DNA of 64,000 nt from Deltaproteobacteria bacterium (GTDB lineage Bacteria; Myxococcota_A; UBA796; UBA2385): the NCBI GenBank assembly GCA_018401435.1, contig JAGYJW010000030.1:23883-87882 (forward strand). Direction: 5' to 3'. The position numbers and the translations under genes are program-made. The notes beneath the pieces are model-generated. The model was not told where the DNA came from, ran no database searches, and was given only the letters and a program-made list of their open reading frames with translations. This document shows positions 1 through 64,000 of the stretch, one piece after another (within the stretch, counting starts at the first letter, position 1; each line of letters opens with the position of its first letter).

Positions 1-202
1 CCGCATGGTGCGGCTGGTGGGCTTTGCCTTTGTGATGCTGGCGGCGGGCAAGGTCTTCGTCTTGGACCTGTGGTCCCTGTCGGGCTTCGTGCGGGTGGGC
101 TCGGTGCTGGGCCTGGGCATCTCCTTGCTGCTGGCCGCCTTCCTCTTCGAACGCCTCGTCTTGCGCGAACGCGACGCCCCTGACGATCCGGAGCAGCCAT
201 GA
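1..202 (+). CDS. C-terminal part of a DUF2339-like multi-TM membrane protein (truncated by window start)
   Basis: Hydrophobic helices MVRLVGFAFVMLAAGKVFVLDLWSLSGFVRVGSVLGLGISLLLAAFLFERLVLR; 4-nt overlap with the downstream DUF3999-like gene. Confidence 0.6.
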   Translation, partial: RMVRLVGFAFVMLAAGKVFVLDLWSLSGFVRVGSVLGLGISLLLAAFLFERLVLRERDAPDDPEQP

Positions 203-2144
203 ACCGCCTCCCCGCCCTGCTCCTGCTGGGCCTCAGCCTGCCGGCCTCTGCCGCCCCGGCGGCGGTGGACCGCTACCCCTGGCAGGCCGAGATCACCCTG
301 CCCGCCGCCGATGGCGCCTATCGCATCGTCGTGCCGCCCCTGCTGCGCAAGGCGGGAGAGGGCGCGGATGGCAGCGAGCTTGTGTTGGTAGACGACACAG
401 GCGAGATCGTCCCTGCGGCTGTGTTGCGGGGCGGCGGGGTCAATGACCGCGTGCGGGCGCGGGCCCAACCCACCGAAGACCCCGACGTCTTCACCGTGGA
501 CGCCTTCGATCGGCCCGTGGACGGTCTCTTCGTCGAGCTGCCCTCCGGTCCGTCGGCCGCTACCGTGCGGGTGGAACGCCGCACCGCCACGGGCTGGGAG
601 CCCTGGGGCTCCCCCACCTTTGTGTGGAAATACCCCCTGCTGGGCAAGCAGGACGAGGTGCCCTTTCCCGCGTCCAACGGCCCCTTTCGGGTGAGCCTGC
701 ACCACCACGCCCCCCGGCCCTTGCGCGGCATCGACCTGGATGGCTGGCGCCGCCCGGCCGAGGCCACCCTGCCTTCCACCCTGCGCCTGCCGGTGGTGGA
801 CAGCCGCCTGACCGAGGCCGGCCAGCAGCTCTACAGCGTGCCCCTGCCCCACTCCTTGCCCATCGCGGTGGTGCGTCCCGAGATCGAGGAGCAGCTCTTC
901 AGCCGCCCCGCCGCGGTCAGCACCGGCTACAACCGCGGCGCATGGGAGCAGGTCACCCCCACCGGCACCCTGGAGCGGGTCCGCATCGGCGACGCCCACA
1001 TCGATCGCGTGGACCTGGCTCCCCCCGACAACCTGGACGACGACCTGCTGGTGCTGTCCATCGACACAGCCGGTCGGGCCCCCCTCACGGTGCCCGCCGT
1101 CGAGGTCGAGCTGACCGGGATGGAGCTGCTGGTGCTCAACCCGGGCTCCACCCACCTGCGGCTGCTGGGTGGCGCGCCCGCGGGCACCACGCCCCCGGCC
1201 GACCTGCAGGCGGCCCTGCCCGAGATGGCCCGCCTGGCGCCCGATCGCCTCGCGGTAGAGGCCGTGGGCCAGAACCCCGACTGGCGGGCCCCGAGGTGCG
1301 CGCGGGCCTGGGCGAGCCCGGCCTTGAGTTGGATTTGACCGGGCTGAGCTGGCAGGCCGCGGTGCAAGGCAGCGGCCTCAGCCGCATCGCGCTGCCCGCC
1401 CACGTCCTGGCCCATAGCCAGGCGGATCTGGTCGATCTGCGCCTGGTCACCCCCGACGGGCGGCAGATCCCCTATCTGCTGCGGCGCCTGCCCACCGAAC
1501 GCCCCAGCGATCCCGTCACCATGGTCCGCGAAGAAGTGCGCGGGCGCTCCATGATCAAGGTGACGGTCCCCGATCCCGACATCCCGGTCTCCACCGTCAC
1601 CCTCTTCACCGACGCGCCCACCTTCTCCCGCCAGGTCAGCTTCTTTCGGGCCGCCGGCCAGGTGCTCGACCCCCTGCGCAGCGCGAACTGGATCGGTGAA
1701 GATCGCCCCGCGCGGCTCAGCCTCGACATCGATCGGGTGGTGGGCCAGACCCTGGTGGTCCAGATCGACAATGGCGACGATCCGCCCCTGGCCCTGTCTG
1801 GCCTCAGCTTGAGTTGGCCCGCCTGGGAGCTGATCGCGGTGCTGCCGGATTCGGGCGCCCGCCTGGTCTATGGCGATCCCCGCCGGGGCCCGCCCGACTA
1901 TGACCTGACCCTGCTCCACCGGGAGCTGCTGCCCCGGGCCAAGGCCGAGGCCACCCTGTCGGCGCCCACCGCCCTCACCCCGCCGCCGCGCTCGGCCTTC
2001 GACAAGGTGATGCTGCTGGGCGGCATCGCGGTGCTGGTGGGCGGCATGCTGGCCCTGACGGTGCAGCTGGTGCGGTCGGTGCCCGCTCCCGACGCAGCAC
2101 CCGAGCCCGAAGACAAGGACCCCGCGCCCGATCCGGCGGCCTGA
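199..2144 (+). CDS. DUF3999-like periplasmic/membrane protein, apparent frameshift near 1285-1300
   Basis: ORF 199..1338 continues in another frame as the second half of ORF 624..2144 (..PEVRAGLGEPGLELDLTGLSWQ..); C-terminal TM helix; position after a DUF2339-like gene. Confidence 0.65.
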
Positions 2145-2298
2145 TCTCCGCCGCCCCCAGGGGTCGCCCCTGGCGCCGCCGCCGGCTGCCAACCCGAAGG
2201 CGGCGGGTCAACACTCCAGGCAACCGCCCACAACCCACGAGGGCCCCCTGTCCCCCGAAGATCCCCACCGCCTGGCCCACCAGCGCCGCCTGTCTTGG

Positions 2299-2880
2299 AT
2301 GCCCTGGCTGTGGGACAGCCTCAAGGCCCACCAGCGGGCCTGGGCCGAGCCCTGGCAGGCCCGGATCCAGGCGGATTGCGCGGCCCAGGAGCGGGTGCAG
2401 TTCGGCCCGGATGTCTTCTTGTCCCCCGACGCCGCCCTGATCGCCGAACCCCACCGCGACATCACCGTGGGCGAGGGCTGCCGCATCGGCGCCCAGGTCT
2501 TCGTGCATGGCCCCGTGCGCCTGGGACGCCGGGTGAGCCTGAACCCCCGCGTGAGCATCGATGGCGGCCGCGCCGGCGTTGTATTGGGCGACGATGTGCG
2601 GGTGGCCACCGGGGTCGTCATCTACGCATTCGACCATGGCATGGCGCCTGACCGCCCCATCTCGGCCCAGCCGGTGCGATCCCGGGGCATCACCATCGGC
2701 GACGACGTCTGGATTGGGGCCAACGCTGGCATCACCGATGGCGTGTCGGTGGGCGCCCACGCGGTGGTGGCCATGGGGGCCGTGGTCACCCGGGACGTGC
2801 CCCCCTGGGCCATCGTGGGCGGCGTACCGGCCCGCATCATCGGCGACCGGCGCCAGGACCCCCTTCCCGCCATGGGCTGA
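2299..2880 (+). CDS. Hexapeptide-repeat (left-handed beta-helix) acyltransferase
   Basis: Hexapeptide pattern ITIGDDVWIGANAGITDGVSVGAHAVVAMGAVVTRDVPPWAIVGGVPARII. Confidence 0.85.
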   Translation: MPWLWDSLKAHQRAWAEPWQARIQADCAAQERVQFGPDVFLSPDAALIAEPHRDITVGEGCRIGAQVFVHGPVRLGRRVSLNPRVSIDGGRAGVVLGDDVRVATGVVIYAFDHGMAPDRPISAQPVRSRGITIGDDVWIGANAGITDGVSVGAHAVVAMGAVVTRDVPPWAIVGGVPARIIGDRRQDPLPAMG

Positions 2881-2884
2881 AAGC

Positions 2885-3793
2885 TCAGCGCAGGGGCAGG
2901 GCCCGCAGGGCTTCGGCCAGGTCCCGAAGCTCGGCCTCTCGGGGGTCGCCCGCCCGCCACACCAGCCGAAAGGCGTCGGCTTGCAGCGGCGCATCGGGCA
3001 GCAGGCGCTGCAGCAGGCCCATGTCCAGGTCGGGCTGCACAAAGTAGCGGGGCAGGACCGCCACCCCCTGGCCGGCACACACCGCCGCGCGAATCGCCGC
3101 GATGGTGCCCAGGAAGCGCATCGCGGCCCAGGGCCAATCCACCACCGGCCCGCCCCCATCCAACAGGTAGCGAAAGAGGGGCAAGGAGGGCGCGGCGTCC
3201 ACCAGGGTCAACCGTGCAGCATCGGCCGGCCCCGCAAAGGGGGGGGCATCTGGCCCCACCGGCCCGACAAAGACATAGTCTTCGGGATGCAGCGGCGCAT
3301 AGTCCAGGCCCGCCTCTACCAGGCGCCCGCTGGTGACCAGGGCCGACAGCTCACCTTGGCGCAGCCGATTCAGCAGATCTCCATGCTGGCCAAAATAAAG
3401 GTGCAAGCGTCGGTCCGGCCGGGCGCGCTCCAGGTCGGGCAAGGCCGGGCTCAGCCAGCTCAGCCCCAGCTCGTAGCGGGTGCCCAGCACCAGGTCGAAG
3501 GGCAGGCGCCGGGCACCGTCGGCCACGGCCTCCCAGCAGCGCCGGGCCTGGTCCAGGGCCTTGCGCGCCTCGGGCAGCAGGCGGCTGCCCGCCGGGGTGA
3601 GGTCCACCCGCCGGCCATTGCGGTCGAAGAGTCGCTCCCCCAGCAGATCCTCCAGGCGCAGGATGCGCTCGGAGAAGGCGGCCGGAGACAGGGCCACCAC
3701 CGACGCGGCGGCGCGAAAGGTCTCACCGTCGGCGGCGGCGACGAAGCAGCGCAAGGAGTCGAGGTCGGGGATGCGGGCGATCGGCGTGGACAT
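2885..3793 (-). CDS. LysR-family transcriptional regulator
   Basis: N-terminal HTH DLDSLRCFVAAADGETFRAAASVVALSPAAFSERILRLEDLLGERLFDRNGRRVDLTPAG plus substrate-binding domain; start at ATG 3793 inside a longer ORF. Confidence 0.85.
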   Translation of the reverse strand: MSTPIARIPDLDSLRCFVAAADGETFRAAASVVALSPAAFSERILRLEDLLGERLFDRNGRRVDLTPAGSRLLPEARKALDQARRCWEAVADGARRLPFDLVLGTRYELGLSWLSPALPDLERARPDRRLHLYFGQHGDLLNRLRQGELSALVTSGRLVEAGLDYAPLHPEDYVFVGPVGPDAPPFAGPADAARLTLVDAAPSLPLFRYLLDGGGPVVDWPWAAMRFLGTIAAIRAAVCAGQGVAVLPRYFVQPDLDMGLLQRLLPDAPLQADAFRLVWRAGDPREAELRDLAEALRALPLR

Positions 3794-3847
3794 GAACAGG
3801 AGGATAGCGGCCGATGGAGCCCTTGTGGTGCCCGGCCGAGGAGCCCC

Positions 3848-5374
3848 GTGATTCGCCCCTTCCCAAACTGCGCCGCCCTGCTGGGCCTGCTGCTGACCGC
3901 CTGCGCCGCCCGGACGCCCGCCCACCTTGGCGCCCCCGCAGACTGGACCCTGGGCACGGCCGAAGACTGCGCCCTGTGGCAAGACGCGCGCCTGCAGCGC
4001 CACCTCGACCGGGTGACCCACAGCCGCCAACGCACGGGCAACGCCGCCCGCCTGCTGGTGAATGGTGCCGACGCCTGGCAGGCCCGCAGGGACAACCTCG
4101 TCGATGCCGAGGTCATCCTGGTCAAGACCTTCATCTGGGCCGACGACGCGACGGGGCGGCAGCTGCGGGACCGCCTCGCCGCGCGGGCCCGGGCCGGCGC
4201 CCTGGTGATTGTGCAATATGACCTCAAAGGCAGCCTCAAAGGCATGGGGGATCTGAGCGCCAGCCTGGATCTCGCCCCGGGCCAGGCCTGGCTGAAGGAC
4301 CTGCCCCACCTGCGCAGCTTGAAGCAGGCCGGCGTGGTGCTGGTGCCCACCAATGTGCCCCGCAGCGCCCGCCAGCAGCGCCGCTGGCAACAGAGCGCCC
4401 GAGACCTCACCGGCATTTCTGCAGACACGGAGAGCAGAGGCGATGTGGGCCGCCTGCGGGGGCTCAACCACTTCGACCACGAGAAGTACTTCCTCACGGC
4501 CCACCGCGACGACCAGAACCGCCTGGTGTGGCGGGCCATCCTGGGCGGGCTCAACATCGCCGACGAGTATGCACACGGCGGCACGGGCAAGGTGGAGGCG
4601 CCGGGGGGCCGTCCCGGCTGGCGCGACACCGATGTGGAGCTGCGCGGCCCGGTCACCACCGACATCGTCGCCCGCTACCTGGACGTGCTGGGCGTGAATG
4701 TGCAGCCACGCTTTCTTCCCGATGATCCCCGCCTGCGCCGCGACCTGCTGCTGCAAGCGCAGCCCCGGGCGGGCGAGGCCCAGGTGCGCTTTGTCTGGAA
4801 CCAGCCCGCGCTGCGCAATGGGCGCCACATCGAGCGCCTGCTGCGCAGCCTGGTGAAGGCCACCCCCGAAGACGCGGTGATCCGCATGGAGATGGCCTAT
4901 TTCACCCCGTCTCGCCGCATTCGACAGCCCTTGCAGCGGGCCTTGCGCAAGGACCGGCGGCTGGCGGTGATCACCAACTCAAGCCGCAGCATCGACGTGC
5001 CCTTTGTGGCCACGGCCAGCCGCGCCGTCTATGAAGAGCTGCTGAAGAGCGGGCCCCAGGCCGCCCTCTTCGAGTGGGAGCCCCGGCCCCGTGTCGGCGA
5101 GGAGACCCTGCATGTCAAGGCCGCCAGCTTCGGGGCCTGCGGCCCGGTGATGGTGGGTTCTTCCAACCTGGACGGCCTGTCCACCGAACACAACTCCGAG
5201 TCCGTCGCGCTGATCAGCGAGGCCGCCTTCCGGCGGGACTTCGACACCCAGTTCGCGATGGATGTCGAGCAGTCCCGGCGCATCCGGCAAGGGGAGATCG
5301 AGAGCGCACCCAGCATCCGCCGCTTCCTGGGCCGGATGGTCTATCGGGTGGGTTGGTACTTCCTGGACAACTGA
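3848..5374 (+). CDS. Phospholipase D-like lipoprotein (cardiolipin synthase-type)
   Basis: Signal/lipobox CAALLGLLLTACAA; HVKAASFGACGPVMVGSSNLDGLSTEHNSE resembles an HxK...SxN PLD motif; GTG start at 3848. Confidence 0.7.
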   Translation: MIRPFPNCAALLGLLLTACAARTPAHLGAPADWTLGTAEDCALWQDARLQRHLDRVTHSRQRTGNAARLLVNGADAWQARRDNLVDAEVILVKTFIWADDATGRQLRDRLAARARAGALVIVQYDLKGSLKGMGDLSASLDLAPGQAWLKDLPHLRSLKQAGVVLVPTNVPRSARQQRRWQQSARDLTGISADTESRGDVGRLRGLNHFDHEKYFLTAHRDDQNRLVWRAILGGLNIADEYAHGGTGKVEAPGGRPGWRDTDVELRGPVTTDIVARYLDVLGVNVQPRFLPDDPRLRRDLLLQAQPRAGEAQVRFVWNQPALRNGRHIERLLRSLVKATPEDAVIRMEMAYFTPSRRIRQPLQRALRKDRRLAVITNSSRSIDVPFVATASRAVYEELLKSGPQAALFEWEPRPRVGEETLHVKAASFGACGPVMVGSSNLDGLSTEHNSESVALISEAAFRRDFDTQFAMDVEQSRRIRQGEIESAPSIRRFLGRMVYRVGWYFLDN

Positions 5375-5377
5375 AGC

Positions 5378-6223
5378 TCAGCCCGATGCATCAGCCAGGC
5401 CCCGGGCCACCACCGCCTCGGCCGCCAGGCGGGCGCCCAGCAGGCGGTAGACCGGCAAGATGTCGGCCGCGGTCGCCAGGGCGCCGGCCAGCTTGTCGCC
5501 CGCCGACAGGGCCTTGGGCAGGTGGGCGCTGGCTGTGGTCGCGACGGCTTCGAGGTGGGGGAGCACCCGCTGGCCCGCGGCGCGCAGGGGGCCCGCCAAG
5601 GCGTCAAAAGCACCCCGCAGGCCCCCCAGGTCCCGCCCACCGGCAAAGGACGACAGGCGTTGAAGCTGGCTGTCGCCGTAGCGGTCCATCAGGTCGTCCA
5701 TCAGCCGCCCGCCCGAGGTGAGGGCGTTGTCGGCGAAGGGCAGGCCCACCTCGATGGCCGCATACCAGGTGAGCAGGGCGCGACCGGCCGGGGCCTCGGC
5801 AAAGGCGCGGGCGCGATCGGGCAAGCTGCCCGGAAAGGCCTTCCAGGCGAGGTAGGCCAGGGCAAAGGCCTTGAGCACGGCGTCCTTGCGCTGCTGCTCG
5901 TCGGTGTCCAGGGCCGCGCTGTCCCGCTGCAGAAAGGCGGTCACCGACGTGCGCAGCCCCGTGTAGATGGCATAGCTGCGATCGCCGGAGTCCACGAGGT
6001 CCGTCATCCACAAGATATCGACCACGTCTTCATCGTGGAGGTGTCGCGTGGCATGGGCGACCTGGGCCCCCGTACCCCCCATGGCCGCCACCACGCTGGC
6101 CAGGGCCGGGTAGGGCTCCAGCCGGGGCGATCCCGGCACCACGCGCATGACCCCGTCCACGATGCGCCAGGTGGCGTCGTCGGGCTCGAATTCCTGCAGG
6201 CGGCTGAGCACGGATTCGGTCAT
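5378..6223 (-). CDS. Hypothetical protein, mostly helical
   Basis: Single intact 281-aa ORF with good codon bias. Confidence 0.55.
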   Translation of the reverse strand: MTESVLSRLQEFEPDDATWRIVDGVMRVVPGSPRLEPYPALASVVAAMGGTGAQVAHATRHLHDEDVVDILWMTDLVDSGDRSYAIYTGLRTSVTAFLQRDSAALDTDEQQRKDAVLKAFALAYLAWKAFPGSLPDRARAFAEAPAGRALLTWYAAIEVGLPFADNALTSGGRLMDDLMDRYGDSQLQRLSSFAGGRDLGGLRGAFDALAGPLRAAGQRVLPHLEAVATTASAHLPKALSAGDKLAGALATAADILPVYRLLGARLAAEAVVARGLADASG

Positions 6224-6275
6224 GGGGCCTCCGGGGCAGCCCGCAGCCTACCGGTTTGCAGGGCTGCTGGGGCGA

Positions 6276-7049
6276 TCAGCTGGGAGGCGGCCCCGGCGGC
6301 AGCACGAAGTCGAAGTGCAGCTTCAGCCAGCCGCCCGGTCGGGCCTCGGGGGCCGTGATCAGCTCTGGCGGAGGGGGGAAATCCAACTCAGCGAGGTAGA
6401 TATCCCCATCGAAGTAGAGCTGCGTGGTGAGCAGGCGGCTGCCGTCTTTGACGATGGCCACGTGGATGTGGGCCGGCAGGGTGTTGCCTTCGGGGCCATA
6501 GGGCGTGGGCTTGAGCGTGTAGAAACAGTAGGCCCCATCGGCGTCGGTGATCTGCCGGCCATAGAGGTTGGCCTCAGCGCTCTCGGTGTCGTAGAAACGC
6601 TCTTCGCCGCCGGCCATCCACACGATGATCTCCACCCCCTCGACCGGCGCGCAGGCCGCATCCAGCACCCGCCCCGACAGCACCATGGGCTCGCCGCTGT
6701 CGCCGGTCACATTCAGCTCCTGTCGCAAGGGCACGTCGCCGCGCAGAAAGGGGCCCTCGGACTGAAAGGGCGTAGCCCGCGAGCAGTCCGCCGGCAGCGG
6801 CTGACCGGCGGCATCGCATTCCACCGGCCACTCCGGGGTGGGATCCGCCGTGTCCGCCGTGTCCAAGCCCCCGTCGGCCCCATCGGACCCGTCACCGCCG
6901 CCGTCCGCTCCGTCGCCACCGCCCGCAGCGCCCGAATCCTTGGCCCCAGGCCCCTTCACACCCGGGTCGGAGCCCGCGCAAGCCGTGACCGCGAGGGCGG
7001 AGAGCTGGACCAGGACCTTGCGTCGGGACAGGGACATCGACACCTCCAC
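6276..7049 (-). CDS. Intradiol ring-cleavage dioxygenase-like protein with signal/lipobox
   Basis: SRRKVLVQLSALAVTAC signal; TPFQSEGPFLRGDVPLRQEL..LSGRVLDAACAPVEGVEIIVWMAGG..YDTE..LYGRQITDADGAYCFYTLKPTPYG..PAHIHVAIV typical of protocatechuate dioxygenase-like proteins. Confidence 0.8.
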   Translation of the reverse strand: MEVSMSLSRRKVLVQLSALAVTACAGSDPGVKGPGAKDSGAAGGGDGADGGGDGSDGADGGLDTADTADPTPEWPVECDAAGQPLPADCSRATPFQSEGPFLRGDVPLRQELNVTGDSGEPMVLSGRVLDAACAPVEGVEIIVWMAGGEERFYDTESAEANLYGRQITDADGAYCFYTLKPTPYGPEGNTLPAHIHVAIVKDGSRLLTTQLYFDGDIYLAELDFPPPPELITAPEARPGGWLKLHFDFVLPPGPPPS

Positions 7050-7151
7050 GGGGCACCTACCCCGATGCGGGCGGCTGTCAGCCCCGCTGGTGCCTCCAGG
7101 CGAAGGCGCATCGCGCTGCCAGCCCGCGCCAAAAGGAGGCCGGAGCGGGAT

Positions 7152-8300
7152 CTATCGGCTGGTTGCGGTCACCAGCTGCTCGTGGTTGAGCGTGCCCAGC
7201 CCCCGCCCGTCCGCGTCAAAAAGCTGCGAATCGAGCTGCACACCCGCGATCTTGAAGCGCTGCTCATAGGACGGCCGGTTGCCCGTCGCGACAAACTCGC
7301 CCACCACTCCCGAACCATCCATCGAGTCGGCACGGTAGCCGAAGATGTGGCGAAGCTCGGGCTCCAGCGCACCCTCCAGGTTGGCCACCTCGGTGATGCG
7401 GGTCACGCGTCGAAGGCCGTCGGGGAGCTGGTCGATCTGCACGATGAGGTCCACGCCATGCGCGATCTGCTGGCGCGCCACCGAGCGGGGGATGGGCACC
7501 CCCGACGACGCGACGAGGTTCTCGATGCGCAGCACCGCCTCGTGGGGGCTGGAGCCGTGAATGATGGCCATGCTGCCGCGGTGCCCCGAGTTGATGGCCT
7601 GCAGATAGCTGACCGCCTCTGGACCCCGCAGCTCTCCCAGCAGGATGCGGGTGGGACGCATGCGCAGACTGTTGCGAAAGAGCTCGTCGAAGCCGACGGC
7701 GCCCCTGCCCTCTACATTGTGCATGCGGGTCAGCATGCGTACCACATTGGGTTGGACGAGGTGCAGCTCCGGAACGTCCTCGATGACGATGATGCGGTCT
7801 GCCGGGTTGAAGTCTCGCGCCATGACCTCCAGCAGGGTCGTCTTGCCGGCCCCCGAGGCTCCGGAAAACAGCACATTGAGCCGGGCCCGGGTGGCCGCCT
7901 GCAGAAAGGCGGCCATGCGCTCATCCAGGGTGCCGAGAGCGATATAGTCGCCAAGGCTGCGAACCGTCTGGCAGTACTTGCGGATCGTGACGTGCATCCC
8001 GTGGGTCACCACGGGCTCGATGGCGACGTGAACGCGGCTGCCATCGGGCAAGGCGAGGTCGACGAATGGGTTGCTGGCATCGAGCCGCCGACCCGGGTTG
8101 AACTCCAGCAGGCGCTCTACCAGCCAGGCGAGCTGCTGATGATCGTCGAAGCGCAAGCGCGCGTGCTGCTTCTTGCCATCAATCTCGACGAAGATGGACT
8201 GAGGCCCGTTGATCATGATCTCGGTGACCCGTGGGTCGAGCATCGGCTCACTCAGCGGGGTCTGCACAAATATACTGCGCACTGCGTCTGCATTCGGCAC
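7152..8300 (-). CDS. CpaF/VirB11-type secretion ATPase
   Basis: Walker A SGASGAGKTTLLEV; IVIEDVPELHL; RMRPTRILLGELRGPEAVSYLQAINSGHRGSMAIIH. Confidence 0.9.
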   Translation of the reverse strand: MPNADAVRSIFVQTPLSEPMLDPRVTEIMINGPQSIFVEIDGKKQHARLRFDDHQQLAWLVERLLEFNPGRRLDASNPFVDLALPDGSRVHVAIEPVVTHGMHVTIRKYCQTVRSLGDYIALGTLDERMAAFLQAATRARLNVLFSGASGAGKTTLLEVMARDFNPADRIIVIEDVPELHLVQPNVVRMLTRMHNVEGRGAVGFDELFRNSLRMRPTRILLGELRGPEAVSYLQAINSGHRGSMAIIHGSSPHEAVLRIENLVASSGVPIPRSVARQQIAHGVDLIVQIDQLPDGLRRVTRITEVANLEGALEPELRHIFGYRADSMDGSGVVGEFVATGNRPSYEQRFKIAGVQLDSQLFDADGRGLGTLNHEQLVTATSR

Positions 8301-8488
8301 GGCAAGCTCCTCCGGGCCTCCTCACCTATGGCAGCGCCGGGTGCATTGGCCTGACCTGGCGCAGGGACCGGGTCGATCGGCAGCAGCCCAGGGCAGACTG
8401 TCGAGTCGGGAGGACCAGGTCTTGGGAGAGCCGCACCGACGGCTCTGGCGCCGATGGGCGGTCTTCATGGACGCCCCTCCGCAGCCCT

Positions 8489-9775
8489 TCAGCCCACCCT
8501 GCGCTTCCAGGCGAAGGCCCAGTCGCCCCGCGCCACCGCGCCCACCGTGTGGCCATCGCCTTGCAGCAGCCAGCGGGTGGTCAGCAGGCCCTCCACACCC
8601 ACGGGACCGCGGGCGTGGATGCGGCCGGTGCTGATGCCCACCTCGGCCCCCAAGCCAAAGCGGTAGCCGTCGGCGAAGCGGGTGGACGCGTTGTGAAAGA
8701 CGCAGGCGCTGTCCACCTGGTCCAGGAAGACCTGCGCCGTGTCTGCATCTTCGGTGACGATGGCCTCGGTGTGGCCGGACCCATGGGTGGCGGTGTGGGC
8801 GATGGCCTCTTCCACCGACCCCACGACGGCCACCGAACAGGCCAGATCGCCCCACTCCCGGCGCAGGTCGGCGTCGGCGGGAATGCCCAGGGCGGCAGCC
8901 GCTTCGGGCGTTCCGTGCAGGGCCACCCCCGCCGCATGAAGGGCCGCACAGAGGCGCTGCCCCAGGCCGCCCAGGCTGTCCCGATGCAGCAGCAGGGTCT
9001 CCATCGCGTTGCAGGCCGCCGGGTAGTCGGTCTTGGCGTCGATGACGATGGCGACCGCCTTGTCGGGATCGGCCGCCGCATCGACATAGACATGGCAGAC
9101 CCCCTCGGCGTGCCCCAGCACCGGAATCCGCGTGTTGCGTTGGATGTGTTGGACCAGGGCACCAGAGCCCCGGGGGATCACGAGATCGATGACATCGTCG
9201 AGCTGCAGCAAGGCGTCCACGGCCGCGCGGCCCTGCACCAGGCCCAGCACGCCCGGGGGCACGTCGGGGGCCAGGGCCTCGGTGATCACGGCGTGCAGAA
9301 CGGCGTTGCTGTGCTCGGCCTCCTTGCCCCCCTTCAGCAGCAGGCCATTGCCCGAACGCAAGGCCAGGGCGGCGATCTGGGGCAGGGCGTCCGGGCGGCT
9401 CTCGAAGATGACCAGCAGGACGCCAATGGGCGCGCTGACCTGCCGCAAGAGCAGGCCCGGCCCCAGCTCGGTCTCTCGCAAAATGCGCCCCAGGGGCTCA
9501 TCCTGGGCGGCGATGGCGCGGATTCCTGCAGAGAGGGCGTCCAGCTTGGCATCGGTCAGGGGCAGGCGCGCGGCCAGGGCCTCGGTCATGCCGCCCACCC
9601 GCACGGCGTCCTTTGCGGCTGCGAGGTCGCGATCGTTGGCGGCGCGGATGCGGGCGCGCTGCAGCCCGATGGCGTCGGCCACCCGGTGCAGGGCGGCCAC
9701 GCGGCGGTCGCTGGGCAAGGCGGCCAGCACCCGGGCGGCACGACGGGCCTCCAGGGCTTGTTCGCGGGCATCCAT
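8489..9775 (-). CDS. proA: Glutamate-5-semialdehyde dehydrogenase
   Basis: GVLLVIFESRPDALPQIAALALRSGNGLLLKGGKEAEHSN; VIPRGSGALVQHIQ; HNASTRFADGYRFGLGAEVGISTGRIHARGPVGVEGLLTTRW; start ATG 9775. Confidence 0.95.
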   Translation of the reverse strand: MDAREQALEARRAARVLAALPSDRRVAALHRVADAIGLQRARIRAANDRDLAAAKDAVRVGGMTEALAARLPLTDAKLDALSAGIRAIAAQDEPLGRILRETELGPGLLLRQVSAPIGVLLVIFESRPDALPQIAALALRSGNGLLLKGGKEAEHSNAVLHAVITEALAPDVPPGVLGLVQGRAAVDALLQLDDVIDLVIPRGSGALVQHIQRNTRIPVLGHAEGVCHVYVDAAADPDKAVAIVIDAKTDYPAACNAMETLLLHRDSLGGLGQRLCAALHAAGVALHGTPEAAAALGIPADADLRREWGDLACSVAVVGSVEEAIAHTATHGSGHTEAIVTEDADTAQVFLDQVDSACVFHNASTRFADGYRFGLGAEVGISTGRIHARGPVGVEGLLTTRWLLQGDGHTVGAVARGDWAFAWKRRVG

Positions 9776-9786
9776 GGCGGGCTCCT

Positions 9787-10884
9787 TCAGGTGATGACCA
9801 GGTCGTCGCGGTGCACAAAGGGGCGGGCCTTGCTTTGGGGCTGGTCCAGCTCTGCGCGAAGCTCGGCGGCGCTGCGGGCGGCGAGGCCCCGCGCCAGCTC
9901 CTCGCCCTCGTGCACCACCCGCACCACGTCTCCAGCGACAAAGGCGCCCGATACCGCCACCACCCCGACGGCCAGCAGGCTGGCCCCCCGCTCCACCAGG
10001 GCCTGGCGCGCCCCCGCGTTGACCGACACGCTTCCCGCCGGCGCCGTGCCAAAGGCCAGCCAGGCCTTGCGCCGGGGCAGGGCCGTCTCTGCAGGAAAGA
10101 GGGTGCCGATGTCGTCCCCGGCCAGGACGCGCAAGACCGCGTCGGGCAGATCGCCGCTGGTGATGACCGCGTGCACCCCCGACCGGGCGGCCAGCCGCGC
10201 CGCGGCGATCTTGCTGCCCATGCCACCCCGGCCCATCGCCGATCCCAGGCCTTCGACGATGCGCGTGTCTGCAGAAAAGACCGGGACGCGCGCCGCCCCG
10301 GGCTCGGCGGGCGGGCGCGTATACACGCCGTCCACATCCGAGAGCAACACCAGGGCGTCGGCCCCCAGATAGGCGGCCACCAGGGCGCTCAGCCGGTCGT
10401 TGTCCCCAAAGACCGCGCCCTTTTCCAGGGCCAGCTCGGCCGTGGACAGGGTGTCGTTCTCGTTGAGGATGGGGATGGCGCCCAGCTCCAGCAGGCGTTC
10501 GAGGGTGGCGGTCAGGTTGTTGAAGCGCTGGCGGAAGTGGAAGTCCTCCTCGGTCAGCAGGATCTGGGCGCACTGGCTGCCCAGGCGCACAAAGAGCCCG
10601 TCATAGAAGGCCACCAGCGCGCCCTGTCCCGCGGCGGCGCAGGCCTGGCGGTCCACCACGCTGTCGGGGCGGCGATCAAAGCCCAGGCGGCGGGCGCCCA
10701 GCCCCACCGCCCCGCTGCTGACCAGCAGCACGTCCAGACCCCGCAAGCGCAAGGCGTGAAGCTGCTCTACCAAGGCGCCCACGCGGCCGAGGGCCATGCC
10801 GCCGTCGGGTCGGGCCACCACGCCGGTTCCAACCTTGACCACGACACGGCGGGTGGCAGCGAGGGCGGCGCGGGATGAGAGCAT
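9787..10884 (-). CDS. proB: Glutamate 5-kinase
   Basis: VVVKVGTGVVARPDGG..VSSGAVGLGARRLG..ILLTEEDFHFRQRFNNLTATLERLLELGAIPILNENDTLS..FGDNDRLSALVA..LLSDVDGVYT; C-terminal PUA-like region. Confidence 0.95.
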   Translation of the reverse strand: MLSSRAALAATRRVVVKVGTGVVARPDGGMALGRVGALVEQLHALRLRGLDVLLVSSGAVGLGARRLGFDRRPDSVVDRQACAAAGQGALVAFYDGLFVRLGSQCAQILLTEEDFHFRQRFNNLTATLERLLELGAIPILNENDTLSTAELALEKGAVFGDNDRLSALVAAYLGADALVLLSDVDGVYTRPPAEPGAARVPVFSADTRIVEGLGSAMGRGGMGSKIAAARLAARSGVHAVITSGDLPDAVLRVLAGDDIGTLFPAETALPRRKAWLAFGTAPAGSVSVNAGARQALVERGASLLAVGVVAVSGAFVAGDVVRVVHEGEELARGLAARSAAELRAELDQPQSKARPFVHRDDLVIT

Positions 10885-10956
10885 GGGCCCCCGGCTAACG
10901 CGGCAGCGGCCCTCCGGCGGGGCTATGACGGGGCGCGCCCCCAGCTTGGAGCCCCC

Positions 10957-11325
10957 ATGGCCGCGTCGGACCCCGCTCGTTTCAAGTCCATCTGGATTCC
11001 CGTCTCTGCGGCCTTCTTCGCCGGAAGCCTCTGGCCCCTGGTGCTGGTGGCCGGGCTGGGTGGCGCGGCCTGGGCCGGCAGCAGCCCCGACGACGAGATC
11101 GCGCTGAAGGCCATCAAGATCCTGAGCCTTGCGTCGGGCAAGACCCTGAGCATCGAGGCCGGCGACGCCATCGTGCTGCAGACCGGGGCGTCCAGCATCA
11201 CGATGAAGAAGGACGGCAGCATCAGCATCAAGGGCAAGGATATCCGCATCGAAGGCAGCGGACAGGTCAGCGTGAAGGGTTCCACCGACACGGTGATCAA
11301 GGGCAGCCAGATCAAGCAGAACTGA
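10957..11325 (+). CDS. Small membrane-anchored protein with VgrG/gp5 tip-like (DUF2345-like) beta-helix
   Basis: TM segment IWIPVSAAFFAGSLWPLVLVAGLGGAAWA followed by IVLQTGASSITMKKDGSISIKGKDIRIEGSGQVSVKGSTDTVIKGSQIKQN. Confidence 0.65.
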   Translation: MAASDPARFKSIWIPVSAAFFAGSLWPLVLVAGLGGAAWAGSSPDDEIALKAIKILSLASGKTLSIEAGDAIVLQTGASSITMKKDGSISIKGKDIRIEGSGQVSVKGSTDTVIKGSQIKQN

Positions 11326-12484
11326 AGGCCGCGCGCATGCGACCCCGGGCGGCCAGGGTGAGCCCCGTCGCCACGACGCTGGCGCCAGCAGCCACCGCAT
11401 AGAGGGCGCTGGTGCCGAATCGGTCCACCACGCTGCTGGCCAGCAGGGCCGTCAGCAGCGGGCCCAGGCCATAGGTGGCGGTGATGACCACGCTCTGGGC
11501 GCTGGCGCGCACCTCGGAGGGGGCGGCCTTGCGAAAGAGCTCCACCACCCCAATCCAGAAGACCGCATAGACCAGCCCGTGGCTGAGCTGGACCAACGTG
11601 AGCAGCCAGGGATCCTGCAGCCAGGCCACCAGGGCCCAACGCAAGGCGGCCGCGCCCATGGACAAGGCCACCAGGCCGACAGGCTCCATGCGGCGCAGGA
11701 TGCCCACGGCCAGAGCCATCACGGCGATTTCTACAGACACGCCCGTGGCCAGGGCCACCCCGGTCCAGGTGCTGGCCAGACCCAGGTGCTCGATGTGCAC
11801 GGCATACCAGGCGTCATAGGCGTTCAGGCCCAGGCCGTGCAGGGGCAAGGCGAGCACCACCAGGCCGATGCCGGGCTGCTGGGCCAGGGTGCGCAAGGCG
11901 GGCCCCAAGGCGACGGGGCCATCGGCCTTGGCGTCGGGCAGCCGCAGCAACACAAGGAGGCCCAACAGCCACACGACCGCCGCCAAGGCAAAGGGCGCGG
12001 GGGCCCAGGCCACCTGGTCGGCCAGGAGGGCGGCCCCACCCCCGCAGGCCAGGAAGGCCACCGAACCCCACAGGCGGATGCGCCCATAGCGGCCCGGATC
12101 CTCGCCCCGCGCCTCCAGGGCCCGCACGGTCAGCGCGTCCAGGATGGGGCCGATGGGCGCCCGGGCCCCGGCAAAGAGCACCATGCCCACGCCCACCGCC
12201 CACAGGGGCAGCCAGCCCGTGGCGATGGCCCCCACCACCACCACCGTCACCAGGCTGGCCACCTGCAAGATGCGGGTGCCCATGCGGTATTTGTCGGCCA
12301 CCAGGGCCCATGCCGGGCTGAGCAGGATGCGGGTCAGCGGCATCAGCCCCAGCAGGCCGCCAATGGCCAGGGCCGAATAGCCCATGCGATCCAGCACCAG
12401 GCCAAAATAAGGACCAAATGCACCAATCGCGCCCAATGCAGCAGCATAGGACAAGGCGAGCAGCCGTGGGGAGGCAGCGGACAG
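11312..12484 (-). CDS. MFS transporter (MFS_1-like/nucleoside:H+ symporter-like); start uncertain
   Basis: About 12 hydrophobic helices, e.g. ALSYAAALGAIGAFGPYFGLVLDRMGYSALAIGGLLGLMPLTRILLSPAWALVADKYR. Confidence 0.75.
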   Translation of the reverse strand: MSAASPRLLALSYAAALGAIGAFGPYFGLVLDRMGYSALAIGGLLGLMPLTRILLSPAWALVADKYRMGTRILQVASLVTVVVVGAIATGWLPLWAVGVGMVLFAGARAPIGPILDALTVRALEARGEDPGRYGRIRLWGSVAFLACGGGAALLADQVAWAPAPFALAAVVWLLGLLVLLRLPDAKADGPVALGPALRTLAQQPGIGLVVLALPLHGLGLNAYDAWYAVHIEHLGLASTWTGVALATGVSVEIAVMALAVGILRRMEPVGLVALSMGAAALRWALVAWLQDPWLLTLVQLSHGLVYAVFWIGVVELFRKAAPSEVRASAQSVVITATYGLGPLLTALLASSVVDRFGTSALYAVAAGASVVATGLTLAARGRMRAAFSSA

Positions 12485-12539
12485 GGAGGCTCCGGCGGCG
12501 GGGCCCCGCTCTATCCCCGGCGGGCCCGTGGGGGCGGCC

Positions 12540-13046
12540 TCAGTCCGCCACAGCCGAGAAGTCCCCGCTGAGCTGGCAGGGGAAGGCCGCGTCGGCCCCA
12601 TAGGCGGTGCCATCCAGGCCGCCGCAGTCGGCGCCTTCGCAGGCGAAGTGGTGGGCATAGCTGCCCGAGAAGGCCGAAGCGGAGGTCCAGTCCCCCGCCA
12701 TGCCAAAGCGCACGCTCACCACCGCCTGCTTGCCGTCCCGGGTCAGGTCCTGCTCGAAGAAGAAGACCGGGGGGCAGCTGAAGGCGTTGACGTCGAGATC
12801 GCAGTCCAGCACCTGGTCCCCCTCGTCAAAGGACACGGCCATGGTGCCGGCGGCCGCGTCGGCGTCAATCGTGGTGCCAACCGGGTCGAAGTTGGCGTAG
12901 ACCGTATCGAATCGGCAGTCTCCGCCATCCCACTCCGTCAGGAAGCTCAGGGTGTAGGCGCCGGACTGGTGGGCATGAGGCGCCGCCTCTTCGGCCTTGC
13001 AGGCCAGGCTGAGCAGGGCGGCGGACAGGGGCAGGAGAAGGCGCAT
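12540..13046 (-). CDS. Hypothetical lipoprotein
   Basis: Lipobox LSAALLSLACKAEEA; intact 168-aa ORF. Confidence 0.6.
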   Translation of the reverse strand: MRLLLPLSAALLSLACKAEEAAPHAHQSGAYTLSFLTEWDGGDCRFDTVYANFDPVGTTIDADAAAGTMAVSFDEGDQVLDCDLDVNAFSCPPVFFFEQDLTRDGKQAVVSVRFGMAGDWTSASAFSGSYAHHFACEGADCGGLDGTAYGADAAFPCQLSGDFSAVAD

Positions 13047-13075
13047 GGGGGGCTCGGGCAGGCGGGCGCCCGAAT

Positions 13076-13855
13076 CTAAAGGTCGAAGACCTCGTGCCGC
13101 AAGGCCGCGCCGTGCAGGGCCCCCAGATCAGTGCCGTCGGGCACCGCCGTGTGGTGCATCAGGGTCAGCCGCTGCTGCACCGTCTCGGGCAGGGTGCGCA
13201 GCTCGTCGAAGTGGCTGTGAACGGTGCCCCGAAAGGGCGCGCTGAAGGTGCACTCGTGGAAGACGCGCTTCACGCGCGGATCCTCGACCGCATCCCGGAT
13301 CCACTGGGGCGAGAAGGTGGTATCGCCCGACCACAGCACCCGGCTGTCTCCATCGTCCAGATCCAGGCCATAGGCGGCCTTTCGCACGCCCACACCCTCG
13401 ACATGGGGCACCTGGAACCACCGGATGCGCAGGCCCCCGATCTGCAGGGTGCTGCCCCGGCGCAGGTCCAGCAAGGCGGCCGTGCCATCGGTGCGCACAT
13501 CGCCCTCGCGGTCGCTGTAGAGGCCGATGAAGGGGTCGAGGGCCTGCACCAGGGGGTCGAGCAGGTCGGCCGGACCGCAGAGCGGGGTGCGGGCGAAGGC
13601 CGGGGGACCGGCACGCCCGGTGTAGTAGCGCTCCCAGATCAGCTGCTCGGGGCTGGCGTGATCGCCGTGCAGGTGCGTGAAGACGACGGCGGCCACATCC
13701 CCGGGATGCAGGCCCAGCTCTTTGAGGCTCTGCACCGCGGTGGTGCCGCAATCCACCAGCACCAGCCCCTCGGAGGTCTCGACCACCGCGTTGTTCTGGT
13801 AGTTGATTCGGTGGTCGGTGAAGGCCCCGCCACTGCCCAGGAAGGTGATCCGCAT
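13076..13855 (-). CDS. MBL-fold (RNase Z-like) metallo-hydrolase
   Basis: MRITFLGSGGAFT..LVDCGTTAVQSL..VVFTHLHGDHASPEQLIWERYY..LWSGDTTFSP. Confidence 0.85.
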   Translation of the reverse strand: MRITFLGSGGAFTDHRINYQNNAVVETSEGLVLVDCGTTAVQSLKELGLHPGDVAAVVFTHLHGDHASPEQLIWERYYTGRAGPPAFARTPLCGPADLLDPLVQALDPFIGLYSDREGDVRTDGTAALLDLRRGSTLQIGGLRIRWFQVPHVEGVGVRKAAYGLDLDDGDSRVLWSGDTTFSPQWIRDAVEDPRVKRVFHECTFSAPFRGTVHSHFDELRTLPETVQQRLTLMHHTAVPDGTDLGALHGAALRHEVFDL

Positions 13856-13907
13856 CCGGCCTCCGTAGCCCACCTTAGCGGACGCCCGGCCCGGCCCGAC
13901 AGCCCGA

Positions 13908-15014
13908 TCAGTGGATGACCGGCTCGTCGGCTTCCGGGTGGATCCAGCGGGGGCCCACCGAGGGCTGGGGAAGGGGCGGCAGGTCGGACCAGGCGGGCCC
14001 GGCAAGGGCGGCATAGAGCGCGTCCTGGAGCTGGTCTTCGCGGGCCATGGCGGCCAGGCGCTCCTTCTGGCGACGGCGGGCCTGGATGCCGAAGACCACG
14101 AAGAGCAGGGCGGCCCCGCCCAACAAGACGGTGTCGCTCACCAGGGTCTTGAGCCAGATGCCCGAGGAGGTCAGGCGCCCGCGCCACTCCTGGTCCAGGC
14201 GGCTGAGGGGCAGGCCGGTGGCGCTGAAGAGCGAGGCCTCGACGCTGCGGCCCCGGGCCATGTCGAAGATGACCTGCTGGAAGGCCTCATCGCCATATTC
14301 GGCCTTCAAGAAGCCCACGAAGTCGGCGGACTGGGCATAGGCCAGCTGGGCCCGCACCGCGCTGGTGGGAAAGCCGCGGGTGATCTGTTCGAGGCTGAGC
14401 AGGCTGTCGCCGAGCACGCCGGCCGACAGGCGATCGGTCAGCTCGGGGCCCACCTCTCGGGCCACGATCTGGGCGGTGCCCTCTTGCAGCCAGCGGGGCA
14501 CGGGACGCGGCCCGAAAGCGCGGCCCAACACGATGTGAACGACCTCGTGGTCGAGCACCTGATTCAGCGGCGTGGCGGTGCCGGCCCGGGCCCTGGGGCT
14601 GTGCAGGAAGATCAGCCCCTGGCGCGGCCAGGCGGTGCCATCGGCCCAATCCGGCGGCACGCCGGGCTGCATGGCGTCGAAGGTGGCGCCATCGGGGGCC
14701 AGGTAGATGTCCATGGGGCCGCCGGGCGGCAAGCCCAGATCCGCGGCGATGCGGGGGATGGCGACCGCGCTGTGCTTGAGCAGCGCCCGGGCGGTGGGCA
14801 GATCGTCGGGGTGGGCGTGCACCCGGGCGTAAAGGCCCTCGAGGGTGCGCCAGTCGGCCGGAATCGCGGGCGGCGCGTCCAGCTCGAAGGCGGAGCTGTC
14901 GCCGGCGGACATCTCGGCCTGACCGGCGAAGGCGGGCCCAGACAGGCCCACCATCACCACCAGGGCGAAAAAGAAGGCGAGCAGGCGGCTGAAGGGATGG
15001 GCTTGCGGTGTCAT
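13908..15014 (-). CDS. Membrane-anchored gluzincin peptidase (peptidase_MA-like)
   Basis: Signal peptide, zinc motif LDHEVVHIVLGRAF..RWLQEGTAQ (HEXXH..E), C-terminal TM. Confidence 0.75.
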   Translation of the reverse strand: MTPQAHPFSRLLAFFFALVVMVGLSGPAFAGQAEMSAGDSSAFELDAPPAIPADWRTLEGLYARVHAHPDDLPTARALLKHSAVAIPRIAADLGLPPGGPMDIYLAPDGATFDAMQPGVPPDWADGTAWPRQGLIFLHSPRARAGTATPLNQVLDHEVVHIVLGRAFGPRPVPRWLQEGTAQIVAREVGPELTDRLSAGVLGDSLLSLEQITRGFPTSAVRAQLAYAQSADFVGFLKAEYGDEAFQQVIFDMARGRSVEASLFSATGLPLSRLDQEWRGRLTSSGIWLKTLVSDTVLLGGAALLFVVFGIQARRRQKERLAAMAREDQLQDALYAALAGPAWSDLPPLPQPSVGPRWIHPEADEPVIH

Positions 15015-15100
15015 GGTTCAACGCTAAGGACGGCGGGTCAGGCGGGAAGAGGCCCCACGGTCCACTATCGGGCAAAGCCCCAGGATCACGAGAGATTTTT

Positions 15101-16648
15101 TTGTCCAACAAGTCAATAAATGCCCTGCACCTCGCTCCAGCCCCTGCTTTCAGGCGCTTGGGGGCCGTGGCCCTGGTGGTCTTTTCGCTGGGCTGCGTGC
15201 CCAAGCCCACCCCGGTGGAGACCTGGCAGACCGGAGACCACCAGGCCGCCCTCAACGCCCAGAAGCTCGCCCTGGCCGAATCCGATGAGCGGGACCGTGC
15301 GCTGGAGGCCCTGCGGCTGGGCAGCATGGCCTATGCCGGCGGCAACCGCCGCCTGGCCGAGAGCAGCTGGCGCGAGGCCGTCGGGCTGATGACCGACTTC
15401 CGGGCGGACGGGGAATTCGCGGCCCTGGTCGGCTCTGAAGACAAGAAGGCCTGGAAGGGCGAGCCCTACGAGAAGATGGCGGCATTCCTCAGCCTGGGCC
15501 TGCTGCTGCACGAGAAGGGCGATCGCGACAACGCGCTGGCCATGTACAAGAGCGCCGTGCTGGCCGATACCGGCAGCGCCTCCGAACGCTACCGGTCGGA
15601 CTTCGTGCCGGCCTGGCTCATGCAAGCCATCGCCTTCACCGCTGAGAACGAGCCGGGCAACGCCGAACAATCGCTGAATCGGGGCATCGACGCCTGGTGC
15701 AGCCGCAACACCATCGACATCCTCACCGACGCCTTGGCCACGGTGAAGGTGGGCGGCCTGCCCCCCGAAGACAAGGATCTCGCCCGGGCCGTGCTGCTGG
15801 CGGCCCTGCCCGGTGGCACCGCGGCCCAGCCCCGCGACCCGGTGGCCGCCGTCACCGCCACCACCGCATGGGCCACCGAGCTGCTCAAGGTGGAGCGCGA
15901 AAAAGACCGCAAGGACCGGCTTCCCGAGCTGGCCAGCTTCCGGGCCAGCCACTTCGATCGGGCCACCGACGCCTTGCCCAAGGTCAGCGCGGCCTGGGCC
16001 AAGGCCGTGGCCGCCCGGCCCGACGCGTCGGGGGCCGAGGCCGCCTGGTTCGACCAGCAGCTTCGGGCCCTGATCGCCGATCCCCCCTCGGTGCTGCTGG
16101 TGGTGGAGCAGGGCCGGGGGCCCATCAAGATCCAGACCGGGGACCACGGCGAGGTGCTCACCATCGTGCCCTCCCGCAGCCCGGCCAACCCGCCCCGGGT
16201 CATCGCCGATGGGGGCCCGCCGGCCAACCCCCTGCTGCTGGACAGCCTCAGCTACCAGGCCACCACCCGGGGCGGCCGCAAGGTGGACGGCTTCTTGAAG
16301 GGCAAGGCGGTCTACAAAGACGTGAGCATGGTCAGCGCCTATGTTCTCAACGTGCTGTCCGATGTGGCCCGGGCCTCGGGCAACGACAGCCTGGGCGATG
16401 TGGGCCAGATCATCAGCACCGTGCTCTTCGTCAGCAGCCTGGTCACCAACCCGGCCGCCGACATCCGGCAGTGGGAGCTGGCCCCCGAGCGCTGGTACCT
16501 GGTGCCCCTGGACCTCGACCCCGGGCCCCACCGCATCGACCTCGCCGGCCGCCGCATCGATCTCACCGTGCCCGAGCGCGGGCAGGTCGTGCACCTGGTG
16601 CCGGCCCTGGCCCCCGGCGGCCCCACGAAGATCCCCGCGACAGAATAA
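15101..16648 (+). CDS. COG3014-like lipoprotein
   Basis: Signal/lipobox LVVFSLGCVPK; AAFLSLGLLLHEKGDRDNALAMYKSAVL..; directly upstream of LpoB-like and YcfL-like genes; TTG start assumed. Confidence 0.65.
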   Translation: MSNKSINALHLAPAPAFRRLGAVALVVFSLGCVPKPTPVETWQTGDHQAALNAQKLALAESDERDRALEALRLGSMAYAGGNRRLAESSWREAVGLMTDFRADGEFAALVGSEDKKAWKGEPYEKMAAFLSLGLLLHEKGDRDNALAMYKSAVLADTGSASERYRSDFVPAWLMQAIAFTAENEPGNAEQSLNRGIDAWCSRNTIDILTDALATVKVGGLPPEDKDLARAVLLAALPGGTAAQPRDPVAAVTATTAWATELLKVEREKDRKDRLPELASFRASHFDRATDALPKVSAAWAKAVAARPDASGAEAAWFDQQLRALIADPPSVLLVVEQGRGPIKIQTGDHGEVLTIVPSRSPANPPRVIADGGPPANPLLLDSLSYQATTRGGRKVDGFLKGKAVYKDVSMVSAYVLNVLSDVARASGNDSLGDVGQIISTVLFVSSLVTNPAADIRQWELAPERWYLVPLDLDPGPHRIDLAGRRIDLTVPERGQVVHLVPALAPGGPTKIPATE

Positions 16649-16693
16649 GGGAGCCCCGACCCCGTCGGTGCTTCGCCCCCGCAGGAGCCGCCC

Positions 16694-17272
16694 ATGTTTC
16701 GAATGGCCGTCCTCGCCATCCTCCTCTCCGGATGCGCGACCAAGACCAAGAAGACCACCTATATCGACCCCGACGCCCAGAGCCGGGTGGAGGGCACCGG
16801 CCTGGAGGCGCGGGATGTGCGCGCCATCGCCAGCCAGATGGCCCGCGAGATGCTGGACAGTCCGGTGATCCAGGCCTTTGAGGGCACCCCGCGCATCGCC
16901 GTGTTGCCCGTGAAGAACCGCACCCGCTTCCTGGTGGACCAGGAGATCTTCACGACGCTGATCACCGACCTGCTCATCCAGAACGCCGCCGGAAAGGTGG
17001 CGGTATTGGACCGCAGCATCGTGGACCAGATCATGAACGAGCGCGAGATGAAGCGCGAGGGCGACACCGACCACGCCGGGCTCAAGGCCATGGCCGGCGC
17101 CGACTTCTTCTTGACCGGAGAGCTGCGCGGCCTGTCCGCCAGCGACGCCAAGGCCCAGAGCGACTACGTCGTCGTACGCTTCGCTCTCACCGATGCCGAG
17201 ACGGGCATCGTGGGCTGGTCCAACACCTACGAGATGAAGAAGGAGGGGTCATGGGGCGTGCTCTACCAGTGA
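16694..17272 (+). CDS. lpoB: Penicillin-binding protein activator LpoB-like lipoprotein
   Basis: TYIDPDAQSRVEGTGLEARDVRAIASQMAREML..PRIAVLPVKNRTRFLVDQEIFTTLITDLLIQ..FFLTGELRGL..RFALTDAETGIVGWSNTYEMKKEG. Confidence 0.85.
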   Translation: MFRMAVLAILLSGCATKTKKTTYIDPDAQSRVEGTGLEARDVRAIASQMAREMLDSPVIQAFEGTPRIAVLPVKNRTRFLVDQEIFTTLITDLLIQNAAGKVAVLDRSIVDQIMNEREMKREGDTDHAGLKAMAGADFFLTGELRGLSASDAKAQSDYVVVRFALTDAETGIVGWSNTYEMKKEGSWGVLYQ

Positions 17273-17673
17273 CAGGCGTCCTGCGCGGCGGCTTGCTGGC
17301 CCTGCTGCTGTCGGTGGCGGGCTGCGGATCCTGGCATGGGCCCAAGCCCCTTCAGGCCTGGAAGGCCGTCGGCAAGTCCGAAGAGATCGTGGCCCTGGAC
17401 AAGGCCGCCCACACCCTGGTGGCTGTGCAATCCAAGGCCGAGGAGCGCCGCCCCGACGGCCGCCTGGCCTTGCGGGTGGAGCTTGCGAACCTGTCGGACA
17501 AGGATCTCGCCATCCAGGTCCAGACCCTCTTCCGCGACAAGAACGGCGTGCCCACGGGTGAAGACACGCCCTTCGAGCCCATGGTGCTGCCCGGCATGGG
17601 CAGCAAGATCTACAGCGTGGTGAGCCTGCGTGCCGACGCCGCCGCCTACACGATCCAGGTCAAGACCCCCTGA
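17251..17673 (+). CDS. YcfL-like (DUF1425) lipoprotein
   Basis: Lipobox LLSVAGCGSW; overlaps lpoB-like 3' end; RVELANLSDKDLAIQVQTLFRDKNGVPTGEDTPFEPMVLPGMGSKIYSVVSLRADAAAYTIQV. Confidence 0.75.
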   Translation: MGRALPVTGVLRGGLLALLLSVAGCGSWHGPKPLQAWKAVGKSEEIVALDKAAHTLVAVQSKAEERRPDGRLALRVELANLSDKDLAIQVQTLFRDKNGVPTGEDTPFEPMVLPGMGSKIYSVVSLRADAAAYTIQVKTP

Positions 17674-17724
17674 GCGGGGGCCGATGGAGGGCCCAGACAC
17701 CCCCCCCTGAGGTCGCCGCCGCCC

Positions 17725-18663
17725 ATGACCCCCCGCTACCTGACCGGCTTTCGCGACGAGCACCGCGCCCTGTGGGGCAAACACCCGGTGCGCATCCAAC
17801 ATGGGCTGGCCGAGACCGGGCTGTTCACCGATGAGGCCCTCGCCCGGCTCATCCAGGACTATCCGCGGCAAAACTACGATCTGCTGTATATGGCCAAGCA
17901 GGGCACCGGCAATCTGGCCAGCTGGCGAGAGGGGGATCTGGGCAAGGTCAAAGGCGATGTGGCCCTGGCCGCCATCCAGGCCGGGCGCATGTGGCTGAAC
18001 CTGCGACGGGTGCACGAGGCCAGCGCCCCCCACGCCCGCCTGCTGGAGGGCATCTTTGGTGAGTTGGCCGCGCTGGTGCCTGGTCAGCGCACCTACAAAC
18101 ACAACCTGGGCATCCTGATCTCCTCGCCCGGGGCCCAGGTCTACTACCACTCCGACCTGCCCGGACAGTCCTTGTGGCACCTGCGCGGCAACAAGCGGGT
18201 CTATGTCTACCCCAACGTCGCCCCCTTTCTGCCCGAGGACCAGATCGAGAAGATCGTGCTCAACCTGACCGAGGCCGAGATCGACTACCAGCCCTGGTTT
18301 GACGAGCACGCGCGGGTCTATGACCTGCAGCCCGGCGAGATGTTGCATTGGCCGTTGAATGCGCCCCATCGGGTGGAGAATGGGGATATGGTCAATGTAT
18401 CGGTCACCACGGAACATTGGACCCACGAGATCCGCAACGCCTATGCCGTGCGCTATGCCAACGGGCTGATGCGCCACCAGCTGGGGCTGAAGCCGCCGCC
18501 CCCCAGGCTGCGGGGGCCATCCTTCTGGGCCCGCGCCGCGGTGGCCGCCGGGGTCAAGCGCTCCGGGCTGATGAACCGCCACAAGGCCCCCAAGCGCATC
18601 GAATGGGAGCTGGCGCCGGGGGCGCCGGGCCAGCTGCGCGAGGTCGAGCCCTGGGTGCTGTGA
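17725..18663 (+). CDS. JmjC/cupin_8-like non-heme Fe(II) oxygenase-like protein
   Basis: AQVYYHSDLPGQSLWHLRGNKRVYVYPN (HxD) with later LQPGEMLHWPLNAPHRVEN. Confidence 0.6.
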   Translation: MTPRYLTGFRDEHRALWGKHPVRIQHGLAETGLFTDEALARLIQDYPRQNYDLLYMAKQGTGNLASWREGDLGKVKGDVALAAIQAGRMWLNLRRVHEASAPHARLLEGIFGELAALVPGQRTYKHNLGILISSPGAQVYYHSDLPGQSLWHLRGNKRVYVYPNVAPFLPEDQIEKIVLNLTEAEIDYQPWFDEHARVYDLQPGEMLHWPLNAPHRVENGDMVNVSVTTEHWTHEIRNAYAVRYANGLMRHQLGLKPPPPRLRGPSFWARAAVAAGVKRSGLMNRHKAPKRIEWELAPGAPGQLREVEPWVL

Positions 18664-18720
18664 GGGCAGGCCCACGGGGGGCAACCCGGCTGAGGCCGGG
18701 GCCGATCCTGCAACCGGCGC

Positions 18721-19317
18721 CTATTCGACGGTGAATTCCAGCGTGGCGCTGGTGCTGTCGAAGTCTTCAAAGCGAACCGACGCCCACCAGCTCCCCGGCG
18801 CCAAGGGTTCATCCCAGATCGGCTCGGAGAGGGTGTCGCCGGCGCCGATCTCCCAGTCAGTGATCGCGGTGTCGCAGAGGACGCCCATGCCCATGCCCGA
18901 CCCCCGCGGGTCCACCAGCTCCATGCTGCTCCACACGCAGCCGGTGCGGGTGGTGAAGACCAGGGCGCTGTCGCAGGGGTTGACCACGGCGGCCAGCAGC
19001 TGGATTCGGTCGGAGCCATCGCAGACCTCACAGCGACCCTCCAGGTCGAAGGCCTGCAATTCGGGGCGCAGGTCGGCGTCGGTGCAGCCGGTCAGCAGGT
19101 CGTCTCCACCGTCGCCGCCGTCGCCGCCGCCGTCGCCGTCGCCGCCGTCGCCGCCGTCGCCGCCGTCGCCGCCCTCGCCCCCATCCACCCCATCGGCGCC
19201 ATAGAGGTCCACGTCGCTATAGTCGTCATCATCGGCGCCAGGGGCCTTCTGGCAGGCCATCAGCGACAGCAGCACAAGGGGGAGCGGCACAAGGGGGAGC
19301 AGCGGGCGCATGGGCAC
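18721..19317 (-). CDS. Hypothetical lipoprotein with Gly-Asp low-complexity linker
   Basis: Lipobox LVLLSLMACQ; GGDGGDGGDGGDGDGGGDGGDGGDD. Confidence 0.6.
   Translation of the reverse strand: MPMRPLLPLVPLPLVLLSLMACQKAPGADDDDYSDVDLYGADGVDGGEGGDGGDGGDGGDGDGGGDGGDGGDDLLTGCTDADLRPELQAFDLEGRCEVCDGSDRIQLLAAVVNPCDSALVFTTRTGCVWSSMELVDPRGSGMGMGVLCDTAITDWEIGAGDTLSEPIWDEPLAPGSWWASVRFEDFDSTSATLEFTVE
19101..19186. repeat. GC-rich microsatellite (gccgccgtc-type units) encoding the Gly-Gly-Asp linker
   Basis: Repeated cgtcgccgccgtcgccgcc in sequence. Confidence 0.85.
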
Positions 19318-19402
19318 TCCACGGGCAGAGCGCCAGCATGCCCCCGGCCCGGGGTGGCGGCAAGCGTGGCGCCAAGGGGTGCTCGCGCGCTAATGGCCCC
19401 CG

Positions 19403-20845
19403 GTGACGTGGTACCGCGACAAGCACCTGTGGGTGGCCCTGGTGGTGGGCATCCTGCTGAGGGTCCTGCCCTTGGCCATCTGGTATGACGACAGCTGCGT
19501 GCGGGACGAGTGCACCTATGTGCGGCTGGCCACCCGCTTTGCCGCGGGCGAGGGCATGACCTCGTCGGTGGGCTGGCTGTGGGCGCCAGGCTACCCCGCG
19601 ATCATGGGCCTGTTCAAGGCGCTCACGGGGGAGGCCGGCGCCATCAAGGCCCTGCAGGTGGTGGCCGCCGCCGCCGCGACGGTCTTCATCTACCTGCTGG
19701 CCCAGCGTGCCTTCTCGCGCAGTCCCGCACCGCCGGGCAACGCCGCTGCCGGGCGCAGGGCCGGGCGAATCGCCGCCTGGCTCTATGCCCTGTCGGCCCA
19801 CCAGATCTTCTTCACGGGCCGGCTGTGGAGCGAGGTGCTCTACGGGGCCATCTTGATGGGCGGGCTGCTGCTCTTTGGCCAGGCGCGGGACGCCTTGTCG
19901 GCCCACTGGCGCGCCCGTGGCGACGACCCGCCCGCGGCGCAGAGACGCGCCCTGACAGCGGCCCTGGGCCTGGGTGCCCTGGTCGGCGTCTGCGTGCTCT
20001 TCCGCGGTGTGGCCCAATATATGCTGCCCATCTTCGTGGTCGGCCTGCTGTGGGGCCGGCTGCGCCGCAAGCGGGCCTGGCTGCAGGCCCTGGTGCTGGT
20101 GGGCGCCACCGTGCTGGTGGTGGCCCCCTACAGCGCCTATGCCACCCACAAATTCGGGGGCTTCGTCCTGTCGGACAAGACCATGGGCCGCATGATGTGG
20201 CTGGGCAACAACGACTTCCCGCCCATCACCTTCGACTATGGCAATGGCCAGCTGTCGCGGCGGGCCTACCGGGCGTCGGCCAAGCGCGGCCGGCCGGACT
20301 GCGGCAGCAAGAAGGATGTGATGGAATTCGACCGCTGCCAGACCGAAGAGGCGGTGGCGTGGATCAAGGAACATCCAAAAGAATTCGTGGGTCGCATGCC
20401 CATGCGCGCCGCCCAGATGCTCAACCCCCACAGCCTGCTCACCCGGCACCTGCGCTGGGGGAATTTCCCGGGCATGCCCCAATGGATGGATGAGCTGATC
20501 ATCCTGTGGCAGGCGGCGGGCTCGGGCCTGGTGATGCTGCTGGGGGCGGTCGGGCTGACCTCTCGGGGCAAGGGCGCGACCGGCCTGGTGGTGGGCGGCA
20601 TCCTGGTCTACCACGTCGCCGCCATCGCCCTTCTGGCGGGGCTGTCCCGCTACCGGGTGCCGCTCGAACCCCTGCTGATGATCTATGCCGCCGGCCTGCT
20701 GGCCAGCCCCCGGGCCGCCCGCCGCGCGCTCTCGGACAGCTTCCTGGGTTGGCGCTGGCTGCTCACGGGCCTCACCCTGCTGGTGCTGCTGCCCCTCATC
20801 CTCTGGTACCTGCCCAGCGGCTGGTATTCTTGGAGACAATGGTGA
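19403..20845 (+). CDS. PMT/ArnT-like (GT39-type) membrane glycosyltransferase
   Basis: Multi-TM; DDSCVRDECTYVRLATRFAAGEGM..WLWAPGYPAIMGLFKALTG. Confidence 0.7.
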   Translation: MTWYRDKHLWVALVVGILLRVLPLAIWYDDSCVRDECTYVRLATRFAAGEGMTSSVGWLWAPGYPAIMGLFKALTGEAGAIKALQVVAAAAATVFIYLLAQRAFSRSPAPPGNAAAGRRAGRIAAWLYALSAHQIFFTGRLWSEVLYGAILMGGLLLFGQARDALSAHWRARGDDPPAAQRRALTAALGLGALVGVCVLFRGVAQYMLPIFVVGLLWGRLRRKRAWLQALVLVGATVLVVAPYSAYATHKFGGFVLSDKTMGRMMWLGNNDFPPITFDYGNGQLSRRAYRASAKRGRPDCGSKKDVMEFDRCQTEEAVAWIKEHPKEFVGRMPMRAAQMLNPHSLLTRHLRWGNFPGMPQWMDELIILWQAAGSGLVMLLGAVGLTSRGKGATGLVVGGILVYHVAAIALLAGLSRYRVPLEPLLMIYAAGLLASPRAARRALSDSFLGWRWLLTGLTLLVLLPLILWYLPSGWYSWRQW

Positions 20846-22437
20846 AAACCGTCTTTGTCCTGGCCACCCTGGCCGCTGCCCTCTCTGCATGTTCGAGCCA
20901 ACCCAAGCTGCAGGCCGGCAGCCCCACCCAGCCCGATGTGGTGCTGATCAGCGTGGACACCCTGCGGGCCGATCACCTGTCGGCCTATGGCCACGATCGG
21001 CCCACCTCGCCCTTCTTTGACCGGCTGGCGGCGGGCGGCGTGCGCTATGACTTCGCCCGCAGCGCTTCCCCCTGGACCCTGCCGGCCCACACCACGATGC
21101 TGACGGGCCAGCTGCCCCTCACCCACAAGGTGGTGGAGGACCAGCTCCGCCTGTCTGCGGAAACCCCCGTGCTACCCGAGGTGATGAAGGCCCAAGGCTA
21201 CGCCACCGGGGGCTTCGTGGCCACCCTCTATGTCTCGCGTCTCTTTGGTTTCGAGCGGGGCTTCGACCGCTTCGAGGACTTCGGCGTCCACACCGAGAAG
21301 GCCAATCTGGGGGGAGAGGTCGTCGCCGGGGACGTGGTGGACCAGGCGCTGAAGTGGTGGGGCAGCCTGCCCGCCGGACAGCCGGCCTTCCTCTTTCTGC
21401 ACGTCTACGATGTGCACTATGAGTACGATCCCCCCGGGGACTACGGCAAGCGCTTCGATCGGGCACCCGAAAAGAGCGACCCCAAATACAAGAACTACCA
21501 CCACTTCAGCAAAGTCAAGAATCAGCTGACCGAGGCCGAGTTCGCCCACCAGCGCGCGCAATACGACGAGTCGATCCTCTATGTCGATGACCAGTTCGCC
21601 CGCCTCGAGGCCGCGGCCAAGGCCGCCGGCCGGCAGGTGCGCTTTGTGATCACATCGGATCATGGCGAGGAATTCGGCGAGCGGGGTTCCTGGGGTCATG
21701 CCCACACGCTCTTTGCCGAACAGCTCCATGTGCCCCTCATCCTGAGCGGGGCCGGCCTGCCGGCGGGCAAGGTGGTGACCGCCCCGGTGGGCACCCAGGA
21801 CATCGCCCCCACCCTGGCGGCCTGGGCCGGCGCCGCGCCGGACAGCCTGAAGGCCGACGGCCTGATCCTGGACCCCAGCAGCAACCAGGACGCCGCGCTG
21901 GCGGGCCGGCCTTTCCCCGCCGAGACCACCCGCTTCAAGACCAACCGCCTGGGCCTGTATGAGGCGGGGCTGCGGCTGGAGTGGGACCTGGAGTCCGGGC
22001 AGAGCTGGCTCTATGACCCACACGCAGATCCAAAGGAAGAACGAGATCTATCGGCCGATCGTCCCGAAGATGTCGCCCGCCTTCAGGGCCGGCTGGAGGC
22101 CCTGCACGGCATGCCCTGGGAGGCCGTGACCGCCGGCGCGGTGAGCACCGACGGCGTGCTGCTGCAAGGGGGCCGCCACAGCGCGCTCCAAGTCGAGCCC
22201 GGCGGCCGCTTCCTGGCCCTGCCCTTTGACGCGGCGGTCCGCTTCACCCCCGTCGGCGGCGCCCAGCAGGGCCCCTACAAGGCCAACGGGGGCGAGCACC
22301 CGGGGGCCGACGCGGGCCTGCGCTACCAGGGCGGGGCGGCCGGCGCGGCCACGGTCATGGACGCCGAGACCTGCAAGGCGCTGGCAGCCCTGGGCTATAT
22401 CCAAGAGGGCTGCGGAGAGGCCGAGCCCAGCCCCTGA
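20839..22437 (+). CDS. Sulfatase-family lipoprotein
   Basis: PDVVLISVDTLRADHLSAYGHDRPTSPFFDRLAAGGVRYDFARSASPWTLPAHTTMLTGQLPLTH; VITSDHGEEFGERGSWGHAHTLF. Confidence 0.9.
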   Translation: MVKTVFVLATLAAALSACSSQPKLQAGSPTQPDVVLISVDTLRADHLSAYGHDRPTSPFFDRLAAGGVRYDFARSASPWTLPAHTTMLTGQLPLTHKVVEDQLRLSAETPVLPEVMKAQGYATGGFVATLYVSRLFGFERGFDRFEDFGVHTEKANLGGEVVAGDVVDQALKWWGSLPAGQPAFLFLHVYDVHYEYDPPGDYGKRFDRAPEKSDPKYKNYHHFSKVKNQLTEAEFAHQRAQYDESILYVDDQFARLEAAAKAAGRQVRFVITSDHGEEFGERGSWGHAHTLFAEQLHVPLILSGAGLPAGKVVTAPVGTQDIAPTLAAWAGAAPDSLKADGLILDPSSNQDAALAGRPFPAETTRFKTNRLGLYEAGLRLEWDLESGQSWLYDPHADPKEERDLSADRPEDVARLQGRLEALHGMPWEAVTAGAVSTDGVLLQGGRHSALQVEPGGRFLALPFDAAVRFTPVGGAQQGPYKANGGEHPGADAGLRYQGGAAGAATVMDAETCKALAALGYIQEGCGEAEPSP

Positions 22438-22515
22438 CCGGCATCAGCGGCGGGCCCCTCACCCTCGCGGCGATCCGATCCGATCCCCAGTCCATGACCC
22501 TCGCCTGAGGCCTCC

Positions 22516-24837
22516 ATGGGCATGACCAACCGAGAACGCCAGCTGCTGCTCTCGCTCGCCCTGTGCAGCGCCGCAACGCTCCACTACCTGCAGGACGAGA
22601 CCGAGATCCGACCCAGCCGGGTGGCCAGCGTCGCGTCGAGCAGCGGCAGCTCCCTGCCCGAGCTGCGCACCTCCCCCGCCGCTGCAGAGCCGCTGGACGA
22701 GGCCTGCGACGAGGCGGCACCCTGGGCTGAAGATCGCGTCATGGTCGCGGGCTATCCCGACGAGCTTCAGGCGGTGGCCGCTGCCCTGGGCACCACCCTG
22801 CTGCGCGAGCCCGGGCGCTCGGGCTATGGCGTCATGGCCACCCCCGACGGCATGAGCGTGGCCGCGCTGATCGAGCGGCTGAAGGCCGAGCCGGGCGTGC
22901 TGGATGTGAGCCACCAGGGCCGCATGCAGGCCGCCGCAACCGCGGCCCTGCCCGAGGACCTCAGCAGCCTGCAGTGGCACCTGGGGGCGGTGAAAGCGCC
23001 CACCAGTCCCTCATCGGAGCTGGCGACCGTGGTGGTGGCCGTGCTCGACAGCGGCGTGGCCTACGAGGCCTACACCGAGCCCACTCGGGGCGGCAAGACC
23101 TATGCCCCTGCCCCCAGCCTGGCGGCCTCGACCTTCGTGGCGCCCTATGACTTCGTGAACGACGACGCGCACGCCAACGACGACAACCAGCACGGCACCC
23201 ACATCGCCTCGACCCTCGCGGCCACCGGCCGACTGCGCGGCGTGGCCCCCGGCGTCAGCATCATGCCGGTCAAGGTGCTCGACCACCAGAGCCAAGGCTA
23301 CGAGAGCGACCTCGTGGAGGCGATCTACTACGCCGTGGACCACGGCGCCGACGTCATCAACATGAGCCTGTCCTTTGCGGTGGGCTACCGCCCGAGCCGC
23401 GCCCTGCTGGACGCCCTGGCCTATGCTGAAGCGTCGGGGTGGTGATGGTCGCCGCCGCCGGCAACCAGGGCCTGAACGCCATCCCTGGCCGGCCGCCAGC
23501 CCCGGGTGATCGCCGTCGGGGCGTCTTGTCCCACGGCGGGCGGGGCAGCCGGTGCCCGCCTACGCCAACCGCTCCGCCGAGGTGGACCTGTCCGCACCGG
23601 GCGGCTGCATCGACCAGGACGTGGACGGCGACGGCTATCCCGACGGTATCCTGGCCGAGACCATCGACGCGTCGCATCCCGACCAGATGGCCCTCTACCT
23701 CTATGCAGGAACCAGCCAGGCCGCCGCCATCGCCAGTGGGGCAGCCGCCTGGATGATCGCCGAGGGGGCCGATCCCTTCCAGGTGGACGAGCTGCTGCGG
23801 GGTGCGGGCGGCCCCGGCACCTTGCGACGCGTGATGGACGGCCGTGGCAACGGAGATCTGGACGTGGAGGAGGCCCTGGGCTCCCTCGGCTCGGCAGGCG
23901 CCCGGACCGACCGCCGGCACCTCGCCACCTTGATGGCCTACTCGTCCATCGCCACCAGCGCCTACGTGGTGCCCACGGCGCGGGTCAGCCTCTTTGACGA
24001 GGCTGGGCGGCCAGTGGCCAACGCCGACCTGGTCGTGCGCCTGCAGGGCACCACCCAGGCTACGCTGACCTGCCGCACCAGCAGCGCGGGGAGCTGCACC
24101 GTGCAGGGCCCTGCCGGTAGCCACGCCCGCTACTTTTCCGGCGGCTGGCTCTACACCATCGAAGGGGCCATCCTGCACGACCGGCTCCATCGGGCAGAGG
24201 GCGTGATCTTCCACAGCAAAGGCCTGGATTCCGCCGTCGGGGCCATGCAGCAGCACCCCCGGACGGCCGCCATGGTGCTGGGCTACTATTGGGATATGGG
24301 CATCGACCCTGCGTTGGGTCGCATCATGACCAGCGTGGTGGTCAACGATCTCGCCGTGGGCAACGACTACCGCCCCAGCGCCTGGATCTACCAGCCGTCC
24401 TGGGCCGATGTGCAGCGCTGGAGTGAGCCCCTGTCCCTGGGCGGCTCGGGCATCTCCACCAGCCCCTTCCCGGTGCGTCCGATCTCCATGGGCGGCTCGG
24501 GCATCTCCACCAGCCCCTTCCCCGTGATCGAGGTGCTGGCCTTCAAAGGCACGGGCATCTCCACCAGCCCCTTCCCCATCACGGGCACCTTCTCGCCCCC
24601 CGAGGCGCCTGCCCTGCCCGGCGACCTCGACGGCGCCCCGGTCTACCTCAGCACCGGCATGATCGGCAGCAGCGCCGATACCAGCGCCTCGTCCTTGCAG
24701 GGGGTGCTCGATCGCGGCGGCTTCGTGACGGAGAGCGACCAGCCAGCGGCCAGCGAGCTGGGGGCCACGAACCTGGAGCGGGGCGCCAGCCGCCACCGCG
24801 GGCAGCAGCGAAGACGGGGGAGCGATCGCGCTCTGAT
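22516..24837 (+). CDS. S8 subtilisin-like protease, interrupted by several apparent frameshifts (about 23437, 23500, 23555)
   Basis: VVVAVLDSGVAYE..NDDNQHGTHIASTLAATGRLRGVAPGVSIMPVKVLD..GADVINMSLSFAVG..MVAAAGNQG..GTSQAAAIASGAAAWM span D/H/N/S motifs across frames 1, 3, 1 and 2. Confidence 0.75.
24440..24576 (+). repeat. Three copies of a 29-32 bp repeat encoding G(S/T)GISTSPFP
   Basis: ggcggctcgggcatctccaccagccccttccc at 24440..24471 and 24491..24522; ggcacgggcatctccaccagccccttccc at 24548..24576. Confidence 0.95.
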
Positions 24838-24909
24838 CGGGTCCATTGCCCTCAAGGATGCGGCTGGGAGTGCGATGAGGACCCCACAGCCGCACCCCGG
24901 AGAGCCCCC

Positions 24910-25287
24910 GTGCTCGCGACCCTCCCCCTGTCCAACATCGGCTACAGCCAACGCCAGCACCCGCGCTACGAGATCGAAGCCGGGCGCGGCGTGCGGCTCT
25001 CGGTCGATCTGCGCCCGACCCACCGGCAGGTGCGCTTCCAGGTGCTGGACCTCGCGCTGGGCGGCTTCGCGGTCCAGGACCCCCAGAAGCTGCTGCAGGA
25101 GGGGCAGCTGTTGAGCATCGAGCTGGACCTGGGGGGCCCGCTGCTGATGCTGCGGGCCACGGTCGTCTACCGGGCGGGGGCGTCCCGGGTAGGCGCGGCC
25201 TTTGTGCGGGACGCGGCCCTGTCGGCCGCCAGCATGACGCTGGAGTCCTTCCTGATGCAGCTTGGCACGCCGAAGGATGGCCACTGA
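24910..25287 (+). CDS. PilZ-domain protein
   Basis: QRQHPRYEIEAGRGVRLSVDL..FQVLDLALGGFAVQDPQKLLQEGQLLSIELDLGG. Confidence 0.8.
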   Translation: MLATLPLSNIGYSQRQHPRYEIEAGRGVRLSVDLRPTHRQVRFQVLDLALGGFAVQDPQKLLQEGQLLSIELDLGGPLLMLRATVVYRAGASRVGAAFVRDAALSAASMTLESFLMQLGTPKDGH

Positions 25288-28200
25288 GATGGGCACCGAG
25301 AACCCCAACCAGCGCAGCCCCCGCGGACGCACCGGCCAGCGGGTCGGCCCCTGGGTCCTTCGTGCCCGCATCGGCGCCGGCGCCTTTGGAGAGACCTGGC
25401 GGGCGCGGGCCTCCGATGGGCGCGTCGCCGCCGTCAAGCTGCTGGAGCACCCCCCCGGCGCCGAACTGACGGCCCTGGGCCGCGTCTTTCACCCCGCGAT
25501 CCCCATGCTGCTGGGCGGCGGCGGCGGCCAGTGCCCCTTTGTGGCGATGGAGCTGGTGCCGGGCCGACCCCTGGACGAGCGCCTGGAAGGCGCCGCGATG
25601 GGCATCGACAGCGTCGCCCACCTGGCCGCCACCCTCACCGACGCCCTGGCGTCGATGCACGCCGCCGGCTTCACCCATGGCGACGTAAAGCCAGGGAACA
25701 TCCTGGTTGATCCGAATCACGACACCCGCGCGTGGCTGGTGGACTTCGGCCTGGTGGGCGCCAACGGGGGCTCTCCGGCCTGGGCCGCCCCCGAGGTGCT
25801 GTCCGCGCAGACCAGCGGCCCCCAGGCCGATCTCTACAGCCTCGGCCTCGTGCTCTGGACCGCGCTCACCGGGGCGCCGCCCTGGGCGGGCAAGGCCATC
25901 GAGGTGGCCCTGGCCGAGCGCCTGCAGCAGCCGGCCGCCCCGCCCCCGCCGCGGGCCGGATTGGCTGGTGGACCTGGTCTGCAAGCTGCTGAGCATCGAC
26001 CCCAACCAGCGCCCCGGCGCCGGCGCGGTCATGGACACCCTGGCCATGCGCGGCTTCTCGGGGGCCACCCTGACCGCCGAGACGCTGCGAGGCCGGGCGC
26101 GGGTGGCCTTTGTGCCCGACCCCGACACCGGCCCCCAGCTGGACCGCTGGCTGAGCAGCGGCGGCCCCATCGCCATCGTCGGCCCGGTGGGAACCGGCCG
26201 CAGCACCGCCTTGCGCGCCTTGTCCCTGGAGCTTCGGGCGCGGGGCCGGGTGCCCGTCACCATGCAGGGTTCCGGCGTCGCCTGGGCCGCCACCAGCGCC
26301 GCGCTGGCCGAGATGGGCTGCAGCCTGCCGGAGGCACCGGACCGGCTCACCCGCATCGACGACACCCTCGACCTCTTCGCGGCCCGCAGGGTGGTGGTGC
26401 TGGCCCACGACCTGGCCAGCATGGACCCGGAATCCCAGGAGCTGGTGCGAGAGCTGGCCCAACGCAAGGGCGACCTCTGCGTCACGGGCGAGCGTGCGCC
26501 GGACTTCCTGGAGCGTGTCGTCGAGACGCGCCCCATGGGCCGCAGCCGCACCGGCAGCCTGCTGGGCATGCTGCTGGGCGATGGTGGGGATCAGGACGAG
26601 ATCGTCCGCGCGGTCAGCGAGGGCGGCGGCGCGCTGCCGGGCCGGGTGGTCGAGATCCTCTGCCGGGCCCTGGAATCGGGCGCCTTGCTGCGGTCGGGGC
26701 GCAGCTGGTGCTGGGACGCCTCCCGCGCACCCGAAATCGACGACCTGGACGTCAAGCAGGCCGATCTGAGCGGCTTGAGCACCGGCGCCCGCCGCCTGGC
26801 CACGGTCTGCGGCCTGCTGCCCGGTGGCATCCTGCAAGCGGCCGCCCGCCAGGCCGTGCGGCTGGAAGACGAAGCCTTTGCTGCGGCAGTGGACGAGCTG
26901 GCCGCCCGCGGGCTGCTGCGCGCCGAGGGCGACCGCCTGCGGCCCGAAGCCGCCGCGGCGCGGCAGCTGGTCAAGAGCGCGCTGGACGCCCCCCGGGTGC
27001 GCGAGAGCCTGGTGCGTGTGTTGGCCACACGCGCCGACAGCGCCCCCGAGGTGATCACCGCCCTGGCCCTGGACAACCAGGACGCCGATAGCGTCGCAAA
27101 ATTCGCCGAAGCTGGCGTGCAGGCCCTCATTCCGATCGATCCGGTGGGTGCCGCCCGCATGGCCACCCGGGTCTGGAAGCTCGCCCCCGTGGGCGCCCTG
27201 GTGCCCGTCACCATCGACGCGCTGACCGCCGCCGGCCGGGTGGACGACGCCGCCAACCACGCCGAAGCCGCGCTGGAGCACGTTGCGGATGTAGACCTCG
27301 CCCAGGTCGCCATCCGCATGGCCATGCTCGAGGTCGATCTGCGCCAGCGGCCCGAGATCGCGTCCTTCTGGGTCATCCGCGCCCGCAACGCCTTGGGTGA
27401 CCAGGCCCTGCCCGATCAGCTGCGCCTGGTGGAGGCCTCCATCTCGGCCTTGCTGCGCGAGCCGGAGCGCTGCCTGGAGCTGCTCGAGCCCCTGATCTCC
27501 GTCGCACCGCCAGCGAGCGGCCCGGCCCTCACCCGCTGGCTGCAGGCCCGGGTCACCGCATCCACCGCCCTTCACCAGATGGGCGACCTGCCGCGGGCCA
27601 TCTCCGTGCTGCGCGATGTGCCCCGCGAAGTCGGTCGGGGCACCGGCCCCCGGGCGCGCCTGGACGCCTCTGCGGGCCGCGTGCTCTGGCTGGCGGGGCG
27701 CTACAGCGAGGCCGACGAGGCCCTCGCAGCGGCCGCGGATCGCGGCGCGGGCTTGGGTCTGGCGGATCGGGCGCGCATGCTTAACAACATCGGGGCGGCG
27801 CGCTACCAGCTGGGCCGGCGCGAGGCCGGCGTGGCCGCCTGGGAGCAGGCCCTGGCCCTCTTCGAGCGCCTGGGCAGCGAGCGCGAGATCACGCGCTGCT
27901 CCGCCAACCTCTGCCTGGGCTACCGGGATCTCGGCCGCTGGGCCCGCGCCTGGCAGGTGGGCCGCACCGCGGTGGAGCGCACGGCGCGGTCGGGCGATGA
28001 CGATCTGCGCGCCAACGCGCTCATCAACTATGGGGAGCTGGCGCTGGTCACCGGCGACCGGCTTCGGGCCCGCGAATTCCTCGAAGGCGCCCTGGGCGTG
28101 ACGGAGCGCGCCGACCTGGACCGCGAACGGGTCGAGGTGCTGGTGCTGCTGGCCCGCCTGGCGGTGGAGGAGCGCGACCCCTGCGCCAACGAGCACGTGG

Positions 28201-29654
28201 CCCGCGCCCTCGCTGCGGCCCGCGCGGCGGACAGCACCCTGGATGCCGCCAAGGCCCTCGCCCAGGACGCCATCCTGCTGGCCCGCGCCGGCGCGACGGC
28301 CGCGGTCCTGGACGACCGGGCCGAAGCCGCCCTCGCCCCGGTCAAGGAGGCCGGCGCCGCCGCCGCCCTGGCCGAGATCCGCTGCGAGCTGGCCTTGGCC
28401 ATGATCGAAGCCGGCCGCCCGAGCGAAGCCCGGTCCTACCTCGACCAGGCCCGCACCTATGGCGAAGAGAGCGGCAGCGTCCCCCTCATCGAGCGCATCG
28501 ACCGCCTGCACCGCGCCCTGGCCGAGGCCAGCAAAGAGGCGCCAGTCGATGACCGCCTGATGGAGATGGTGCGCCTGGCCGTCGTGATCAACGAGCAACA
28601 CGATGTGGGCACGGTGCTCGACCAGATCGCACGGGCGGGACGCGAGATGCTGGGCGGTGACCGCGCCTTTGTGCTGAACGCCGAAGGTGAGCTTCAGGCC
28701 TCCGTTTTCGAGGATAGCGACCAGGGCACCCCGTCCATGTCGGTGGTGCAGCAGGTGCTCAAGTCCGGCCGCGAGGTGGTGGCCGCCGACGTGGGTGAAC
28801 GCGCCGATCTGCGCGCCCAGCAGAGCGTGTCGTCCATGTCGGTGCGCTCGGTCTACTGCACCCCCTTGCGCCACCGCGACCAGACCCTGGGCGTGCTCTA
28901 TGTGGACAGCCGCGACGTGCGGCGCCGCGACCTGTGGCAAGGGGTCCAGCTCATGCGGGGCCTGGCCGCCCTGGCCGCCGTGGCCATCCGCAAGGCCCTG
29001 GATGTCGAAGAGAGCATGCGCCGGGCCGAGCTGAGCGCGCGCCTCGCCGAGCGCGAGCAAGCCGCCCGCATCCTGGCCGAGAAGAACGCCCAGCTCACCA
29101 CCATGAACGAGCGGCTGGCCCGCTCCGCCGTCACCGACGCCCTCACCGGCCTGGCCAACCGCCGCCGCCTGACCGAGGTGTTGACCACCTTCGACGCCCG
29201 CCTCAGCCGCCGCGAGGTCGGCTACGGCATCATCATCCTCGACATCGACCACTTCAAGCGCATCAACGACACCTGGGGGCACCCCGTCGGCGACGCGGTG
29301 CTGCGCTGGGTGGCCACCGGCCTGCGGGCCCTGGTGCGCGAGGAGGACCGGGTCTTCCGCTTCGGCGGCGAGGAGATGGTCATCATCATGGACGACCCCA
29401 AGCCACAGCATGTCGAGGCCCTGGCTGAGCGCGTGCGGGCCAACCTGGAGTCCCGGCCCTTCGAGGTCAGCCCCGGCGTCACCCACCGGGTCACCGCCAG
29501 CCTGGGCGCCGCCCTGGCCCGCCGCGGCATGGACCGCAACTGGGAGCAGGTGCTCAACCGCGCCGACCAGGCCCTCTATGTCGCCAAGAGCGAAGGTCGA
29601 AACCGCGTGGTCCTCGCCCAGCCCGAAAAGGCGCGCGACAGCCAGGTGGCCTGA
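25277..29654 (+). CDS. Ser/Thr kinase - AAA/STAND ATPase - TPR-like - GAF - GGDEF fusion, one apparent frameshift near 25945
   Basis: HGDVKPGNILVD..LVDFGL (kinase); GPVGTGRSTALRAL (Walker A); helical repeats; GAF region; YGIIILDIDHFKRINDTWGHPVGDAVLRWVA..RFGGEEMVIIM (GGDEF-type). Confidence 0.85.
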
Positions 29655-29708
29655 GTCCGCCCGGCCGCGGGCCCCCTGCGCGGGCCGCCCCATGTCACAC
29701 TGGGGCGG

Positions 29709-31222
29709 ATGAACCGCACCTACCGTGCCATCACCGCCTCCTGTCGGGTCCTGGTCGGGTCCTTCTTCCGGCGCATCGAGATCTCGGGCCTGGAGAACCT
29801 GCCTGAGACCGGCGGCGGCATCCTGGTGAGCTGGCATCCCAACGGTCTCATCGACCCCGGGCTGATCTTCAGCCATTTTCCGCGGCCTGTGGTCTTTGGC
29901 GCCCGCGACGGCCTCTTTCGGTGGCCGGGCCTGGGCTGGATGATGCGCGCCGTGGGCACCGTGCCCATCTACCGGGCCATGGATGGCGGCGACCCGGAAG
30001 CCCGCCGGGCGGCCAACCAGGCCAGCCTGGACGCGCTGGCCAAGGCCGTCGTGGACGGGCGCTGGTCCTGCCTCTTCCCCGAAGGCGACAGCCACGATTC
30101 GCCCCACCTGCTGGAGCTGAAGTCCGGGGCCGCGCGCTTCTTCTTTCGCGCCCAGGAGCTGGCCGGTCCCGACGCGCCCCCGCCGGTGATCATCCCGGTG
30201 GGCCTGCACTATGACAGCAAGCGGGCCTTTCGCAGCCACGCCCTGCTGACCTTCCACCCGCCCCTGCAGCTCAACGGGCCGCTGGTGCTGCCTCCTGCAC
30301 CAGAAGATGCTGCTCCAGCTGATTTTCGAGAGAAATGCCGGCAGGTCACCGACGAGATCGAGCGGGTGCTGAAAGAGGTGGTCCATGCCACCGAGAGCTG
30401 GGATGTGCACTTCTTGATGCACCGGGTGCGCAAGCTGGTGCGGGCCGAGCGGGCCGTGCGGGCGGGGTCCAAGCTGCGGCGCCCCCGGATGCTGGAGCGC
30501 ACCCTGGGCTTTGCCCGGGTGTGGGCGGGCTACCACGACCGCTTGCGCACAGAGCCCGAGGCCGTGGCCGCGCTGCGCGCCCGGATCGAGGACTATGACG
30601 CCGACCTGGTGGCCTTGGGCCTGGAGGACCACGAGCTGGATCGGCCGCCGCGCATCGCATCGCCCTGGCTGGCCTTCATCCTGCTGCTTCAGGTGAGCTT
30701 CGTCTTCCTGCTGCTGCCGCCCATTCTGCTGGTGGGCTACCTGGTGAACCTGCCGCCGGCGGGCATCGCCCTGCTGGCCAGCAAGCTCTTCGCCAAGCGC
30801 GAGAAGGACGAGGCCACCATCAAGCTGCTGCTGGGATTGATCCTGCTGCCGGCGGCCTGGCTGGCGGCCGGGGTGGGTGCGGGCCTGGCCCACAACAGCC
30901 TGCACGCCGCCTTCCCATCCATCCCCGACACCCCCGTGCTGGCCGGCCTGTTGACGGTGGCGCTGGCCATCGTGGGGGGCTTTGTGAGCCTGCGCTATGT
31001 GCGCCTGGCCCGAGAGACCGTGCGGGCCTTGAAGGTGCGGCTGACCCGGGCGCGCCGGCGGGCGGCCATCCGCCGCTTGCGGGCCACCCGGGCGGCCCTC
31101 TTCGACGCCATCGAAGATATGACGGCCAGCCTGACCTGCCCGGGCGGGTCACCCCCGATGGCCGCGTGGTGTCGGATCAAGACCCCGAGGCCCGGCTGGA
31201 TGGCGGCGTGGCCCGAGATTGA
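29709..31222 (+). CDS. PlsC-like 1-acylglycerol-3-phosphate acyltransferase with C-terminal TM region; apparent frameshift near 31115-31135
   Basis: ILVSWHPNGLIDPGLI (HPxG-type block); WSCLFPEGDSHD; in the alternative frame it ends DLPGRVTPDGRVVSDQDPEARLDGGVARD* at TGA 31220-31222. Confidence 0.75.
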
Positions 31223-31271
31223 GCCAACGGGGCGGGCCCAGGCTAAGTTGGTCCCCCGCCCTGGGAGCCCC

Positions 31272-32546
31272 ATGCGCCTGGCCCTGCCCTTCGCCCTGTC
31301 CGCCCTGCTTGCTTGCGACCCGCAGCCAGCCGACTCCGCCGCCGCGGCGCAGTCCGACGCACCCACCTGGAATGGGGATATCAAGCCCATCTTCCAGCGC
31401 AGCTGCCTCAGCTGCCACGGGGCCGACGGCGGCTTGAGCGGCCTGCCCCTGGCCGACTTTGCCCAGGCCCGGGACTGGCGGGTGGCCATCGCCAGCGCCG
31501 TGTCCGCAGGCAGCATGCCGCCCTGGCTCGCAAGCGATGACTGCACCGACTACCAGGGCGATCTCTCCCTCAGCGATGCCGAGAAGCAGGCCATCGTGGA
31601 CTGGGCCGAGGCCGGCGGGCCCGAGGGCGATCCCGCAGAGGCCGCCGCCGATGTGGACCCCTGGGAGGCCCCGCGCCTGGCCCGCGTCGACCAGCACCTG
31701 GACATGCCGGGGCCCTACACCCCGGCCGAGGACCGCCCCGACGACTACCGCTGCTTTGTCATGGAGTGGCCCTATGAGGACACGGTCTGGGTCACCGGCT
31801 ACGAGATCCAGCCTGGCAACACCGATATCGTGCACCACGTCATCCCCTACATCATCGCCCCCGACGACGCCCAGACCTACCGGGACATGGACGCCGCCGA
31901 CCCGGGCGAGGGCTATGGCTGCTATGGCGGCCCCGGCGGCGACGTGACCACCCTGATCAACACCCGCTGGCTGGGCTCCTGGGCGCCGGGCGCCGGGGCC
32001 ATGATCGTGCCCGAAGGCCACGGCATCCGCATTCCCGCCGGGGCCGTCATCGTGTCGCAGGTCCACTACAATGTGACAGCGGCCGGGCCCGCCCCCGACC
32101 TGACCCGCATCGGCCTGCAGGTGGAGACCGAGCCCCAGAAGGGCGCCCTGGTCCAGCCCTGGACCGACACCGCCTGGGTGCTCGGCACGGGCATGGACAT
32201 CCCCGCCCAAAGCGAAGGCACCGAGCACGTCTTCCGCTATGAGAACGGGGTGGCCGACGGCAGCTACACGGTGCATGGCGCCGGGCTGCACATGCACACC
32301 CTGGGGCGCTCGGGCAGCATGCGGGTAGAACATGCCGACGGCACCGAGAGCTGCCTGCTGGTGCAGGATCAGTGGGATTTCGACTGGCAGCGCACCTACT
32401 GGTTGCAGCAGCCCGTGACCCTCGGCCCCGGCGACGCCCTGGAGCTGCGCTGCACCTGGGACAACCCCACCGACGAGAGCGTGGCCTGGGGCGATGGCAC
32501 CGGCGACGAGATGTGCCTGGGCATCACGCTCATCACCTGGGAATAA
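31272..32546 (+). CDS. PHM/DBM-like copper monooxygenase-family lipoprotein with N-terminal c-type heme motif
   Basis: Lipobox ALSALLACDP; CLSCHG; NTDIVHHVIPYII; VSQVHYN; AGLHMHTLGRSGSMRVEHADG. Confidence 0.75.
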   Translation: MRLALPFALSALLACDPQPADSAAAAQSDAPTWNGDIKPIFQRSCLSCHGADGGLSGLPLADFAQARDWRVAIASAVSAGSMPPWLASDDCTDYQGDLSLSDAEKQAIVDWAEAGGPEGDPAEAAADVDPWEAPRLARVDQHLDMPGPYTPAEDRPDDYRCFVMEWPYEDTVWVTGYEIQPGNTDIVHHVIPYIIAPDDAQTYRDMDAADPGEGYGCYGGPGGDVTTLINTRWLGSWAPGAGAMIVPEGHGIRIPAGAVIVSQVHYNVTAAGPAPDLTRIGLQVETEPQKGALVQPWTDTAWVLGTGMDIPAQSEGTEHVFRYENGVADGSYTVHGAGLHMHTLGRSGSMRVEHADGTESCLLVQDQWDFDWQRTYWLQQPVTLGPGDALELRCTWDNPTDESVAWGDGTGDEMCLGITLITWE

Positions 32547-32658
32547 GCACACCGGGCGCGTTCAGGGGGGGGTGGTGTAGGGTCTGTGAAGGGTGACGGC
32601 GCCGCGATCTCCCGCTATCCTGCCCTCCGCATCGACGAGCACCCACCCCAGGAGCACC

Positions 32659-33435
32659 ATGACCACCCTCTCCAGCATCGGCGCCACCCCCAGCCTGACC
32701 CAGGCCCGCACGACGGGCACGGCCGCGACCACCACCACGGCCACCGCAGCCACCGCGACGGCCACCGACACCGTCAGCCTGAGCGCCGAAGCCCGCGCCG
32801 CCCTGGCCGATGGGCAGCCCCTCTTCGCCAGCGAGGCCGCCATGGCCGACGCCGGCGCCAACGAAGAAGCCGACCAGGCCCAGGACGCCCGGAGGGGCCC
32901 GCGCTCGGAGATACACTTCAAGTCCAAGAGCGCCTCCATCGCCGAAAAGACCAAGCTCAAGCTGGAGAAGACGGCCAAGCAAGCCGACACCCGGGTGCTC
33001 AAGGCGGACGACAAGCTCCAGGACGAAAAAGCGGCGAAAGCCCAGCTCGTAGACCGCAAGGTGGGCACGCTGCAGGGCACCGAAGAGAACATGAAGCAAA
33101 AGGCGACGGAACGCATCGACGCCATCTACGCCGACGCCAAGGAGGACGGCGTCGAGCCCGACCTCGACCGGATCGACCAGATCCAGTCCAAGCTCAAGAA
33201 GGAGCGCGCCTTGAAGGCCAGCCATCAAGAGGCCTTCACCGAGCGCGTCGGCGGCCGCGAAGAGGACACCAAGTCCCGCGTGGGCGACAAGGTCAAGCTT
33301 GGCACCGACAAGCTCGAAGAGAAGAGCCGGAAGGTGGCCTCCCGCAGCACCGACCGCCTGTCGGGCATCGAAGAACGCATGAAGGCCCTGGACACCCGGG
33401 GCGACGTCGGCGAGGAGAGCCAGCGCAAGGTCTGA
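32659..33435 (+). CDS. Unusual Ala/Thr- then Lys/Glu/Asp-rich protein; candidate substrate of adjacent ATP-grasp
   Basis: 258-aa ORF from ATG 32659 (DTVSLSAEARAAL.. then charged repeats such as GTDKLEEKSRK, STDRLSGIEERMK, DTRGDVGEESQRKV); 27 nt upstream of ATP-grasp gene, same strand. Confidence 0.6.
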   Translation: MTTLSSIGATPSLTQARTTGTAATTTTATAATATATDTVSLSAEARAALADGQPLFASEAAMADAGANEEADQAQDARRGPRSEIHFKSKSASIAEKTKLKLEKTAKQADTRVLKADDKLQDEKAAKAQLVDRKVGTLQGTEENMKQKATERIDAIYADAKEDGVEPDLDRIDQIQSKLKKERALKASHQEAFTERVGGREEDTKSRVGDKVKLGTDKLEEKSRKVASRSTDRLSGIEERMKALDTRGDVGEESQRKV

Positions 33436-33462
33436 GGCCCCTGACCCCCGCCTGGAGCGCCC

Positions 33463-34470
33463 GTGTCTGCACCCAAGGTCCTGCTCGTCGGATCCTCCTT
33501 CCAGCAGGACCATTCGGTGCCAGCCGTGCGCCAGGCCCTCGCGCGGCTGGGCGCCCAGGTCCTCTTCCTGGACAGCGCCCAGCTTCCGGTGGGCGTGGAC
33601 CTGTCCTGGGGGGAGGACCCGGCCGACAGCCGCCTGCGCACCCCCGACTTTGACGTAGCCATGGGCGATCTGGACGCGGTCTGGCTGCGTCACACCCATG
33701 TGGCCGCCGGGGTCTGGGAGCTGATGGATCCGGCCTATGCCCCCGCCATCAAGGCCCAGACCGTCTCGGGCCTGTGGGATCTGTTGGGATGCCTGGACCA
33801 CCTGCGCCAGGTCGACCGCATCGCCGCCTTGCAGGCCCTGCCCGGCCAGGTGGGCATGCTGCGCCTGGCCCGCACCTGCGGCCTGGCGGTGCCCCGCACC
33901 CTGGTCTCCAACGATGTGGACCGGGTGGCCGCCTTCCTCGACGGCCTGGGCGGCCCGGCCATCCGCAAGATGATCGACTCCTCCGCCAGCAAGGTGCCCG
34001 GCCCGGACGGTCCGATCTACCTGCCCACCCAGCGGGTCAGCGCGCAGGATCGGGCCAACCTCGCCCGGGTGGCCATGTGCCCGATGGTCTTCCAGGAAGA
34101 GGTCGAGAAGGTGCGCGAGCTGCGCATCACCGTGGTGGGCGACCAGCTCTTCACCGGCGCGGTGGACCCCCGGGGATCGGCCAAGGGCGCGGTGGACTGG
34201 CGCCAGGACCCGACGCTGGTCGGCGCCTTCCGGGCCTGGGACCTGGACCCCACCGTGGCCGCCGCCGTGCGCCGCCTGATGACCCGCCTGGGCCTTGAAT
34301 TCGGGACGGTCGACATCATCGTGAAGCCCGATGGGGAGCATGTCTTCCTGGAGGTCAACACCATCTCCTTCTTCGATTTTCTGGAGGAGGCCACCGGGCT
34401 GCCCATCAGCGTGGCGGTGGCCGAGCTGCTCGCCGGCCTGCGGCCCGGGCGCCTGTCCCCCGCTTCTTGA
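33463..34470 (+). CDS. ATP-grasp ligase, MvdC/MvdD (graspetide)-like
   Basis: VREVLRITVVGD-type block KVRELRITVVGDQLFTGAVDPRG..AVDWRQDPTLVGAF..LMTRLGLEFGTVDIIVKPDGEHVFLEVNTISFFDFLEEATGLPISVAVAELLAGL. Confidence 0.8.
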   Translation: MSAPKVLLVGSSFQQDHSVPAVRQALARLGAQVLFLDSAQLPVGVDLSWGEDPADSRLRTPDFDVAMGDLDAVWLRHTHVAAGVWELMDPAYAPAIKAQTVSGLWDLLGCLDHLRQVDRIAALQALPGQVGMLRLARTCGLAVPRTLVSNDVDRVAAFLDGLGGPAIRKMIDSSASKVPGPDGPIYLPTQRVSAQDRANLARVAMCPMVFQEEVEKVRELRITVVGDQLFTGAVDPRGSAKGAVDWRQDPTLVGAFRAWDLDPTVAAAVRRLMTRLGLEFGTVDIIVKPDGEHVFLEVNTISFFDFLEEATGLPISVAVAELLAGLRPGRLSPAS

Positions 34471-34517
34471 CCGTCCTGGACGTGATTCCCAGCGAGTGAG
34501 CTAGTGGCAGCTTTGCA

Positions 34518-34536
34518 AATGCGACAGTGTCGCATT
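34518..34536. promoter_or_regulatory. Perfect 9-1-9 palindrome, candidate Fur-family (Zur-like) operator
   Basis: aatgcgaca g tgtcgcatt, 29 bp before lipoprotein ATG 34565; fur-like gene adjacent. Confidence 0.7.
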
Positions 34537-34564
34537 AAGGGGGGTCGCCCACCCAGGAGCCCCC

Positions 34565-35035
34565 ATGCGACCCCTGCCCCTCCTGCTGATCGCCTTGGCA
34601 GCCTGCACCGACAAAGCCGATGACAGCGCCACCCTCGAAGACCCGGCCGAGCACGCCTGCGAGCAGCGCAGCCAGACGGGCACCGCCCTGACCGCCGCCA
34701 ACGCACCCGAAGACGCTCCCGCCCTGGCCCTGGGCGAGACGCCGGCCACCGCCAGCCTGGTGCCCGGATCCCCAGGCTACCTGTCCGTGGAGGTCACCGA
34801 AGAGCAGGCCGCCCTGCTCTTTGCGGGCACCGCGGATGTGGTCGTGGGCCTGGCCTTGGACGGGGTCGCCCAGACCCTGCCCCAGGGCAGCCCCAATTCG
34901 ACCTGCCCCGAAGACATCCCCGAGCACTTCGACCTCGACCTGGACCCCGGCACCTGGACGATCACCCTGGGCCCGGCCGCCACCGACAGCGTCTGGCTGC
35001 TGCTGATGCCCGCCGAGGGCCACGGCGACCACTGA
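34565..35035 (+). CDS. Hypothetical lipoprotein with His-rich C-terminus
   Basis: Lipobox LLIALAACTD; ends LLMPAEGHGDH. Confidence 0.65.
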   Translation: MRPLPLLLIALAACTDKADDSATLEDPAEHACEQRSQTGTALTAANAPEDAPALALGETPATASLVPGSPGYLSVEVTEEQAALLFAGTADVVVGLALDGVAQTLPQGSPNSTCPEDIPEHFDLDLDPGTWTITLGPAATDSVWLLLMPAEGHGDH

Positions 35036-35041
35036 GCAGCC

Positions 35042-35512
35042 TCAGGCGCAGTCGTCGCAGACGCCCCGCAGCTGCACGGCCACCGCCTGGGCCCGCACCG
35101 ACGCCGGCGCGCCGCCCTTGGCCGGCAGGCTCAGCAGCACGCCGGGCAGGCAGGTCACATCGCCACACTCCACGCACATGAAGTGGGGGTGGCCCATCTC
35201 GTCGTGCACGCTGGTGGCGCAGGGGTCCTCGCCCAGCTCGAAACGCCAGACATGATCCCCCAGGTCGTGGCGGTGCAGCAGGCCGGCCTTCACCAGGTCG
35301 GCCAGGTTGCGGTAGACCGTGGCCCGGTCCAGCCCGGCGGCGTCGCCGATCAGGTCCATCACCTCGGAGTGGGTGAGCGGACGGGCAGCCGACCGCAGGC
35401 ACTCCAGCACCGCGAGCCGGGGCCCGGTGGCCCGCAGGCCGACGGCGCGCAGGGTCTCCCGGAGATCTCCGGTGGACGCGGCGTGGGTGGGGTGTGTGCA
35501 GAGCTCGCCCAT
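35042..35512 (-). CDS. Fur-family transcriptional regulator (Zur/PerR type)
   Basis: LRATGPRLAVLECLRSAARPLTHSEVMDLIG..LDRATVYRNLADLVKAGLLHRHDLGDHVWRFEL..GHPHFMCVECGDVTCLPG..CDDCA. Confidence 0.9.
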   Translation of the reverse strand: MGELCTHPTHAASTGDLRETLRAVGLRATGPRLAVLECLRSAARPLTHSEVMDLIGDAAGLDRATVYRNLADLVKAGLLHRHDLGDHVWRFELGEDPCATSVHDEMGHPHFMCVECGDVTCLPGVLLSLPAKGGAPASVRAQAVAVQLRGVCDDCA

Positions 35513-35674
35513 GCCCCAATGTGATCCCGCAGCGCCCCGGGCGCAAGCGGGAAGCGCCCGACACGGCCCTTCGGCCCCGGCCAGCCCCCACGGGCCCCCG
35601 ACAAAAAAGGACAGCTCCGGCCACCACATGTCCGCTCTGTCGTGAGACACTCATGGAGTCCGCATGGAGGCCCG

Positions 35675-37038
35675 ATGGCCCCCCCGAAGCCCGCCGAACG
35701 ATTCGTCATCGTGCACGCCGACCCCCTCATCGGCCGCACCGTCGCGGGGCGTTTCCGGGTGCAGGCGCTGGTGGCGCGGGGCGCGACCGGCCGGGTCTAC
35801 CGCTGCGAACAGCTGGGCCTGCAGCGCCCCATCGCCCTCAAGATCCTCGACGCCACCGGGGGGGACTTCGACATTGACAGCGCCCGCGAGCGCTTCGCCC
35901 AAGAGGCCACCGCCCTGGCGCGGCTCACCCACGAGAACACCGTTCGGGTGGTCGATGCCGGCTCTTGGGAGGGCATCGACTACCTGGCCATGGAATATGT
36001 GGCCGGCCAGACCCTCAAGCAGCGCCTGGAGCGCGGGCGCCTGCCCCCCGCCCTGGCCTTGTCGGTCGCGCGCCAGATCTGCGCGTCCTTGGCCGAGGCC
36101 CATGGCGCCGGCCTGGTCCACCGGGACCTGAAGCCCGGGAATGTGCTGCTCACGCGCAAAGACGACGGATCCGTCGGGGTCAAGGTCGTGGATTTCGGCC
36201 TGGTCAAGCAGCTGGGCGCCGCCTTGGACGCCACCTTGGTGGGGCGCATCGTGGGCTCCCCCCTCTACATGGCCCCCGAACAGATCCGCGGCGGGACGGT
36301 CGATGGGCGCTCCGACCTCTACGCCCTGGGCGGCGTGCTCTTCCACATGCTCACCGGCCGGCGGCCCTTCACCCAGGACACCACGGCCAGCGTGCTGATG
36401 GCCCACCTGATGACCGCGCCCCCGCTGCTCTGCGACGCCATGCCGGACGCGCGCCTGCCCCCGGCCCTCGACGCCCTGGTCCAGCGCTGCCTGGCCAAGG
36501 ACCCCCTTCAGCGCTTTGGCGCCGCGGGGGCCCTGGACGAGGCGCTGGCGCACTGCGCCCAGATCCTCGACGGCAGGCTGCCCTGGGAGGCCCCGCTGCC
36601 GGGCGGGGCCCTGCCCCCGGAATTCCGCTTCGCGCCGCCCGCCGCGGCCCGCCCTCCCCAGCGCCGCGCCCGTCCCGGCGCCCTCGGGCCGCCCTGTGGC
36701 TGGTGGCCGCCGGCGCCACCCTGGCCCTGGGGATCGGCGCGGGCGTCGGCCTGTCGCTCGGCCCCCGCCAGCCGCCCCGGCTGCGCTCAGCCAGGCCACG
36801 CCGACCGGCCTCACCGAGGCCCTGCTGCTGGCCCAGAGCCCGGTGGAGGTCCAGCCCGACCCCGCCATCGCTCCGCCGCCAGCGCCCGCACGCCGCACGC
36901 CCCCGCGCCCCCGCGCCCGCGCAGGCGGCCACGCTGGACCTGGGCGCAGCGGTCGGTCCGGTGGCCCCCGAATGGGGCGGTCCGCTGCCCGACCAGCGCG
37001 TGGCCACCCACAGCAGCCCCGGCCCCCAGGGCCGCTGA
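35675..37038 (+). CDS. Ser/Thr protein kinase with C-terminal TM; 2-3 apparent frameshifts after about 36650
   Basis: ARGATGRVYRCEQLGLQRPIALKIL..LVHRDLKPGNVLL..VVDFGLVKQLG..GSPLYMAPEQIRGG; TM ALWLVAAGATLALGIGAGVGLSLG in another frame. Confidence 0.85.
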
Positions 37039-37051
37039 CCCGGGTGCACCC

Positions 37052-38263
37052 TCAGTGGCTGGCCGCCTGAGACCCGGCCTTTAACGCTGCTTTTTCTGCA
37101 GCTTCCGACCGAAGCATCTTACGCGCGACGGTGGGGAAGATCAGGCTGGCCAGGATGCCCGCGGTGATCACCACCACCTCGGTCTCGGGCGCCACCGCCC
37201 CCGCCCGGCTGCCCAGGTCCATGATGGCGATCACCAGCGTCAGGGGAGCGGCCAGCAGCAGGTTGGTGGCCACCACATCCCGGGCCTTGAAGCCCCGGGC
37301 AAAGAGCAGCAGCCCCGGTAGCTGCTTGACCAGCATCATGATGCCCAGGATCAGCCCGATCATCGCGCCATTCTCAAGCAGCAGCGACGGCGTGACCTCC
37401 AGGCGCAGCCCCACGTGGATGAAGAAGACGGGCACGAAGAAGCCATAGGCCATGCTGGCCAGCTTGTGCTCCAGGGCCTCGGCCTCGCGCACCACAAAGC
37501 TCAGCAGGGCGCCCGCGACGAAAGCACCCAGGAAGGGCTCTACATGGGCCATCATGGCCAGGCCGATGAAGACGAACATCAGGCCGAAGCCCACCCGGAC
37601 CCCGAACTCGCTGGGGTCGTCATGGGCCACGATGCGCGTGAAGGGGGCCGGGAACCACCACAGCGCCGTGCGCAGGAGCACGACCACCACCACGATGGCC
37701 AGGCAGAGCAGCAAGAGCCGCCCCACGCCCAAGAACACATCCATGCTGCTCTGGGCGTGCTGGGAGATCTCCACCAGGCTGAGAAAGATGATGGTGAGCA
37801 GCTCTCCCATGGCCGCAAAGGTGATCATCGTCGCCCCGAGCTCGCTGCCTTGCAGCCCGGACTCGCGCACCACCGCCAGCAGCAGGGGCACGGCGGTGGC
37901 CCCCAGGGCCAATCCCACCCACAAGCCCCAGCCCATGGCCATGGCCGCCGAGATGGCGAGCCCAAAGCTCATCAAGCTGGTGACCACGGGCATCAACCAC
38001 GATCGAAGCCCTTTTCTTTCGATTCCGCGGAAATCGATCTCCAGGCCCGCCAAGAAGAGAAAGAAGGCGAAGCCCAGCTCGGCCAGAAAGACGATGAAGG
38101 GGTTGTGGGGGTCCCCCGCGATGTCGAAACCCGATGGGCCGATGACCACCCCATAGAGGATCTCGGTCACCGCCACAGGTATGGCGATCTTGCGGGCCAC
38201 CGCCGGCATGGCGATGGCGCCGGTGGTCATCAGGACGAGGGCCAGTTCGGCGCCGGACTGCAA
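37052..38263 (-). CDS. CPA2 (Kef-type) cation:proton antiporter
   Basis: Multi-TM; ILYGVVIGPSGFDI..ELGFAFFLFLAGLEIDF..LGATAVPLLLAVVRESGL..PFLGAFVAGALLS. Confidence 0.85.
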   Translation of the reverse strand: MQSGAELALVLMTTGAIAMPAVARKIAIPVAVTEILYGVVIGPSGFDIAGDPHNPFIVFLAELGFAFFLFLAGLEIDFRGIERKGLRSWLMPVVTSLMSFGLAISAAMAMGWGLWVGLALGATAVPLLLAVVRESGLQGSELGATMITFAAMGELLTIIFLSLVEISQHAQSSMDVFLGVGRLLLLCLAIVVVVVLLRTALWWFPAPFTRIVAHDDPSEFGVRVGFGLMFVFIGLAMMAHVEPFLGAFVAGALLSFVVREAEALEHKLASMAYGFFVPVFFIHVGLRLEVTPSLLLENGAMIGLILGIMMLVKQLPGLLLFARGFKARDVVATNLLLAAPLTLVIAIMDLGSRAGAVAPETEVVVITAGILASLIFPTVARKMLRSEAAEKAALKAGSQAASH

Positions 38264-38296
38264 AGCGATCCCGGGGGCTGAGCGGAGCCGCGGGCC

Positions 38297-39673
38297 TTAG
38301 AGCCCCGCGGGGTTCCAAGGTACGAACATGACGCTGCAAGGCGTGTCATGGAGGAGGAAGAGCGAGACGTCGGGGGTGAACAAGGTGTTGCGCCGACGGG
38401 CCGAATGCCCCACCACCAGCAGGTCGAAGTCCTTGGCGTGGTGGCGGATGCGTTCGATGGGGTTGCCGTGGTCGATGCGTTTCTCGACCACCACCCCGTG
38501 CAGACGGGCGATGTGGGCCACCCGACCCGGCAGGCTGCGCAGGGCGTCCTGCTCGTCGGAGCCTTCGGCGAGGCTGGGCGCCAGCACCGTCAAGACGGTG
38601 ATGCTGGCCCCACACTGGCGGGCGAGGTCGATGCTGACCTGGGCGATCAGATCGGGGTCCTGGTCGCCGCCCACCGCCAGCAGGATGCGCCGATAGGGCA
38701 AGGTGCCCCGGGCCACCAGGATGGGCACCCGCGAGGCCAGGACGAAGCGCTTGCGGCTGCTCGATTGCAGGCCCACCCGCGCCGTCCACGAGATGGGCAG
38801 GGGATCCATCACCACGCAGCCGATCTTGCGGTCGAGCAGGTAGCTGGCGATGTCGGCGTCGCGGTGGTTGTCGGGGTGCACATCGGCCTTGCTCAGGCTC
38901 ACCTGCTCGCTGGCCAGGGTGTGTTCCATCAGCCAGGCGGCCTCCTTCAGGGCGGCCCCCTCGCCCAGAACACCGATGCGCTCCCCATACTGGGTGGGAA
39001 AGACCGGCCGGCCGCCGCGGATGAAGGCAGCCACGCTGCTCAGCACTTCGGGCTGCCCCACCAGCAGCACGCGATCGCCGGGCACCAGCACCGTCTGGCC
39101 ATGGGGCACCAGCAGCACGTCGTCGCGGTAGACCGCCGCCACCAGCCAGCGGTGCGGGTGGATCTCGGCCAGGGGCCGACCCGCCGCCGCGCTGCCCTCC
39201 ATCACCGTGATCTGCCGAAGCTCCCCCTTGCCCAACCCCAGGGCCACGCCGCGGGTCTCGCCCACATTCAGGCGGTTGAGCACCAAGGCGGCCGTGGCAG
39301 AGTGGCGCTCCAAGGCGTCGGATTCCGACAGGCCCTCCCCCGGCACGAAGCCAGAGCCCAGCAGGACCACCATCTCTATGACATGGTAGACCTCCCGCGC
39401 CAGACGGGCGACCTCGCGGTTTACGGTGTCGTCGCCCATGGCCACCACCAGCGTGGTGTGGGCCACCACGCCGGCCTTGTCCAACACCAGGCGGCTGGTG
39501 CCATCGCCCAGCACCTTGCGCACCTCGATGCGACCCGCCATGGTTGGCACCATGTCCAGCCGATCGGCCCGCAGATCGACGACCGTGACCGAGCGCTCCG
39601 AATGAAGCTCGTGCACAAGCCGCCGCCCGACGCGGCCCATCCCCACCACCACGACGTCTCTGGCTGCCAGCAC
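38297..39673 (-). CDS. TrkA-N/TrkA-C (RCK) protein fused to UspA-like domain(s)
   Basis: VVVVGMGRVGRRLVHELHSERSVTVVDLRADR..GDGTSRLVLDKAGV; C-terminal ILLAVGGDQDPDLIAQVSIDLARQCGASITVLTVL..LLVVGHSARRR; GTG start 39673. Confidence 0.8.
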   Translation of the reverse strand: MLAARDVVVVGMGRVGRRLVHELHSERSVTVVDLRADRLDMVPTMAGRIEVRKVLGDGTSRLVLDKAGVVAHTTLVVAMGDDTVNREVARLAREVYHVIEMVVLLGSGFVPGEGLSESDALERHSATAALVLNRLNVGETRGVALGLGKGELRQITVMEGSAAAGRPLAEIHPHRWLVAAVYRDDVLLVPHGQTVLVPGDRVLLVGQPEVLSSVAAFIRGGRPVFPTQYGERIGVLGEGAALKEAAWLMEHTLASEQVSLSKADVHPDNHRDADIASYLLDRKIGCVVMDPLPISWTARVGLQSSSRKRFVLASRVPILVARGTLPYRRILLAVGGDQDPDLIAQVSIDLARQCGASITVLTVLAPSLAEGSDEQDALRSLPGRVAHIARLHGVVVEKRIDHGNPIERIRHHAKDFDLLVVGHSARRRNTLFTPDVSLFLLHDTPCSVMFVPWNPAGL

Positions 39674-39774
39674 GCGTTGCGCTCCCGGTTGGCTTCTACG
39701 CCGCGCTGTCAGCCGGCGCGCACGTTTCAAAGGAGGTATCGCAAGGGTCGCGCCCACGCCCGCCTCCCGGACCC

Positions 39775-39840
39775 GATGCCCCCCATTTCTACGCCCGTCG
39801 CGATGCCCCCCCTTTCTACGCCCGTCGCGATGCCCCCCCA
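39775..39840 (+). repeat. 27-bp tandem repeat (about 2.4 copies) with in-frame ATGs at 39776, 39803 and 39830
   Basis: gatgcccccc(a/c)tttctacgcccgtcgc repeated. Confidence 0.95.
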
Positions 39841-41173
39841 CCTGGCCGAGGTCCGGGCGGCCGATCTCAACGGAGATGGGCGCGCAGAGCTTATTCTCGT
39901 CAGCAAGACCCCCAAGGCCGGCCAACCCGATTCGGTTTCCCTCACCCTGGTGTCCTTTGACGAGGCCGGGCGAGAGCTGGGACGGCAAGCCCTGGATCTG
40001 GCCCGCCGCCCGCTGCTTTGGGATGTTGAAGGCGACGCTTTGCTCGCGGTGGACGGCGAAGGCGCCTTGCGGCTGCGGCCCGGCGGCAGCTCCACCCGGC
40101 TGCTGTCCACGCCCACCCCCCTCGCCGGTCTCGGGCGCACCACCCCCCTCGCCGCCGATATCGCCCACGATCTGGACGGCGACGGCATCGCCGAGCTGCT
40201 GCTGTGGAGCGGCGGACGCACCCATGCCGTGGACCAGACCGGCAAGGCCCGGGGCAGCATCGCGGCCCCCGCCCGCGGCGCCTTGCGCGAAGACGAGCGG
40301 GCCGGCGGGCGCGCCCTGCACATCGCCGCCACCCCGCCCACCCTGGTGGTGGGCGACTTTGACGGAGACGGGCGGGCAGATCTCGCGCTCCCCGAAGGTG
40401 CCCGCCTCGTGGTGCATTTCACGGGCGACCGCATCGGCGACCGCAGCGCGACCTGGACCTTGCCCAAGGACCTGGACCCCCCAGAGCGCACCGGGCCCAA
40501 GGCCACCGGCCCCCGCCAGGAGCTGGTGGGCGCCTGGTTCCGCGACATGGACGGAGATGGGCGCCTGGACCTGCTCCTGCACGAGGCGGTGCTGGATGGC
40601 AGCTGGTTTGGCAGCACCGCAGCGCTGACCGTGCACCTCAATACGGGCGCGGGCTTCGGGCCGCCGCACGACATTCGCACGCCCGCCGCCGCCGTCGAAT
40701 TGCAGACCCTGGACTGGGAAGGCGACGGCGACCTGGACCTGCTGGTGCCCCAGGTGGACGTGGGGGTGGGCAACCTCGGCCGGGCCCTGCTCGCCCGCCG
40801 GGTCCAGGTGGAGGCCTGGCTCTACCGGTGGCAAGGGGCGGGCTTTGAGGAGGCGCCGGTGCTGCTGCGCACCCTGTCTCTGCCCATCGAGCGCTCCGAG
40901 AGCTACCACGCAGAGCTTCGCTGGGACTTCAACGGCGACGGCGTGCTCGACCTGCTCACCGACGAGGGCGAAGACCGGCTGCGCATCCATGCGGGCCGCC
41001 GCGAGCCCCTCAAGGGGGCGGCCTTCGACGACAGCCCCCTCCTCGATCTGGCGCTGCCCGTGCCTGATGTGGCCTCGCCCTTCTTTGTGCGCGACCTGAC
41101 GGGGGATGGCCGTCCCGAGCTGTTGCTGTGGGCCCCGGGCGCCCCCCAGGCCACCCTGATCCGCCTGCCCTGA
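39776..41173 (+). CDS. FG-GAP/VCBS repeat beta-propeller protein
   Basis: Repeated DLNGDGRAELIL, DLDGDGIAELLL, DFDGDGRADLAL, DMDGDGRLDLLL, DFNGDGVLDLLT, DLTGDGRPELLL. Confidence 0.85.
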   Translation: MPPISTPVAMPPLSTPVAMPPHLAEVRAADLNGDGRAELILVSKTPKAGQPDSVSLTLVSFDEAGRELGRQALDLARRPLLWDVEGDALLAVDGEGALRLRPGGSSTRLLSTPTPLAGLGRTTPLAADIAHDLDGDGIAELLLWSGGRTHAVDQTGKARGSIAAPARGALREDERAGGRALHIAATPPTLVVGDFDGDGRADLALPEGARLVVHFTGDRIGDRSATWTLPKDLDPPERTGPKATGPRQELVGAWFRDMDGDGRLDLLLHEAVLDGSWFGSTAALTVHLNTGAGFGPPHDIRTPAAAVELQTLDWEGDGDLDLLVPQVDVGVGNLGRALLARRVQVEAWLYRWQGAGFEEAPVLLRTLSLPIERSESYHAELRWDFNGDGVLDLLTDEGEDRLRIHAGRREPLKGAAFDDSPLLDLALPVPDVASPFFVRDLTGDGRPELLLWAPGAPQATLIRLP

Positions 41174-41220
41174 TCGCAGGCTGCTGCAACCCGTCTTCGC
41201 CCGTGGCAGGATGGCGCCGA

Positions 41221-41234
41221 CCCTACCGATAGGG
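41221..41234. promoter_or_regulatory. Small inverted repeat CCCTA-CCGA-TAGGG in AT-richer leader upstream of the FHA kinase gene
   Basis: Direct reading; about 30 bp before likely TTG start 41265. Confidence 0.35.
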
Positions 41235-41264
41235 CAGAATGAGACAATAAGACAGAGAGGACAT

Positions 41265-43151
41265 TTGAGCCGCACCGCCACCATCACCGGCACCGACGAG
41301 CTGGGCCTGCGGGGCCTCAACGGTGACCACGAGGGCGTGCTGCTGCGGGTGGCCCACCGCGAGCTGCTGGGCCGGGCGGACGAGTGTTCGATCCAGCTGC
41401 ACGACCCGCGGATCAGCCGGCAGCACGCCGAGATCTCGGCATCCGAAGGCGCCTTGTGGGTGCAGGATCTGGGCAGCCAGAACGGCACCTGGGTCAACAA
41501 TACCAAGGTGTCGCGGGTGCGCCTGCGGCTGGGCGACCTGCTGCGGGTGGGGCAGTTCCGCTTCCAGGTGGTGGTGGCCACCGAGACCCAGTCGCGGTCC
41601 GTGCACATGGTGGAGGAGCCCACCGCCAGCCACCAGCTGGTGCGCCGGGTGGGCACCGACCGCCTGAGCCGCCCCAGCGAGCTGCCCCTGGACTCCTGGC
41701 TCCGCCAGATCAGCGACTCCGAAGAAGAGCCCGACTTCAACCCCAGCCCCCAGCTCTGGGCGGGCCTGCGGCGCTATGCCCGCAACGCCGAGGTCCTCTT
41801 CCAAGCCAGCCGCAATGTGCAACACATCGACGAGGACCCCGGCGCCCTGTCCCGAGTCGTCGAATCGGTGGTGGACTTCCTCGAAGTGGACCGCGGGGTG
41901 GTCGCTTTGGTCGAGGACAAGCCCGACAGCCTGCGCCCCGAGGTGGTGGTCTACGGGGACCGCGCCACCCCCGAGACCGCCATCGCCATGTCCCGCACCA
42001 TCGCCCTGCACGTGCTCAAGGACCGCTGCGGCGTGATCTCCCAGGACGCCCACGCCGACCGCCGCTTCGACGCCTCCGAGTCGATCATCGCCACGCCGGC
42101 GCGGGCCCTGCTGGCCGCCCCCCTGGTGGCGGGCGCGCGGGTGCTGGGCATCTTCGAGCTGAGCACCACGGCCCCTGGCGCCCGCTTCACCGAGCAGGAT
42201 CTGGAGCTGCTCACCGTGATCGCCTCCATGATCGGGTCGGCCCTGCACCGCCGCGAGGTCGCCCAGGAGCAGGAGGCCACCATCCGCCTGCTGCAGGAGG
42301 CCCGCAAGAGCCTGCTGGGCACCCAGGCCGAGCTCGAGCGCACCGAGCGCCTGGCCCGCATCGGCGAGCTGGCCCAGAAGCTGGTGCACGAGGTCAGCAA
42401 CCACGTCCTGCCGCTGCAAATGGCCGAGCTGATCAAGGAGCGCTACCCGGCCGACGCCGAGATGGCGAGTCTCATCGACGGCATCATGGCCGCCGGCGAG
42501 TCCCTGGAGACCCTGGCCAGCGAGGTGCGCGCCTACCTGCACGGCCAGAAGTTCGAACGCATCCGCAGCACCATGAAGCTGAGCACCGTGGCCCACAGCG
42601 CCGATCGCTTCGTGCGCCGCCACGAGGACGTCTGCAACCACGCGCTGGAGCTGCTGGTGGAGGTGGACCCCGAGGTCGAGATCGACCTCATCCACCTGCG
42701 CCAGGCCGTGATCAATCTCGTCAAGAACGCCGGCCAGGCCATCAATCACGACGAGGGACGCATCATCATCCGGGTGTGGCAGGACGGGGCGTCGGGCTGC
42801 TTGTCGGTGTCGGACAATGGCCCGGGCATCTCGCCGGAGGTGGCCGCGCAGATCTTCGACCCCAACTTCTCCACCAAGGGCACACGGGGGTCGGGCATCG
42901 GGCTCGGGGTCGCCCGCGAACGCGCCGAGGAGCACGGCGGCAGCCTGAGCTTCAGCACCACGCCGGGCCTGGGCACCACCTTCACCTTGCGGGTGCCCGT
43001 CGCCTCCCCCATTGCCGCAGAGCTCCGGCCCCACCGGTCGCTCAACCGCACCATCAACCCCGATGAGTCCGGCCCCGACGAAGCCACGCTGCTCTTTGAG
43101 CGCGGGCGCAGCCTGCTCGACGAGATGGACCCGCCCACCGACGCCTCCTGA
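41265..43151 (+). CDS. FHA-GAF-histidine kinase
   Basis: ELLGRADECSIQLHDPRISRQHAEIS..DLGSQNGTWVNN (FHA); GAF; LAQKLVHEVSNHVLPLQ (H box); NLVKNAGQAI, DNGPGI, GSGIGLGV. Confidence 0.9.
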   Translation: MSRTATITGTDELGLRGLNGDHEGVLLRVAHRELLGRADECSIQLHDPRISRQHAEISASEGALWVQDLGSQNGTWVNNTKVSRVRLRLGDLLRVGQFRFQVVVATETQSRSVHMVEEPTASHQLVRRVGTDRLSRPSELPLDSWLRQISDSEEEPDFNPSPQLWAGLRRYARNAEVLFQASRNVQHIDEDPGALSRVVESVVDFLEVDRGVVALVEDKPDSLRPEVVVYGDRATPETAIAMSRTIALHVLKDRCGVISQDAHADRRFDASESIIATPARALLAAPLVAGARVLGIFELSTTAPGARFTEQDLELLTVIASMIGSALHRREVAQEQEATIRLLQEARKSLLGTQAELERTERLARIGELAQKLVHEVSNHVLPLQMAELIKERYPADAEMASLIDGIMAAGESLETLASEVRAYLHGQKFERIRSTMKLSTVAHSADRFVRRHEDVCNHALELLVEVDPEVEIDLIHLRQAVINLVKNAGQAINHDEGRIIIRVWQDGASGCLSVSDNGPGISPEVAAQIFDPNFSTKGTRGSGIGLGVARERAEEHGGSLSFSTTPGLGTTFTLRVPVASPIAAELRPHRSLNRTINPDESGPDEATLLFERGRSLLDEMDPPTDAS

Positions 43152-43172
43152 GCGCCGCCTCCAAGAGCCGCG

Positions 43173-44639
43173 TCAGTCCGGGGAGCCCAGCCAGGCCGCG
43201 CGCAAGGCGGCCTTCTGCACCTTGCCCATGGCATTGCGGGGCAGCTCGGCCACCCGGCGCAGGTCTTTGGGGCACTTGTAGGGGGCCAGGCGCTGGCGCG
43301 CGAAGGCGAGCAGGTCGGCCGGATCGGGCAGCCGGCCGGGCACCGGCACCACCGCTGCCACCACCCGCTCGCCGAAATCGTCGTCTGGAAGACCAAGAAC
43401 GGCGACCTCAGCGACCTCGGGGTGCTCCAGCAGCACGGCCTCCACCTCGACCGGGTAGACGTTGAGCCCGCCCGAAATCACGAGGTCCTTGCCCCGCCCC
43501 ACCAGGTGGATGTAGCCGTCGGCGTCCTCAAAGCCCAGGTCGCCGCTGCGCAACCAGCCGTCCTGGATGGCCGCGGCGCTGGCCTCGGGCCGGCCCAGGT
43601 AGCCGCCGATCACGCTGGGACCGGCATGAAAGAGCTCACCCACCGCGCCGGGGGCCACCCGCTGCCCCGTCTCGGGGTCGCGAATCAGAAGGCGCGCCCC
43701 GGGCACCGAGCGCCCCACCGACCCCGGCTTGCGCGGCCCCTCCACCGGGTTGGACAGCACGATGCCCACCTCGGTCATGCCGTAGCGCTCCAACACAACC
43801 TGGCCAAAGCGTGCTTCAAAGGCACGATGCACCCGCGCTGGCAGGGGTGCGCTACCCGACGTGAACAGGCGCATGGCCGACAGGTCGAAGCGCCGATCCG
43901 CCGGCAGGGCCAGAAAGCGGTTGTAGTGGGTTGGAACACCCATGAACAGCGTACAACCGTCCTTTTCAAGCATGGCCAGGGCGCTTTCCGGGTCGAAGCG
44001 CTCCATCAGGGTGGTGGTGGCGCCCGCATAAAGCGCCCCGTGCAAGGCCACGATCAGCCCGTGGATGTGGAAGAGGGGCAGCACGTGCAGCAGGTGGTCG
44101 CCCCGGGACCAACGCCAGGCCACGTGCAGGGCCCGCAGGGTGGCGGCGATATTGCCCTGGCTGAGCATCGCGCCCTTGGGCTGGCCCGTCGTGCCCGAGG
44201 TGTAGAGCAGCAGGGCCGGGGTCTCGGGGGGAAAGGATCGGGGCAGCCGCACCGGTGAGGCAGCGTCCAGGGCCGCCCGCAAGCCCGTCGCCGAGCGCCC
44301 CCGCCCCAGGGCAGCCACCGTCTCGGCCAGCAGCACCGCGTGGGCCGCCTGAGAGTCCTCCAGGTAGACCGCCACCTCTGCCGGGGTGTAGGCCTCGTTC
44401 AGCGGCAGGGTGGCCGCCCCCAGCGCCAGGGCGCCCAGGTGCAGCTCCACCAGCTCCAGCCCCCGCGGCAGCTGCAGGGCCAGCACATCGCCCGGCCTCA
44501 GCCCGCAGGCCGACAACCAGCCCGCGGCCCGGCCCACCCGCGCGTCCAGGTCGCGATAGGTGAGCACGGTGGTGCCCAGGCGCACCGCCGGACGCGCCGG
44601 GTCCACCTGGCGGGCGCGTTCGACCTGATAGAAGGACAT
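43173..44639 (-). CDS. Acyl-CoA synthetase (AMP-forming; malonyl-CoA synthetase-like)
   Basis: LLYTSGTTGQPKGAMLSQGN; LERYGMTEVGIVLSNP; GWLRSGDLGFEDADGYIHLVGRGKDLVISGGLNVYPVEVE; PYKCPKDL. Confidence 0.9.
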   Translation of the reverse strand: MSFYQVERARQVDPARPAVRLGTTVLTYRDLDARVGRAAGWLSACGLRPGDVLALQLPRGLELVELHLGALALGAATLPLNEAYTPAEVAVYLEDSQAAHAVLLAETVAALGRGRSATGLRAALDAASPVRLPRSFPPETPALLLYTSGTTGQPKGAMLSQGNIAATLRALHVAWRWSRGDHLLHVLPLFHIHGLIVALHGALYAGATTTLMERFDPESALAMLEKDGCTLFMGVPTHYNRFLALPADRRFDLSAMRLFTSGSAPLPARVHRAFEARFGQVVLERYGMTEVGIVLSNPVEGPRKPGSVGRSVPGARLLIRDPETGQRVAPGAVGELFHAGPSVIGGYLGRPEASAAAIQDGWLRSGDLGFEDADGYIHLVGRGKDLVISGGLNVYPVEVEAVLLEHPEVAEVAVLGLPDDDFGERVVAAVVPVPGRLPDPADLLAFARQRLAPYKCPKDLRRVAELPRNAMGKVQKAALRAAWLGSPD

Positions 44640-44734
44640 CTCGGCCTCCGCGGTGGGGGGTCCGAAAGCCTAACGACATTGACAGCGGCCGGTCCCAGGG
44701 GCAGATCGTTGAGTCAACCTGCCCTCGAGGTCCC

Positions 44735-46327
<1,593 letters not shown>

Positions 46328-46462
46328 TCAAGAGTGCCCCTTGAAAGCATAGACTCCAGCTCACGCGCCCAGCCCTCGGCACCCGTAGGGGCCATGACCG
46401 CAATGGCACCCCATCACGCTGTCCGCCTGTGCATGCTTGAACCTGCCAGCAGTTCGTGCTAG

Positions 46463-46476
46463 CCTGTCTAGACAGG
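46463..46476. promoter_or_regulatory. Perfect palindrome CCTGTCTAGACAGG upstream of antitoxin, candidate TA operator
   Basis: 14-bp perfect palindrome ending 9 bp before ATG 46486. Confidence 0.7.
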
Positions 46477-46485
46477 AGCGCCAAG

Positions 46486-46734
46486 ATGTCAACTGCATGG
46501 CAGCTACAGGACGCCAAGAACCGCTTCAGCCGGGTCGTGGAGGACGCCCTGCGCGAGGGGCCCCAGACCGTGACGCGCCGGGGGGAGCCTGTCGTCGTCG
46601 TCGTGGCCATCGAGACCTGGGAGCGGTTGAGTGGGGCCCGTCCAAGCTTGAAAGACTACCTCCTGGAGAGCGCACTGGATGGTCTTGACCTGAGCCGCGC
46701 CAACGAGGAGCGCCTGCCAGTGGAGCTACCGTGA
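46486..46734 (+). CDS. Phd/YefM-type antitoxin
   Basis: MSTAWQLQDAKNRFSRVVEDALREGPQTVTRRGEPVVVVVAIETWERL; overlaps toxin start. Confidence 0.85.
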   Translation: MSTAWQLQDAKNRFSRVVEDALREGPQTVTRRGEPVVVVVAIETWERLSGARPSLKDYLLESALDGLDLSRANEERLPVELP

Positions 46735-47156
46735 TCCTGCTCGACACGTGCGTGATCTCCGAGGTTGGCCGCGAGTCGCCAAGTCCTCCGGTTGCCGACT
46801 GGTTCTCGTCTCTACCCGAAGACCAGATCCGGCTCAGTGTCCTGTCCGTGGGGGAGATCCAGCAGGGCATCGAGCTGCTCGACCCTGGTGCGAGGAGAGC
46901 CCGGCTGCAGCGCTGGCTCGACGGACTGGTCCGTCTCTTTGAGGACCGGATCCTGCCGGTCGACGAGCCAGTTGCGCGCAGGTGGGGAAGCGTGAGTGCA
47001 ACGGCCCAGCGAGCCGGGCGCCCGCGTCCGCCTGTCGACGCGTTGATTGCCGCCACGGCGCTTCGCCACGACCTCGTGGTCGCCACGCGCAACGTCGCGG
47101 ACTTCGAGGGAACGGGTGTTCGCCTTGTCAATCCGTGGACACAGCCTCTGCCCTGA
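46731..47156 (+). CDS. VapC/FitB-type PIN-domain toxin
   Basis: MILLDTCVISEVGR..LSVLSVGEIQQGIELL..PVDALIAATALRHDLVVATRNVADFEGTGVRLVNPW. Confidence 0.9.
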   Translation: MILLDTCVISEVGRESPSPPVADWFSSLPEDQIRLSVLSVGEIQQGIELLDPGARRARLQRWLDGLVRLFEDRILPVDEPVARRWGSVSATAQRAGRPRPPVDALIAATALRHDLVVATRNVADFEGTGVRLVNPWTQPLP

Positions 47157-47171
47157 CTCGACTCAGGGGGA

Positions 47172-47190
47172 GCCGCACCAATGGTGCGGC
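47172..47190. terminator. 9-1-9 hairpin downstream of PIN toxin (no U-tract)
   Basis: gccgcacca a tggtgcggc. Confidence 0.35.
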
Positions 47191-47201
47191 CACTTCCACC
47201 T

Positions 47202-47231
47202 TCCATCGCACCCATGACCCATACGGCGGGG
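47202..47231. repeat. Intergenic direct repeat, copy 1
   Basis: tccatcgcacccatgacccatacggcgggg, identical to 54540..54569; first 22 nt identical to 55340..55361. Confidence 0.95.
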
Positions 47232-47316
47232 TCTACGGTGCATGGTGGTGGTCCGACTGCGGCCTGCTCCACGTCTACCGCATGAGTTAAACTGTCGGCT
47301 TCAAACGGGAGCATCC

Positions 47317-48302
47317 ATGCCACGGAGCCATGCCGGACCGCACCGACGCGAAGACCTCGCCTCGCCAGAGACCCCTACACGGACGGAACGACGCCCGCCC
47401 GGTGGCCGCGGCAACCAGGCGGCCCTGGAGGACCAGGGACTCGGCGGTGGTGGCGCCACAGGGGTGGACGAGCCCTGGGTGCGCGAGCTGCTCGAGGTTG
47501 CGCCGGTCCAGGGCGGCGACACCGGAGGAACCTGGGGCGGTGTGCAGGATCGTGCCCGCGAGGCCGGCCAGGGGGACCCCCACGTCCCGGACGACAGTTC
47601 GCAGCAGCAGGGTGGCGGTGGCTCCGGCCTGTCGGCCCGCCTGGCCGCCCTCGAGGCCCAGCTGGCGGCGGGCGATGTGTCGGGAGTCACCGACGCGGCC
47701 AAGGCTCTCGCCGACGAGGCCCGTGCGCTCCTCGCCGCCGGCAAGGGCGACGGCGCCGCCCTGCAGGAGCTGATCTCGGCCGCGGGCGGGCCGACATGGA
47801 CCGACTGGCATCGGCCGCGTCCAGGCCCTGGTACAGCGCCCCGATGGGCAAGTGCTACCGGGCGGTCGCCGGCTTCGACAGCAGCTCGTATGTGAACCGC
47901 GCCGGCGGCCGCTGGAAGCAGCTCGCCGACCGGATCCCCTCCAGCCACGGCATGTGGGCGGTCAGCTTCGCCCACTGGCTGCAGGAGACCAGCCACGGCC
48001 AGCGCGCCGCCGAGGAGCTGGGCTTCGAGATCCGCGAGTCCGACGGCAAGACCCGTCTGGGAGACTACCTGGCCCAGCACCCCGAGCTGAAGGGGGCCAT
48101 CGTGGTGATCCCCTACGGCCAGGAGGGCACTGCCTCCCGGGAGTGGAATGCCGCCGCCAACTACGGCAACGCCAAGTGGGGCGCCGGGGTGGGCGACATC
48201 TCGGTGGTCAGCGCCATCGGCCAGCGCGGCGCCACCTACGTCGCCGACGGAAAGGTGCCCCACGACAACGCCACCATGTGGTGGGTGGTCTACCCCAAGT
48301 AG
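47317..48302 (+). CDS. Putative secreted effector/peptidoglycan-active protein of unknown family; apparent frameshift near 47795
   Basis: ORF 47242..47895 (from ATG 47317) continues as ORF 47796..48302; Ala/Gly-rich N-terminus, C-terminal domain MGKCYRAVAGFDSSSYVNRAGGRWKQLADR..GAIVVIPYGQEG..GDISVVSAIG. Confidence 0.45.
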
Positions 48303-48990
48303 CCAGAGAGGTGTCGTTGACGTGGTTGGCGCTGCCGTAGGCCACCACCGCCCCGAGGTCGTCGCGGTCCGGCCAGTGCGCCCAGTGCAGGCAGTCCGTC
48401 GAGGTGGCGAGGAAGATCTGGTCGTGCCCGTCGGTACCCTGGCCCCCGTAGTACATCAGGCAGAGGTTGTCCGAGACGCGGATCACGTCGGGGGCGTGGA
48501 CGTTGTCCGAGCCGTGGTCGTCGTCACCGGTCACCGGCGAGAGGGCGGGGGTGGCCGGCGCAGAGAAGGTGGGGATCAGCGTCGTGTCCCCACACGGGTC
48601 ACCGGGGTCGCCCCCGAGTCCTCGCGCCCGCCGCTGCCTCCATCGTCCGCGCCTCCACTGTCGCCGGTCCAGCCATCGTTGCCCCCGCCGTCGTCTGTGC
48701 TCGCGCCATCGCCCTCTGCGGTTCCCTCATCGCCATCCGGGTCCGGCTCGGAGCTCTCCGGTGGCCGGCTGCTGCTCCCTCCGGGCCGAAAGGACGGCCC
48801 AAAGAGCCCGGCGCTGGCGCCGAGCAGGGCGAGGATCGCGAGATCACCTGCGTCCATGAGCGTCTCGGGGTCGAGGCCACCACAGCGCCGACCGGAGCCA
48901 TCTTCGCCTGCCTCGCCGGATGGGTCAACGCCAGGCTCCCACAACGACCTGCTCGACGTAGAATGGAGGCCCGCCCGGGGGGCGCCCATG
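48303..48990 (-). pseudogene. Truncated gene: signal/low-complexity lipoprotein-like N-terminus plus fragment of a beta-propeller (GH32/43/68-like) domain
   Basis: APDVIRVSDNLCLMYYGGQGTDGHDQIFLATSTDCLHWAHWPDRDDLG ends abruptly at 48303 next to the stop of the convergent gene; frameshift to upstream SSEPDPDGDEGTAEGDG.. ORF. Confidence 0.45.
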
Positions 48991-50628
48991 GACCGGGGCG
49001 ACCACCGGGCTGCCAGACGCGCCAGCGCGAGGGGTCCCTTGAGCCTGATCCTGCTTCTCTCAACCCTCGCCTTCGCGGGCGACTACGAACGCGAGGTGCG
49101 CGACGGGATCACCTCCTTCAAGCGCTTCACGGACGGCGACCGTCCCCAGAATGTCTACGCGGTTCGCGTGGACCTCTCGGTGCCCAACGTGGGCCTGCAC
49201 GCCTCCGCGGACCTGCGCGGCACCGAGTGGTACACCGACACCCTGAGCTTCGCCGAAGAGGTGGGTGCGGTCGCGGCCATCAACGGAGACTGGTCCTGCA
49301 CCACCTGCTCAGGCTCCGACTACCTGCACCCCCTGGGGCTCGCGATCTCGAGCGGCACGGTGTGGAACGACCACATCGAGACCGACGCCATCGGCAGCCG
49401 GTGGGGCTACCTGGCCTGCACCATCGACAAGCGCTGCGACCTCGAGCAGGCCGCCCCGCTTGGCGACGAGAGCATGGTGTTCAGCCCGCTGCAAACGCCG
49501 TCGGTGTACCCCCTGCGCTACCACAACGCCATCGGCGCCAACGGCCTGGTGCTCATCGAAGACGGGGTCGCGGGCAGCGGCTGCTACGACTCCAGCACCA
49601 CCAACCCCAGGAGCGCCGCCTGCATCCAGGCCGATGGCACCCACCTGTGGCTGGTGGTGGTCGACGGGCGCGGCGCGGGGGGCGGCACGGGGATGAGCTG
49701 CAACGAGGTGCGGGACCTGCTGCTCAGCGATCCCTTCTCCTGCTGGGACGCGGTGATGCTCGACGGTGGAGGAAGCTCCACGCTGGTCGTCGAGGACACC
49801 AACACCGGCGCCTCGTGCAACCCCCGGGGAGACGACGACCTGTGCGTGAAGAACAATCCCTCCGACGGCTCGCCGCGGACGGTGGCCAACCACCTCGCGG
49901 TCACCTGGGAGGACAGCGCCGACAGCCGCTGTGTGCTGACCAACGGCAAGTGGTGCGACGGCACGACGATCAGCCAGTGCGAGGGCGGTCGGCTCACGGG
50001 CTCGGGAGACTGCGCGGTCTACGGCGCCACCTGCCAGGAGGACGGCGACTTCGCCTTCTGCGTCGACTATCGCTGCCCCGACGGCGACGGGCTGCGTCAC
50101 TACGCCTGTGTCGACGACACGACCATCGAGGGCTGCAACGACGGGGTCCATGGCACCGGCGACTGCGCTGCCTTCGGGCTGGTCTGCGGGTCCGACCCGG
50201 TCGGGGCCGCCTGCATGGACAGCCGCTGCGAGGCCGGTCCGCACAGCGGCTTCTGTCTCGACGAGGACACCGCTGCGGCCTGCGCCGACGGGGTCTTCGC
50301 AGAGTCGAGTTGCGACGAGGGGACGACCTGCCTCGACGGGGCCTGCGTGGCCCCGAGCGACGACACGGGAGCCCAGGACGGGGGTGGCGATGAGGCCGGG
50401 TGGGATGACGGTGCCGGACAGGCGCCGGGGGTTCGGGTTGGCCTCGACGACTCCGGCTGCGCGGCCGGGTGCGCCGCTGTCTCGCCGCTCACCTGGTGGG
50501 CACTGGTCGGAAGCCTGGCCCTGGTCCTCCGTCGTAGGCAGGTGCCATTGCCCACACGGCGGCAGCTACGGGGCGTGGTGATCCGACGTAGCGCGACGCC
50601 CCGCATGCTCGACGAGGGTCCTCCGTAG
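48988..50628 (+). CDS. Phosphodiester glycosidase (NAGPA/DUF2233-like) exported protein with MYXO-CTERM-like tail
   Basis: VGAVAAINGDWSC..DAVMLDGGGSSTLVVE; Cys-rich repeats; tail SGCAAGCAAVSPLTWWALVGSLALVLRRRQ. Confidence 0.75.
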   Translation: MDRGDHRAARRASARGPLSLILLLSTLAFAGDYEREVRDGITSFKRFTDGDRPQNVYAVRVDLSVPNVGLHASADLRGTEWYTDTLSFAEEVGAVAAINGDWSCTTCSGSDYLHPLGLAISSGTVWNDHIETDAIGSRWGYLACTIDKRCDLEQAAPLGDESMVFSPLQTPSVYPLRYHNAIGANGLVLIEDGVAGSGCYDSSTTNPRSAACIQADGTHLWLVVVDGRGAGGGTGMSCNEVRDLLLSDPFSCWDAVMLDGGGSSTLVVEDTNTGASCNPRGDDDLCVKNNPSDGSPRTVANHLAVTWEDSADSRCVLTNGKWCDGTTISQCEGGRLTGSGDCAVYGATCQEDGDFAFCVDYRCPDGDGLRHYACVDDTTIEGCNDGVHGTGDCAAFGLVCGSDPVGAACMDSRCEAGPHSGFCLDEDTAAACADGVFAESSCDEGTTCLDGACVAPSDDTGAQDGGGDEAGWDDGAGQAPGVRVGLDDSGCAAGCAAVSPLTWWALVGSLALVLRRRQVPLPTRRQLRGVVIRRSATPRMLDEGPP

Positions 50629-51495
50629 CCAGACCACCCCAGGGTCGGCGTGCACCCGCTCGTGCCAGACCACCCGGACCATCAGCTTGGGGAGCGCAAG
50701 CGGCGGGGGCAGGAGCCGCTCGGGTGGAGCGCCCAGGGCGAGCAGCAGCTGCCGAGGGAGGGTGGTCACGAGGTCCGACGCCCGAATCAGGTCGACGACG
50801 CCGAGGAAGTGGGAGAGCCGCAGGGCCACGCGGCGGCGGAGCCCGAGGCTGGCCAGGGCTCGATCCACCGGTCCCGTCGGGCCGCCCTGGGGCGCGACGA
50901 GCAGGTGGGGAGCCGCCGCGAACTGCTCCAGGCTGAGCGGTCCGGGGGCGAAGCCTCCCCGAGCACCAGCCAGGGTGGCGAACGCGTCTTCGAACAGCAG
51001 CCGGCCCTTGAGGGTGTCGTCGTCGGACAAGCCGACGTCGAAGGCGAGGTCCAGGCGGCCGTCGGCCAGCAGGGTGCCGGGCCCCCGGCGGCGGTGCGAC
51101 GGCCACCAGGTCGATCCCCGGGGCCGCCATCCGCAGCGGGGGAGCCAGCTGCCTCCGACGACGAAGCTGCAGGTAGTCACTCCAGCCCACGCGGAAGGTT
51201 CGGCGCGCCGTCGCCGGGTCAGAAGGCGGCCCCACGGGTCAGGGCCCCGAGCTGCCCGAGCACGGTCATCAGGGAAACCGGAGGCGGTCCGCGAAGGGAG
51301 TGGGCGCCATGCCCCGGCCCCACCCGGACCAGCAGGTCGTCGCCGAGGTCCTCCCGGAGCTGGGCCAGGGTGTGACTCACAGCCGACTGGGTCCGGCCCA
51401 GCCGTCGGGCTGCGGGGAGACGCCTCCTCCTCGAGCAGCACGGCGAGCACGACGAGGCGGTTGAGGTCGAGCCCAGCCAGGTCCTCCAGCCTCAT
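50566..51495 (-). CDS. LysR-family regulator with several apparent frameshifts
   Basis: MRLEDLAGLDLNRLVVLAVLLEE..; C-terminal RLDLAFDVGLSDDDTLKGRLLFEDAFATLAG..FLGVVDLIRASDLVTTLPRQLLLALG; frames shift near 51410, 51235 and 51090. Confidence 0.65.
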   Translation of the reverse strand: MRLEDLAGLDLNRLVVLAVLLEEEASPRSPTAGPDPVGCESHPGPAPGGPRRRPAGPGGAGAWRPLPSRTASGFPDDRARAARGPDPWGRLLTRRRRAEPSAWAGVTTCSFVVGGSWLPRCGWRPRGSTWWPSHRRRGPGTLLADGRLDLAFDVGLSDDDTLKGRLLFEDAFATLAGARGGFAPGPLSLEQFAAAPHLLVAPQGGPTGPVDRALASLGLRRRVALRLSHFLGVVDLIRASDLVTTLPRQLLLALGAPPERLLPPPLALPKLMVRVVWHERVHADPGVVWLRRTLVEHAGRRATSDHHAP

Positions 51496-51599
51496 GACCC
51501 CTCCTATCGAAATCCTCATATCAATAGTTGAACACATGCACATTCACTCTGCACCCAGGCGCGAATAGAACCACGACCGAGCCTGAGCTGGAGCTGCCG
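51496..51599. promoter_or_regulatory. Divergent promoter region between LysR and MDR oxidoreductase operon
   Basis: AT-richer 104-bp gap (tcgaaatcctcatatcaatagttgaacacatgcacattc) between divergent genes. Confidence 0.5.
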
Positions 51600-52569
51600 A
51601 TGCGCCGCGTGTTCTACACCGGACCCCATGCCGATCCCTCCCTGACCGTCGAGCTGCGAGAGGTCCCCGATCCCGTCTGCCCCGACGCCGGCGTGGTGGT
51701 GGCCATCGAGGCCCGGCCCATCAACCCCGCGGACCTGCTGTTGCTCACGGGCCGGCGTCTTCACGCCGACGCTCCCGGCTCCCGTGGGCATCGAGGGCGC
51801 CGGCCGGGTCATCGAAGCTGGCCCGGCCAGCCGCCTGCGCCCCGGCACCATCGTGGCGATCCCCTCTGGCGGCACCTGGTCCGAGCGCCTGGCCTTCGCC
51901 GACGACGCGGTCCTGCCCCTGCCAGCGGGAGTCGACATGGAGCAGGCCGCCATGCTCTGCGTGAACCCCTTCACGGCGGTCGGCCTGCTGGAGGGTGTCC
52001 CGGAGGGCGGGACCATCGCGCTGAACGCGGGCAGCGCCGCGGTCTCGCGGCTGGTGCTGGCCCTGGCGCGGCGGCGCGGGCTGCGCGCGCTGGCCGTTGT
52101 GCGCAACGCTGTCGTCGCCGACGAGCTGATCGCAGCCGGCGCCGCGGCGGTGCTCGAGGACGGCCCTGACCTGTCCCGATCGCCTGCGCGAGGCCGCCGG
52201 TGCACCGATCCTGCGTGGCCTGGACGCCGTGGCCGGCAGCGCCTCGGGACGCCTCTTCGACGCCCTGTCGGACGGCGGCGAGCTGGTGGTCTACGGGCTC
52301 CTCTCCTGGACCGCGTCGACCTGCCCGCCGCCGAGCTGGTCTTCCGCGACGTGACGGTGCGGGGCTACTCGCGGCTGCGCGGCTACGCCGCCATGACGCC
52401 CGAGCGCCGCGTCGAGATCGGCGCCGAGCTGGTGGGCCTGCTGGAAGGCGGCAATACATTCTCGCCGATCGAGGCCCGCTACGGCCTCGAGGACGTCCGC
52501 CGGGCCGTGGCTCACCACGAGCGGCCGGGCCGACGGGGCAAGATCCTGTTGACCTCCCCCTCGACCTGA
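51600..52569 (+). CDS. MDR-family zinc-type alcohol dehydrogenase/quinone oxidoreductase; apparent frameshifts near 51777, 52170 and 52305
   Basis: MRRVFYTGPHADPSLTVELREVPDP..ARPINPADLLLLTG..VGIEGAGRVIEAGPASRLRPGTIVAIP..NPFTAVGLLE..RYGLEDVRRAVAHHERPGRRGKILL. Confidence 0.75.
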
Positions 52570-52620
52570 GCCGCCCGTCCTCCTTTCCCCTGGGGCGCAC
52601 CGCGCCACGGAGCGTGAACC

Positions 52621-53253
52621 TTGAACATCGCAGTCCTCGGCAGCGGCCACGTCGGCCAGACCCTCGCAGAAGGCCTCCACGGAGCCGGTCACGCGGTCAC
52701 CATCGCCAGCCGCAGCGGCGACAAGCTCGGCGAGTTCTCAGCCCGAACCGGCATCCCGGAGCTGCCCTTCGACCGGGCCGCCGCCGGCGCCGAGCTGGTC
52801 GTGCTCGCCGTGAAGGGCGCCGTCGCGCAGGAACTGGTCACCGGGCTCGCCTCGGGCCTGGCCGGCAAGGTCGTCATCGACACCACCAACCCCATCGCGG
52901 GCGCCCCGGTCGGGGGCCTGCTGCCCTACTTCACCGGCCCCGGGGACAGCCTGCTCCAGCGCCTGCAGCAAGCCGTGCCCGCCGGCCGCTTCGTCAAGGC
53001 CTTCAACTCCGTGGGGGCGGGCTTGATGGTGCAGCCGGCGCTGCAGGGCGGCCGCCCCACCATGTTCATCTGCGGCGACGACCTCGCCGCCAAGGAGGTC
53101 GTGGCCGGGCTCTGCGAGCAGCTCGGCTGGCAGGCCGAGGACGTCGGCACCAGCGCCGCGGGCGGCCCGGTGGAGGCCCTCTGCCAGCTCTGGTGCGCCG
53201 CGGGCTTCCTGCGCAACGACTGGACGCACGCCTTCGCCTGGCTGCGGCCCTGA
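52621..53253 (+). CDS. NADPH-dependent F420 reductase-like/NAD(P)-binding oxidoreductase
   Basis: MNIAVLGSGHVGQTLAEGLHGAGHAVTIASRSGDKL..VVIDTTNPIAG..RFVKAFNSVGAGLM; TTG start. Confidence 0.8.
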   Translation: MNIAVLGSGHVGQTLAEGLHGAGHAVTIASRSGDKLGEFSARTGIPELPFDRAAAGAELVVLAVKGAVAQELVTGLASGLAGKVVIDTTNPIAGAPVGGLLPYFTGPGDSLLQRLQQAVPAGRFVKAFNSVGAGLMVQPALQGGRPTMFICGDDLAAKEVVAGLCEQLGWQAEDVGTSAAGGPVEALCQLWCAAGFLRNDWTHAFAWLRP

Positions 53254-53281
53254 GCCCCTTCCTCACCCCCGAAGCCCAGAG

Positions 53282-54139
53282 ATGACTCCGATGCTCCTCT
53301 CCATCCTCCTCGTCGCCTGTTCCCCCAAGTCCGTTCCCCCGGTCGAGGCTGCCCCGGCTCCTGCTCCCGTCGCGGAGGTCGAGGCGCCGACCGCCGGCAT
53401 GGTCATGACCCCCGCAGCCGAGGTCGGCTGGTTCCCGATGAACCCCGACGCGCCGGACTTCGGCCAGCTCGCCATCGTTCGCGGCAACCCCCAGGAGGGC
53501 GCCTCCACGATGCTGATGCGCTTCCCCGCGGGTGGCGTCGCGGGGCTCCACACCCACAGCAACGCCTACGCGGCGGTCGTGCTCGGAGGAGCCCCCATCC
53601 ACGGGGACGGTCCCGACGCGGCGACCACCTTCGGGTCCGGCGGCGTCTGGGTCCAGCCCGGAGGCGAGGTCCACTTCGACGCCTGTGCCGCGGACAGCGA
53701 CGGCGCCTGCGTCTTCCTGCTCCGCTGGTCCGGTGCACAGGACTACGCCCCGTCGGAGGCGCCCGCCGAGGGGGAGACGAGCTGGAAGCCCACGCTCGCC
53801 GCCGACGTCGCCTGGACGCCCATGATGGAGGGCGGTCCCGAGCTGGCGGTGGTGCACGGCGACCCCCAGGCCGGACCGTCGACGATCCTCATGCGCTTCC
53901 CCGCCGGCTTCCAGTCGGGCATGCACACCCACACCGCCGACTACGACGGCGTGGTCGTGTCCGGCGCCTACCAGCACGGCGTCGACGGCGCCATGACCGA
54001 CCTGGCACCGGGCTCGGTCTGGATCCAGCCCGGCGGTGAGCCTCACGCGGACATCTGCGTGGACGAGACGGGCTGCGTGGTGGCCCTGTCCTTCGACGGA
54101 GCGATGGACTTCGCGCCCGTGGGGACCCCAGGGGAGTAG
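53282..54139 (+). CDS. Bicupin (DUF4437-like) lipoprotein
   Basis: LLSILLVACSP; two copies of a MRFPAG...GLHTHS / MRFPAGFQSGMHTHT cupin half. Confidence 0.75.
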   Translation: MTPMLLSILLVACSPKSVPPVEAAPAPAPVAEVEAPTAGMVMTPAAEVGWFPMNPDAPDFGQLAIVRGNPQEGASTMLMRFPAGGVAGLHTHSNAYAAVVLGGAPIHGDGPDAATTFGSGGVWVQPGGEVHFDACAADSDGACVFLLRWSGAQDYAPSEAPAEGETSWKPTLAADVAWTPMMEGGPELAVVHGDPQAGPSTILMRFPAGFQSGMHTHTADYDGVVVSGAYQHGVDGAMTDLAPGSVWIQPGGEPHADICVDETGCVVALSFDGAMDFAPVGTPGE

Positions 54140-54141
54140 GC

Positions 54142-54447
54142 ATGTTCGCCGTCACCATCTCGCTCAGAGCCCTCGACGAGGCCGGCGCCACCACCGTGCG
54201 GGCCGCGTCCCTGGACACGGTCGCCCCCTCGCTCGCCGAGGAGGGCTGCCTGTTCTTCGACGTGCTGTTCGACGAGGCCGACCCGCTCCTGGTCCGCTTC
54301 TACGAGGCCTACCGGGATCGGGCGGCCTTCGAGGCACACCTCGCTACCCATCACACCCGACTGTGGCAGGAGCGCTGCCTGCCGCTGATCGACCGGGCGT
54401 CGATCCGCATGCCGGAGTCCGTCTCGTCGTGGAGGAGCGAGGGGTAG
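54142..54447 (+). CDS. Antibiotic biosynthesis monooxygenase (ABM)-domain protein
   Basis: EEGCLFFDVLFDEADPLLVRFYEAYRDRAAFEAHLATHHTRLWQE. Confidence 0.75.
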   Translation: MFAVTISLRALDEAGATTVRAASLDTVAPSLAEEGCLFFDVLFDEADPLLVRFYEAYRDRAAFEAHLATHHTRLWQERCLPLIDRASIRMPESVSSWRSEG

Positions 54448-54539
54448 CCCCCGACCGCGCGCGGGCGCCGGGTCGGCGCTCCTTGCCGCTGCAGACCGCA
54501 CCCTTGGCCTCACCACCTCCGGGCCCTCGATCTCGACGC

Positions 54540-54569
54540 TCCATCGCACCCATGACCCATACGGCGGGG
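54540..54569. repeat. Intergenic direct repeat, copy 2
   Basis: tccatcgcacccatgacccatacggcgggg. Confidence 0.95.
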
Positions 54570-54661
54570 CGTAGGGGTCGTCCCTGGTGCTCGGGCTCGG
54601 GTCGTGGGCTCGGCGCCAGCATGGGCGAGCTTGCTAGCGCACCATGCTATATGGCCATTAT

Positions 54662-54683
54662 CATGGCCTTAGTCACGGCCATG
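54662..54683. promoter_or_regulatory. Inverted repeat catggcc-N8-ggccatg overlapping antitoxin start, candidate TA operator
   Basis: 7-bp arms; further tggccat motifs just upstream (atatggccattatcatggcc). Confidence 0.5.
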
Positions 54684-54950
54684 CTACTGAGGCCATCCGT
54701 GCGCACCTTCCATGTCCCCCTTCCAGACAACCTTCACGACGGCCTTCGCAGGGAGGCCGCTGCCGACGACCGCCCCGCGACCGAGATCGTGCGAGAGGCT
54801 CTGGCGGCTTGGCTGGTGGAGCGCGAGCGGCTGCGTCTGGCCGAGGCCATCGAACGCTACGCTGCGGCCGAGGCCGGAAGTGCCTACGACGTCGATCCAG
54901 ACCTCGAAGCAGCGTCCGTCGAACACCTCTTCGCCGCGGACAGCCAGTGA
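54681..54950 (+). CDS. RHH-type antitoxin candidate
   Basis: RTFHVPLPDNLHDGLRREAAADDRPATEIVREALAAWLVERERLRLAEAIERYA; overlaps MazF/PemK-like gene. Confidence 0.75.
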   Translation: MLLRPSVRTFHVPLPDNLHDGLRREAAADDRPATEIVREALAAWLVERERLRLAEAIERYAAAEAGSAYDVDPDLEAASVEHLFAADSQ

Positions 54951-55294
54951 AGCGGGGGGACCTCTATCTCGCAGAGCTCCAACCCCGGTCGGGGTCGGAG
55001 CTTCGGGGCGCCGGACCTGTACTTGTCGTCTCCCATGATGGGTTCAACCGGGTACCGTCGTGGCGATCGGTGACTGTCGTGCCGCTGACGACGTCGGCGG
55101 CGCAAGCCCGCAGGGGCCCGACGGCTGTGCCGATCCCCGACGGCGCTGGTGGACTTCGTGGTGACGGCGTCGCTGTGTGCCATCAGATCACCACGCTCGA
55201 CCGTGCCAAGCTGACCCGGAGGCTCGGCGCCCTCCCGGATGACGTCCTGGGAGCCGTCGAGGCAGGAATCAAGGCTGCCCTGGACCTACGGTGA
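54947..55294 (+). CDS. MazF/PemK-family toxin
   Basis: VKRGDLYLAELQPRSGSELRGAGPVLVVSHDGFNRVPSWRSVTVVPLTTS..GDGVAVCHQITTLDRAKLTRRLGALPDDVLGAVEAGIKAAL; GTG start. Confidence 0.9.
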   Translation: MKRGDLYLAELQPRSGSELRGAGPVLVVSHDGFNRVPSWRSVTVVPLTTSAAQARRGPTAVPIPDGAGGLRGDGVAVCHQITTLDRAKLTRRLGALPDDVLGAVEAGIKAALDLR

Positions 55295-55339
55295 GCCGGG
55301 CCCGTGGCGCCACGACGTCGACGGCCTGAACCCGGATAC

Positions 55340-55361
55340 TCCATCGCACCCATGACCCATA
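55340..55361. repeat. Intergenic direct repeat, copy 3 (22 nt)
   Basis: tccatcgcacccatgacccata. Confidence 0.95.
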
Positions 55362-55379
55362 GGTTGGGCCGTTGGGTTC

Positions 55380-55844
55380 ATGGTGATGGTATCCGTAGCG
55401 GATCACGACTCCTGCCGCCGCACCTTCCAAGCGCAGCGCTCCGACGCCGCGTACTGCTCCGACACCTGCCGGGCCATCGCCAGCCGCAAGCGGCGGATGA
55501 CCGAGCGGCGCCAGGAGTTGGACGCCAAGCTCAACGAACAGGTGGCCGCAGTGGCTGGGCCCACGCCCCAGGGCGAGCTGCGACCTGCCCCAGCACTTCA
55601 GACGCCGGAGGAGGTTGCTCCACCTCGGCCTTCGCCGGCCTCCGGGCCCAGCGCGGTCCCTCGGTGGCGCGAGGAGATGGAGGCCCGGCTGTACGGCGTG
55701 CACGAATTCGCCCGGCAGACCAGCGATCAGGTGGAGAGAGTCGAAGAACGCGTGCGTGACCTGGAGGCCTTCGCGGAGGCAGCCAGCGGCCGGTTGCCGG
55801 CGCTCCACGATGACCTTGTCACGCTGGCGAGGGCGCTGGAGTAG
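55380..55844 (+). CDS. Small zinc-ribbon-like protein with coiled coil
   Basis: CRRTFQAQRSDAAYCSDTCRAIASRKRR; C-terminal heptad-like region. Confidence 0.55.
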   Translation: MVMVSVADHDSCRRTFQAQRSDAAYCSDTCRAIASRKRRMTERRQELDAKLNEQVAAVAGPTPQGELRPAPALQTPEEVAPPRPSPASGPSAVPRWREEMEARLYGVHEFARQTSDQVERVEERVRDLEAFAEAASGRLPALHDDLVTLARALE

Positions 55845-55983
55845 GGGGAGGCGCCAGGGCACTACGCCACGGTAGTGCAAGCCGCCCGGGACGAGGGTGT
55901 CGAACGGGGTGTCGACCGACACCGAACAGCGCAACGCAAGGTGCTGAAATTCGGTCGGCGCGGTCCTTGCTTGGGCCCGCCCG

Positions 55984-56750
55984 GTGCGTGCCGCCCCACC
56001 AGCGTCCACCTGTACGGTCGAGCGCCGTGGACCGTGCTCCACGCCCGGCGGCGCGCTGCTTCGCCGCGTCGTGCGCGACCAGCTCCCTCGCCTGCTCGAC
56101 GCCGCCGAAGCCCAGGGGCGAACGGTGCCGGGCTTCGTTCGTCGAGAGCTCGAGACATTCGTCCGATGCGGCTCCTTCGCCAATGGCTTCGCCGACTTGC
56201 ACGGTACCGCCTGCGACCACCACCGCCTCGTGCCCTTTACGTGCGGCGGGCGTGCCGCCCAGCCCTGGCGAAGAGCCGCATCGAGGAGGCCCCCGGCGGC
56301 GGCGTGGTGCTGCGGTTCAAGCGGCCGTGGTCCGACGGGACAACGGGTCTGCGGCTGACCGACCTGGAGTTGGTGCAGCGCCTCGCCGCTCTCGTTCCAC
56401 CGCCGCACGCCAACATGGTCCTCTATCATTGCGTCTTCGCGCCGAGCGCCGCATGGCGTGACCAGGTGGTCCCGGCGCCTCCGCCGGCGCAGCCAGGCCG
56501 CGGTCGGCTGACGAAGCGCAACCGCAGCAAGCGAGCCGATCGAGCCCGCCGGCGCTGGCCCTGCTGCTGCACGGCGCGAGCACCTTCTGTGGCACGTCTT
56601 CGGGGTTGATGGCTTCCAGTGCCCGCGCTGTGGGGGCTGCAGGGTGGTTCGCGCCGTGATCATCCACCCTCCGGCGACGCTTCGTACGCTCGGAGGCCTG
56701 GACCGCACCGCTGCCCGCGCGCCACCCGCCGGAGACTCGCTGGCGGCCTG
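55984..56750 (+). pseudogene. Degenerate IS91-family (Y2) transposase
   Basis: VRDQLPRLLDAAEAQGRTVPGFVRRELETFVRCGSFANGFADLHGTACDHHRLVPFTC; SRIEEAPGGGVVLRFKRPWSDGTTGLRLTDLELVQRLAALVPPPHANMVLYH; C-terminal HVFGVDGFQCPRCGGCRVVRAVIIHPPATL; spread over three frames with internal deletion. Confidence 0.75.
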
Positions 56751-57050
56751 AGCGCGCCGCCCCCGCACCTGACTCCTCCCTGCTGCGGGCGGGGTCCGTG
56801 CGCGTGGGGCGAGCAGCTGAACAGGGTTTCGGACGCGGACGGGCCTGCAGGCGGGGAAAGCGGACCCGCGAAGGGCGTCAACGGCGCGCGCGCCGCCTCG
56901 GCCACCGCAGTCGCTACCCGGCCAAAGTTCTGATAAGGGGCTTTGTGTCGCCTATCCACCCTGGCGGTGCGGAAGCCCCCGTTGAACACCCAGGTCCGCG
57001 CCCGCAACAGGGTGTGGATGCTTCGCAACTGCCTGACGGAGACAATCCCG

Positions 57051-58610
57051 ATGCCCCCATTCTCTTCTCTTCCCTGCCGGCCACTGCCACTGCTGCTGCT
57101 CTCCCTTCTCGCCCTTGCGGGGTGCGGGGACAAGGAGGGGGTCGGTGCCGACGGTGAGGGCTCCGATACCGGCCGCGCCGACCATTCATCGGAAGGGACG
57201 GGTGTGGGTGAGTGCTCCGATGGTGCGGACAACGACGGGGACGGACTCTACGATTGCAATGATCCGGACTGCGAGGGGGCGCCGGATTGCTCGGAAGCGA
57301 ATACCCCGGGCGGCTGCGGAGACGGTGTCGACAACGACGGCGATGGTCGCGCGGACTGCGATGACCCGGACTGCGCTTCCGACGAGGGTTGCGGAGGCGA
57401 GGGAGGGGGCGAGGGCGACGATGCGGCCGAGTGTTCGGATGGTGAGGACAACGACGGCGATGGTGAAGTCGACTGCGACGATGACGGCTGTGCGGAGTCT
57501 CCGGACTGCAGATCGGATGGAGTCGACGAAGACGGCGACGGCGTGTCCGCGGATGAGGACTGCAATGACGCCGATGCGACGATGCCCGCCGACGATGCCG
57601 ACTGCGACGGCGCGCGCACCGCAGACGACTGTGACGACGCCGACGCGACGATGCCCGCCGACGATGCCGACTGCGACGGTGTGCGCACCGCAGACGACTG
57701 TGATGACGCCGACGCATCCGTCGGAGCAACAGGCACTGTGGTGGCCGACGATGCCGACTGCGACGGTGCCCTCACGGGCAACGATTGCGACGACTTCGAT
57801 CCGGCCGTCGGAAGCCCCGACGCAGACGATCCGGACTGCGATGGAGTGCCCACCCATGCAGGCGGGGGGGACCTGATTCGCATCGCCGCGGGCACCTTCG
57901 ACATGGGGTGCACAGCCGGACAGTCCGGTTGTCAGAGCATCGAGTCGCCGGTGACGCCCGTGACCTTGACCCATGACTATTTCATTGGCGAAACAGAGGT
58001 AACGCAGGGGCAATACCAGGCGCTGATGGGCGTCAACCCGTCCTACTACTCCGCCTGCGGGTCGACCTGTCCGGTCGATTCCATCTCATGGCACCGGGCG
58101 GCGGCATTCACCAACGCAATCTCCACGGCCGCAGGGCTCACGGAGTGCTACTCATGCAGCGGTACCGGGTCGTCGACCTCCTGTGTCGTCGCGGTGGATC
58201 CCTATTCTTGCGATGGCTACCGGCTGCCGACAGAGGCGGAGTGGGAGGGCGCGGCTCGTTGCGGCAACGACTTCCTGTACGCCGGCAGCGATAGCATTGG
58301 CGATGTGGCCTGGTACTATGACAACAGTGGCGGAACGACACACCCCGTGGGGGTGAAGTCGCCGAACGCCTGCGGGCTGTATGACATGAGTGGCAATGTG
58401 TGGGAGTGGACGCAGGACTTCGCATTCTTCACCTATACGAGCAGCGGCCAGACCGACCCGACGGGAAGCAGTTCTGGATACACGCGGGTCACACGCGGAG
58501 GGAGCCTCTGGGGCTACGCCGCCCAAAGCCGCGTCTCCCTCCGCTGGTACAACGACCCAGGTTACCCCGACAACTTGCCCGGTTTCCGGGTGGCGCGCAC
58601 CATCCCCTAG
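57051..58610 (+). CDS. Formylglycine-generating-enzyme (FGE-sulfatase)-domain lipoprotein with Asp-rich MopE/thrombospondin-like repeats
   Basis: LLALAGCGDK; ECSDGADNDGDGLYDCNDPDC repeats; IRIAAGTFDMGC..IGETEVTQGQYQALMG..RLPTEAEWEGAAR..YDMSGNVWEWTQD..RVTRGGSLWG. Confidence 0.85.
   Translation: MPPFSSLPCRPLPLLLLSLLALAGCGDKEGVGADGEGSDTGRADHSSEGTGVGECSDGADNDGDGLYDCNDPDCEGAPDCSEANTPGGCGDGVDNDGDGRADCDDPDCASDEGCGGEGGGEGDDAAECSDGEDNDGDGEVDCDDDGCAESPDCRSDGVDEDGDGVSADEDCNDADATMPADDADCDGARTADDCDDADATMPADDADCDGVRTADDCDDADASVGATGTVVADDADCDGALTGNDCDDFDPAVGSPDADDPDCDGVPTHAGGGDLIRIAAGTFDMGCTAGQSGCQSIESPVTPVTLTHDYFIGETEVTQGQYQALMGVNPSYYSACGSTCPVDSISWHRAAAFTNAISTAAGLTECYSCSGTGSSTSCVVAVDPYSCDGYRLPTEAEWEGAARCGNDFLYAGSDSIGDVAWYYDNSGGTTHPVGVKSPNACGLYDMSGNVWEWTQDFAFFTYTSSGQTDPTGSSSGYTRVTRGGSLWGYAAQSRVSLRWYNDPGYPDNLPGFRVARTIP
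57582..57719 (+). repeat. Two tandem 69-bp repeats (23 aa) in the Asp-rich region
   Basis: atgcccgccgacgatgccgactgcgacgg at 57582 and 57651. Confidence 0.9.
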
Positions 58611-58612
58611 CC

Positions 58613-58679
58613 CGAAGTACGACGAGGAGGCTGTGGAGCGGCTCTGCCGGTGCGTCTGCCGCCCAGCCCTGGAGAAGAG
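58613..58679 (+). mobile_element. Short IS91-family remnant
   Basis: EEAVERLCRCVCRPALEKS resembles VRRACRPALAKS of the 55984..56750 remnant and the usual IS91 LxRYVxRPxLA block. Confidence 0.45.
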
Positions 58680-58694
58680 TGGAGTTGACCCGAT

Positions 58695-58950
58695 TTGGTG
58701 GACACCCTCGAAGCTCTGGATGAGGATGTCCCCAGGCCCCGAAAGTCCTACCCACTCGAAACCCGCCAGCAGCTCATTGAGCTGGCCCGCACTGGCCGCA
58801 GCCCCGAGTCTCACGCCAAGGAGTTCGAGCCGGCCGCCAAGACCATCCGCGACCGGGTCAACCAGGCCGAGCGCGCTGGCCTTGGATTGGCCGGCGAATC
58901 CAACAAGGATCGACTGATCGCCCAGCTTCGTCGCGAGAGCTCGGTTCTGC
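58695..58950 (+). pseudogene. IS3-family OrfA (5' part) of outer IS
   Basis: PRPRKSYPLETRQQLIELARTGRSPESHAKEFEPAAKTIRDRVNQAERA; joins after excision of the inner IS to RRESSVLREEREI*. Confidence 0.75.
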
Positions 58951-60762
58951 TGTATTGGCCCAGCGTGAATCCGACTCTCGGGTGGTGGGTGTAACAAACC
59001 GGGGGAGGGCTGGCGAGGGGTTGTCGACACGCTTGCCTCAGTGGTTGGCTGCACGCCCGCTCCAAGGGGCTCTCGTGGCGCGTAGCGCCCTACCTTCTCA
59101 ACCTTCCGGGTAGACCCCTTAGTGGCTCCTCGGGGGCGCTATGGACGGCACCGGGCCTATGGACAACCCATCAGCCGTTGTTGGGGCTGCCCACGTCACC
59201 CAGGGTTGCCCACAGCCCCTTGGACAACCCCTGCGACCACCATTGCAGGGCCGCAGCGGCTGTCGGGGGTTGCCCACGCCGCCCACAGCGCTGCGGCGAC
59301 GATTGAGATTGAGGATCCGGTTGTCCCGGTCAAGGGGCAGCCGGCATGCGGGCGGAAGGGGGTGCTCAGCCGGGACTGGGCTGCGGCTCTGGGGCCAGGG
59401 GGGGCGGCGTTGTCGATGGGGCCTGTCGTGCGGCCTGGCGGTGCTGTGCGCGAAGGTCGCGTGCGGCTTCGAGCCTGCGGTCGCGCTCGGCGTGGATGGC
59501 CTTCTGGCGGCCCTGGAGGAAGTCGTAGGGGGTGATGTAGCCGATGGCACTGTGAAGACGGCTGGTGTTGTAGTGCTCGACGAAGTTGGTGACGAGGCGT
59601 CGGGCCTCGTCCAGGGTGGAGGGCGGCGAGACGCGGATCGCGTCGCCCTTGATGGTTCTATGGTAGCGCTCGATCTTGCCGTTGGACTGCGGGTAGTAGG
59701 GCGAGGTCCTCACGTGGGTCATGCCGGTGAGCTTGATGAAGTCCTTGAAATCGCGGGCGATGAACTGCGGCCCGTTGTCGCTGATGATGCGTGGGGAGGC
59801 CTCTGGGTAGAGCTCACGGGCCTGCTGCAGGATGACCTGGACCTCCTTCTCGGTCATGGACTCGCGAATGTCCCAGTGGATGACCGCCCGGCTGCAGCCG
59901 TCGAGGACGGTGAAGAGATAGTAGAAGGTGCCGGAGATGTTGATGTAGGAGATGTCGATGTGCCAGTGTTCATGTGGCTTCAGGGGCTGATCGAAGCCGG
60001 TGCCCTTCTTCGAAGGCCGCTTGTTCCACCGGTCGATGACGCCGGCCTGGCTCAGGACCCTCCAGACCGTGGTGGGCGACGCGGCGACGATACCGATGTC
60101 GATCATCATGAAGGTGAGCCGGCGGTAGCCCTCCAGTGGATGCTTGGCTTGGAAGGCGAGGATCGCCTCGCGCTCCCACGGCTCGAGCCAGTGGTCTCGG
60201 GGGACCAGGCCGTTGTGCTCGTTGGCCTTGCCGTAGCGCTTCTGCCAGTCGTAGAACTTCCCGCGCTGGACGCCGATCCAGGTGATGAAGCGGGCGGCCG
60301 GGATCTCGGTGATCTCGGACAAGGTGCGCACGAAGTCGACGATGGAGTCCCGCGTGTCGGGCGGGACCCAACGATTGTTCAGGGCTCCCCAAGCGTTTTT
60401 TTTAGCGAGACGTACTCCTCGCTGATGGAGGCGATGACGCCATCCTTCTTGGTGAGCCTCGCCCTGAGCGCGTCCACTTCGCGCTCCAGGTCCTTCTCCC
60501 GCGAGCTGGTGGTGACCGCCGGCTGGAACGCGCCGGCGAGGTTCTCGAAGGCTTGCTTCTGCCAGTAGTAGAAGACGCTGGGTTGCAGGTCGTACTCGAC
60601 GCAAAGATCTGAAATCGCTACCTTGTCCACGAAGTGGCGGCGGAGGATGGCGACCTTCTGGTCGGTGGTGAAGTTGCGGCGGGGTTTTCGGGGCACGGGC
60701 TCTCCTGGTTGCCGCTCTTTACGCGGCGGTGGGGAGAGTCAAGTTCCAGCTGGGGCGGTACA
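58951..60762 (-). mobile_element. Inner IS3-family element, 1812 bp, 4-bp target duplication CTGC
   Basis: tgtattggcccagcgtgaatccgactctc (58951) versus reverse complement of 60734..60762 tgtaccgccccagctggaacttgactctc; ctgc at 58947..58950 and 60763..60766. Confidence 0.85.
59366..60696 (-). CDS. IS3-family transposase OrfAB; OrfA 60379..60696, OrfB read by -1 frameshift
   Basis: OrfA MPRKPRRNFTTDQKVAILRRHFVDKVAISDLCVEYDLQPSVFYYWQKQAFENLAGAF; OrfB HIDISYI..IISDNGPQF..NGKIERYHRTIK (DDE); A8 slippery run at 60396..60403. Confidence 0.9.
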
Positions 60763-61755
60763 CTGCGAGAAGAGAGGGAGATCTGAAAGAGAGCCGCGTC
60801 TTGAAGCTCTCGCGAAGCGGCGTCACCGCCTGGCTTCAACGCAGTCCTTCCCAGCGCATTGAGCGTGACCGGGCCCTGCTGGCCGGCATTCGGGCCGTCC
60901 ACGAGGCATCCGGAGGCACAACCGGCGCGTCCCGCATTCGCGCCGAGCTGCAGGCCCGCGGTGAGCGCGTGGGACGAAAGCGCCTTGCCCGCCTCATGCG
61001 ACAAGACGGCCGCCTCGGGGTGACGCGCCATCGCTTCACCGTCACGACACGGCGCGGCAAGGGGCGCCCTGCCCCCGACCGGGTCGAGCGCCGATTCGAG
61101 GCGGAGGGGCCCAACCGCCTGTGGGTGGCGACCCGGTGTGGAGCACATCACCGATATCCCGACCACTGCGGGGTTCTTGTACCTGGCCGTCGGGGTCGAT
61201 GTGTGGAGCCGCAACGTCGTCGGATGGGCCATGGAGACGCACCTGCGCACCGACCTGGTGGAGCAGGCCCTCGACATGGCGCTCAGGAACCGGAAGCCCC
61301 AGCAGCCCGTGATTCACCACTCCGACCAGGGCTGCAAGCACACCGCCACGTGATTCGGCGCCTGGGCCGTACTGAATGGCGTGCTGCTCTCCATGGGTTC
61401 CGTAGGGGACTGCACCGACAATGCGCTCGCCGAGCGCTTCTTCGCCACCCTCGAGTGCGAGTTGCTCCAGCGCCACTCCCTCGCGCCACCCCGAGAGACC
61501 CGTTCCCGTGTCTTCGACTTCATTGAAGGCTCAACCAACACCCGCCGGCGCCACTCCGCGCTCGGCGCCCTCTCGCCCTTGGACGTTGAGCGCGACGCTG
61601 GCAGCGAAGTCGCCGCCGCGAAGGTGCCTCGCCTCTCCAAACCTTCAACCCACCTTTCCACAACTTCTGCGTCTCCCCCCGAGACCCCCCTCGGGATCCG
61701 CCCCGCAAGGCTGGAGATCCGAGAGGTGTCCTCCTGCACTCTACAACTACCATAG
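60763..61755 (+). pseudogene. IS3-family OrfB of outer IS, frameshifted and with in-frame stop
   Basis: VLKLSRSGVTAWLQRSPSQRIERDRALLAGIRAVHEASGGTTGASRIRAELQARGERVGRKRLARLMR; FLYLAVGVDVWSRNVVGWAME; HHSDQG..*..MGSVGDCTDNALAERFFATLECELL. Confidence 0.85.
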
Positions 61756-61885
61756 AATCAAGTGTCTACTGATTGGGGGCAACCTCACACCTCGGGGTCA
61801 GGCAGCATCTGCGGAGTGGTTGCGGTCTTCGACATGGTAGGTCCTTCCGACGCCCTGCTCAGTACTTCCGGAGGCGGTCCGTGTC

Positions 61886-62311
61886 TCACTCATGTTGACA
61901 CGCAGGGGGATCCACAGGCATGGGACGGAACCGCTTCACCATGAAGCCCAGGTGCCTGAAGGAGGCTTCGAGGGTCCCGATGGTGCGCTTGCCGTCTTCG
62001 TCGTCGAAGGCGCGGAACTGGATCCCCGCACAGCGGCCGGTGCGGGCGTAGTCCTTGATCCACAGCATGCACCAGCCCGCCCGACGGCGGCGCCCGCTGC
62101 CGAGGAGTTGGTACAGCGCGAGCTCGATGTCGCGCTCGCCGTCGTGGGGCGTCAGGTCCTCGCGGGTGATGGGGCCTAAGGCGTCCAGGCCGGGCAGCGG
62201 CTGCTCGCCGTAGCCGTCCCAGGACGGGTCCCAGGCCACGGGGGCCAGCGGGTCCATCAGCAGGCCGTCTTCGTCGTAGCGGTAGTGGTTGATCTCGTCG
62301 GGTGCGCGCAC
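61886..62311 (-). CDS. Hypothetical protein
   Basis: Intact 141-aa ORF MRAPDEINHYRYDEDGLLMDPLAPVAWDPSWDGYGEQPLPGLDALGPITREDLTPHDGERDIELALYQLLG. Confidence 0.55.
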   Translation of the reverse strand: MRAPDEINHYRYDEDGLLMDPLAPVAWDPSWDGYGEQPLPGLDALGPITREDLTPHDGERDIELALYQLLGSGRRRRAGWCMLWIKDYARTGRCAGIQFRAFDDEDGKRTIGTLEASFRHLGFMVKRFRPMPVDPPACQHE

Positions 62312-62323
62312 GGGGCCTCCTCG

Positions 62324-62566
62324 CGCTTCAGCCGGGTCGTGGAGGAAACCCTGCGCGAGGGGCCCCAGACCGTGACGCGACGAGGGGAACCTGCCGTCGT
62401 CGTCGTGGCCATCGAGACCGGGGAGCGATTGAGTGGGGCCCGTCCAAGCTTGAAGGACTACCTCCAGGAGAGCGGAGTTGATGAACTCGACCTGAGCCGC
62501 GCCAACGAGGAGCGGCTGCCGGTGGAGCTACCGTGATCCTGCTCGATACGTGCGTGATCTCCGAGG
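62324..62566 (+). pseudogene. Truncated copy of the Phd/VapC-type TA module (corresponds to 46522..46764)
   Basis: RFSRVVEETLREGPQTVTRRGEPAVVVVAIETGERLSGARPSLKDYLQESGVDELDLSRANEERLPVELP then MILLDTCVISEA; colinear at DNA level without indels. Confidence 0.9.
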
Positions 62567-63001
62567 CGGCGCCGACCGAGATGGCGCGGACGGTCGCGGT
62601 CGCGCTGATGCCCGACGAGACGGCCATCGCGCAGGCGCGCAAGCCGCCGAGCTGCTTCGCGCCCGTCAGCGACTGGACAGTGGAGGAGCGGGGCCGGGGC
62701 ATCAAGCACCCGTTCCGCAAGAAGGAGGACGACCGGCCGACGACGGAGACGGCGCCGGTGCGGTTCGACGGGCTCAACATCGTGCTCGTCAAGCTGCCCG
62801 GCATGGACTGGACGCGGACGACGCCCGCGCTGTGCGACGAGGAAAGGGGCATCCTGGGGCTGCTGGGTCTCGACGAACCTATCTGCGCCCGGCCGCCGCC
62901 CCGGTGAGTGGTGCAGGGGCCGCAGAATGCGGAGAGGTGCCGTGCCAGGCGCGGGGGTGAGGGCCCGCCGACAGCGACTCCCCCCAACCCATGGGCCGAA
63001 G

Positions 63002-64000
63002 CTATGGGATGGTGATCACGGTCGCCGCCCCGAGCGTCGCCGCGCCCTCCTTCGTCAACATCCGCCCGCCGTCGATGATGGCGTCGGCGCCAGCGGTGAT
63101 GGACGCAGGCGTGATGGCCGTGCCGCGCAGCACGGCATTCGCGCCCAGGCTGATCGCGCCGTCGGACTCCCAGAACACGTTGGCTGGGTCAGCGCCGCCC
63201 TGCAGAATCACCTCCACACCAGCCGCCAGGCTCAAGGCGCCGGTCACCCGAAAGATGAAGGTCGCGTCGCGATCATTGCCCGCGTCGAGCACGAGGTTCG
63301 TAGCCAAGGCCACCGCGGGCACAGCGGTGTACAGGCCGGGCGGCAATGGACCCGCGGCGGCGACCGTCGCCGAGAAGGGAAGGGCCGGGGCGCTGGACCG
63401 GTCGTGCAAATCCGCGTACACTAGGTCGTAGTCGGCGATGAATTCGGGCGGAACCACGCTCTCGGCGGTCGGACTGTAGACGGTACCGATGATCTGGGAA
63501 TCCAGGTCCGTGAAGCCCGACAGCGCGCCGATGGAGGCGAGGTCGCCGGTGACCAGGGTCGGGGGCCCTGTGCCGACCACAGCGCCGCCCATGAGCGCGA
63601 CCGTCGTGAGGAGGCCGAGATCCACTGGTGCCTCGTTGATCTCCAGGCCCGTCGTAAAGGTCCACACGTAGTCCTCTGCGAGTGCGGCCCCCAATGTATT
63701 CTCAGCGCCAGCCAGGATGGTCACAGTGTAGGTGGTGGTCGGCGCCAGGAAGGCCGCTGGCGTCGCGGGCCCAATGCCCGTGCTTGGCGCGAGCGGCGCG
63801 GGCGCGCACACCACGGTATTCGATGCGCTGTCGAAGTAGGCTACCACCGGGGCGACGGTCGGCTCGATCTGGAAGTGTGCGATCACCGAGGGGCCGTCCA
63901 TCGGCAGGTCGAAGGTGGCGGTGACCGACCGGTTCGTGGCGACCTCGATGGCCGTAGATTGGAGGTTGGTATCGGTCACGACCGGGGCGGGGCCCCGGTC
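63002..64000 (-). CDS. DUF3494 ice-binding-like adhesin with Big_5-like domain (5' end beyond window)
   Basis: VTGDLASIGALSGFTDLDSQIIGTVY..PPGLYTAVPAVALATNLVLDAGNDRDATFIFRVTGALSLAAGVEVILQGGADPANVFWESDGAISLGANAVLRGTAITPASITAGADAIIDGGRML. Confidence 0.8.
   Translation of the reverse strand, partial: DRGPAPVVTDTNLQSTAIEVATNRSVTATFDLPMDGPSVIAHFQIEPTVAPVVAYFDSASNTVVCAPAPLAPSTGIGPATPAAFLAPTTTYTVTILAGAENTLGAALAEDYVWTFTTGLEINEAPVDLGLLTTVALMGGAVVGTGPPTLVTGDLASIGALSGFTDLDSQIIGTVYSPTAESVVPPEFIADYDLVYADLHDRSSAPALPFSATVAAAGPLPPGLYTAVPAVALATNLVLDAGNDRDATFIFRVTGALSLAAGVEVILQGGADPANVFWESDGAISLGANAVLRGTAITPASITAGADAIIDGGRMLTKEGAATLGAATVITIP

Follow-up and report, generated by a model that had tools for sequence, protein, structure and literature searches.

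A predicted Zur-type operator in front of a lipoprotein gene of znu-operon type in a Myxococcota genome

The perfect palindrome at positions 34518-34536 of the analysed stretch of Myxococcota DNA (the window, 64 kb in its full length) is very likely the operator (Zur box) through which a zinc-uptake regulator acts, and this regulator is very probably the protein encoded at 35042-35512. It would repress both the adjacent lipoprotein gene and a distant znu operon, the lipoprotein being a duplicated znu component. We infer DNA binding, metal identity and the direction of regulation; zinc is the most likely metal of the regulon. The features concerned are the following.

34518-34536, no strand: predicted Zur-type operator, AATGCGACAGTGTCGCATT, a 9-1-9 palindrome with the core TGCGACAGTGTCGCA at 34520-34534
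34555-34559, plus strand: likely ribosome-binding site AGGAG, read from the sequence
34565-35035, plus strand: lipoprotein of an unnamed znu-operon family, with lipobox LAAC, Cys14 and the His-rich tail GHGDH; homologues in the znu operons of seven genomes
35042-35512, minus strand: Fur-family regulator, proposed Zur (PF01475, 47.5 bits; orthologues; zinc-linked boxes)

The preliminary description of this DNA had reported a perfect 9-1-9 palindrome 29 bp before the lipoprotein gene. The palindrome and its upstream position were found again in the window sequence, the distance was not: 28 bases separate its end from the ATG at 34565. Palindromy alone is not significant and by itself proves nothing: at 70% GC, chance should give roughly one perfect 9-1-9 palindrome of whatever sequence per 64 kb, and this window contains two. 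The other one, GCCGCACCAATGGTGCGGC, lies at 47172-47190, which puts the palindrome count at about chance level. The exact core TGCGACANTGTCGCA, as determined by pattern searches, is present in exactly two copies in the 7.13 Mb genome, compared to 0.01-0.03 copies expected from Markov models of order 0-4 trained on roughly 110 kb of its sequence. Both copies are located less than 30 bases from a start codon, upstream of zinc-operon-type genes. The second copy is found on contig C122, 13 bases 5' of the start codon of the znu operon; in the suggested genome scan for boxes before metal-uptake genes, the sole other perfect match precedes a znuA/znuC/znuB operon. In MAG.506, a genome independent of all motif derivation, the identical core, as TGCGACACTGTCGCA, precedes a znu operon as well, and a 50%-identical orthologue of the regulator lies about 1 kb beyond this operon. 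A chance feature, or a leader RNA hairpin acting without any regulator, would be in line with the number of palindromes expected per 64 kb and with the further example at 47172, but is most improbable in view of the recurrence of the exact core only at the znu operon of this genome, and again at that of an independent one, and of the closeness of both cores to start codons.

Near-matches to the core in this genome (one or two mismatches, L003-L015) are mostly intragenic and were taken as background; one of them, C113:25850, lies within a TonB-receptor-like gene. A search for a sigma-70-like promoter near the box gave no match, which is uninformative for this phylum. The assembly consists of 204 contigs and is about 95% complete with 6% contamination, hence further box sites could be absent from it.

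The convergent neighbour of the lipoprotein gene had been described as a Fur-family protein with CxxC pairs, which is borne out by our analysis. Encoded at 35042-35512 on the minus strand, 6 bases from the lipoprotein gene, it matches the Pfam FUR family PF01475 with 47.5 bits (gathering score 23.1) and belongs to the FUR superfamily. Its two CxxC pairs, CVEC and CDDC, are retained in all aligned orthologues; a structural zinc site formed by two CxxC pairs is not universal across this superfamily. An extra Cys (CxxCGxVxCL) is common to the regulator and its relatives and is missing from the canonical-looking Fur encoded on contig C128. The HxH motif is conserved; in the alignment, the closest orthologues have no positionally constant Cys ahead of it. 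The predicted metal ligands of the sensory site thus show no clear likeness to those of Zur (N2OS); such ligands vary even among known Zurs (PMC6103462). The NCBIfam Zur equivalog NF008646 (E. coli type) scores 15.9 bits against a cut-off of 167, those for Fur and PerR do slightly better, though none of the models comes near its cut-off, and the nearest structures are, weakly, Fur and PerR. Since the Zur model failed and the nearest proteins are weakly Fur and PerR, zinc is assigned to this regulator from its context, not from its sequence class. A genome search for FUR proteins found two of them, the C128 Fur (123 bits) and the window regulator (46.8 bits). Orthologues of the latter at E≤1e-10 are present in 35 of 63 genomes of the order.

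This context was gathered from related genomes. A looser motif, TRCRACWNWGTYGYA, was built from the box of this genome and the znu promoters of the relatives G015, G019 and G032; it is thus partly derived from znu promoters. Scanning it over the 63 genomes yielded 17 sites as compared to 7 for the reversed pattern. Seven of the 17 are intragenic or unclear, about background and equal to the reversed-control count. The box precedes the znu operons of the three source genomes. Outside the motif derivation, it precedes a ZigA gene in G033 (the ZigA model gives 577 bits, slightly short of its cut-off of 600), separates a ZigA-like gene from a divergent TonB receptor gene in G026, and stands directly before the regulator gene itself in G020. 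G044 has two sites, one before a TonB receptor and the other flanked on one side by a lipoprotein gene and on the other by a gene that has a ZigA-like gene next to it downstream. In G005 the box is followed by a His/Cys-rich lipoprotein, which is suggestive only. Upstream gene calls in the relatives were made with a simple GC3-based caller. Zinc-linked boxes were found in 8 of the 35 genomes with the regulator and in none of the 28 without it (Fisher p = 0.006, an optimistic value owing to the shared ancestry of the genomes). By sequence and position, predicted Zur-type operators are located at znuABC and at other zinc genes.

Beside the boxed ZigA-like genes of G044 and G026, related His-rich lipoproteins with the motifs HSHHD and HDHHDHEH are encoded (L164:1638-2273 and L155:837-1451), a candidate for another zinc lipoprotein family. 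In the genome under study, no match to ZigA was found.

The 7-1-7 and 9-1-9 geometries are common to Fur boxes, and a canonical-looking Fur is present in the genome. The palindrome might therefore serve this Fur as an operator in responding to iron, and the FUR-family gene next to it would then be incidental. We judge this highly unlikely, as the targets are zinc genes of ZnuABC and ZigA type, the boxes co-occur with the window-type regulator, one box precedes this regulator's own gene (G020) and in MAG.506 the regulator is encoded near the znu operon. The designation of the box as Fur/Zur-type was accordingly supported and could be narrowed to zinc, because of the ZnuABC and ZigA targets in the relatives and because the sole other FUR protein of the genome is the canonical-looking Fur. 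A metal-responsive module of two genes had also been proposed. The link to metal is supported, the private module is not, because the unit is a predicted regulon; moreover, among the genomes compared, the convergent adjacency of regulator and lipoprotein is found in this genome only.

The operator is not recognisable everywhere. No box was recognised at the znu operons of G009, G013, G022 and G034, not even before the DUF2946-like first gene, and the regulators of these genomes are divergent or undetected. All four have the lipoprotein, and the operator code thus seems to drift among relatives.

On C122 the first gene of the operon encodes an outer-membrane protein of porin-like type. It is followed by the genes for ZnuA (PF01297, 151 bits), for a lipoprotein that carries a GLCHGGHCH motif, for the lipoprotein Lip166, for an ABC ATPase (ZnuC) and for an ABC-3 permease (ZnuB). 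It resembles AztABC and ZnuABC in its substrate-binding protein (PF01297), ATPase and ABC-3 permease, and the best NCBIfam models for these three parts are AztC, AztA and AztB. In contrast to these systems, its proteins do not reach the cut-offs of the Azt equivalogs, a porin-like protein comes first, and two extra lipoproteins are encoded between the binding protein and the ATPase. ZnuA-family proteins carry zinc or manganese, and MntC, of manganese type, is second-best for ZnuA (69 bits, compared to 79 bits for AztC). This leaves room for a Mur-like manganese sensor, with a manganese-importing transporter and a manganese-binding lipoprotein. Such a system is very unlikely here, considering that Azt models score best for all three transporter parts and that ZigA-type zinc chaperone genes of relatives carry the box.

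Some peculiarities of the znu regions were observed in addition. The C122 ZnuB gene (L016:2404-3332) is split into two overlapping frames, 3332-2661 and 2769-2404, either by an assembly error or by a frameshift. The GLCHGGHCH lipoproteins form a second unnamed family, encoded between ZnuA and the window-type lipoprotein (L016:4502-5320, L030, L031, L033, L157) and without match in Pfam or NCBIfam. In relatives, the first gene of the znu region encodes a small protein that contains His and Cys and has APKTSPP or a similar sequence at its end (L030:3101-3499, L031:92-499, L032, L033, L122, L123), which in L030 is weakly DUF2946-like; such a protein is absent from the C122 operon.

The lipoprotein gene (34565-35035, plus strand) encodes 156 aa, and its product ends in AEGHGDH, confirming the GHGDH terminus reported earlier. 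No significant match to it or its family was found in Pfam, NCBIfam or PDB sequences. Its relatives are found in znu operons. Lip166 is a 35% paralogue; homologues from other genomes are closer, with about 48-56% identity. The operon order is unchanged in G009, G013, G022 and G034, where the homologues are encoded between the first lipoprotein and ZnuC; those of G051 and G057 have the same placement, and the MAG.506 homologue (L157) is also inside the operon. The position in the znu operon is thus conserved in seven other genomes and, with Lip166, in this genome. Given these homologues inside znu operons and the paralogue, the gene in the window is a duplicate of one from the znu operon and carries a box of its own. 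When 84,980 species genomes were scanned, with only fairly close relatives within reach, the lipoprotein was found in no more than five MAGs, four of them from Myxococcota and one labelled Klebsiella; four of the five are apparently identical with G009, G013, G022 and G034. The Klebsiella record, L159 (CAMAXZ010000008.1), is titled as a Klebsiella pneumoniae MAG and has a Myxococcota-type znu operon; it is probably mislabelled or mixed.

Conserved in the family are the lipobox Cys, two more Cys, a PEHFDLDL region and a C-terminal HGH-type tail. An AlphaFold2 model gives a confident beta-sandwich (mean pLDDT 84.5) with the His tail at low confidence. According to Foldseek, the nearest folds are the PPC and collagen-binding domains of bacterial collagenases (E 1.1e-5, TM 0.68 by target length, 15% identity). 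The likeness is one of fold only, the lipoprotein having no protease part, and does not imply function. The window-type lipoproteins are an undescribed family with a His-rich tail and, as modelled, a PPC-like beta-sandwich. ZinT and AdcAII are accessory exported zinc proteins of Zur regulons; the window lipoprotein is analogous to them in place and possibly zinc-binding, and differs from them in having no PDB sequence match and in its modelled resemblance to a PPC/collagen-binding beta-sandwich. We consider it rather likely that the lipoprotein binds zinc.

The product of the window gene at 33463-34470 (plus strand) resembles the ATP-grasp peptide maturases MvdD and MvdC (NCBIfam TIGR04184, 197 bits, which is short of the cut-off). 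The gene directly 5' of it (32593-33435, plus strand) encodes a highly charged protein of 280 aa without family match. The two may represent a graspetide (omega-ester peptide) maturase and its precursor, which would be unusual in its length.

Zinc-bound Zur binds palindromic boxes, 7-1-7 or 9-1-9 among others, and represses, and Zur boxes differ between bacterial groups (PMC6103462). The Zur regulons of E. coli, Streptomyces, Mycobacterium, Bacillus and others (PMC6103462) resemble the present one in a Fur-family regulator with two CxxC pairs, in a palindromic 7-1-7 or 9-1-9 promoter box and in targets such as znuABC, COG0523/ZigA-type genes and TonB receptors. Compared to them, the box TGCRACW-N-WGTYGCA is its own, the regulator is far below the Zur model and the znu operon adds two unnamed lipoprotein families and a porin-like protein. 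The Zur regulon table of PMC6103462 is without Myxococcota. Among the open-licence papers searched, we found nothing relevant on a Myxococcota Zur regulon and unrelated papers only on TGCAACA with Zur.

By analogy to Zur (PMC6103462), the zinc-loaded regulator dimer would bind the palindrome under zinc-replete conditions and would thereby repress the window lipoprotein gene and the distant znu operon; zinc starvation would release both. Once exported, the lipoprotein, probably a beta-sandwich with a His-rich C-terminal tail on a periplasm-facing membrane, may bind zinc or hand it over alongside ZnuA, perhaps by means of its tail.

For the Myxococcota, these results supply a candidate operator code together with its proposed regulator. 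They also supply a zinc operon of six genes, among them that of a porin-like protein and those of two lipoprotein families without a name; all of this is open to standard zinc-starvation experiments. Moreover, a zinc role becomes assignable from its regulon to a divergent Fur-family protein that is weakly closest to Fur and PerR. More tentatively, a distinct zinc-sensing branch of the Fur family (HxHF-C-x2-C-x3-x-CL, GxC-x2-C) with an operator code of its own, TGCRACW-N-WGTYGCA, might control a zinc regulon in Myxococcota. This regulon would include a so far unrecognised class of PPC-like His-tailed lipoproteins, which could be anchored to a membrane and carry zinc from a porin of the outer membrane to ZnuA or between the two.
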